Shown: positions 1-35,616 of the stretch, piece after piece
Numbering within the stretch: position 1 is the stretch's first letter
Layout: each line of letters begins with the position of its first letter
DNA from: Terriglobales bacterium
Lineage (GTDB): Bacteria > Acidobacteriota > Terriglobia > Terriglobales > Acidobacteriaceae
DNA length: 35,616 nt
Reading direction: 5' to 3'
Assembly (NCBI GenBank): GCA_030038475.1
Contig: JASHOU010000091.1
Location: forward strand, 1 to 35,616
The notes under the pieces: generated by a model
Databases searched by the model: none
Told to the model about the DNA's origin: nothing
What the model saw: the letters and a program-made list of their open reading frames with translations, nothing else
Made by a program: the position numbers and the translations under genes

Positions 1-1084
1 CTGCGCAGGCCAGTGCAAACTGCTGATTGCGTCCGCCAGTGCCGCCATTGCGCACCGTCACCGTTACCTCGCCGCCCGAAATTAAGCATACGCGCGACAC
101 TTTGCTGCGCAGTTCATTGAGGCGATTCAGCAAATGCGCAGTTGCTTTCTCGTAAGGCCAGTCGTCGCAGGAGTTATCGACTTCGACCGCAAAACCGGCG
201 CGAGCCGCGGCCGCAACCGCTTCCTCGATAGCAACTTTGTTCGAGAGCACAGTCCACCACCGTGCACGTACAAAAGCAGGATCGTCCGATTTCGGTGTCT
301 CCTCGAGTGCATGCCGGTGAAACAAACCGGCCACCGATTCCGGAAATTGTTCGACGAGATTGTATTGGGCCGCGATCCGCTCGCAGTCGTGAATCGAAGT
401 CGAATCGGGCATGGTCGGTCCCGAGGCGAGCGCGTCGGGAGTATCGTCCGGCACGTCGGAGACGAGAATCGAAACCTGCTGCGCGGGATAGGCTGCCTGC
501 GCCAGCCGCCCGCCCTTGACTGCGGAAATATGTTTACGAATCGCATTGATTTCCGCAATCGGCGCACCCGAATGCACCAGCGTACGGTAGGTCGCCACCA
601 GATTGGACAGAGAGATTTCATCGTCAATCGGCTTCTCTACCATTGATGACCCGCCGCCAGAGATCATAAAAATGGCGAGTGAGGTGGAATCCAGCGAAGT
701 CAGAGACTTGAGGATCGCTGCGGCAGCCTGAATGGATTCGACAGTCGGTGTGGGATGTCCGCCACGAAAATAACGGAACCCCCGAATTTGGCTCGCCGAC
801 TCCACTGACGACGCGACAATGCCTTCGAGGCTGTCGCCGACCTGCGCCGCAAATGCCGCCGCCATGCTGTGCGCTGCCTTGCCGATGGAAACAACAAAAA
901 CGCGCTGGTAGGAATCGAGATCGTGCAGATCCTCGCCGATGCGCAGGATTCGCCGCTCACAGTGCACGTTGCGCGCGAAGGCGCTTTCGATCGAAGCGTT
1001 CTTGAGCGCAGCGGCGAATATCTCACGCGCCACATGCCGCATCTCGCGAAATTGCCGCTCGCGCTCAGGAGAGAGATTGGACAT
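1..1084 (-). CDS. Glycerate 2-kinase, MOFRL/GckA type (C-terminus cut by window edge)
   Basis: Phosphorylates D-glycerate with ATP to 2-phosphoglycerate, a cytoplasmic step feeding lower glycolysis. The minus-strand frame is open from ATG 1084 to the left edge, about 361 residues seen; the family is usually 430-460. Visible family motifs are the glycine-rich ISGGGSSMVEKP, the segment INAIRKHISAVKGGRLA, VSDVPDD followed by LASGPT, and near the edge ISGGEVTVTV with GTGGRNQQFALA, the signature of the MOFRL domain. The N-terminal REIFAAALK helix is also typical. An in-frame ATG at 1138 would lengthen it by 18 residues and overlap the upstream hydrolase gene; neither start has a good ribosome binding site. 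The tight spacing to the hydrolase suggests co-transcription. The overlapping plus-strand ORFs are shadows. Confidence 0.9.
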   Translation of the reverse strand, partial: MSNLSPERERQFREMRHVAREIFAAALKNASIESAFARNVHCERRILRIGEDLHDLDSYQRVFVVSIGKAAHSMAAAFAAQVGDSLEGIVASSVESASQIRGFRYFRGGHPTPTVESIQAAAAILKSLTSLDSTSLAIFMISGGGSSMVEKPIDDEISLSNLVATYRTLVHSGAPIAEINAIRKHISAVKGGRLAQAAYPAQQVSILVSDVPDDTPDALASGPTMPDSTSIHDCERIAAQYNLVEQFPESVAGLFHRHALEETPKSDDPAFVRARWWTVLSNKVAIEEAVAAAARAGFAVEVDNSCDDWPYEKATAHLLNRLNELRSKVSRVCLISGGEVTVTVRNGGTGGRNQQFALACA

Positions 1085-1121
1085 GGCACTATCGAAGCGC
1101 TTCCAAACTTGGCCATCTTCC

Positions 1122-1862
1122 TCACACGTCGCTGACATTGTAGTCCGCGCCAGTAATTTCGCTTACCCAATCCTCGATCGTCTCACGTATTTCGCCCAAG
1201 TGGCCGTCAAAAAAGTGATCTGCGCCTTCAATGCGGACCAGCCTCTTAGGCTCGGCAAAGGTCTCGACCAGTGCTTCAAGTTTTCCCGTGGGAGCGAATT
1301 GATCCAGACCTCCGCTGACAAAAAGTTTCGGCTTGGTACACGTGCGCAAAAATCCGAAATCGTATTTTCGGTCTTCTACCGCAACGGCAGGCAGGCCGAG
1401 TGCAATGAGCGCCGAAACGCGATCGTCAGAATATGCCGCCCGCAACCCCACTTCGGCGCCAAAGGAAAAGCCGGCAAAGATAATCGGCAGCCCGAACTCG
1501 CCTTCGAGCCAATTCAGCGCGGCGCGCACGTCATCCACTTCGCCGACACCGTGCCCGTGTTCGCCGTCGCTCAATCCTGTGCCGCGAAAATTGCAGCGCA
1601 GTACCGGAAATCCAAAGCTATTGAGAGCCTTCATGGTGTGGAAGACAACCTTGTTGTGCAGCGTTCCACCGTACAGTGGATGTGGATGACAAACCACAGC
1701 GGCATGTGTCGCGCCGAGCACCGCCGCGTTGGGCGATCCGGGCCTGGGCAATCCAGACTTAGGCAATCCCAGGTTGAGGAGCGCTTCCAGCCGCCCGGCA
1801 GGGCCGACGATAAAAAGCGAGCGGATGCTCGATGCTTCGGCAGACATTGCTTCGGTGGACAT
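1122..1862 (-). CDS. Alpha/beta hydrolase (COG2945-like)
   Basis: About 246 residues, cytoplasmic, no signal peptide. It has the alpha/beta hydrolase fold: the early motif CHPHPLYGGTLHN, the oxyanion/strand region RCNFRGTGLSDGEHGHG, the nucleophile elbow AGFSFGA (Ser near residue 133), the acid in SGGLDQFAP (Asp near 187) and the catalytic His in EGADHFFDGH (near 216). This set is typical of the small COG2945 hydrolases, whose substrates are mostly unknown, so esterase or dienelactone-hydrolase-like activity is only inferred. A longer reading from 1877 starts at TTG; ATG 1862 or ATG 1847 is more likely. A P/G/L-rich stretch (LGLPKSGLPRPG) sits in the N-terminal third and is unusual for the fold. 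The gene lies 23 bases after the regulatory-domain gene and runs into the glycerate kinase, so the three probably form one transcript. Confidence 0.85.
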   Translation of the reverse strand: MSTEAMSAEASSIRSLFIVGPAGRLEALLNLGLPKSGLPRPGSPNAAVLGATHAAVVCHPHPLYGGTLHNKVVFHTMKALNSFGFPVLRCNFRGTGLSDGEHGHGVGEVDDVRAALNWLEGEFGLPIIFAGFSFGAEVGLRAAYSDDRVSALIALGLPAVAVEDRKYDFGFLRTCTKPKLFVSGGLDQFAPTGKLEALVETFAEPKRLVRIEGADHFFDGHLGEIRETIEDWVSEITGADYNVSDV

Positions 1863-1885
1863 CGAATCAGAGTACAACAGCAGCT

Positions 1886-3052
1886 TTAACGTGAGGCCGA
1901 GCCGCTCTTCGGAACATTCGGCGTCAACTTCTTGATGAGAAATTCTTGGAAAAGATTGCCCACTGCACTCGCGCCCAGCCCAATTGCGCCATTCTCTAGA
2001 GTCAGCCCCGCGCCGTTACGATCCTGCGGGGGATAATAAAGATTGGAAATACCGCCCGCCGCCAGGCTTCCAAGAATATTCGAGTAATTCACCTGCCAGC
2101 GCCCATTATCGCCCTTGCAAAACACCACAGCGCCCATAGCATAGAAAAAGCGCGATGCCTTGCTCCCTGTTCCCTTGTAAAAATACCGCGGATCCTGCTT
2201 TAGAATCGCCGGCAAAACCGCTCCTCCGAGGAACGTTCCCACCGCCGTGTCAGCATAATTCGCGCCAAAGCGCTTGCCGTAGCCTTCTGCGCCTTGCCCG
2301 TACTCGCTGAAGTGATCTTGCGCCTGCTCCACTCCCGCCGCGCCTGCGACAAAGATAAGGGTGGCGGGATCCACCACCGTCTTTAAGGCCAGCTTGAACT
2401 TTTGTTTCGCATCCAGCGGAGCCGCATTGGGAATATAGCTGACGTAGAAGTTCGGCAGAACGCCGAGCACACGCTGTTTTTCTTCAAGCTTGACTTGTTC
2501 TTCCGCCACCTCCGTTTGCGAGAGTCCGACTTGCACTTCTGTCAGCGCATTCGCCACACTCAGCGTGATCTGCGGGATCGTGTCGATTTCGCCCGTTTGC
2601 AGCACTCCGGACGAACTTTGCGTCGCAAAGCCCGCCGCTGTAATCGCGAGTTGGAACGGTCCCGGCGGAACGTTGGCAAACGAGAATTGCCCATCGCTAT
2701 CGGTTAGCACCGCTTGATTCTTTGATTGGTCGGGCGATTGACCTCCCGATTGACCTACTACGATGAGCTTCACCTGGGCTCCGGCAACCACGGCTCCGCT
2801 CGAATCGACCACCGTTCCTTTAACATTTCCCGGAATGATGCCCCCAGGCAAAGAGCTTCCCGACGGGCTCGTTGACGATGGTTGCTGACTTTGCCCTTGC
2901 CCAGCAGGCGAAATTTCCCGATTCTCCGGGCGTGCTTCCGAATCAGGCAGACTTGTTTGCGGAGAAGTTTGGGCTATCGCAGAAAGTGTCCAGGACAGGA
3001 TCGGAATAGCCAGCGAAAGAGTTATGAGTATCGGGTTTCGTCCGAGCGCCAT
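1886..3052 (-). CDS. Secreted carboxypeptidase-regulatory-like domain protein
   Basis: 388 residues. The N-terminus (NPILITLSLAIPILSWTL, then SAIAQ) is a signal peptide. A Q/S/P-rich linker (about 28-75) follows, then a carboxypeptidase-regulatory-like beta domain at about 78-165: VKGTVVDSSGAVVAGAQV, then DGQFSFANVPPGPFQL. A short heptad-like segment (about 175-195) leads to a C-terminal domain with small-residue, membrane-like stretches (PATLIFVAGAAGV, FLGGAVLPAIL, NGAIGLGASAVGNLF) and the motif QDPRYFYKGTGS. This architecture recurs in Acidobacteriota; a cell-envelope location is inferred and the function is unknown. Start ATG 3052 has a weak AAGG upstream. The 193 bases between it and the divergent gene at 3246 hold both promoters, but I saw no convincing boxes. 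Confidence 0.8.
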   Translation of the reverse strand: MALGRNPILITLSLAIPILSWTLSAIAQTSPQTSLPDSEARPENREISPAGQGQSQQPSSTSPSGSSLPGGIIPGNVKGTVVDSSGAVVAGAQVKLIVVGQSGGQSPDQSKNQAVLTDSDGQFSFANVPPGPFQLAITAAGFATQSSSGVLQTGEIDTIPQITLSVANALTEVQVGLSQTEVAEEQVKLEEKQRVLGVLPNFYVSYIPNAAPLDAKQKFKLALKTVVDPATLIFVAGAAGVEQAQDHFSEYGQGAEGYGKRFGANYADTAVGTFLGGAVLPAILKQDPRYFYKGTGSKASRFFYAMGAVVFCKGDNGRWQVNYSNILGSLAAGGISNLYYPPQDRNGAGLTLENGAIGLGASAVGNLFQEFLIKKLTPNVPKSGSASR

Positions 3053-3245
3053 GAATAACTTACCTTATCGTGTCCCGTGGTCCTATTCCAAGTCACCAAG
3101 CGTGATCCGTTGCCTGCCGTTGGTAACCTGCTCTTTGCAACTGCTCTTCGCAACTATGATGCTCGATTGTAAACAGGTGGTTATACAGATACCGCGAACT
3201 GCAAGGGGGCATTCAGTCGAAGCGGAAGATACGGTAGTTTAAACA

Positions 3246-3982
3246 ATGCAACTTGCCAATCCAAATTCTGCTCTAATACATATGTCCGTGTCCGCAATCC
3301 TTTTGCTTGCCTCAAAACGGATAACTCTGCATTGGCTGATTCATCTCGGCGGACCCAGCCTGATTTTACTGGGACTGGTCGATAATTCGGTCATTCCGCT
3401 GTCGGGCAGCACCGACGTTGTCACCATCCTGCTCGCTGCCCATCGGCGCGAACCCTGGTTCTACTACACCGTCATGGCAACAGCCGGAGCCATGTTTGGC
3501 GGCTATCTCACCTACCGCATGGCCCGCAAAGGCGGCAAAGAAACCTTGAGAAGAAGTTCTCGAAGAGAAAAACCAATAAGGTCTATGCGATTTTTGAACG
3601 CTGGGGATTCGTCGCGGTCGCAATTCCTGCGATTCTGCCCCCGCCGTTTCCCATCGTCCCCATGCTTCTGGCCGCCGGGGCCATGCAATATCCGACCAAA
3701 AAGTTTCTCGCCGCTTTGGCCGTGGGGCGCGGCATACGCTACACCATTCTGGCTTACCTCGGATATCGCTACGGCCACAACATCATGAACTTTTTCGCGC
3801 AATACTACTGGCCGCTGCTGTTCGCTCTGATCGCTTGCTCACTCGCGGGTGGTCTGTACGGATGTACGAATACAAACGCAGCCGAAAAGCCGCGCACGCC
3901 AAAGTTTCCGGAACGCGTCCCCTTCGCCGACGCGCTGCATAGCGCATTAACCAAATTCGCGCCGTTGCCTCACACCGGCTAA
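3246..3982 (+). pseudogene. VTT/DedA-family membrane protein gene broken by a frameshift
   Basis: Two reading frames together encode one VTT (DedA/SNARE-associated) membrane protein. The first frame (from ATG 3246, or ATG 3282) gives the N-terminal half with GLVDNSVIPLSGSTDVV and MFGGYLTYRMARKGGKETL. The second frame carries FVAVAIPAILPPPFPIVPM, AAGAMQYPTKKFLAALAVGR and a final hydrophobic segment ending at 3982. The switch falls near 3546-3551, where TTGAGAAGAAG would restore one frame if read TTGGAGAAGAAG: a single G is missing. The repaired product would be about 245 residues, normal for DedA-like proteins thought to act in lipid or membrane homeostasis. The break may be a real mutation or a sequencing error. 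It lies 24 bases before mqnC on the same strand. Confidence 0.75.
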
Positions 3983-4006
3983 AATAAACTTTACCGTGGG
4001 GTGCGA

Positions 4007-5059
4007 ATGTCGCTAACCAAACAGCAGGCTCTCGAACTGTTTCGCTCCGATGACCTCATCGGCATAGGGATGGAAGCTGACGCCGTCCGCCGCAAACTGC
4101 ATCCCGAGGGCACCGTCACCTACATCATCGACCGCAATATCAACTACACCAATTTCTGCACCGAATATTGCACCTTCTGCGCGTTTTACCGTCCGCTGAA
4201 GGGACCGGCAGCAAGGGTCAACGAAGGCTACATTCTCGACTTCGACACCATCTACGAAAAAATCCGCGAGACCGTCGAACTCGGGGGCACCGGTGTGCTC
4301 ATGCAGGGAGGGCTGCATCCCGACCTCAAGATCGACTGGCAGGAGCGAATGTTGAGCGGCATCAAGCAGCGTTTTCCGAAGATCCATCTGCACTGCTATT
4401 CAGCTTCCGAAATTCTCGCCATCGCCGAATACAGCAACCTTAGCGTGCGCGATACCATCGCCCGCCTGCGCGACGCCGGCCTCGATTCCATCCCGGGCGG
4501 CGGCGCTGAAATTCTCGATGACGAAGTCCGCTACAAAATTGCGCGCCTTAAATGCCTCACCGCCGACTGGCTGCTCGTACACCGCACTGCCCATCAACTT
4601 GGTATGCGCACCACCGCGACCATGATGTTCGGCGTCGGCGAAACCTTCGAGCATCGCATCAACCATTTGCAGGTTTTATACGATCTCCAGCAGGAGACCG
4701 GCGGCTTCACCGCTTTCATCCCCTGGAGCTTTCAGCCAGCCAATACGGCGCTCGGCGGACGCAAATGGGATGAGGCAACCGCCGTCGAATATCTGAAGGT
4801 TCTCGCGATTTCGCGTCTCTATCTTTCAAATTTTCTGAATGTGCAATCGAGCTGGGTAACGCAGGGTTTGAAGGTCTGCCAGATGGGCCTGCGCTTCGGC
4901 GGCAATGACGTCGGCTCGGTTATGCTCGAGGAAAATGTCGTCCGCGCGGCCGGCGTCTCGAACTGCACAACCGAAGAAGAATTGCGCCGCATCATACGGG
5001 ATGCCGGCTTCCGTCCCGCGCAGCGCGACACCTTGTACCGGCAATATTTTCTGAACTGA
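4007..5059 (+). CDS. mqnC: Cyclic dehypoxanthinylfutalosine synthase MqnC
   Basis: Radical-SAM enzyme of the futalosine route to menaquinone; it cyclises dehypoxanthine futalosine. About 350 residues. The [4Fe-4S] site is the C-x3-C-x2-C motif in NFCTEYCTFCAFYRP (Cys near 51, 55, 58). Further MqnC/MqnE-type motifs are GGTGVLMQGGLHPDL, HCYSASEI, SIPGGGAEIL, ATMMFGVGET, FIPWSFQPANT and QSSWVTQGLKVCQMGLRFGG. ATG 4007 is preceded by GGGG at a workable distance; a GTG at 4001 is the alternative. No other mqn gene is in the window. The known role of the family implies menaquinone-based respiration. Confidence 0.95.
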   Translation: MSLTKQQALELFRSDDLIGIGMEADAVRRKLHPEGTVTYIIDRNINYTNFCTEYCTFCAFYRPLKGPAARVNEGYILDFDTIYEKIRETVELGGTGVLMQGGLHPDLKIDWQERMLSGIKQRFPKIHLHCYSASEILAIAEYSNLSVRDTIARLRDAGLDSIPGGGAEILDDEVRYKIARLKCLTADWLLVHRTAHQLGMRTTATMMFGVGETFEHRINHLQVLYDLQQETGGFTAFIPWSFQPANTALGGRKWDEATAVEYLKVLAISRLYLSNFLNVQSSWVTQGLKVCQMGLRFGGNDVGSVMLEENVVRAAGVSNCTTEEELRRIIRDAGFRPAQRDTLYRQYFLN

Positions 5060-5127
5060 ATCGCTGTCGCGTCGCTCGTGAATGTCTGGCTGGTGAATTC
5101 GCAATCCAACTCTGAGCTGTCATCTTC

Positions 5128-5181
5128 AGCGAAGCGAAAGACCTATGCACTCCGCAGCCAACACACAGGTCCTTCGCTTCG
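5128..5181. repeat. Palindromic intergenic repeat overlapping the next start codon
   Basis: Left arm 5130-5144 (CGAAGCGAAAGACCT) is the reverse complement of right arm 5167-5181 with a single mismatch, around a 22-base loop. It resembles the GCGAAGCGAAGGACCT-type palindromes that I recall as common between genes of Acidobacteriota genomes (recollection, not checked). The annotated ATG of the following gene (5145) is the first triplet after the left arm. Confidence 0.7.
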
Positions 5182-6977
5182 TGCAGCGCGACCATCGCAA
5201 TTCATTTCCGTCAACGGCCCTAACGCGCTTACTCGTCTTCGCATTTCTTCTGGTCGGCACCGGGCTCTGTTCTAATGCCCAGCAGTCAGGATCGATCCCA
5301 AACGCCTCTTCCATCTCCGGCACGGTCGTGCAGGAACCCGGCAGCCAGCCGCTCAAGAAAGTGCTGGTGCAGGTCGTTCCCGAAGACCAAAGCCAGGGCG
5401 CGAACTACACCGACGCCACCGACTCCGATGGTCATTTCCGCATCGCGAATGTTTCGCCCGGACGTTACCGCATCTATCTTGAGCGCACTGGCTTTACCGG
5501 AGTCAACGAGCGTGGCCGCAGATCCAACACCAACGTTTTCACCGTCCAGGCCGGGCAGTCGCTCGAAGAACTTGTGTTTCACATGTTGCCCACCGCCGTC
5601 ATCGTCGGCCGCGTCACCGATGAAGATGGAGATCCCATGCCGGGCGTCAACGTTATCGCGGAGAAGAAACAACCGGGCAAATCCAGACGGGAGAACGTCG
5701 GTTCAGGAACTACCAACGATATGGGCGAATACCGGCTCTTCGGCTTGTTTCCCGGACAGTATTGGGTCGTCGCCATTCCGCCTCCCGATTTTCGCGACTA
5801 CGAGTCGACGACCGAGAAGTCGGTGTCTGGCAGCGACGAAAAAAACAACAACATCGCCGCTGACGCCAAGCCTGATACTCGCTATCTCACCACTTATTAT
5901 CCCGGCGCGCTCGACGCCTCGCAGGCCTCAATTCTCACGCTCAAAGCAGGCGACGAAATGCCCGCCAACTTCACACTTGTGCCCACCAGAACCTATCGCG
6001 TCCATGGAACGATCGCCGGTATTTTGCCCGGCCAAAAGCCCACCGTAGAGCTGTTTTCGAAAGCTGGCGATTCCTACCGCGCCAATTCCACGGAGATCGG
6101 TCCCGACGGCCAATTCGAAGTGCGCGGCGTTGGCCCGGGCTCGTATGCAATCAGGGCATCGCTCGGCACCGATTCGCAACCGCTCACAGCGCGACAGGAC
6201 ATTAACGTGGGTGCCAGCGATGTCGATGGAGTGAGACTTGTTCCGCAGCCTCTGTTTACCATCTCCGGCAATTTGCGAGTACAAAACAATGCAGCAACAG
6301 ATCTCACTCAATATGTCGTCAACCTCCGCGCGAGCGAAGTACCGGACGATGCCACTGTCTTTTTATCGCAAGAGTCCGCCGGAGAGACTTCGCCCGTCGA
6401 CCGCTTCGGCCACTTCGAGTGGAAGAACGTATGTCTGGGCGATTACATCGTGCAGGTCTTAGGCGGCAATATCGTAGAAAGTGATGTCTTGGGCCATGGC
6501 CAAGGAGTGTATCTCAAATCGGCGACGCTCGGCGGACAAGACATCACGACCGGTTTCACGGCAAGCGGTCCCGCGACGCTTGAGCTGGTGCTGAGCACCA
6601 AAGGAGCAGCCATCGAAGGCACGGTCGTTGAGAAGGAAAACGACATCGAAGAAAAGCCAACGGCAAACGAAAATGCTGTCGATATCAATCATCCCGCAAC
6701 CAACGCCATGGTCGTCGCTGTGCCCGAAGAGAAATACCGCAAAATTCCCAGCCGCTTCGTCGCCGGAACCACCGATCAGCATGGACGTTTCGCCCTGCGT
6801 GGCCTCGCTCCCGGCAGCTACACGCTCCACGCGTGGCAAGACGTGGAGGATGGCCTCTGGCGCGATGCAGCGTTTCTGAAATCGCAGGAAGCCAATGGCA
6901 CAAGCGTGAAAGTCGAAGAAGGTTCCAATCAGAAAATCGAGTTGCAGCTAACTGCGCTCGGCGATGACTGGCACTAG
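5145..6977 (+). CDS. Large secreted protein with carboxypeptidase-regulatory-like domains
   Basis: 610 residues from ATG 5145. A hydrophobic export segment (LLVFAFLLVGTGLCSNAQ) sits at about residues 28-46. The start is doubtful: residues 1-13 are encoded by the loop and right arm of a palindromic repeat, and GTG 5181 would give a more ordinary signal peptide. Several beta-sandwich regulatory-like modules follow: ISGTVVQEPGSQPLKKVLV with DGHFRIANVSPGRYRIYL; VIVGRVTDEDGDPMPGVNV with GEYRLFGLFPGQYWVV; a third with DGQFEVRGVGPGSYAIRA; and a last one with HGRFALRGLAPGSYTLHAW. Such Acidobacteriota proteins resemble the N-terminal half of TonB-dependent or Oar-like proteins but lack the barrel. The role is unknown, perhaps surface carbohydrate or protein binding. 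No terminator was seen after it; a REP copy lies 30 bases downstream. Confidence 0.8.
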   Translation: MHSAANTQVLRFVQRDHRNSFPSTALTRLLVFAFLLVGTGLCSNAQQSGSIPNASSISGTVVQEPGSQPLKKVLVQVVPEDQSQGANYTDATDSDGHFRIANVSPGRYRIYLERTGFTGVNERGRRSNTNVFTVQAGQSLEELVFHMLPTAVIVGRVTDEDGDPMPGVNVIAEKKQPGKSRRENVGSGTTNDMGEYRLFGLFPGQYWVVAIPPPDFRDYESTTEKSVSGSDEKNNNIAADAKPDTRYLTTYYPGALDASQASILTLKAGDEMPANFTLVPTRTYRVHGTIAGILPGQKPTVELFSKAGDSYRANSTEIGPDGQFEVRGVGPGSYAIRASLGTDSQPLTARQDINVGASDVDGVRLVPQPLFTISGNLRVQNNAATDLTQYVVNLRASEVPDDATVFLSQESAGETSPVDRFGHFEWKNVCLGDYIVQVLGGNIVESDVLGHGQGVYLKSATLGGQDITTGFTASGPATLELVLSTKGAAIEGTVVEKENDIEEKPTANENAVDINHPATNAMVVAVPEEKYRKIPSRFVAGTTDQHGRFALRGLAPGSYTLHAWQDVEDGLWRDAAFLKSQEANGTSVKVEEGSNQKIELQLTALGDDWH

Positions 6978-7008
6978 AAACTGACTCGCAACGGACGCCG
7001 CCGGAGCA

Positions 7009-7099
7009 GGCTGGGGTTTTCCCAACGGCGAAGGTGCGCTCGCCGCCGAAAAACCCCCGCCCAAGCGGAGCTTGGACGGGCCACCCCTCCAGTATGTAC
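7009..7099 (+). repeat. REP-type repeat copy A (RAYT 3'-end-like plus hairpin)
   Basis: Bases 7009-7086 match the 3' end of the RAYT element at 10836-10912 over about 77 bases with roughly a dozen differences. They include the imperfect hairpin CCCAAGCGGAGCTTGGACGG. The adjoining 7055-7099 matches copy C (10245-10290) in the opposite orientation over about 45 bases with about four differences, including GTACATACT. The copy lies between the stop at 6977 and the ribosome binding site of the gene at 7127. Confidence 0.75.
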
Positions 7100-7126
7100 G
7101 AGCGTCTTAATTCCAGGGAGGGATCA

Positions 7127-7864
7127 ATGAACCAACTCAGCCAAAAGATAGTCAAAATGATCGCATTAGGAGCTTTTGCGCTGGTTATCGCGTTCGGCGA
7201 ATGCTGGCAAGCGCAAGCACAGGACTCAAAGGCACCGTACGCGAGCATGGCTCCGCTTGATCAATATCTAATGGCGGATCGAAACGCTGAGATTGCTCTG
7301 GCGCAAAGCGCGGCTCCCGAGGCTATCTCGCGCGATGCCGACGTTCTCGTTCTTGGAAGGCATGGCTATGAAACCGCAGTCAAAGGCAAGAATGGTTTCG
7401 TATGCCTCGTAGAGCGCGGGTGGATGGGCCCATTCGATGGCGAGGACGCCGCTAATTTTTGGAACCCTAAGATTCGAGGGCCGGTCTGCTACAATCCGCC
7501 GGCTGCCCGGTCCATCCTGCCGCTGACTTATAAAAGAACGGAGATGATCTTGGCCGGTCAATCCAAAGCTCAGATCATCGACGGCATCAAGATATTCATA
7601 AAGCAAAAGCTGCCACCGCTGGAGCCGGGAGCCATGGCCTACATGCTCTCGAAGGAGCAGTACCTTAACGATGGCGCCCGCCACAACTGGATCGCTCACC
7701 TGATGTTTTACACGCCACTCATGGACGGTGCCGTTTGGGGTGCAGATGTGCCCAACTCTCCCGTCATGCTGAATCCACAATTCCACGGCGCTCCGGAACC
7801 CATCGATGTATTCATGGTTCCCGCGGGCAGGTGGTCGGATGGATCCCCGGCGCCAGTCCGGTAG
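7127..7864 (+). CDS. Secreted protein of unknown function
   Basis: 245 residues. ATG 7127 is chosen because AGGGAGG ends five bases upstream and it begins a clean signal peptide (MIALGAFALVIAFG, then AQAQ). A reading from 7034 would start inside the REP repeat. The mature protein is soluble with no repeats: SRDADVLVLGRHGYETAVKG, then FVCLVERGWMGPFDG, a Cys-containing GPVCYNPPAARSILPL, a helix AQIIDGIKIFIKQK, and HNWIAHLMFYTPLMDGAVWG near the C-terminus. I do not recognise the family. Two cysteines in the exported part could form a disulfide. It stands alone between two repeat-rich gaps. Confidence 0.8.
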   Translation: MNQLSQKIVKMIALGAFALVIAFGECWQAQAQDSKAPYASMAPLDQYLMADRNAEIALAQSAAPEAISRDADVLVLGRHGYETAVKGKNGFVCLVERGWMGPFDGEDAANFWNPKIRGPVCYNPPAARSILPLTYKRTEMILAGQSKAQIIDGIKIFIKQKLPPLEPGAMAYMLSKEQYLNDGARHNWIAHLMFYTPLMDGAVWGADVPNSPVMLNPQFHGAPEPIDVFMVPAGRWSDGSPAPVR

Positions 7865-7960
7865 GGACGGCTCGCAGGCGACGAAAGATCACGAGTTACT
7901 CTTTCCTTTTGTTGTAAGGGGTACCCCCCTCCCCCCTCCTTTTAGATTAGGTATACCTTC

Positions 7961-8010
7961 GCAAAATATTCATTTTAGGCACTTTAGAGGCAAAATATTT
8001 AAAGCATTGG
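7961..8010. repeat. Short direct repeat in a long gene-free stretch
   Basis: GCAAAATATT occurs at 7961-7970 and again at 7990-7999 (period 29), followed by similar A/T-rich text, next to a C-rich run (7922-7939). This resembles an A/T-rich intergenic repeat that I recall from other Acidobacteriota genomes, but I could not check this. The rest of the gap 7865-8375 holds no supportable gene; its short ORFs have no recognisable protein features. Confidence 0.4.
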
Positions 8011-8312
8011 ACTTGTGCTTCCGCTCCGCTGAACCCTCTCTCTTAAGCGCGCTGTGATTTAAGGATTGAGGAGGCGGATAGCTTATGTCAATGGAAATGC
8101 GGCGAGTGAGTAGCTGCTTTCGTAGAGTACAAAACTAAAATGGCTCAACTACGAAAAGGGCGCCGAAACGGCACGCACCAGATTACGGACCTCTTCCTCA
8201 TCAGCCACGGCCCGTTAATACTCCCATTCCGGCAAGACTCCCATGTCGACTTTTTCATTCCGATACCGCATTACGCTCGCTCGATGCGACGCGCGCTGGC
8301 GTGGATTAGAGC

Positions 8313-8330
8313 TAGTCTGGGCCACCCGCC
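8313..8330 (+). repeat. REP-family fragment (copy B)
   Basis: The 18 bases TAGTCTGGGCCACCCGCC recur exactly at 10933-10950 just after the RAYT gene, and a variant lies at 10977-10996. It is followed by a G/C-rich inverted stretch (CCCGGGGCGGCC). Probably a decayed member of the REP family of the region. Confidence 0.5.
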
Positions 8331-8375
8331 CGGGGCGGCCTAACAACAAGGACGAGTGCTGCAAGATATTGCACG

Positions 8376-8404
8376 TTGACATGGGTTGCCGCACAACCGA
8401 TAAT
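8376..8404 (+). promoter_or_regulatory. Sigma-70-type promoter of the GloVer gene
   Basis: TTGACA at 8376-8381, a 17-base spacer, and GATAAT at 8399-8404: a perfect -35, a -10 with one mismatch, and ideal spacing. Transcription would begin near 8411 and leave a leader of about 137 bases before ATG 8548. It is the best promoter match I saw in the window. Confidence 0.6.
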
Positions 8405-8416
8405 TCGGTGAAAGGC

Positions 8417-8475
8417 GGTGCTGGTGGCCGCAATCCCTCGGGGAGAGATGCTCCTCGCCACACCAGGTTCGCACC
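8417..8475 (+). promoter_or_regulatory. Structured 5' leader upstream of the GloVer gene
   Basis: Within the predicted leader, CTGGTG (8421-8426) pairs perfectly with CACCAG (8461-8466). Inside it, CGGGGAG (8439-8445) pairs with CTCCTCG (8451-8457), seven pairs including one G-U, with a five-base loop. Outside it, GGTG (8417-8420) can pair with CACC (8472-8475). Further on, CTGCCGAATCG is repeated at 8492-8502 and 8508-8518 just before AGGAGG (8528-8533). It matches no riboswitch class I know; cis-regulation is an inference. Confidence 0.35.
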
Positions 8476-8547
8476 GCACTCGAATTGTTGCCTGCCGAAT
8501 CGGGTATCTGCCGAATCGCGGACTGCCAGGAGGATTGCCAGATTGCT

Positions 8548-10074
8548 ATGTCCACAATAAGAAGGCTGCTCGACTTTGTTTTTAACTCTACCCGTGTCTC
8601 AATTTTTGTTTTTGCTTTTGTCATGGTGCTTGCTGTGCTGCAGTCGGGCGCGGGGGCGCAGGCACAGACATTCACGACGATGGCGACGTTTAGTGGAGCG
8701 AATGGTGCGAATCCATCGGCGGGATTGGTGCAGGGTTTTGACGGAAATTATTACGGGACGACATCGTATGGTGGAGCGAACAATAGTTGCTCGTCGGGCT
8801 GCGGCGAGGTGTTTCGCATTACTCCGGCGGGCGCGGTGACGGCGATTTACAGCTTTTGCGCGAAGGCCGACTGCGTGGATGGGAACGCTCCGTATGCGGG
8901 GCTGACGCGGGCGAAGAACGGATCGTTGTATGGGACGACGGCGTGGGGAGGGGCGAATTTCTGCGCGCAGCAGGGACAGAACTGCGGGACAGTGTTCAAG
9001 ATCACCACGAAGGGCAAACTGACCACGCTGCACAGCTTCGATGGGACGGACGGCTCAAAGCCGCTGGCGGCGGTGGTGGAGGGCACGGACGGCAATTACT
9101 ACGGGACAACTTACCAGGGCGGGGCGAATGGGTCCGGCACGGTTTTTAAGATGAGCGCGGCGGGGAAGCTGACCTCGCTTTACAGCTTTTGCAGCAAAGC
9201 GAACTGCGCGGACGGAGCCTTGCCGCGCGCGGCACTGGTGGAGGGCAGCGACGGAAATCTTTATGGGACGACGACGGCGGGCGGAGCGAATTGTCAGCCG
9301 AATGGGTGCGGCACGGTTTTCAAGATCACGATGCGCGGCGCGCTGACGACAATCTACAGCTTTTGCGACCAGGCGGGTTGCGCTGACGGGGATTCATCGC
9401 TGGCGCCGCTGATTCAGGGCGCGGACGGGAACTTCTACAGCACGACGTATGGATACGGCGGACCGGCGGGAGGCGGCACAGTATTTGAGATCAGTTCGGC
9501 GGGGGCGCTGAGCGCGATTTACGACTTCTGCAGCCAACCCAATTGCGCGGACGGCGCGAACTCGCAGGGAGGGTTGACGCTCGGAACGGATGGGAATTTT
9601 TATGGGACAACAACGGGAGGCGGCGTGTACGGCGATTACGGCACGCTGTTCGGAGTAACCCAGGAGGGCGGGCTCTCGACGCTCTACACGTTTTGCGCAG
9701 ACCACCCGGCGTGCACCGATGGGCAGTCACCGGCGGCGGGATTGATGCAGGGAACGAACGGGATCTTCTACGGCACAACTTATAGCGGCGGCACGAGTGG
9801 GTATGGGACGGTGTTCAGCCTGAATACGGGTCTGGGTGCATTCGTGGAAACGACGCCGCCGTTTGGCGAGGTGGGAGCGGCAGTGGTGATTCTAGGAAAT
9901 GACCTGACAGGCGCGAGCGCGGTGAGCTTCAATGGGACGCCCGCGACATTTACGGTGGTGAAGGGCGGCACGGAGATCAAAACGAAGGTGCCCAGTGGTT
10001 CCACGAGCGGCTCTGTGACCGTGACGACGCCGAGCGGGACGCTGACGAGTAACGTGCCGTTTAATGTGCAGTGA
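8548..10074 (+). CDS. Secreted GloVer-type tandem repeat protein with C-terminal IPT/TIG domain
   Basis: 508 residues from ATG 8548. The upstream AGGAGG (8528-8533) is 14 bases away, which is long; ATG 8485 would add 21 residues ahead of the signal peptide and is less likely. A signal peptide (VSIFVFAFVMVLAVLQ, then AGAQAQ) is followed by seven tandem units of about 50-60 residues, each centred on a DGNYYGTT-type motif (variants NGSLYGTT, DGNFYSTT, NGIFYGTT) plus GTVFKI and L-T-x-[IL]-Y-S-F-C. This is the choice-of-anchor GloVer repeat family (TIGR03803). Many units carry a paired Cys pattern (FC..ADC or NC.DG) suggesting disulfides. The last 75 residues form an IPT/TIG-like immunoglobulin fold (VVILGNDLTGASAVSFNG, then SVTVTTPSGTL). 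Probably exported or surface-exposed; function unknown. Confidence 0.88.
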   Translation: MSTIRRLLDFVFNSTRVSIFVFAFVMVLAVLQSGAGAQAQTFTTMATFSGANGANPSAGLVQGFDGNYYGTTSYGGANNSCSSGCGEVFRITPAGAVTAIYSFCAKADCVDGNAPYAGLTRAKNGSLYGTTAWGGANFCAQQGQNCGTVFKITTKGKLTTLHSFDGTDGSKPLAAVVEGTDGNYYGTTYQGGANGSGTVFKMSAAGKLTSLYSFCSKANCADGALPRAALVEGSDGNLYGTTTAGGANCQPNGCGTVFKITMRGALTTIYSFCDQAGCADGDSSLAPLIQGADGNFYSTTYGYGGPAGGGTVFEISSAGALSAIYDFCSQPNCADGANSQGGLTLGTDGNFYGTTTGGGVYGDYGTLFGVTQEGGLSTLYTFCADHPACTDGQSPAAGLMQGTNGIFYGTTYSGGTSGYGTVFSLNTGLGAFVETTPPFGEVGAAVVILGNDLTGASAVSFNGTPATFTVVKGGTEIKTKVPSGSTSGSVTVTTPSGTLTSNVPFNVQ

Positions 10075-10244
10075 GTTTGTAGGTCGGTCTTCGGCAGTCC
10101 GTTGGAGCATCTGGCCGGCTCTTAGAAGCTCAGAAAGTTCTCGCCGTCCGCCCTTCGCTGGCACAGTATATTGCGGCAGTGTCGCTAGCGTACGTTGCGC
10201 GGGGGCACCCGGCTGACTAGCAGGGCTTTTGGTTTTCGTCCAAA

Positions 10245-10290
10245 GTACATACTTCGAGGGTGGCCCGTCCAAGCTCTGCTTGGGCGGGGA
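10245..10290 (-). repeat. REP-type repeat copy C (inverted, upstream of RAYT)
   Basis: Contains GTACATACT and the hairpin GTCCAAGCTCTGCTTGGGC. It is the reverse complement of bases 7055-7099 over about 45 bases with about four differences. It lies some 50 bases before the RAYT start, in opposite orientation to copy D at the end of that gene. The rest of the gap 10075-10341 shows no gene. Confidence 0.75.
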
Positions 10291-10302
10291 TTTTGTTTGC
10301 CC

Positions 10303-10329
10303 ATCACAGACTCATCAGTCCCCTGTGAT
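10303..10329 (+). repeat. Short inverted repeat before the RAYT start codon
   Basis: ATCACAG (10303-10309) and CTGTGAT (10323-10329) form a perfect seven-base stem with a 13-base loop, ending 12 bases before ATG 10342. It could sequester the start region or act as an operator; no Shine-Dalgarno sequence is visible there. Confidence 0.4.
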
Positions 10330-10341
10330 TAACATGCGCTC

Positions 10342-10935
10342 ATGCCGTGGGGATTGAAGCACTTCCAGCAGACGCGACAGATTCACTTCCTGACCTTCAG
10401 TTGTTATCACCGCGAGCAGAAGTTCGCCGATGCGATCGCTCGCGGCACGTTTGTCTCTGCGCTGGAGCGAGTGCGCGAAGATTACAGTCTTTGCATCTAT
10501 GGATACGTCGTTATGCCGGAGCACGTACACTTGCTCGTAAGCGAGCCGGAACGAAGCACGCTGGCCCAAGCTATAAAGTCTCTGAAGCAAGGTGTTGCGC
10601 GGAGGCTGGCGCTGCGGGCTGCGGATTCGTTCTGGCAGGCGCGGTATTACGATTTCAACGTGTGGAGCGAGAAAAAGTTTGTGGAGAAGTTGCGCTACAT
10701 TCATCGCAATCCGGTGAAGCGCGGATTGGCGGCGCGTCCTGAAGATTGGCTGTGGAGCAGCTTTCGACACTATGCAATGGGTGAGGCGGGAGTGGTTGAG
10801 ATTGAATCGCAATGGACGGCGCGGAAGCGGGAGTGGGCTGGGGCTTTCCCGACAGTGAAGATGCGCTCGCCGCAGAAAGGCCCCGCTCAAGCGGAGCTTG
10901 AACGGGCCACCCTCGGGAGCGGGGATGGGGGTTAG
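10342..10935 (+). CDS. REP-associated tyrosine transposase (RAYT, IS200/IS605-like Y1)
   Basis: 197 residues. A Y1-type HUH nuclease that in known RAYT systems cuts and joins single-stranded REP hairpins. The metal-binding motif is in MPEHVHLLV (His near 61 and 63). The catalytic Tyr is in RYIHRNPVKRGL (Tyr near 119), followed by PEDWLWSSFRHYAMGE. The N-terminal LTFSCYHRE is typical too. The canonical protein ends near residue 162; from about residue 165 the frame runs through the REP-like 3' end of the element (10836-10912), so the C-terminal 30 residues are translated repeat. It is flanked by inverted copies (C upstream, D at its 3' end), the arrangement expected of a REP-RAYT unit. No terminal duplications or partner tnpB are visible. 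It appears intact. Confidence 0.92.
   Translation: MPWGLKHFQQTRQIHFLTFSCYHREQKFADAIARGTFVSALERVREDYSLCIYGYVVMPEHVHLLVSEPERSTLAQAIKSLKQGVARRLALRAADSFWQARYYDFNVWSEKKFVEKLRYIHRNPVKRGLAARPEDWLWSSFRHYAMGEAGVVEIESQWTARKREWAGAFPTVKMRSPQKGPAQAELERATLGSGDGG
10836..10912 (+). repeat. REP-type repeat copy D (3' end of RAYT element)
   Basis: Overlaps the last codons of the RAYT gene. Contains the hairpin GCTCAAGCGGAGCTTGAAC within complementary flanks (GGCCCC / GGGCC). It is the same sequence type as copy A at 7009-7086, same orientation, and contains the same hairpin as copy C, inverted. Confidence 0.75.
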
Positions 10936-10996
10936 TCTGGGCCACCCGCCAGCGGGGCTTTTGCTTTTCTGCGGAGTTAGTGTGGGCCACCCGTCC
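10933..10996 (+). repeat. Two tandem REP-family fragments
   Basis: TAGTCTGGGCCACCCGCC at 10933-10950 is identical to 8313-8330. TAGTGTGGGCCACCCGTCC at 10978-10996 is a variant. Both carry the GGGCCACCC core shared by the REP copies; the second ends 60 bases before the gene at 11056. Confidence 0.5.
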
Positions 10997-11055
10997 TAAT
11001 CCGCCCGTCGTTTTTCGAGTTGACTCCGCAATGATACACGCGTAATGCTTTGTTT

Positions 11056-11529
11056 ATGTCAGTGACCAGCGCGACGACTATCGCCTCCCAAATCCTTTCG
11101 AGCACCTTGGCAGTTCTGAAGTCCGTAAGGGAGCAAGCGAAGACCTCAAAAGATCCAGAGCTCAAGGAGCATATCAGCGCCCTGTATGACAGCGTCCTGT
11201 CGCTGAAGGAAGCAGTCATGTTGGTCGCTGACGAGAATAGTCAGCTGCGGGCTAGGATTGCAGAACTAGAACGGCCTCCGCTGAGGCAGGAGCCTGAGCT
11301 CAGGCAGGTCGGGGCGGTGAACTATTACTACCTGGGCGACAAAGGGCCGTGTTGCCAGCCGTGCTACGACGGCAAGGGGAAACTAACCGTGCTGGCTCCG
11401 CCGGAAGACTGGAACGGCGGGGTTAGGAGGCAGTGTACTCTTTGCGACGAGTATTTCTATGAGAAGCCTATGAACTTGACTCCGGGGAGGCTTGGCGGAA
11501 GGCGCAGGCCCTATACTTGGGGGAGCTAG
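11056..11529 (+). CDS. Small coiled-coil protein with C-terminal zinc-ribbon-like cysteines
   Basis: 157 residues from ATG 11056 (TTG 11050 is possible, less likely). The N-terminal 80 residues are helical and heptad-like (LKEHISALYDSVLSLKEAVM, then ENSQLRARIAELE), predicting a coiled coil. The C-terminal part has CCQPC and, about 30 residues later, CTLC in RRQCTLCDEYFYEK: two CxxC pairs able to bind one zinc ion. Small proteins of this plan, a helical stalk plus a zinc ribbon, occur widely in bacteria as hypothetical proteins. No function is known to me. It has no signal peptide or membrane segment. It sits alone between REP fragments, convergent with the membrane protein gene at 11718. Confidence 0.75.
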   Translation: MSVTSATTIASQILSSTLAVLKSVREQAKTSKDPELKEHISALYDSVLSLKEAVMLVADENSQLRARIAELERPPLRQEPELRQVGAVNYYYLGDKGPCCQPCYDGKGKLTVLAPPEDWNGGVRRQCTLCDEYFYEKPMNLTPGRLGGRRRPYTWGS

Positions 11530-11610
11530 TGCGCTCAATGCCTTCGCACTATGGACCTCGATTAAGTTGCTCCGATGAGCTACCTTGTCTCGAGCCTCCA
11601 AACGCAGGCT

Positions 11611-11624
11611 AGACGGGCCACCCG
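11611..11624 (+). repeat. REP-family fragment (copy E)
   Basis: AGACGGGCCACCCG carries the REP core ACGGGCCACCC shared with copies A and D. It is the last member seen on this side, about 95 bases before the end of the minus-strand gene at 11718. The gap 11530-11717 is otherwise empty. Confidence 0.4.
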
Positions 11625-11717
11625 CTCTTGTCGCCGCTTTTTGCGACAGGGCCTGCCCCGCGCGAAGTCGAAGGGGCGGCGACTTTGAGTTTTTGGAACA
11701 GACTGCATGCGCTGCCC

Positions 11718-12170
11718 TCAAGACCGAAGCTCGTACCATTCCGGCGGGACTGTGACGCTCAGGGAAGAACGTTTCTTTCTCAAAAACCTTTTGATGAAAA
11801 TGAAGGTCGTGTCGGTCTGGAGTAGCCGAGGTACTCGGTCATTGAGCGACGAGTTCCCGATCAGGAGCGACAGAGCGCTATCCAAGTATTCGAAAGCCAG
11901 CTTCCTAGAGTTGCCCGAGAGGGATCTGTCGAGGTAGACCGCACACGCGATTTCGAGGAGGTTCAACAACTCAGCGAGCTCGTAACACGTCGCATCCTCG
12001 GCCTGCGACCGCAGGCATCTTTCCCAAGCCTGCCGGAACCCTTCGTTTAGGGTAACTAACGTTGCTGCGGAAGCTGTTGCATTTGCCCTTACGATCGCAT
12101 AAACCGATATCAGTAAGGCCACGAGCGCGACAGCCAGCGAAGCCAGTGCGATCAGGTCTGACGTACTCAC
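11718..12170 (-). CDS. Small membrane-anchored protein of unknown function, probably 5'-frameshifted
   Basis: 150 residues if begun at GTG 12170; the frame is open to TTG 12263. One N-terminal transmembrane segment (LIALASLAVALVALLISVYA) is followed by a helical cytoplasmic part: ATLVTLNEGFRQAWERCL, a leucine-rich stretch ELAELLNLLEIACAVYL, then a basic tail FIFIKRFLRKKRSS. I do not recognise the family. The upstream stretch in another frame (ATG 12381) has a good ribosome binding site. Removing one base from the G-run near 12196-12200 would fuse the two into a 220-residue protein, so this may be the 3' part of a broken gene. Confidence 0.6.
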   Translation of the reverse strand: MSTSDLIALASLAVALVALLISVYAIVRANATASAATLVTLNEGFRQAWERCLRSQAEDATCYELAELLNLLEIACAVYLDRSLSGNSRKLAFEYLDSALSLLIGNSSLNDRVPRLLQTDTTFIFIKRFLRKKRSSLSVTVPPEWYELRS

Positions 12171-12381
12171 TATTACTTCTTGTCCCCGGACCCCTGTTGC
12201 AGCCCCCTCCGCCCGAGGTCGCGGTGTCGGTGCCTTGGCCCTGAGCCGGGTTTGTGTGTCCAAGTTTTTGCTGTAGGTGGACAGTTGTTAGCGACTTCTG
12301 CAAATCGTTCGATTGTTCGAGGTGGCGGGTCGTCAAGCTATCGTTAAAGTGCTGCAAAGATTCGTCCAGGTTATGAGACAT
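12171..12381 (-). other. Probable 5' part of the frameshifted membrane-protein gene
   Basis: From ATG 12381, preceded by GGGAGAAG, the frame encodes MSHNLDESLQHFNDSLTTRH, a Q/L/H-rich helical region, and a Gly/Thr-rich linker (GQGTDTATSGGGG). Past the run of five G it would read on, off-frame, through the membrane-protein gene to a stop at 11971. The coding look ends at the G-run, which is why it is treated as the N-terminal half of the gene at 11718. Confidence 0.5.
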
Positions 12382-12499
12382 ATAACTTCTCCCATGATTA
12401 CAGAAATAACTTACCCTTATTGGCGCGAGTCGACCCCCCAATTTTAGTCGTACTGAGGGGCATCCGCAAGGACGGGCAAGTGCCTAGGTCGATCCGAAG

Positions 12500-13483
12500 C
12501 TACCACCCACGCGTTTGCAGCATCTGCGCTTCGTCCAGCGCAGAGACAGCCAGCCCCTTCATCGCGCCGGTTAGATCCTCACTTACTTCGAGTAAGACCT
12601 TGGGATCGTTGTAATGCGTCGCGGATTTGACGATTGCTTTCGCGCGCTTCTCGGCTTGCTCGGGCGGAGCGAAGCAGCAGGTGTCGTCGAAGCGGTGTTT
12701 ACCTTCTTCGCAGCTTACACACGTCGAGCGCTTGCCCATGAAGATGCCGCTGCCTACGAACACGGCTTCGGCTCCGAGTTGCATTACTAACGAGGCGTCG
12801 GCGGGAGTGGCGATTCCTCCGGCGCTGAAATTCGGCACGGGCAGCTTGCCATCTTTCGCGACCATCTTGATCAGTTCGTAGGGAGCCTGGTGCTCTTTGG
12901 CTTTGGCGTAGAGTTCTTCTTCGCCGAGGACGGTGAGAATTTTCATCTCCTGCACGATCTGGCGAATGTGGCGGACGGCATGGACGACGTCTCCGGTGCC
13001 GGCTTCGCCCTTGGTGCGAATCATGGCTGCGCCTTCGGCGATGCGGCGCAGAGCCTCTCCCAGGTTGCGCGCGCCGCAGACGAACGGCACCGTAAACGCC
13101 TGCTTATCGACGTGGTGCACTTCGTCGGCGGGTGTAAGAACTTCGGATTCGTCGATGTAATCGACGCCGAGCTCCTGCAAAATTTGCGCTTCGGCGAAAT
13201 GGCCGATGCGGCACTTGGCCATGACGGGGATATCGACCGCCTCCATGATTTCGCGAATCTTTTTCGGCGAAGCCATGCGCGCGACTCCGCCTTCGGCGCG
13301 GATTTGCGCGGGCACGCGCTCGAGCGCCATGACGGCGACGGCGCCGGCGCGCTCGGCGATGGTGGCCTGCTCGGCATTGGTGACATCCATGATGACGCCG
13401 CCTTTGAGCATTTCGGCGAGGCCGGTTTTCAGGCGAAGGCTGGTGGTGTTGTGTCCGTTGGAGGCTTTTCCGTTGTGGGACAT
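12500..13483 (-). CDS. pdxS: Pyridoxal 5'-phosphate synthase, lyase subunit PdxS, with cysteine-bearing insertion
   Basis: Builds PLP from ribose 5-phosphate, glyceraldehyde 3-phosphate and ammonia supplied by PdxT; forms a dodecamer in the cytoplasm. 327 residues, longer than the usual 290-300. Family marks: [12 protein letters not shown] (Asp33), [17 protein letters not shown] (Lys90), [34 protein letters not shown] (Lys158, Schiff-base type), [13 protein letters not shown] and the phosphate loop FVGSGIF. After GSGIF there is an insertion of about 24 residues compared with Bacillus PdxS, carrying Cys255, Cys258, Cys269 and Cys270 (STCVSCEE, then DDTCCFAPP), before the usual [12 protein letters not shown] resumes. 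No pdxT gene is in the window. The plus-strand ORF across it is a shadow. Confidence 0.95.
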
Positions 13484-13675
13484 GGCGTTGCTCTTTTCTA
13501 GGTCGTGAAGAATGAACTGAAATCGTCGGCGCGCCGCGGCACGCCTGCGCGAAAGCGAGACGTGGAGACTCTGCGCTTCGCGCCAGCTGCTTTTATTTTA
13601 CAGCGCGATGGCAAGTCGCGGCACGAATTCGCGGCAGTTGAGACGCATACATCACGATCTGCGCTATCGATCCGA

Positions 13676-13711
13676 GTGTAAGTTACCAACCTACACATCC
13701 TAGACTTACAC
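13676..13711. repeat. Inverted repeat at the end of the NifU-like gene
   Basis: GTGTAAGT (13676-13683) and ACTTACAC (13704-13711) form a perfect eight-base stem with a 20-base loop, overlapping the stop codon of the minus-strand gene at 13706. No T-run follows, so an ordinary rho-independent terminator is not shown. The rest of 13484-13705 is gene-free. Confidence 0.45.
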
Positions 13712-14059
13712 ATTCCTGAGAAGCGCGGCGAGGGTATCGAGCGCAAGTTGAGCGGCGTGGCTGGAAGCATCGGGCACGCCGCCGACTTTTCGCAGTAGGT
13801 CTTGGCAGCTGATTTTGCGCGCCTGCTCCAGAGTTCTGCCTTTTGCCAACTCACTGATCGCTGAACCGCACGCCATGGTGGGAACGCAGCCTTTGGCGCG
13901 AAAGCGAATTTCGGCGATGGTTGTGCCCTCCAATCTTACGGTGAGTTCGAGAAGGTCTCCGCAGACCGGATTTTCGAGGCGCGCGGCGGAATCGGGCGTT
14001 TCGATTGCGCCGGCGTTGCGGGGATTCTGAAAGTGATCGAGGAGTTCCAGGGAGTACAC
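13706..14059 (-). CDS. NifU/IscU-like iron-sulfur cluster scaffold
   Basis: About 117 residues from GTG 14059; the frame is open to TTG 14128. The NifU N-terminal-like fold starts with YSLELLDHFQNPRNAGAIE. Ligand motifs: NPVCGDLLEL (Cys33 and Asp35) and KGCVPTMACGSAISEL (Cys58, with an extra Cys64). The region aligned to the third IscU cysteine (HC-x3-A) reads SSHAAQLALDTL, so that Cys is Ala here while the His remains. Family knowledge says such scaffolds assemble 2Fe-2S or 4Fe-4S clusters; the missing third Cys suggests a subfamily with altered ligation, perhaps using Cys64. No SufS/IscS partner is nearby. It is divergent from the binding-protein gene at 14151. Confidence 0.8.
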   Translation of the reverse strand: MYSLELLDHFQNPRNAGAIETPDSAARLENPVCGDLLELTVRLEGTTIAEIRFRAKGCVPTMACGSAISELAKGRTLEQARKISCQDLLRKVGGVPDASSHAAQLALDTLAALLRNV

Positions 14060-14150
14060 AGACGATTGTAATGCGGCGAAAGTGATTATGATTTCGCGGT
14101 CATGTTTTGTAATTCCCCGGATTTTCAATTCCCTGCCCTACAATAATCAC

Positions 14151-15074
14151 ATGGTCGAATCACGCACTCCACGGCGCATTGCCTGCCTGCAACCGAGCGC
14201 GACGGTAATTCTTTCGATGGTGGGTGAATTGAACCGCGTAGTGGCTTGCACGAAGTATTGCGCCGAAGTGGTTCCAGAACTGCGAAGCGAGCTGCGAAAG
14301 CAAGGCCGAGCGAATGCGCGGGTTGGAGAGCGATATGGTGATCGATTGGTGGTCGCCGATTCGTGGAGCACGAAGGCTAGCGAGATTTTGGCCGCAGAAC
14401 CCGAGCTGGTGATCGCAGCGGTTCCCTATCGTGAAGCGGCGCTCGCCGAAATTCTTAAGGCTGGCGTTCGGTTTCTGGGCCTCGCTCCGCGGACGCTGGA
14501 CGACATTTATACGGACATTGCGACGATTGCCGCGCTGGTGGGAGCCAGTGAACGCGGGGCGAAGGTGATTGGCGAGATGCAGGCTGCTATCGAACAGGTG
14601 CGACGGCGGACGGCGAGTCTTCCGAGAAAGCGCGTGTTCTGCGAGGAGTGGGGTAAGCCGATTATCGCGTCACAGGCATGGGTGGCAGAACTTTTGGACG
14701 CAGCCGGGGGCGATTTCATGGGCAAGCCCGGTGCGCAATGTTCGGCTGAGGAGATCGCACAGCAAAACCCGGAAGTGATTATAGCGGCATGGTGCGGGGC
14801 GGGCGATCGCGTGCCGCTCGAAAAAATTATCTCCCGACCAGGCTGGTCTGAGACGAGTGCGGCGAAGAATGCGCAGGTGTATTGCATCTCTGACGAGCTG
14901 TTGAACACGCCCGCGCCAACGCTGATTGCGGGATTGCGCGCCCTGGCGGCTGCGATTCATCCAAAGATCTTCGACCCAGAGATCTTCGACCGAGGGTCAG
15001 GATTGCGTTCGATTACACCTTCGATTACTCAGGGGTCGGTTACGCGCGTACCCGGTGAAAATGTCGGCGCTTAG
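14151..15074 (+). CDS. Cobalamin/Fe(III)-siderophore-type periplasmic binding fold protein, no signal peptide
   Basis: 307 residues from ATG 14151; a reading from 14082 would add 23 residues that cross the divergent promoter region and is less likely. The BtuF/FecB-like fold is seen in RIACLQPSATVILSMVGEL, then ASEILAAEPELVIAAVPYRE, RTLDDIYTDIATIAALVG, VFCEEWGKPIIASQAWVAEL, AEEIAQQNPEVIIAAWCGAG and CISDELLNTPAPTLIAGLRA. Known relatives deliver B12 or heme/siderophore to ABC importers, but those are exported. Here no signal peptide or lipobox is present, so a cytoplasmic role or a misplaced start is possible. No ABC transporter genes adjoin it. The last 30 residues come from short duplicated DNA (period 15 near 14965-14990, period 12 near 15008-15030). 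Confidence 0.8.
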   Translation: MVESRTPRRIACLQPSATVILSMVGELNRVVACTKYCAEVVPELRSELRKQGRANARVGERYGDRLVVADSWSTKASEILAAEPELVIAAVPYREAALAEILKAGVRFLGLAPRTLDDIYTDIATIAALVGASERGAKVIGEMQAAIEQVRRRTASLPRKRVFCEEWGKPIIASQAWVAELLDAAGGDFMGKPGAQCSAEEIAQQNPEVIIAAWCGAGDRVPLEKIISRPGWSETSAAKNAQVYCISDELLNTPAPTLIAGLRALAAAIHPKIFDPEIFDRGSGLRSITPSITQGSVTRVPGENVGA

Positions 15075-15089
15075 TTTACGATTAGGAGC

Positions 15090-15605
15090 ATGGCCACGAC
15101 CTCGAATCCGAAAATCGACGATGCGCGTGACGAAGTGGATCGGCTAAACCTCCATACGCGCACCGCCGATCAGTTGATGGAAGGCATTACACTGCTGCTC
15201 AATAAATACATGCTGAAATACAACTGGGTGGGCTTCTATATGCTGGAACCGGGCGCCGATCCGCCGATGTTGGTGCTGGGGCGCTATCAGGGAGCGATGA
15301 CTCCGCACACTCGCATTGCGCTGCATCAGGGAATCTGCGGGGCTGCGGCGTCCTCAGGCAAAACGGTGGTAGTCGACGATGTGAAGAAGGATCCGCGCTA
15401 TCTGGCGTGCTCGCTCGAAACCAAATCGGAGATCGTGGTGCCCATCTTTGTGCGCGGCAAGGTTGCGGGTGAACTGGACATCGACAGTCATTTCCTTGCC
15501 GCATTCGCGCAGGAAGACCGCGATCTGATTGAATACTGCGCGCTGCTGGTGGGCAGGCGCCTGGAAAAAGAGCAATCCATCGTCCCGGAAACTCACAGCC
15601 GGTAA
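15090..15605 (+). CDS. GAF-domain protein resembling free methionine-R-sulfoxide reductase
   Basis: 171 residues, one GAF domain. YNWVGFYMLEPG, LVLGRYQGAM, GICGAAASSGKTVVVDDV, PRYLACSLETKSEIVVPIFV and GKVAGELDIDS follow the order of MsrC, the free Met-R-sulfoxide reductase. Of the three MsrC cysteines, two are kept (Cys83 in GICGAA, Cys107 in YLACS) while the first is His73 in TPHTRI, so catalysis with normal recycling is uncertain. It could instead be a plain small-molecule sensor. AGGAG (15084-15088) lies very close to ATG 15090. It begins 15 bases after the binding-protein gene and 17 bases before the Nudix gene, suggesting an operon. Confidence 0.8.
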   Translation: MATTSNPKIDDARDEVDRLNLHTRTADQLMEGITLLLNKYMLKYNWVGFYMLEPGADPPMLVLGRYQGAMTPHTRIALHQGICGAAASSGKTVVVDDVKKDPRYLACSLETKSEIVVPIFVRGKVAGELDIDSHFLAAFAQEDRDLIEYCALLVGRRLEKEQSIVPETHSR

Positions 15606-15622
15606 ACTCAGGCGCCAACCTC

Positions 15623-16015
15623 ATGAAGCGAGTCGTAGCCGCGTTAATTCTCAAAGACGACCAGATCCTCGCGTGCCAGAGGACCCGGCACCAACCTATG
15701 CCGCTGAAATGGGAATTTCCCGGAGGAAAAATCGAAGAAGGCGAACAGCCGCGCAATGCCCTGCGCCGGGAATTGGAAGAAGAACTGGGGATCGTCGCCG
15801 AGATCGGGGTTGAGGTCGCCCGCATCGTCCATGAATACGCGCGCGGCGGGTCCGTGGAATTGCGATTCTTCGAAGTGCGCAAGTATCAGGGTGAGCTCGA
15901 CAACCGAATTTTTCGCGAGGTGCGCTGGGTACCGCGGCAGGAACTCCAAGAACTGGATTTTCTTGATGCCGATCGGGGATTGGTGACGGATTTAGCGGCG
16001 GGAAAAATTGTGTGA
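15623..16015 (+). CDS. Nudix hydrolase, MutT-like (8-oxo-dGTP diphosphatase type)
   Basis: 130 residues. The complete Nudix box runs from about residue 34 to 57: GGKIEEGEQPRNALRRELEE with EELG, matching G-x5-E-x7-R-E-x2-E-E. The preceding LKWEFPGG and the N-terminal MKRVVAALILKDDQILACQR are typical of MutT, which removes oxidised GTP/dGTP from nucleotide pools. The C-terminal FREVRWVPRQELQELDFLDA also fits. Short and soluble, cytoplasmic. Substrate specificity cannot be read from the sequence; it is the last gene of the 14151-16015 run. No terminator was seen in 16016-16162. Confidence 0.9.
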   Translation: MKRVVAALILKDDQILACQRTRHQPMPLKWEFPGGKIEEGEQPRNALRRELEEELGIVAEIGVEVARIVHEYARGGSVELRFFEVRKYQGELDNRIFREVRWVPRQELQELDFLDADRGLVTDLAAGKIV

Positions 16016-16162
16016 GAACCCAGATTTGACTCCAACTCATCTCATCTTTCAGCGAGGCATGCCCCTTTGCGTGCGCCGGCTCATGTTCGTCGGGCGCCCT
16101 GGGGTTTAGAATGACTTGTTGTAGCGCCAAGTTATTCCGCCATCGAAATGATAGGAGGTTTT

Positions 16163-17170
16163 ATGAAACTCACCTCCGGCAAACTGGCCGGCATGAATGC
16201 GGTATCGAATGAGCGCGGCGTAATCGCTGCCGCCGCCATGGATCAACGCGGTTCACTGCAGAAATCTCTCGCCAAGGAAAAGGGATCGGCCGTTTCCGAC
16301 GAAATGATGGAAGAGTTCAAAATATTGGTCAGCGAAGTGTTGACACCACATGCCAGCGCCATCCTGCTCGATCCGGAGTGGGGATTGCCGGCCTCGAAGC
16401 GCCGCGCCAAAAATGCCGGCCTGCTGCTGGCGTATGAAAAGACAGGTTACGACAAAACCGGTCCTGGACGCCTACCCGATCTGCTCGACCACTGGTCGGC
16501 GCGCCGTCTGAAAGAAGCGGGAGCGAACTGCGTTAAGATTCTGCTCTACTACACGCCCTACGATCCCAAGGAGGTGAACGACAGAAAGCACGCCTGGGTG
16601 GAGCGCATCGGCGACGAGTGCCGCGCCAATGACATTCCCTTTTTTCTTGAGTTTGTCGGTTACGAAGAGGGAGCGGACGAAAAAGGATTCGACTACGCGC
16701 GGAAGAAGCCGGAGATCGTCACCGAGAGTATGCGCGAATTCAGCAAACCGCGCTACGGCGTCGATGTTCTCAAGGTGGAAGTGCCGGTCAACATGAAGTT
16801 TGTCGAGGGAACGAGATGCTTCGCGGGGCAGAGGGCTTACACAAAGAAGGAAGCGATCGACCTGTTTCACAAAGCGGCGGCGGCGGCGACCAAGCCGTTT
16901 ATTTATCTTTCCGCTGGGGTTAGCAACGCCGAGTTCAGTGAATCGCTTGAACTTGCCGGAGAATCGGGCGTGAAGTTCAACGGCGTGCTCTGCGGACGCG
17001 CGACGTGGAAAGATGGAATTCCGATCTACGCCAAGCAGGGCGCAAACGCGTTCCGCAAATGGCTGGAGACCGAGGGCGTAAAGAATATCAACAATGTGAA
17101 CGACAAGCTGAGGGCCGCAACTTCATGGCACTCGATTTATGAAGTGGAGCCAGCACTGGCGCGCGTTTAA
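16163..17170 (+). CDS. lacD: Tagatose 1,6-bisphosphate aldolase-like class I aldolase (LacD family)
   Basis: 335 residues. A TIM-barrel Schiff-base aldolase; in LacD it splits tagatose 1,6-bisphosphate into dihydroxyacetone phosphate and glyceraldehyde 3-phosphate. Conserved stretches: AAAMDQRGSL (active-site Asp), LLDPEWGLP, CVKILLYYTPYD (Lys), PFFLEFVGYEEG (Glu), VDVLKVEVPVNMKFVEG (Schiff-base Lys), PFIYLSAGVSNAEFSE and FNGVLCGRATWKDG. ATG 16163 is chosen because AGGAGG (16153-16158) is four bases upstream; ATG 16148 would place that site inside the gene. No galactose or tagatose genes adjoin it, so the true substrate may be another ketose bisphosphate. A clear terminator follows. Confidence 0.88.
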   Translation: MKLTSGKLAGMNAVSNERGVIAAAAMDQRGSLQKSLAKEKGSAVSDEMMEEFKILVSEVLTPHASAILLDPEWGLPASKRRAKNAGLLLAYEKTGYDKTGPGRLPDLLDHWSARRLKEAGANCVKILLYYTPYDPKEVNDRKHAWVERIGDECRANDIPFFLEFVGYEEGADEKGFDYARKKPEIVTESMREFSKPRYGVDVLKVEVPVNMKFVEGTRCFAGQRAYTKKEAIDLFHKAAAAATKPFIYLSAGVSNAEFSESLELAGESGVKFNGVLCGRATWKDGIPIYAKQGANAFRKWLETEGVKNINNVNDKLRAATSWHSIYEVEPALARV

Positions 17171-17190
17171 GTACAATTCTTGATAAAGAC

Positions 17191-17216
17191 AAGCGGGTCT
17201 GCGGACCCGCTTTTTT
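17191..17216 (+). terminator. Rho-independent terminator after the aldolase gene
   Basis: AAGCGGGTC (17191-17199) pairs perfectly with GACCCGCTT (17204-17212) around a four-base loop TGCG, running into six T (17211-17216). It starts 20 bases after the aldolase stop and ends 27 bases before the next gene. Confidence 0.92.
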
Positions 17217-17243
17217 GTTGTTGAAGTGCTAAGTTAATAGTTA

Positions 17244-18056
17244 ATGCCAGAATCCGACAGCAAAACCGCACTCATCACTGGCGCCTCATTTGGCATTGGA
17301 TTGGAATTTGCCCGCATCTTCGCGCGCGAAGGATTCAACCTGGTTCTGGTCGCTCGCAGCGCGGATAAACTGCGGCAGCTCGCTTCCGATCTGGAGAAAG
17401 TGCACGGCACGCGTTCGCTCATTCTTGCCGTCGACCTGACCGAGCCGGGAGCGCCTGCGTATGTGGTCGATCAAACGACCCGCGCGGATCTTCAGCTCGA
17501 TGCGCTGGTCAACAATGCCGGATTCGGACAATACGGTTTGTTGTTCGCCGAGAACGATCTGGAAGAATGCCTGCGCCAGATCCAGCTGAACGTTACTACG
17601 CTCACTCATCTGACGCGCCTGTATTTGCCAGCCATGCTCGAACGGGCGAAGCTGGAGCACAAAACTGGCCGCATTCTGAATGTGGCGTCCACGGCGGCAT
17701 TTCAGCCGGGACCGCTGATGACCGTGTATTTTGCCACCAAGGCTTATGTGCTGCACTTCTCCGAGGCGCTGGCGAATGAACTCGAAGGCACTGGCGTCAC
17801 GGTAACCTGCCTCTGCCCCGGCGCGACAACTACGGAATTCCACAAGCGCGCGAATGCCACCAGCATGAACCTGCTGCGATTCGGCGCGATGGATGCGAGC
17901 GCCGTCGCCGAAGACGGTTATTGCGCGTTGATGGCGGGAAAACCGGTGGTGATTTCGGGATTCAAGAATTGGTTGCTGGCGCAGTCTGTGCGATTTTCGC
18001 CGCGTCGGCTGGTGACGGCGATTGCCAGAAAAGCGCAGGAAGGGCGCGGCGAATGA
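17244..18056 (+). CDS. Short-chain dehydrogenase/reductase
   Basis: 270 residues. Classical SDR with Rossmann motif TGASFGIG (about 13-20), the NADP-type Arg pattern VLVARSADKL, DLTEPGAP, NNAGFGQYG (about 90-98), the catalytic Ser in NVASTAAFQPG and the Tyr-Lys pair in YFATKAYVLHFSEAL. The CLCPGATTTEFHKRA segment follows. It is closest to the DltE/YqjQ-like group of SDRs; the substrate is unknown. Weakly conserved start ATG 17244, no Shine-Dalgarno seen. It follows a terminator, so it should have its own promoter. The gene converges on the permease gene at 18084 with 27 bases between. Confidence 0.9.
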   Translation: MPESDSKTALITGASFGIGLEFARIFAREGFNLVLVARSADKLRQLASDLEKVHGTRSLILAVDLTEPGAPAYVVDQTTRADLQLDALVNNAGFGQYGLLFAENDLEECLRQIQLNVTTLTHLTRLYLPAMLERAKLEHKTGRILNVASTAAFQPGPLMTVYFATKAYVLHFSEALANELEGTGVTVTCLCPGATTTEFHKRANATSMNLLRFGAMDASAVAEDGYCALMAGKPVVISGFKNWLLAQSVRFSPRRLVTAIARKAQEGRGE

Positions 18057-18083
18057 GAAAACAGCCCCACTTCCGTCGCAGCG

Positions 18084-19727
18084 TTATGGTGCGAGTGGCG
18101 AACTGCTTCTCTCACGAACACTTGTTACCGGTGACTCGCGCCCGTCTAGCGCGGCCTGCACGCGGCTGTGTTTCCGGCTGTAGGTGAAATAGATGACCAG
18201 CCCGATGATCAGCCATCCGATCAATCGCGCCCAGTTGATCCAGCCGAGTTTGTACATCATGTAGCCGTTGAAAAGGATTCCCATGATGGGCACAAACGGC
18301 ACCCAGGGCGTGCGAAACGGCCGCTCCTGGCCGGGATTGGTGCTGCGCAAGGTCATGACCGCGATGCAAACGATCACAAACGCCAGCAGCGTCCCAATGT
18401 TCACCATCTTTCCGATGTCGTCGATCGGCGTCACGCTCCCGACAATCGCCGCGAGCATTCCCACTAGCATGGTGTTCTTCCACGGCGTCCGAAAACGCGG
18501 GTGAATGTCTGCGAAGAATTTCCTCGGCAACAGCCCGTCGTTCGCCATCGAATACAAAACTCGAGTCTGCCCCAGTAGCATAACGAGCATCACACTGGTC
18601 AGGCCGGCCAAAGCGCCAAGTGTAATGATGTGCGATGCGCCGCTCAGCCCCCGGTCGAGAAACGCACGCGCGACCGGCGCTTCGATGTTGATATCCCTCC
18701 ATGGGACCATGCCGGTCAGAACCGCAGCCACTGCAATATACAAAGCGGTGCAAGCCAACAGCGAAGCGATGATGCCGATGGGGAGGTCGCGCTGCGGATT
18801 CTTTGCCTCCTGCGCGGTCGTGGAAACGGCATCGAATCCGATATAGGCGAAGAAAATATAAGCCGCCCCGGCGCCGATTCCGGAGAAACCGAAGGGGGCG
18901 AAGGTTGACCAATCCGAGCCCCAGTTGGCAGCGCGCACGTAGTGGGCGCCCAGACCGATGACAAACAAAACAACCGAAACCTTAATCACAACGATGGTCG
19001 TGTTGAAGCGAGCGCTTTCTTTGATCCCTATGACCAAAACCGTGGTGATGACGAGGGCGACGATAAAGGCGGGTAGATTGAATCCGATTTCATATCCGAA
19101 CAAGTGCGGAGCGCCGAGCAGATCATGGGCGCGCTGCAACAGCTCCGGGGACTGGGCGGCCAGGATCGCGACCTTCCTCTCGAGAAAAGGCTGCGTGCCG
19201 GCCACCAGCGTGGGAGCGGAGGCCTGCGCCATCTGCCGCGCCACCACATCCTGAGCGGTGCGGAAGCCCGTCCAGTGGTCGTAGGCGAGCCAAAGCGGCA
19301 TTTTGAGATTGAAGATGTTCAGCAGTTCGATGAAGTGATTGGACCAACCGGACGACACCGTGCTCGCACCCATCGCGTATTCGAGCGTCAGGTCCCAGCC
19401 GATGATCCAGGCAAAAATTTCGCCCAGCGTTGCGTAGGCATAAGTATAAGCGCTCCCCGCCAACGGAATCATGGCGGCGAACTCGGCGTAGCAGAGAGCC
19501 GCGAAAGCGCAGCCCAACCCGGAGATCACGAATGACAGCATCAGACCCGGTCCGGCATAATGCGCGCCCAAGCCGGAGAAGACAAAGATTCCGGCACCGA
19601 TGACCGCGCCGACGCCCAGCGCCGTCAATTGAAATACGCCCAGTGTCCGTTTCAAGCTATGCGAGCCAGTCTCCTCGGCTTCACGGAATAGCACCGCTAG
19701 AGGCTTCTTCGCAAAGAGGTCAGTCAT
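18084..19727 (-). CDS. APC-superfamily amino-acid permease (CAT/YfnA-like)
   Basis: 547 residues, inner membrane, 12 or more transmembrane segments. N-terminal signature LTALGVGAVIGAGIFVFSG with the first helix, then PLAGSAYTYAYATLGEIFAW, FIGFDAVSTTAQEAKNPQRD and LLGQTRVLYSMANDGLLPR; the end has SRKHSRVQAALDG. These match cationic amino-acid transporter-type members, though substrates in this group vary. A hydrophilic stretch of about 60-65 residues (from TGFRTAQDVVARQM to HDLLGAPHLFG) is inserted in a loop after the third helix. The start ATG 19727 follows a spacer with GTTAAC repeats. Probably co-transcribed with the upstream permease. Confidence 0.9.
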   Translation of the reverse strand: MTDLFAKKPLAVLFREAEETGSHSLKRTLGVFQLTALGVGAVIGAGIFVFSGLGAHYAGPGLMLSFVISGLGCAFAALCYAEFAAMIPLAGSAYTYAYATLGEIFAWIIGWDLTLEYAMGASTVSSGWSNHFIELLNIFNLKMPLWLAYDHWTGFRTAQDVVARQMAQASAPTLVAGTQPFLERKVAILAAQSPELLQRAHDLLGAPHLFGYEIGFNLPAFIVALVITTVLVIGIKESARFNTTIVVIKVSVVLFVIGLGAHYVRAANWGSDWSTFAPFGFSGIGAGAAYIFFAYIGFDAVSTTAQEAKNPQRDLPIGIIASLLACTALYIAVAAVLTGMVPWRDINIEAPVARAFLDRGLSGASHIITLGALAGLTSVMLVMLLGQTRVLYSMANDGLLPRKFFADIHPRFRTPWKNTMLVGMLAAIVGSVTPIDDIGKMVNIGTLLAFVIVCIAVMTLRSTNPGQERPFRTPWVPFVPIMGILFNGYMMYKLGWINWARLIGWLIIGLVIYFTYSRKHSRVQAALDGRESPVTSVRERSSSPLAP

Positions 19728-19747
19728 GAATTGCGTCTCCCCTGCAA

Positions 19748-19793
19748 GTTAACTCGAATCAGTTAACGTAATCGGTTAACCCAATCAGCTAAA
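19748..19793. repeat. Iterated GTTAAC motif between two permease genes
   Basis: GTTAAC occurs at 19748-19753, 19762-19767 and 19775-19780, and a degenerate GCTAAA at 19788-19793. Each is followed by a few bases and AATCA/AATCG (period 13-14). The spacer is the whole 67 bases between the stop of one permease gene and the ATG of the other. Possible operator array or post-transcriptional element. Confidence 0.5.
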
Positions 19794-19794
19794 A

Positions 19795-21360
19795 CTAAGC
19801 TGTCTCGGCGCGCGGCCGCCAGATGTAATACACCGGAATGCCCAGCAGGACGATGAACAGTCCCGGCCAGGTGTATTGCGGCTTGTAGCGTAACAGTACT
19901 ATATCGATAAACAAAGCCATCACGATATAAATGGCGGGCAAAATCGGGTATCCGAAGGCCTTGTACGGGCGTTCAGCATCGGCGTGGGTGCGGCGCAAAA
20001 CGAACAGCCCGATGATCGTGAACACGTAAAACACGAGTACCGCAAAAATAATGTAATCCAAAAGCTGGCCGTAACTGCCGGAGATGCAGAGCACGCACGT
20101 CCACACCATCTGCACCATCAGCGAAATGGCGGGGGTTTTGTAGCCTTGATGCAGCCGGGCTACGCCGCGAAAAAACAGGCCGTCTTTCGCCATCGCGTAG
20201 TAGACGCGGGCTCCGGAGAGAATCAGGCCATTGGCACACCCGAAGGTGGAAATCATAATGGCGACGGCCATTAGCGCTCCGCCCGCCGATCCGAACATCT
20301 GCGTCATGACGGCGGTGGCAACGCGGTCTTCTTTGGCGAACTGGATGCCGCGCTCCAATAACGTCGTTCCGTCGGGATTGCCGACCAGTGGCAGCGCGCA
20401 GAGATAAATAAAGTTGCACGCGACGTAGAGCGCAATGACCACGCCAGTGCCAAGCGCCAGGGACAAGGGAAGATTGCGGCTGGGATTTTTCATTTCGCCG
20501 GCGGTAAAGGTTACGTTGTTCCAGGCGTCGGAGGAGAACAACGACCCAACCTGCGCCATCGCCAGCACAGTTAGAGTCGAAACCAGCACGGTCTGTCCGG
20601 CCATGCCGCCGACGTTGTGCAAGGCTCCCAAGCCAGAGTTATTCCAGAAATTTGCGCCGAAATTCGCCGCGATCGCCTGCGCGTTGCGCCCAAGAAAGAT
20701 TCCTAATACGACCAGGCCGAGCAGCGCCGCAACTTTCGCGGTAGTGAAGATATTCTGGATGAACGCGCCCGTCTTGACTCCGAAAATATTGATGACCGAA
20801 AGCGCGACCACTACCAGAATGGCGGCAAGATTCTGAGTGTTGAGGCCGACATCCATGCCGCCGAGATTCATCGGACCGATAGGAATGTTCGGCACTTTCC
20901 ACAAGTGGAATATCCAGTTGCTTGACGAAATCGCCGGCCAGAAGACTCCGAGAAATTTACCGAAAGCCACGCCCACAGCGGCGATGGTGCCAGTCTGAAT
21001 GACCAGAAACAAAGTCCAGCCGTAGAGAAATCCCCAGAGCGGGCCGAGCGATTCGCGCAGATACACGTACTGCCCGCCGGCGCGCGGCATCATCGCCGCC
21101 AGTTCGCCATAGGTGAGCGCGCCGACAATGGTCAAAAAGCCGGTAACGAGCCAGGCGCCAATCAGCAACGCAGGCGAGCCGACCTCGCGCGAAATTTCGG
21201 CGGAGACAATAAAGATGCCCGAGCCGATCATCGAGCCCATCACCAACATGGTTCCGCTCGTCAGGCCAAGAGCCTTGACCAGTTCGCGGTCCTGATGGCT
21301 ATGGCGCTCCCAGTCGCTGACCGGGGAATTCTGCGCGGGTTGCTGAACGTCTGTGCTCAC
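19795..21360 (-). CDS. APC-superfamily amino-acid permease (LAT-like)
   Basis: 521 residues, inner membrane, about 12 helices. Starts with a polar tail (STDVQQPAQNSPVSDWE), then ALGLTSGTMLVMGSMIGSGI and EISREVGSPALLIGAWLVTG, MMPRAGGQYVYLRESLGPLW, FSSDAWNNVTFTAGEMKNPS and LILSGARVYYAMAKDGLFF. These follow the L-type amino-acid transporter branch of the APC family, usually exchangers or importers for neutral amino acids; the substrate is not readable. It is distinct from its neighbour (low similarity), so the pair is not a recent duplication. The stop at 19795 directly abuts the GTTAAC spacer, and the 102-base gap to thiE upstream shows no promoter I trust. Confidence 0.9.
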   Translation of the reverse strand: MSTDVQQPAQNSPVSDWERHSHQDRELVKALGLTSGTMLVMGSMIGSGIFIVSAEISREVGSPALLIGAWLVTGFLTIVGALTYGELAAMMPRAGGQYVYLRESLGPLWGFLYGWTLFLVIQTGTIAAVGVAFGKFLGVFWPAISSSNWIFHLWKVPNIPIGPMNLGGMDVGLNTQNLAAILVVVALSVINIFGVKTGAFIQNIFTTAKVAALLGLVVLGIFLGRNAQAIAANFGANFWNNSGLGALHNVGGMAGQTVLVSTLTVLAMAQVGSLFSSDAWNNVTFTAGEMKNPSRNLPLSLALGTGVVIALYVACNFIYLCALPLVGNPDGTTLLERGIQFAKEDRVATAVMTQMFGSAGGALMAVAIMISTFGCANGLILSGARVYYAMAKDGLFFRGVARLHQGYKTPAISLMVQMVWTCVLCISGSYGQLLDYIIFAVLVFYVFTIIGLFVLRRTHADAERPYKAFGYPILPAIYIVMALFIDIVLLRYKPQYTWPGLFIVLLGIPVYYIWRPRAETA

Positions 21361-21462
21361 GAACCTCCCGGATGTCTGTCAGAACTCTGCTAACCGCCCA
21401 CAATCAAGTGCGCGAGAGGCGGCGAACCGTATCTCTACGGGAAAATCGAATGTAGGGCAACT

Positions 21463-22131
21463 TTACCGCAGAATCCGCAAAAATTCTTCTGCTGATTTGC
21501 GGGGATTGGTTACCAAGTCGGATATGACCGCCACGGCGTCGGCTCCGGCATCGATGACGGAACGGGCGTTGGCGCGCGTGATGCCTCCGATGGCAACCAG
21601 CGGCTTGCGTGTGAGTTCCCTTGCCCGGCGCACGCCTTCGAGGCCGACGACGGGATCGGGATTGGCCTTGCTGCCGGTGGCAAAGATGGGACCGATAGCC
21701 AGGTACTCGGCGGAAGTTTGATCGGCTGCGGCGAGTTGCTCGGGATTGTGTGTAGAGACTCCGAGCCAGCGCAGATTGTTTCGGACGTCCTCGCTCTGAA
21801 ACTCGTTTCCGATAATCCTGCGAGCGGATTCGGGCGAGAGATCGTCCTGGCCGATGTGCAGGCCGTCGAAACCGGCGGCGAGGCAAAGATCGGCGCGGTC
21901 GTTCATGATGAGTGTCGGCATGATGAGCTTGATGTTCGATCGAGAGGCCGCCGCCAGACGCGCTTTGAGTTCGCGTGCATGATCGAGCATCTGCCGGGCG
22001 TTGCCAGATTTGTTGCGATATTGGAGCAGCGTGCAGCCGGCTGCGACCAGCTCTTCGGCCGCCGCAAATATGGCATTGGCGTCAGCGAAACAATCGGGGT
22101 CGAGAATGGGGTATAGGCGAGGAAGATGCAT
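21463..22131 (-). CDS. thiE: Thiamine phosphate synthase ThiE
   Basis: 222 residues, TIM barrel; joins HMP-pyrophosphate and thiazole phosphate to thiamine phosphate. Family motifs: GCTLLQYRNKSGNARQML, LIMNDRADLCLAAGFDGLHI with GQDD, LGVSTHNPEQ, AEYLAIGPIFATGSKANPD, VAIGGITRANARSVIDAGAD and AVAVISDL. ATG 22131 starts directly with PRLYPILD. I saw no TPP riboswitch in the 45 bases upstream, which are too short to hold one, and no other thiamine gene. It is likely an isolated gene of the pathway. Confidence 0.94.
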   Translation of the reverse strand: MHLPRLYPILDPDCFADANAIFAAAEELVAAGCTLLQYRNKSGNARQMLDHARELKARLAAASRSNIKLIMPTLIMNDRADLCLAAGFDGLHIGQDDLSPESARRIIGNEFQSEDVRNNLRWLGVSTHNPEQLAAADQTSAEYLAIGPIFATGSKANPDPVVGLEGVRRARELTRKPLVAIGGITRANARSVIDAGADAVAVISDLVTNPRKSAEEFLRILR

Positions 22132-22176
22132 TATCCGTTCGGAGTGTGTGCTATTCCCAGATTACTGCGGGGTGCA

Positions 22177-22986
22177 CTATTGAAGCTGATATGTACCCCA
22201 CGAAAAGGTGAGCTTAGGATCGCAATTCTTACCTCTAACTTCAAAAACTGTGTTCCCAGATGATTTTCCGAGGACATAGGGTAGCGTTGCCGCAAAAAAA
22301 GAGCCGTCCGCCTCGGCCTTTGAACTGCCATGATACTTTTCACCATAGCTCTCCGAGTTGGTTGCTAATTCTTCATTTGGCTCGAACCCGCTGCCTTGGA
22401 CGAAAGTCAATTCTCCTTTAGGCATGCCGATAACGGACTCCAACCTGCACCCTTTATCGACTGTGGTATTCGAAAAAGGAACCACGGCCACAGCGCCCTT
22501 GAACTGGCCATCATCGGAAACCAAAATCAAACGCTTCGGCTCCGCCGTCGCCGCGAACATAATGAGGTCGACGGGGTCGCTCGAAGCGTTGCCATTGCGA
22601 GTGTCTTTGGGACCTACGCATATAGCCCTTCCATCAGGGTCGAGCGTTACACCGTCCATGACTTTGAAGGTTTGGCCATCGATCTGAACTTGGAAGAGAG
22701 TGTAGGTTAGATTCTTGGGCAATCCCGTGGTAAAGAGCTCGTACTTCACCAGCGTGCGATCCGTCGTCCGCGAGCGGCTTATTTCTTTTAACGATAGCTG
22801 CACACCAGGACTATTCGTGCTGCTCTTTCCGAAATTTCTCTGCAGATTGGAGAGCTTCACGACTGACGCTTGTTGTTCGGGGGTTAGGTCCTGGCTCGTA
22901 GGCAAGGATTTGTGAACCGTTACCGATTGTGCGACGGCCATGATCGACAAGCATAAGATAGGTAAGCTGCGAGCGAAGGACATCAT
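22177..22986 (-). CDS. Secreted protein of unknown function
   Basis: 269 residues from ATG 22986; a second ATG at 22983 has the better spacing from GGGAG. Signal peptide FARSLPILCLSIMAVAQS. The mature part is beta-rich with a few Cys: LTPEQQASVVKLSNLQRNFG, LVKYELFTTGLPKNLTYTLF, DGRAICVGPKDTRNG, RLILVSDDGQFKGAVAVVPF and, at the end, GSGFEPNEELATNSES, AEADGSFFAATLPYVLGKSS and PKLTFSWGTYQLQ. The C-terminal GSGF-EPNE pattern suggests a surface or Ig-like module, but I know no named family. Sits 65 bases after accC on the same strand, probably with its own promoter. Confidence 0.75.
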   Translation of the reverse strand: MMSFARSLPILCLSIMAVAQSVTVHKSLPTSQDLTPEQQASVVKLSNLQRNFGKSSTNSPGVQLSLKEISRSRTTDRTLVKYELFTTGLPKNLTYTLFQVQIDGQTFKVMDGVTLDPDGRAICVGPKDTRNGNASSDPVDLIMFAATAEPKRLILVSDDGQFKGAVAVVPFSNTTVDKGCRLESVIGMPKGELTFVQGSGFEPNEELATNSESYGEKYHGSSKAEADGSFFAATLPYVLGKSSGNTVFEVRGKNCDPKLTFSWGTYQLQ

Positions 22987-23051
22987 GGAACTCCCGGAGA
23001 CTAGAACCTACACCAAGCAGATTTTGGCAGAATCTCCTCAAATCTGAAAGC

Positions 23052-24401
23052 CTATTTCCCTTTCGCCAAAAATCTCTCAATAAATCCCGTATCAAATTCC
23101 CCGGCGCGGAACTCCGGATCCGCCAGGATTCTCCGGTGCAGCGGGATCGTCGTGTAGATTCCTTCCACGATAAACATGCCCAGAGCGCGGCTCATGCGCG
23201 AGATGGCTTCCGCGCGATCTTTGCCGCGCACCACCAGCTTCGCAATCAGCGAATCGTAATGCGGAGGAATCATGCCTTCGGTATAAGCGGCGGTGTCGAT
23301 GCGCACGCCCGTGCCTCCCGGAGGATTGAACGTCGTGATCTTCCCTGCCGAGGGCGTGAACTTCTCCGGGTGCTCGGCGTTGATGCGGCACTCGATGGCG
23401 TGTCCGCGAGGCTCGATTGGGCCATGTAATACGTCAGAAAGCTTCTCGCCTGCGGCGATCATGATTTGACTTTTGACTAAGTCCACATCGGTGACCATTT
23501 CGGTGACGGGATGCTCGACCTGGATGCGCGTGTTCATCTCGATGAAGTAAAGCCGCCGCTCCCGATCCATGAGAAATTCGACGGTACCGGCGTTGTGATA
23601 GCCAACCTTGCTGAGCGTCTTACTAAGAATGTCTCCAATTTCCTTGCGCAACTCGGGCGTCATGCGCACTGACGGCGACTCTTCGAGCAGCTTCTGATGG
23701 CGGCGCTGAATGGAACACTCGCGCTCTCCCAGGCTGATGACGTTGCCGTGCTCATCGCCGAGCACCTGAAACTCGATATGGCGCGGATGCTCGACGTAAC
23801 GCTCGAGATAGAGGTCGCCGTTGCCAAAGGCAGAAGCGGCTTCGGATTGCGCCTGCTGATAAAGGCCGGGTAATTCCTCTTGGTTGTGCACGATGCGCAT
23901 GCCGCGCCCGCCGCCACCGGCAGTGGCTTTGACGATGACCGGGAATCCGATTTGCCGCGCCCACGCGCGCGCCTCCTCGGCAGAAGCGACCACGCCGTCG
24001 GAGCCGGGAACGATGGGCACGCCATACTGTTTCATGGCGGCTCGGGCTTTTTCTTTTTCGCCCATCAGCCGAATGACATCGGGCGTGGGTCCGATGAACT
24101 TGATGTGGCAGGCTTCGCAAACCTCGGCGAAGTTGGCGTTTTCAGACAGCAGGCCATAGCCGGGATGGATGGCATCGACGTTCGCGATTTCAGCCGCGCT
24201 GATCACGGTGGGAACGTTGAGGTAGCTCTGCGCCAGTTGCGGCGGCCCAATGCAGACAGCTTCGTCAGCAAAGCGCACGTGCAGCGAATTGCGGTCGGCC
24301 TCGCTGTAGATTGCGACCGAGCGGATACCGAGCTCCTTGCACGCACAGATGACGCGCAGCGCAATCTCGCCGCGATTTGCTACCAGAATCTTCTTGAACA
24401 T
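23052..24401 (-). CDS. accC: Acetyl-CoA carboxylase, biotin carboxylase subunit AccC
   Basis: 449 residues, normal length. ATP-dependent carboxylation of biotin on AccB, first step of fatty-acid synthesis. N-terminal [20 protein letters not shown], the glycine-rich ATP loop [74 protein letters not shown] and [19 protein letters not shown]. No break or missing residue was seen. ATG 24401 has a weak AAAGAAA upstream. The accB gene lies upstream on the same strand; the 120-base gap is filled by a short palindromic repeat. Confidence 0.97.
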
Positions 24402-24426
24402 TGGGATTTTCTTTGAATGCCGGAGA

Positions 24427-24517
24427 ATCGGGTCATTGGATCATTGGACGATCGGGTCATCTAAATCCGCCGCTCCGCATTCGATCACCCGATGGCCCGC
24501 TCACCCGCTGACCCGAT
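24427..24517. repeat. Palindromic repeat cluster between accB and accC
   Basis: ATCGGGTCA occurs at 24427-24435 and 24451-24459. Its reverse complement TGACCCGAT lies at 24509-24517 and a variant TCACCCGAT at 24485-24493. Between them are ATTGGATCATTGGAC-type repeats. The text can fold into long stems in the accB-accC messenger. Confidence 0.6.
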
Positions 24518-24521
24518 CCAC

Positions 24522-25022
24522 TCATCTTGAGGGCCGCACGGCAAACAATTCCTGGCCGTACTCGATGGGCTGGCCATTGGCTACGAGTTTCTTGACCAAC
24601 TCTCCGGCCACGTCGCATTCGATTTCGTTCATCAGCTTCATCGCTTCCACGATGCACAAAACCTGGCCCACCTCCAGTGCGTCGCCGACTTTTACGAATG
24701 GCGGAGACCCGGGCGAAGGCGACTCGTAAAATGTGCCGACGATGGGCGACTTCACAATGTGCAACCCCTCGTCCGACTCAGTTGCGACGGCATTCGCGGC
24801 GAGATCGACGCGGCCTGAAGTCGCAACATGCGTAGGACTCACTGGCAGGGGAATCGATACCGGCGCGGGATGAACGGCGATGTAACGCGAGTCCGGCGGC
24901 GCGGGCGCAGGTTCCGCGGCGCGCTTGATCTTTACCTTGACATCGCCGCGCTCCAACTCAAATTCGGCAATGTCTTTTTCGATTAAGAACTCGATGAGTT
25001 CCTTCAGCTCTTTTTGATTCAT
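24522..25022 (-). CDS. accB: Acetyl-CoA carboxylase biotin carboxyl carrier protein AccB
   Basis: 166 residues from ATG 25022; a longer frame runs to 25124 but adds no conserved sequence. N-terminal helix MNQKELKELIEFLIEKDIAE and the segment LERGDVKVKIKR are typical; a P/A-rich linker follows. The C-terminal lipoyl-type domain has PIVGTFYESPSPGSPPFVKV, QVLCIVEAMKLMNEIEC (biotinyl-Lys in EAMKL) and FAVRPSR. Works with AccC downstream; the carboxyltransferase genes accA and accD are not in the window. No good Shine-Dalgarno was seen before the ATG. Confidence 0.95.
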   Translation of the reverse strand: MNQKELKELIEFLIEKDIAEFELERGDVKVKIKRAAEPAPAPPDSRYIAVHPAPVSIPLPVSPTHVATSGRVDLAANAVATESDEGLHIVKSPIVGTFYESPSPGSPPFVKVGDALEVGQVLCIVEAMKLMNEIECDVAGELVKKLVANGQPIEYGQELFAVRPSR

Positions 25023-25148
25023 GTATGAGGGCGGGCACCGTTTCGTTTCGCGCGTGGCTGCGGGACCTTGCTCCCGCCAAGACGGCACCCTTCGGCTCCT
25101 GCTCAGGGCAAGTTCCGTTACCACACGATGGCTACCACACCATGGCCG

Positions 25149-26249
25149 CTAAATAATAACCATTTCTTTGTTCCCGGGAGTCAGCACCTCGCATCCCGCG
25201 GGTGTAACCACCACCACGTCTTCGATGCGCACGCCCCATTTCCCAGGAACATAAACGCCGGGCTCGATCGTAACCACCATTCCCGGCTCCAGCGTCTGGT
25301 TCTGCCCGGCTGCCAGCTTGGGCGCTTCGTGAATCTCCAATCCTAACCCATGCCCGGTCGAATGCGTGAAGTAGCGGGCCAGTTTGTGACGGCGAAGCAC
25401 GCGCCGTGCAGCGCCATCCACTTCAGCGGCAGTCGCACCCGGACGAACCGTAGCTACGGCAGCCTGCTGCGCTTCGAGCACGGCATCATAGAGTTGCCGG
25501 GCCTCAGCCGAAGGATGCCCCACGTGCACAGTGCGGGTGCAATCGGAGCAATAACCGGCGAGTATAACACCAAAATCGCAGACGACGAATCCGCGCCGGG
25601 GAATGCGCGCGCCAGAAGCCCGACCATGGACGATCGCCGAGCGCGCCCCAGAGGCAAGGATGGTCGGGAATGACATTCCCTCGGCTCCGGCGCGTCGCGC
25701 CTCGTACTCCATGGCGGCGGCGACTTCCACTTCGCTCACATCGGGGCAAATCTTTTTGCGCGCAACCTGAAAAAGACTGGCGCCGAGCTCGACCGCTTGC
25801 CGGATGCGCAGGATCTCGTCTGCGTCTTTGACCATGCGGGCATGTTCGACAAGTGGTGGCGCAGAATGAAGGCGCGCCTTCCCTTTCAGCACTGCGGCCA
25901 CGCGGTCGCGCATGGCAACGCTCATCGACTCCGCTTCAACGCCGATTGCTTCCCGCTTGGATTCGCGGGATGAATGCTTTCGGCGCGCCGCCAGCCACTC
26001 GGCAGCCGCCAGCAGCGGAGATTTGCGGGCGACGACAATCTTCGCACCGACGAGTTCCTGTTTTGCCTGGGTGCGGTAGCGCCCGTCGGTAAAAAGCATC
26101 GATTCGCGGTCGGAGATAGCCATAGCGGCTGCGCTGCCGGTAAATCCGCAGAGATAGCGGATATTGGGAAGATACGTCAGCAGCAGCCAATCGAGATGGC
26201 TCTCGTCGAGTGCAGATCGCAGGCGACGCAGGCGCGCGGCATAGTCCAT
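25149..26249 (-). CDS. M24-family Xaa-Pro aminopeptidase/dipeptidase
   Basis: 366 residues, cytoplasmic, removes or splits at proline from peptides using two metals. The N-terminal creatinase-like part has DWLLLTYLPNIRYLCGFTGS and LFTDGRYRTQAK. The C-terminal pita-bread domain has metal-binding residues in VCDFGVILAGYCSDCTRTVH (two Asp), STGHGLGLEIHEAP (His), VVTIEPGVYVPGKWGVRIED (two Glu) and the substrate-side region SFPTILASGARSAIVHGR. All metal ligands are present. Starts at ATG 26249 without a clear ribosome binding site. It is 127 bases upstream of accB on the same strand and 182 bases downstream of pilQ. Confidence 0.92.
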   Translation of the reverse strand: MDYAARLRRLRSALDESHLDWLLLTYLPNIRYLCGFTGSAAAMAISDRESMLFTDGRYRTQAKQELVGAKIVVARKSPLLAAAEWLAARRKHSSRESKREAIGVEAESMSVAMRDRVAAVLKGKARLHSAPPLVEHARMVKDADEILRIRQAVELGASLFQVARKKICPDVSEVEVAAAMEYEARRAGAEGMSFPTILASGARSAIVHGRASGARIPRRGFVVCDFGVILAGYCSDCTRTVHVGHPSAEARQLYDAVLEAQQAAVATVRPGATAAEVDGAARRVLRRHKLARYFTHSTGHGLGLEIHEAPKLAAGQNQTLEPGMVVTIEPGVYVPGKWGVRIEDVVVVTPAGCEVLTPGNKEMVII

Positions 26250-26269
26250 GCTGGGAGTGTAGCAAGAGA

Positions 26270-26352
26270 CAGTTGCCAGTTGCCGGTTGCCAGTTTGCAG
26301 TAATCAGTGGCAGACTGCGGGTCACTGGCAACTGGAAGCTAGCGACTGGTAA
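26270..26352. repeat. Low-complexity CAGTTGCC/GGCAACTG repeats
   Basis: Near-tandem copies CAGTTGCC, AGTTGCCGG, TTGCCAGTT at 26270-26295 are followed by reverse-complement text CACTGGCAACTGG at about 26323-26335 and a degenerate ACTGGTAACT at 26345-26354. The stretch lies between the M24 peptidase start and the pilQ terminator and can fold on itself. Confidence 0.5.
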
Positions 26353-26368
26353 CTCCCCCTCAAAGCAA

Positions 26369-26410
26369 AGCCGCCGGCTTCTCGGCAGGTTCTCCGAGAA
26401 TGCGGCGGCT
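26369..26410 (-). terminator. Long hairpin downstream of pilQ
   Basis: AGCCGCCG (26369-26376) pairs with CGGCGGCT (26403-26410). After a two-base mismatch, TTCTCGG (26379-26385) pairs with CCGAGAA (26394-26400) with an eight-base loop. On the minus strand it is followed by TTGCTTTG rather than a pure T-run, so it is a probable, not certain, terminator of the pil operon, 22 bases after the stop. Confidence 0.7.
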
Positions 26411-26431
26411 GTGGCTCTGTTCGCTCCGCGG

Positions 26432-28585
26432 CTAGGTTTGAATGATGCGCGGAGTAAGGAAGAAAATCAGCTCCTGAGTTTGGGTGTTGACCGTGCGGTG
26501 CTTGAAAAGGTAGCCAAGATACGGGATATCGCCGAGCAAGGGGACTTGCGAGATATTGAGCGTGTCCTGGGTCTGGATAACGCCGCCGATCACGACCGTG
26601 CCGCCGTCGGTGACCAACACCTGAGTGGTGGCCTGCTGCGTGATCAGTTCCGGGTTACCGAGGCTATCGGTCTGGCCGAAGTTCGGCAAGGTGTTCTCGA
26701 CATCCACGTTGAGGAAGATGGTTCCTTCCGAGGTGATCTGAGGAGTGACTGTCAGGCGCAGGACAGCGTCAACATAGGTCGCGCTGGCCGGCGAGCCCAA
26801 TGATGCGGCGGTCATGATCGGTATCTTCACGCCCTGCTTCACCACCGCCTGAATATTGTTCTGAGTGACGATGCGCGGACGGGAAAGAACTTTCAGCAAG
26901 CCGCGCGACTCCGATGCCGAAAGGATCATGTCGAGCCGCATGTTGTTGGTGGCATTGATCAGCTGGATGCCGCTAGTGGGCCCGACTGCGCCGAGGTTGG
27001 AGAACAACGGAATCGAGCTTCCCGATGATCCGCTCGTGGTGGTGTAGTACAACGGGTTCGTAACATTAGTAATGGTGGACGATGTCCCCACGTTAGGCGC
27101 GCCGCCGAGCGAGGTCGTGCCATTGCCCCAGGCAAAGCCAAGTTGCACGCCGATGTCGCGAGCGAAGCTGCGCGTAGCAGCCACTACGCGGGCCTCAATT
27201 TCGACCTCCTGCGTCTTGCGGTCCATCTGCTGGATCAGGCGGTCGATCTGCGGCAGCACCGAGGGTATGTCGGAGACGATAATCGCATTGGTGCGCTCGT
27301 CGGCAACAATGTCACCACGCTGGGTGATGAATTTCTTGAGCGGCAGCAACAGGTCCTTGGCATGGGCGTAGCTGAGGAAGCGAGTGATGGTGACTTTTTC
27401 GACCGAGAGCGCCTCGGCGTCGATCTGGGCGCGGCGGTTTTCGGCTTCTTTGCGCAAGGTTTCGACGGTCGCGATGCGCAGCACATTGCCATCCAGCTGG
27501 CGCGAGAGGTCGTTGTTCTTGAGCACGATATCGAGCGCCTGATCCCAGGGCACGTCATCGAGCACAATGGTTAGGGTGCCGTGGATTTGCGGATCGAGGA
27601 CAACGTTCAAACCGCTGATCTCGTGAATCAGCCGGAAGAAATCTTTGAGATCCACATCTTTGAGGTTGACCGAGATCGGCTCGCCCGTGTACTTGGCGCC
27701 ATTCGTCGCCTGCTTCTGCTGAGCTAACTGAGCCTTCTGCTCGGCGGCCAGATTGACCGCTGGCTGAATGGGTTGCACGGCGGGAGCGGCTTGGCTTGCA
27801 CCCTGCGCCATGCTCGCGTTGCTATTGATGGCGACCAGTTCTGCCGCAGTCTTGTCGGCGAAGCGGCTGGCTGCTTCCTGAGCTTTGGCGGCCGGTTCAT
27901 CGGCTTTGTCTTCCGTTTTGTCCGCCGTTTTGTCTGTGGCCTTGTCCTGTTTGACAGAGAATTTGGGCTCGACGAAGGCCAAATCGGTCGCTTCCGCTGA
28001 GTTTTCTGTCGTGTTTGGAGCCGATGCTACTGGATTTGCCGGCACAGGATTTACCGCTGCCGACGCTACCGGAGCAGAAGGTGGCGCCAGTTTCGGCGCT
28101 GCTGCCGTGGTCTTGATGGCAGCAGCCGGTGTGCGCCGAGCCAGTGTGGCCTGGTGGATCTGAAGAACAAAGCTGCCGTCCGGATTCGAAACCAGTTCAT
28201 GCCGGCCGGCGGCGAGATCGTTGCCGCTCAGGTTCTGCTCGGCAAGATCGACCACCACGCGGGTGGTGGGCGGGACTTCGCCGTTCATCCCGATGCGCAG
28301 GTCTTTCACGCCGTCGGTGCCGACGCTGATGTGGCTCTGTGCCGTGGCCATCACGGTGTTGGGAAGATCGACGACAATGCGCGCGGGAGATGCGAGCGTC
28401 GACACTTTGGGCGCGAGTACGCCGGTCGCCTTGAACTCGACCCGCAATCCGTCCGGGCTATGCGCGATCCCGAGCTTTTCGAGTGCCGCAGTCGCGCCCG
28501 CTCCTTTGCCCGTCGTGTCAGCCGCGGCGGCCATTACCGCCAACGCCAGCAGCGAAACTATCAGACCCAGCAGTTGCTTTCGCAT
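26432..28585 (-). CDS. pilQ: Type IV pilus secretin PilQ
   Basis: 717 residues. Forms the outer-membrane ring that the pilus passes through. Signal peptide (LLGLIVSLLALAVMAAAAD), an AMIN domain at about 35-150 (LRVEFKATGVLAPKVSTLAS, RIVVDLPNTVMATAQSH), an Ala/Pro/Lys-rich linker with DKTADKTEDKADEPA, the STN/N0-like region around 310-400 (PISVNLKDVDLKDFFRLIHE, VLDPQIHGTLTIVLDDVPWD), a secretin N domain (LPLKKFITQRGDIVADERTN) and the secretin core from about 480 (VEIEARVVAATRSFARDIGV) to the family end VPLLGDIPYLGYLFKHRTVN. Strong GGGGAG before ATG 28585. Last gene of the operon, 103 bases after pilP with a hairpin in between. Confidence 0.96.
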   Translation of the reverse strand: MRKQLLGLIVSLLALAVMAAAADTTGKGAGATAALEKLGIAHSPDGLRVEFKATGVLAPKVSTLASPARIVVDLPNTVMATAQSHISVGTDGVKDLRIGMNGEVPPTTRVVVDLAEQNLSGNDLAAGRHELVSNPDGSFVLQIHQATLARRTPAAAIKTTAAAPKLAPPSAPVASAAVNPVPANPVASAPNTTENSAEATDLAFVEPKFSVKQDKATDKTADKTEDKADEPAAKAQEAASRFADKTAAELVAINSNASMAQGASQAAPAVQPIQPAVNLAAEQKAQLAQQKQATNGAKYTGEPISVNLKDVDLKDFFRLIHEISGLNVVLDPQIHGTLTIVLDDVPWDQALDIVLKNNDLSRQLDGNVLRIATVETLRKEAENRRAQIDAEALSVEKVTITRFLSYAHAKDLLLPLKKFITQRGDIVADERTNAIIVSDIPSVLPQIDRLIQQMDRKTQEVEIEARVVAATRSFARDIGVQLGFAWGNGTTSLGGAPNVGTSSTITNVTNPLYYTTTSGSSGSSIPLFSNLGAVGPTSGIQLINATNNMRLDMILSASESRGLLKVLSRPRIVTQNNIQAVVKQGVKIPIMTAASLGSPASATYVDAVLRLTVTPQITSEGTIFLNVDVENTLPNFGQTDSLGNPELITQQATTQVLVTDGGTVVIGGVIQTQDTLNISQVPLLGDIPYLGYLFKHRTVNTQTQELIFFLTPRIIQT

Positions 28586-28603
28586 TTCGCTATCTCCCCA
28601 TGC

Positions 28604-28619
28604 GAGGCGTTTTCGCCTC
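28604..28619 (-). promoter_or_regulatory. Hairpin just before the pilQ ribosome binding site
   Basis: GAGGCG (28604-28609) and CGCCTC (28614-28619) pair perfectly around TTTT (a stable A/T tetraloop on either strand), about 19 bases before pilQ ATG. On the messenger it precedes GGGGAG. It could set the relative amounts of pilP and pilQ or be a weak terminator. Nearby, AAAACCTGT is repeated at 28646 and 28661. Confidence 0.5.
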
Positions 28620-28688
28620 CATGTGTGTCGTAAAAGGTCTTCCCTAAAACCTGTCCACCCAAAACCTGTTGCCCAACGCGTCTCCGTG

Positions 28689-29411
28689 TTAAACCGCCGG
28701 AGTCGTAATCTTTTTCACCACTTCGCGCGTAAAACTCTTGCCCAGCCGGTCCTGCAGCGTCTCCTGGAAAACGATGGAGTCGCCGGTGATTTTCATCACA
28801 TATCCGTTGAACACGGGATCGTTTTCCCGCAGAAAATAAGCTTTGTTCAGACCGTTGCTGACGACGGCGATAAAACCGTTATCCGAATGCACCACGCCTT
28901 TGAGGTTGATCTCGCCGATGTCGAGACACTTCTTGCCACTGCTGCAACCCGACCCGCCAACATGGCTCACCACCGGGCTGATAAAAGGATCGCGGCGGCC
29001 ATTGGCGGCGTACTTGGCGTCCGGAACAACTTCCTGCCCGCTAATGTCGCTTTCGCCTTCTTTGCCTTCCGCAGCGCCGCTGGCGGCAACGGCGGCTGGA
29101 TGCTCTGCCGGCTTGCTCGCCGGAGCCAGCACCACTGGCGTCACTAACTCGTGATGCCTGGGGCCGTGTGCCGGAGCGTGTTTCTTCCAGACCTGGCGCT
29201 GCGCATGCCCTCCTGCCGGCGGCGCAGGCCGCTCCGCTGTGACCACGGAGGGCGCAGATTGATGAATGCCGAGCGCCTGATTTGAGGCAGCCGCCTCGTG
29301 GTTGCTCACCGCGTTCATGGTGTTGCGCGTGTTCTGGATGATGCTGGGATTCTGGGCCCAGGCCAAGCCCGCGGCCAGCACGCCAACCAGAATTGTCACC
29401 GTCAGCTTCAT
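28689..29411 (-). CDS. pilP: Type IV pilus lipoprotein-like assembly protein PilP
   Basis: 240 residues. PilP links the inner-membrane PilNO to the PilQ ring. Signal peptide LTVTILVGVLAAGLAWAQ without a lipobox Cys, a long disordered P/A/H-rich region (about 20-135), then the conserved C-terminal domain: NGRRDPFISPV, CLDIGEINLKGVVHSDNGFI, VVSNGLNKAYFLRENDPVFN and SFTREVVKKITTPA. The RDPF motif is typical of PilP. A Cys pair spaced C-x5-C (GCSSGKKC) stands just before the conserved beta domain. No Cys near the N-terminus means that lipidation, usual for PilP, is not supported here. Confidence 0.9.
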   Translation of the reverse strand: MKLTVTILVGVLAAGLAWAQNPSIIQNTRNTMNAVSNHEAAASNQALGIHQSAPSVVTAERPAPPAGGHAQRQVWKKHAPAHGPRHHELVTPVVLAPASKPAEHPAAVAASGAAEGKEGESDISGQEVVPDAKYAANGRRDPFISPVVSHVGGSGCSSGKKCLDIGEINLKGVVHSDNGFIAVVSNGLNKAYFLRENDPVFNGYVMKITGDSIVFQETLQDRLGKSFTREVVKKITTPAV

Positions 29412-29421
29412 CGCATCTCTC

Positions 29422-30054
29422 CTATTTCTTCGCCGGCGGGCCGGGCTTCCCTGCCGGCGTCCCCGGATCCAGATCGTGGCTGAAATACGTGGTGGTCAGG
29501 CATGTCGCCACCACGGTCTCACTGGGCGCGTACTGATAGGTATGCTTGGCTTTCGCCCCTCCGGGGTTGCTGGTGGACGACACCAACAGGCCGGAGACGT
29601 TCACAATACGTTCCAGCTTGCCCAGCCGGTCGAAGAATCCGAGCATCGAGTAATAGGGCCCGTCCAGCTCCATCTCGAACGGCACTTCGGTGTAGAACTC
29701 CTTTGTGCCGTAGGGATGAGAGGTGTAGCGGCGGATTTCGACTCCCGCCTTGCGCGCCTCTCCATCGACCATGCGCATGAAGTTGTCCACTTCTTTTTCG
29801 TCAGGCACGATGCGCCGCTCGATTTCCAGCTGCTGCTTCAGACTGGCGAGCTCGCGTTCGACATTGGCCAGTCTCGGCCGGAAGGCTTCGAGCTCCGCAT
29901 TCTCTTTGAGTTTGGCCTGCAGCTTCACCCGCGCCGCGTCGTTTTCGTCGCGCTGCGTCTTGAAGAGCGTAAAGTAAAGGCCGCCCGTGGCTAACACCGC
30001 CACCACAATCAGCACTGCCAGCATTTTCACTCCGGTTAGTTCGCCAAAACTCAT
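29422..30054 (-). CDS. pilO: Type IV pilus assembly protein PilO
   Basis: 210 residues, bitopic inner-membrane protein that pairs with PilN. One N-terminal transmembrane segment (VKMLAVLIVVAVLATGGLYF), a coiled coil at about 35-90 (AKLKENAELEAFRPRLANVE, LASLKQQLEIERR) and the C-terminal ferredoxin-like region (KAGVEIRRYTSHPYGTKEFY, YYSMLGFFDRLGKLERIVNV). Ends with a Pro/Lys-rich tail (GTPAGKPGPPAKK). 10 bases before pilP and 13 after pilN, so translationally linked in one operon. Confidence 0.93.
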   Translation of the reverse strand: MSFGELTGVKMLAVLIVVAVLATGGLYFTLFKTQRDENDAARVKLQAKLKENAELEAFRPRLANVERELASLKQQLEIERRIVPDEKEVDNFMRMVDGEARKAGVEIRRYTSHPYGTKEFYTEVPFEMELDGPYYSMLGFFDRLGKLERIVNVSGLLVSSTSNPGGAKAKHTYQYAPSETVVATCLTTTYFSHDLDPGTPAGKPGPPAKK

Positions 30055-30067
30055 AGTCGGTCCGCCT

Positions 30068-30667
30068 TTACGACTTCGCCTTCACCGCCGCCTTCTCGCA
30101 GGTCAAAGTGAACTGGAACGCCTGCATGTCCTTGACTCTGTCGTCCTGATAGGTTTCCTTGATCTCGATGTTGCGGAAAAAGCCCGTCTTCTGCAGGTTG
30201 CTGATCAGGTTGGCTACGGCATCGCTCGAGAGCGCGGTACCTTCGATGGCGACGTTCGCTCCCAGGTCCTGCATATTGTTCAGCCACACCGCCTCGGTGC
30301 TGTTGACCGTATCGCCGATCATGGAAAGCAGGTTGACGGGCCCGGACTGGTTTTTGCGCAGCTCGTCAATCACATCCACGCGCCGCTTGTAATTCTCCGC
30401 TTGCCGCTGGCGCTCCATAAAGCGCACCTTGATATCGGCCAGTTCATGGTTCTTCTGTTCCGCTAGCCGCGCCTGCACTTCAATCGCTTTTTTCTCCCGG
30501 TCAAGCTGATACCAGTAGCCGAAATTGAGCGCTCCCGCGATGAGGAACACGGCCGCTCCCTGCACCACTGGACCGCCCAGATTGCCGAGCTCGAAGCTCG
30601 GCATCTTGATCGCGGGACCTTTCTTGCCTTTCGGTTTCGGAGAACCCAGCAGGTTGATTCGGATCAT
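30068..30667 (-). CDS. pilN: Type IV pilus assembly protein PilN
   Basis: 199 residues, bitopic inner-membrane partner of PilM and PilO. The N-terminal MIRINLLGSPKPKGKKG is the PilM-docking type motif; the transmembrane segment is about 32-52 (VVQGAAVFLIAGALNFGYWY), a coiled coil follows (KKAIEVQARLAEQKNHELAD), then a compact periplasmic domain (NLLSMIGDTVNSTEAVWLNN). ATG 30667 overlaps the pilM stop by four bases, indicating coupled translation. Confidence 0.93.
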   Translation of the reverse strand: MIRINLLGSPKPKGKKGPAIKMPSFELGNLGGPVVQGAAVFLIAGALNFGYWYQLDREKKAIEVQARLAEQKNHELADIKVRFMERQRQAENYKRRVDVIDELRKNQSGPVNLLSMIGDTVNSTEAVWLNNMQDLGANVAIEGTALSSDAVANLISNLQKTGFFRNIEIKETYQDDRVKDMQAFQFTLTCEKAAVKAKS

Positions 30668-31719
30668 AGTTTTTCGAAGCTCCTCAGGGCCAAACCCACG
30701 GCGACGGCCAACTGTCCGGCGTTCTGTTCGACCAGTGCCGCTCCGGAGCCTTCGACCGGAGCCTGCACCTTCTGGAATGGATTGAACAACTCGACCGGCA
30801 TAGAGAACTCCTGGCGCAGCGCTTCCACTAAGCCGGGAACCTTGGCCGAGCCGCCCGCCAGGTAAATTTTTTCGATGTGTTCACCCGCCGCGCTGGCGCG
30901 GAAGAAGTCGAAGGTCTTCTGAATCTCGAGCACGATAATTTCCGTCACCTGCTGCAGGATGGGTGTTTTTGCGTCGTCCTGCACCGTGCCCACCTTGTGT
31001 CCCAACTTGAGCGACTCAGCATCGTCGAAGCTGAGATCCAATTCCTTCTGCAACGAATCGGTGTACTGATGGCCTCCCACCGAAACGTCGCGCGGGAACA
31101 GCGGCGTCGTTCCTTTGACAATGTTGATGTTCATCACGCTTGCGCCCAGGTTGAGCAACGCCACCACCTGAGTCGGCGCCGGTTCGTAGTTGTACTCGTA
31201 ACAGTTCTGCAGCGCCAGCGCATCAATATCCACAATAGCCGGGGTTTTGCCCGCCATCGAGAGTACGTTGGTGTAGTTCAGAATCTTGTCTTTCTTCACG
31301 GCTACCAGCAGCACATCCATGGTTGGGCTGGTTGCGTCGTCGCTAAGGATCTGGTAATCGAGGTTCACGTCGGCGAGGTCGAAGGGGATGTGCTGCGCCG
31401 CTTCTTTCTGTATGGTCTCGGCCAGCTCCTGATCGCTCATCGCGGGCAGGGAAATCTTTTTCACGATCACCGAGTGTCCGCTCACCGCTGTAGCCACGGC
31501 TTTCGATTTGATCTCGGTTTCGGTGAACAGCTTGGCGATGGAGCTGGAAACCTGGCCCGAGTCCACGATCATCGAATCCACCACCAGATCGGGCGCAATC
31601 GGCTCCAGGCCGAGGTGCGCCACTTCAATCCCGGCGCGCGTTTTCCTCAGTTCGACCGCCTTGATGCTCGAGGAACCCACATCCAGACCCACGATCGTCT
31701 TCGATCCCATTCCAAACAT
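30664..31719 (-). CDS. pilM: Type IV pilus assembly ATPase-like protein PilM
   Basis: 351 residues, cytoplasmic actin-like protein bound to PilN. ATG 31719 is chosen because AGAGG lies seven bases upstream and MFGMGSKTIVGLDVGSSSIK is the usual start; a longer reading from 31845 only covers the upstream gene's tail. Actin/FtsA-type motifs: VGLDVGSSSIKAVELRKTRA, AVSGHSVIVKKISLPAMSDQ, LLNLGASVMNINIVKGTTPL, HQYTDSLQKELDLSFDDAES, KIYLAGGSAKVPGLVEAL and VAVGLALRSF. 41 bases after the small HTH gene. The plus-strand ORF over this gene is a shadow. Confidence 0.95.
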   Translation of the reverse strand: MFGMGSKTIVGLDVGSSSIKAVELRKTRAGIEVAHLGLEPIAPDLVVDSMIVDSGQVSSSIAKLFTETEIKSKAVATAVSGHSVIVKKISLPAMSDQELAETIQKEAAQHIPFDLADVNLDYQILSDDATSPTMDVLLVAVKKDKILNYTNVLSMAGKTPAIVDIDALALQNCYEYNYEPAPTQVVALLNLGASVMNINIVKGTTPLFPRDVSVGGHQYTDSLQKELDLSFDDAESLKLGHKVGTVQDDAKTPILQQVTEIIVLEIQKTFDFFRASAAGEHIEKIYLAGGSAKVPGLVEALRQEFSMPVELFNPFQKVQAPVEGSGAALVEQNAGQLAVAVGLALRSFEKL

Positions 31720-31760
31720 GTGTTGGCCTCTTCTAGCGCCGGCCACTCGCCGGCTAATTT

Positions 31761-31997
31761 CTACTGCTGTCCGCCAGCCGTTACCGCCGCGTGGGCCCTT
31801 TTTTTCCCCCGCGGTTCGGTTTCCATCGACTTCTCTTCCATCCACTGATCGATCTTCGATTTCTTGAAACGCCAGCGGTTTCCCAGCTTGAATGCCGGAA
31901 TCTTTTGCTCGTTCACGTATTTGTAAAGCGTGTCCGGACTCACTCCCAGATACTGCGAAGCCTGGCGAATGTTCATCACTTCTCGCGAGTCGGCCAT
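31761..31997 (-). CDS. Excisionase/MerR-type helix-turn-helix DNA-binding protein
   Basis: 78 residues from ATG 31997 (TAGGGAACGAT gives a ribosome binding site); the frame runs on to 32045 without added conserved residues. One winged helix-turn-helix of the excisionase type: MNIRQASQYLGVSPDTLYKY, VNEQKIPAFKLGNRWRFKKS and KIDQWMEEK. A basic tail follows. Proteins of this type act as excisionases or as small transcription factors such as BldC. Its place 41 bases before pilM, same strand, suggests that it regulates or is co-expressed with the pilus operon rather than belonging to a prophage; no integrase is near. Confidence 0.85.
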   Translation of the reverse strand: MADSREVMNIRQASQYLGVSPDTLYKYVNEQKIPAFKLGNRWRFKKSKIDQWMEEKSMETEPRGKKRAHAAVTAGGQQ

Positions 31998-32206
31998 ATC
32001 GTTCCCTACGCGTTCGAGTGTTTTCGTGTCCAGAGCATATCTCAAAGGGAAGAGCGGGCCTGCTCCCGTGAAATTCCCGGTTTTATTGGGTTTTGTGCAG
32101 TTTTTCTGGATTTGAGAAAAAAGAGAGTTGCAGTCTGCTTCTATAGGCTGTAGAGATAGCCAGAAATAACCACAACTGGTGGTATAGTTAGACTCAGACG
32201 GCCGGC

Positions 32207-32254
32207 AGTTACTCTGTTGCGAGTAACTAAGGTACTAGAGACGGTACGTTAGTA
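32207..32254. promoter_or_regulatory. Inverted repeats in the 332-base gap upstream of the pil operon
   Basis: AGTTACTC (32207-32214) and GAGTAACT (32221-32228) form a perfect eight-base palindrome with a six-base spacer, a typical operator layout. Next to it, ACTAAGGTACT (32226-32236) and GGTACGTTAGT (32244-32254) pair at nine of eleven positions. A smaller ACCAC/GTGGT lies near 32169-32183, and GCTTGG/CCAAGC near 32340-32358. No gene fits in 32046-32377; the promoter of the minus-strand HTH-pil operon should be in it. Confidence 0.5.
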
Positions 32255-32377
32255 CTTGAACAGCCGCGCAAACTGATGAAATTACTAAGTCGTTTTCGTC
32301 ACCGATTCCACAGCTTGTTACCGCGTCAGGCAGGTCTGCGGCTTGGCTCTGCCCCAAGCTGATGACTCGCAGCGGGC

Positions 32378-33325
32378 TCAGCGCTGCTCACCGACAACCG
32401 TAATCTTGGTAGCCGCGCGGAATTTCTTATAGTCGCGGTAAGTCTGCTCCACATCGTCGTCGTAAGTCTTGAACAGCGCCAGTCGCGCATCAAAGTGCAG
32501 GCTAATATATTTCGGCAGCCAAACCTCGTCGTTCACTCGCGTTAGCTGGATCACAAGGTGCGTGCCCTTGTGAATTCTGGCGAGCACAAAGCCAATCGAG
32601 ACGGTGTCGATGGCGGTAACATCGAGCTTCACCCATTGAGCGTCGGCCTTATCGATCCAGACGCGGCCCGTGAATTTGCTGAGCATCTTCGCGTCGCGTG
32701 CTTTGGCCTGGTAACCAGGGCGCGGCGCGCCTTCCAACACCCAGGCATCGCGCCCGTCAATCGCTTCCGATCCCACGAGGCGGAAATTGAATGCATCGGC
32801 GACCTCCAGCACAAACTTGCGATCATCCTCACGCTCTTTTTCTTCCCGCTTCAGCCGCTTGCGACGATCCTCTTCGGATTCGTTCTTGCGCTTATCGATG
32901 ATTTTTTGAATTTTGTCGTCTTCTTTTTTCGATTCGCTGGCCGAAAGCGTTTTGTCGTCTTTGGCAGTCAGCCGCTCCGCTGGCTCGCCATAAATCTCCA
33001 GAATCTCCGACGTCCAGGTTTCGGTTTTTGTGACTTTGCCATTGTGGTCGAGTTTGTGCCGCTCTACGCGTTGGATGTAGGTATAGTCGCGCTGTCGTTT
33101 GTCGTTTTCCAAATCCTTTTCTTCCGCTTGCTGCAGAAGCGCGCGTATTTGCGCGGCGGGAACTACACCGCTGGAATCGGGTTGCAGCGTGATCGGAGGG
33201 GCAGAAACGCCTGGCGTGGCAGTAGAGTTCGAACTCGCAGGCGAGACGGCCTGCTCCGGCTGCTGGGCCAAACCCTGGGAGACGAGCAGAATTAAAGCGA
33301 GACTGTAACGAAGATGGGGACGCAT
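32378..33325 (-). CDS. Secreted charged protein of unknown function
   Basis: 315 residues from ATG 33325, which opens a signal peptide (LRYSLALILLVSQGLAQQ); the frame goes up to 33532 through non-conserved sequence. A P/S/T-rich linker is followed by a strikingly charged helix (EDDKIQKIIDKRKNESEEDR, then RRKRLKREEKEREDDRKFVL at about residues 135-175), then a beta-rich half with GRDAWVLEGAPRPGYQAKAR, SKFTGRVWIDKADAQWVKLD, TRVNDEVWLPKYISLHFDAR. The second half recalls outer-membrane lipoprotein-sorting (LolA-like) proteins of Acidobacteriota, but that is only a resemblance. A 77-base gap separates it from the next gene on the same strand. Confidence 0.75.
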   Translation of the reverse strand: MRPHLRYSLALILLVSQGLAQQPEQAVSPASSNSTATPGVSAPPITLQPDSSGVVPAAQIRALLQQAEEKDLENDKRQRDYTYIQRVERHKLDHNGKVTKTETWTSEILEIYGEPAERLTAKDDKTLSASESKKEDDKIQKIIDKRKNESEEDRRKRLKREEKEREDDRKFVLEVADAFNFRLVGSEAIDGRDAWVLEGAPRPGYQAKARDAKMLSKFTGRVWIDKADAQWVKLDVTAIDTVSIGFVLARIHKGTHLVIQLTRVNDEVWLPKYISLHFDARLALFKTYDDDVEQTYRDYKKFRAATKITVVGEQR

Positions 33326-33402
33326 GCAGTTAATACGCGAGGAACGAGTCCTGGGTTCACAAATTGTGCACCGGTTAGTGGGTATTTTGGCAGCAGGTAT
33401 GC

Positions 33403-34026
33403 CTATTTTTCCGCCCGCTCCAAACACCCAGCGCGAAACGAGCGGCCATCCAGACGATGCAACCGTTTCGCCTGGGCTGGCGTGATCAGCGGATAATGCG
33501 AGATCGTCAGCAGATACTCGGCCACAAACCATACTGGCTTCTCAGTCGTCATCCAACCCAGGGGATCGAAGCGCCGCAGATCGACGGGACGGGAAAAAGC
33601 GCGCAGCGTCCGCTCGCCCAGCAGGTTGTGATAAACATCGAAATAGCTGAGCGCAAGTTCGCGAAGCGAACGATAGACCGGTTCGCGATAGCGGCATCCG
33701 GTGTAATTCGATTTGGCCAACGCCCCCCAGTGCCCGTCACTGCGATTACGGAAGACAGCGATCACGTGGTCGGTATCGCGTTCGGCCTCGAGATCGAGAA
33801 TCAGCGGAGGGTATCCCATCACGCGGAGCGCCGCCGCGGCAAACAGCGCTCCCTCGTAACAATGCGAGGCATTCTCGCGCAGCACGCGCCGCGGAGACCA
33901 GGCCGTGTCGGCGAGGTGATAAGGCATCGCGTCCAGCAAACGCTGAACGCCATAAGGAGTTTTTAACCCACGCATCTTGCGAAGTTCGGCGGGCGTAAAT
34001 CCGCCTGAATTGGCGTTGTTGTTCAT
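33403..34026 (-). CDS. Small transglutaminase-like cysteine protein
   Basis: 207 residues, no signal peptide. The conserved block ENASHCYEGALFAAAALRVM (Cys56), ILDLEAERDTDHVIAVFRNR (His87) and GHWGALAKSNYTGCRYREPV (Asn107 region) fits a transglutaminase-like Cys-His-Asp/Asn triad, which in other members hydrolyses or cross-links peptides. The C-terminal half is all helix/loop: SLRELALSYFDVYHNLLGER, LRRFDPLGWMTTEKPVWFVA. I know no named function. Shares strand and a short gap with the secreted gene downstream. The start ATG 34026 has a weak CTGGG upstream. Confidence 0.65.
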   Translation of the reverse strand: MNNNANSGGFTPAELRKMRGLKTPYGVQRLLDAMPYHLADTAWSPRRVLRENASHCYEGALFAAAALRVMGYPPLILDLEAERDTDHVIAVFRNRSDGHWGALAKSNYTGCRYREPVYRSLRELALSYFDVYHNLLGERTLRAFSRPVDLRRFDPLGWMTTEKPVWFVAEYLLTISHYPLITPAQAKRLHRLDGRSFRAGCLERAEK

Positions 34027-34223
34027 CCCAGATTTCGCATAGCGACGCAGCCAGCCGCATCTTCCGCGGATATATCACCTGAAGTTAACAGGATCGAATG
34101 AGGGTTGGGAATAGAAGAGCGGTTGCATTCAGGTACAAACGAAGGTATACGGTAATCGCTAAGGCAAACCACTACTGAGAACCAACAGGTTCCAAACTCC
34201 GGCATCGTTCTATGCGGACTGCT

Positions 34224-35183
34224 TTACTTCGCGGGCGTGGAACTAGCCTCTTCTGGCTGTTGCTCTTCGGCCTTGTGCCACCCAGGTTTCGCGTCGTATT
34301 CCTTCATCTCTTTGCCGGTCGCTTCGGTCTTCTTGCCGAGATCCTTCTCATACACGACCCCATCTTCGCTGACGATGAAGGTCATCACGCCCGAGGATCG
34401 GTACATCGCCGGATAGGCAACGAAAGCGAAACCCAAGGTCATCTTGCCATCGACTACGTAGCTTTTTTTGCCTTGAGACGTGAGGATGTGGAAATAGTAT
34501 CCGCGATAGGGAGTCGGCTCGCCTTCGTTGGGGGAATTGCCGCCAGCAACGGCTTTGGCTACCAGCGGTCCGATGGGGCTCTGCGATTCACCCGCGGCAG
34601 TTTCCCAGTAGAGCCCATTGTGCTGCCCTTGATCGCTATAGATTTTCTGCGCGTACTCGCCGCCGTGCTGCGCCGCGTATTCCTTTTGCGCCGCTACCAG
34701 TTCCTGGCAAATACGAATGGCCGATGCTTCATTGCGGCCCACGCGCCGGTATAAAACCTCCTTCTTTCCTGCTTCGGTGTCGAAATACCAGACATTACCC
34801 TTGTGAACCAGCGGTATGGGAGTCGGCCAATTATGCGCGCCGATATACAGCATCGTGGTTCCATCCGGCTCATTTACCAAACGGTGCATTTCCTGATATC
34901 TCCGCGCGAAATTGGCGCGGCTCTCATTGTCCTCGCTCTCGTCGCCCGACGAAACAACTTGCTTTCCCTCTGGTCCGAAGATTTCAAGCAGTGCTTTTTC
35001 GTCATTGTCTTGCGCTGCTTTGACCAGCGCGCTGCACGCGTCTTCCGCAGACGAGAATGTTTTCTGGCCCCGTTGCTGCGCCGACGCCGCAGGCAAGCAG
35101 ATCGCCAAAACCATCGCGGCCACGGTCAACTTAACCAGATTGGCTCCATGAAATTTGTCAAACGTCAGCTTGCTTCGCCGCAT
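34224..35183 (-). CDS. DUF2950 family secreted protein
   Basis: 319 residues from ATG 35183, which has GGAG six bases upstream; ATG 35189 and 35195 are alternatives. Signal peptide LVKLTVAAMVLAICLPAASA. The body has the DUF2950 pattern: TFSSAEDACSALVKAAQDND, LLEIFGPEGKQVVSSGDESE, NVWYFDTEAGKKEVLYRRVG, NEASAIRICQELVAAQKEYA and, near the end, TPYRGYYFHILTSQGKKSYV, GFAFVAYPAMYRSSGVMTFI and EDGVVYEKDLG. DUF2950 is common in Acidobacteriota and Proteobacteria, often beside DUF3300; the role is unknown. The C-terminus is Glu/Pro-rich. Confidence 0.9.
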   Translation of the reverse strand: MRRSKLTFDKFHGANLVKLTVAAMVLAICLPAASAQQRGQKTFSSAEDACSALVKAAQDNDEKALLEIFGPEGKQVVSSGDESEDNESRANFARRYQEMHRLVNEPDGTTMLYIGAHNWPTPIPLVHKGNVWYFDTEAGKKEVLYRRVGRNEASAIRICQELVAAQKEYAAQHGGEYAQKIYSDQGQHNGLYWETAAGESQSPIGPLVAKAVAGGNSPNEGEPTPYRGYYFHILTSQGKKSYVVDGKMTLGFAFVAYPAMYRSSGVMTFIVSEDGVVYEKDLGKKTEATGKEMKEYDAKPGWHKAEEQQPEEASSTPAK

Positions 35184-35318
35184 ACTCATCTCCATTCCAA
35201 AATTTTCAGGCTCCAAATTTTGACGGCCGGGAGAGCCGATTAAACCGCGATCAGCAACCGAGATCCAATAACAGTTCCACTGCCCTCGGTTGACGGTCTC
35301 GGTCAACAATGGTCTCAA

Positions 35319-35616
35319 TCAACGACGCCCGCCGCCGCCGCGTGCGCCACCACCGAAGCCGCCGCGCGCCCCGCCGCCGAAGCTGGCCCGCCCGCGCTCC
35401 GAGTAGCTCCTCGCCTCACCACCGTGGTCATAACCACTGAAGGCACCCGAACGGACGCCGCTCTCACCGCGGGGCGCAGCGTATCCACGAGCCGCATCGC
35501 GATTTCCCTCGAACGGCCTCGCTCCAACTCCGGGATGGAAAACACCACCGCGCCCGGGTCCGCCGGCGCGGTAGAAATTGCTGCGGTTGTAGAACACCCT
35601 GCTCCGGGAGTAGTAT
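35319..35616 (-). CDS. C-terminal tail of a DUF3300-like protein (5' part outside window)
   Basis: The minus-strand frame is open from the right edge to the stop at 35319-35321, about 98 residues seen. It is a Gly/Arg/Ser-rich, low-complexity tail: RSRVFYNRSNFYRAGGPGRG, EGNRDAARGYAAPRGESGV, SGAFSGYDHGGEARSYSERG and the end GGGARGGGGRR. DUF3300 proteins typically end so, and they commonly neighbour DUF2950 genes, as here (downstream, same strand, 135 bases). The family is inferred from this tail and neighbour only; the DUF3300 domain itself lies beyond the edge. Confidence 0.6.
   Translation of the reverse strand, partial: YYSRSRVFYNRSNFYRAGGPGRGGVFHPGVGARPFEGNRDAARGYAAPRGESGVRSGAFSGYDHGGEARSYSERGRASFGGGARGGFGGGARGGGGRR

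Follow-up and report, generated by a model that had tools for sequence, protein, structure and literature searches.

The RAYT gene and the repeats surrounding it

The DNA analysed here (the window) is a whole contig of 35,616 bp (G000:C166) from the draft genome (4.46 Mb, 216 contigs; G000) of an uncultured soil acidobacterium (Terriglobales bacterium, GCA_030038475.1). It harbors a gene for a REP-associated tyrosine transposase (RAYT), which, as in the original prediction, is bracketed by inverted copies of a hairpin. The features of interest are as follows.

10342-10935, plus strand: RAYT (TnpA-REP) gene, 197 aa, with HVH at residues 61-63, Tyr119 and NPVKRG at 123-128
10258-10288, plus strand: REP C, upstream of the RAYT; head GGGTGGCCC at 10258-10266, hairpin at 10264-10288
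10876-10912, minus strand: REP D, inverted copy overlapping the RAYT 3' end; head at 10904-10912
10876-10932, plus strand: RAYT codons about 179-197, i.e. translated REP D plus spacer
10933-10950, minus strand: outer box, the right-hand tip of the unit (end at 10950); minus-strand GGCGGGTGGCCCAGACTA, 35 nt outside head D
10980-10996, minus strand: a further box-like sequence (GGACGGGTGGCCCACAC), lying 45 nt beyond the first box on the outer side
10219-10237, plus strand: left copy of a 19-nt direct repeat (17/19) flanking the unit
10951-10969, plus strand: right copy of this repeat, beginning directly behind the tip at 10950
6982-7099, plus strand: element A; relic of a RAYT 3' end from 6982 to about 7057, REP at 7050-7086 (head on minus strand), followed up to 7099 by an outer flank resembling that of C
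8313-8330, minus strand: B, a lone outer box with the same sequence as the one next to D; no hairpin head lies 20-60 nt inside it

The protein passes the NCBIfam model NF047646 "REP-associated tyrosine transposase" (110 bits, cut-off 80) and scores 42 bits with Pfam Y1_Tnp. It contains the HUH motif, the catalytic Tyr and NP(L/V)(R/K)xG, the set by which RAYTs are defined in the available text of PMC2817692, and in an alignment of 34 RAYT sequences Y119, N123 and P124 are invariant while H61 and H63 are conserved in at least 90%. Its best match in the PDB, both by sequence (E 2.6e-9) and as the top fold match of its structure model (Foldseek E 1.4e-10; mean pLDDT 84.9, lowest confidence at residues 171-177), is 4er8, a TnpA-REP bound to a REP hairpin. 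Two more RAYTs passing the model are found in the same genome (L008, G000:C155, 114 bits; L009, G000:C181, 92 bits), each surrounded by different hairpins of its own, those of the RAYT on C181 having the head GTAG.

Hairpins C (10255-10294) and D (10876-10915) are inverted repeats of 40 nt with 88% identity, and C (10245-10294) is likewise 88% complementary to A (7050-7099) over 50 nt. When folded as single-stranded DNA, the cores are more stable than shuffled sequences (z -4.2/-4.3 for C, -2.7 for D and -2.7 for A); the longer segments of D (116 nt) and A (105 nt), with z scores of -0.8 and -1.2, do not surpass shuffles, which places the structure in the cores. The window head has GTGG next to the base of the hairpin, in agreement with the tetranucleotide GT[A/G]G. 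The 18-base sequence TAGTCTGGGCCACCCGCC, which had been described as a shared core, is indeed identical at 8313-8330 and 10933-10950, where it begins with the stop codon of the RAYT, and it represents the outer box that marks the sharp outer end of the unit. A corresponding left outer box outside C is absent in the window unit. The direct repeat (17/19) around this unit was matched by only 1 of 5000 shuffles, and it counts against movement without target duplication (see below).

The last 30 residues of the RAYT had been read as translated repeat. This applies to about 19 of them (about 179-197), while the preceding residues belong to a RAYT C-terminus that is common to the homologues. Among 21 loci with the window hairpin type near the gene end, the tail is in the window frame in 3, in a second frame in 7 and in a third in 2, and in the remaining 9 it is in none of these, as the gene stops ahead of the hairpin, runs on or is broken. 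A selected protein tail is ruled out by this use of three frames or none, and the tail is most likely read-through. REPs inside a RAYT gene with the frame open are seen in L037/L075 (G010:C137:8500) and L086 (G003:C126:1745); in this regard the relatives G010 and G003 resemble subclass 2.4 of TnpA-REP (among subclasses 2.1-2.8 and class 3), for which in-frame REPs inside tnpA are described in the available part of PMC6006769.

Element A joins a RAYT 3' end to a C-type flank, as had been noted: it matches the 3' end of the window RAYT from 10803 on (79% nucleotide identity over 111 columns), and GTACATACT is common to the outer sides of A and C. At the protein level, A matches the RAYTs of relatives from about residue 151. 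However, it should not be interpreted as a non-autonomous derivative of the window gene. Its tail frame ends in PRPSGAWTGHP while the window RAYT ends in PAQAELERATL, and this difference, together with the 79% identity, rules out a recent derivative and identifies A as what is left of the 3' end of a different RAYT; it has a single hairpin and no outer box. The gene before A encodes a CarboxypepD_reg protein, behind which a glycosyltransferase gene lies within 150 bp in 8 of 9 relatives and at 3 kb in the ninth; the counterpart of the latter gene in the present genome is on a separate contig (C176), hence A is situated either at a synteny break (window 6977-7000) or at an assembly error. Tail-only relics with a recurrent 5' edge at RAYT residues about 142-152 comprise A, L031/L064, L077, L088 and L239, but since a RAYT tail is lacking in the majority of the 77 REP copies retrieved, this edge gives no mechanism. 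In L031/L064 (G020:C106) the tail-plus-REP piece is fused head to tail onto the start of a RAYT reading frame. The neighbourhood of B showed no further similarity among the fetched loci. Both A and B are old relics.

Inverted hairpin pairs at RAYT loci of Acidobacteria

Relatives of the RAYT were obtained from records with labels such as Acidobacteriaceae, Acidobacteria or Terriglobia; 80 loci were retained, and 12 of them were omitted as being incomplete or truncated at a contig end. In the other 68 loci plus the window (69), inverted pairs were sought between the 350 bp upstream of the gene and a stretch of about 360 bp spanning its 3' end; 67 were scored, two having flanks that were too short, and the best pairs have a median score of 34. 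A pair scoring above the best of 670 shuffles (13.5) surrounds the gene at 60 of the 67 loci, including the window, as against only 3 of 302 control places of the same geometry within the same loci; at the other 7 loci no pair above this threshold was found. When flanks were swapped between loci, 42/67 exceeded the 95th percentile, a control that is harsh because the heads are common to the loci. Two of the passing loci are exceptional, viz. L064, which has no REP pair, and L080, where the pair is a headless palindrome.

The head GGGTG[G/C]CCC is present in both arms in 46 of the 60 paired loci and in at least one arm in 54, and most of the remainder have the near-variants GGCTGCCCC, GGTTGCCCC or GGGTACCCC. 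In the wider family, GGGTGC is found in 152 of 167 heads without an outer box, so that the tetranucleotide is mostly GTGC and not GT[A/G]G. The stem types follow the RAYT tree: 12 changes are required for the 50 loci, out of 69, whose stems could be assigned a type, as against 29.8 for shuffles, none of 200 reaching so low a number, a result that is favoured by near-identical rows and that includes one false change from L061, mistyped from its outer box. The linkage of hairpins and RAYT is thus not coincidental, and the RAYT model, the flanking pairs, the clade-following stems and the fold match with 4er8 all bear out the original reading of the locus as a REP-RAYT unit.

Copy number in the genome and its relatives

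Copies of the hairpins were counted in the present genome and 23 congeners (24 genomes). The window type, GGGTGSCCCGYYCAAGC, has 4 copies in its own genome (C, D, A and one on contig C61), and 34, 20, 12, 8 and 7 in G020, G007, G003, G014 and G017, respectively; in six genomes it has none. The reversed control of GGGTGSCCCGYYCAAGC gave 0 copies in 24/24 genomes. Across the 23 congeners the number of copies correlates with the RAYT bit score (Spearman 0.85, uncorrected for relatedness), and the five congeners with the closest RAYT are the five with most hairpin copies (Mann-Whitney p 3e-4 against the rest). A second stem type, TATCGC, occurs in 7/24 genomes, including all four in which a RAYT of the TATCGC type was seen. 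Up to 7 RAYT matches are present per genome.

The expectation that the repeats occur elsewhere is therefore borne out in relatives (up to 34 copies, in G020). However, with only 4 exact copies the REP is not abundant and dispersed in its host, a pattern seen in modest form in relatives only. Further, the C61 site is found together with its hairpin in another species (G014) too, from which it follows that this copy is old, and the description of the system as active or recently active is not supported for this genome. Of the shorter strings, GGGCCACCCG alone is not enriched in the present genome (12 vs 14 in the reversed control) and GGGTGSCCCRNNC is (31 vs 7). Seven of these 31 heads have another stem type, similar to C-TAACGTCGC...GCGACGTTA-G (C27, C36, two on C68, C78, C102 and C107), and no RAYT matching this stem type was seen in the genome.

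Outer boxes and the ends of the units

An outer box was defined by the pattern GG[GC]TGGCC[CT], 20-60 nt outside a hairpin-bearing head on the same strand. It is found at 40 of 173 such heads, compared with a mean of 0.18 and a maximum of 1 in shuffles, and 0 in the opposite orientation. A second count gave 58 of 226, with 168 heads lacking a box within 20-60 nt. Most REPs are accordingly without an outer box, which counts against the explanation preferred below. In the 58 box-aligned copies, positions -3 to -1 (GGC), lying outside the search pattern, contain 1.24, 1.48 and 0.83 bits, and GG at -3,-2 is present in 47/58 REP-linked boxes versus 32/102 boxes without a REP (p 1e-9). At -4 and beyond, the information content of the 58 boxed ends is about 0, i.e. 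no fixed target lies next to the end.

Seven similar pairs of units were compared; in some of these, the two whole units lie at different sites of one genome. Similarity ends at both outer boxes in L093/L106 (one genome) and L079/L084, at the right box only in L060/L061 (one genome) and L107/L109 (96%), at the REP heads in L111/L115 and L074/L076, and at neither boxes nor heads in L069/L073. Internally deleted units, in which inverted hairpins enclose only pieces of a RAYT, were found among the 77 REP copies in G020 (L294, L299, L301) and G017 (L339). A target-site duplication was seen in none of 13 two-tip rows (common strings of 3-6 nt). The direct repeat (17/19) that touches the tip in the window was not seen in other two-tip units. 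No empty sites were found among 291 motif clusters compared with the fetched loci.

Interpretation of the RAYT/REP unit

Based on these results, the most probable explanation, to which as a whole we assign a probability of about 0.75, is that the RAYT, predicted to be an HUH-type single-strand nuclease/strand transferase, and its cognate REPs constitute one unit, of about 700-760 bp from tip to tip in relatives. The sequences suggest that the unit and its hairpins have left copies and broken pieces elsewhere. In single-stranded DNA, the RAYT would bind the hairpin in its folded form together with the 5' head, make a nick near the outer end and transfer the strand to another place, with no duplication of the target. 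The products accumulating in this way would be entire units, units with internal deletions, and REPs as single ends. The sharp edge of similarity points to the tip as the site that the RAYT may cut. In the available text of published work, TnpA-REP cuts single-stranded REP substrates and the head helps to select the cut site; by analogy, the window RAYT may cleave single-stranded REPs with the head guiding the cut. As its left outer box is lost and A and B are old relics, the window unit itself is likely a low-activity or resting copy.

RAYTs are called domesticated, and not moving as a unit, in the parts of the published accounts available. A tentative reading, to which we would give a little under even odds, is that the acidobacterial RAYTs are not domesticated single-copy genes; the whole unit would function as a transposon whose compound end consists of the outer box tip GGCGGGTGGCCC, a spacer, a second head and a hairpin, and the scattered REPs would be ends of it that are broken or have internal deletions. 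The opposite view, which we consider doubtful but deserving of serious weight, is that the RAYT is domesticated and immobile, the gene being inherited vertically while only the small REPs spread, and that the unit copies of relatives arose long ago by segmental duplication or transfer. The low copy number in the present genome and the vertical C61 copy agree with this view, as does the description of RAYTs as single-copy and vertically inherited in the available text of PMC8049555; however, segmental duplications are not expected to end at the outer boxes, where pairs of units lose their similarity, and up to 7 RAYT matches occur per genome.

That the hairpins act as intrinsic terminators or as elements for RNA stability, their association with the RAYT being secondary, is improbable: these GC-rich hairpins frequently have TTT on their inner side, but the T-run is located there irrespective of gene direction, and the conserved head, the outer tip beyond the hairpin and the stems that follow the RAYT tree are left unexplained. 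An ordinary IS200/IS605 insertion sequence, with which the catalytic fold is shared, is very improbable, as the IS200 model NF033573 gives 34.3 bits (below the cut-off of 55) where the RAYT model is passed, the ends are inverted rather than same-strand hairpins, and a conserved target ahead of the tip is absent.

Relationship to known systems and significance

RAYT/REP systems and acidobacterial "TIRYT" genes are already known. With REPtrons, as described in the available texts of PMC2817692 (Nunvar 2010) and PMC8266576, the window family shares the RAYT family model, HUH plus Y and NP(V)(K)xG, inverted hairpins with a short 5' head, co-variation of REP and RAYT and, in the window, a GTGG head, which is among the known GT[A/G]G heads. 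It differs from them in that the family head is mostly GGGTGC rather than GTAG, the copy number is low, and a second outer box on part of the ends as well as copies of whole units are observed. The TIRtron/TIRYT of Acidobacteria (Di Nocera 2013), in the available part of PMC3733652, are Y1 genes with inverted repeats on both sides; genomes have several such genes (three in Koribacter), and the repeats sometimes overlap the 3' end of the gene, as one does in the window. In contrast to that description, the window-family repeats are headed hairpins with dispersed copies, and the GGGGWSAS motif, which part of the published set contains, is absent from all four window places. Compared by description, the window family is likely the same group as the published TIRYT. 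A literature search based on listings and text passages retrieved no report on the window-family head strings in Acidobacteria, and the compound end and the unit-wise duplication look new.

The window thus contains a real RAYT/REP unit of a family that is spread through Acidobacteria, with a likely low activity in its own genome. The acidobacterial family may help to answer by what route REPs disseminate and if RAYTs have ever been mobile as units, and its several RAYTs per genome, sharp unit ends, fixed head and clade-specific stems provide material for tests of hairpin reading and cut-site choice. If the units are indeed working transposons, this family would represent an extant connection between REPtrons and elements of the IS200/IS605 type.
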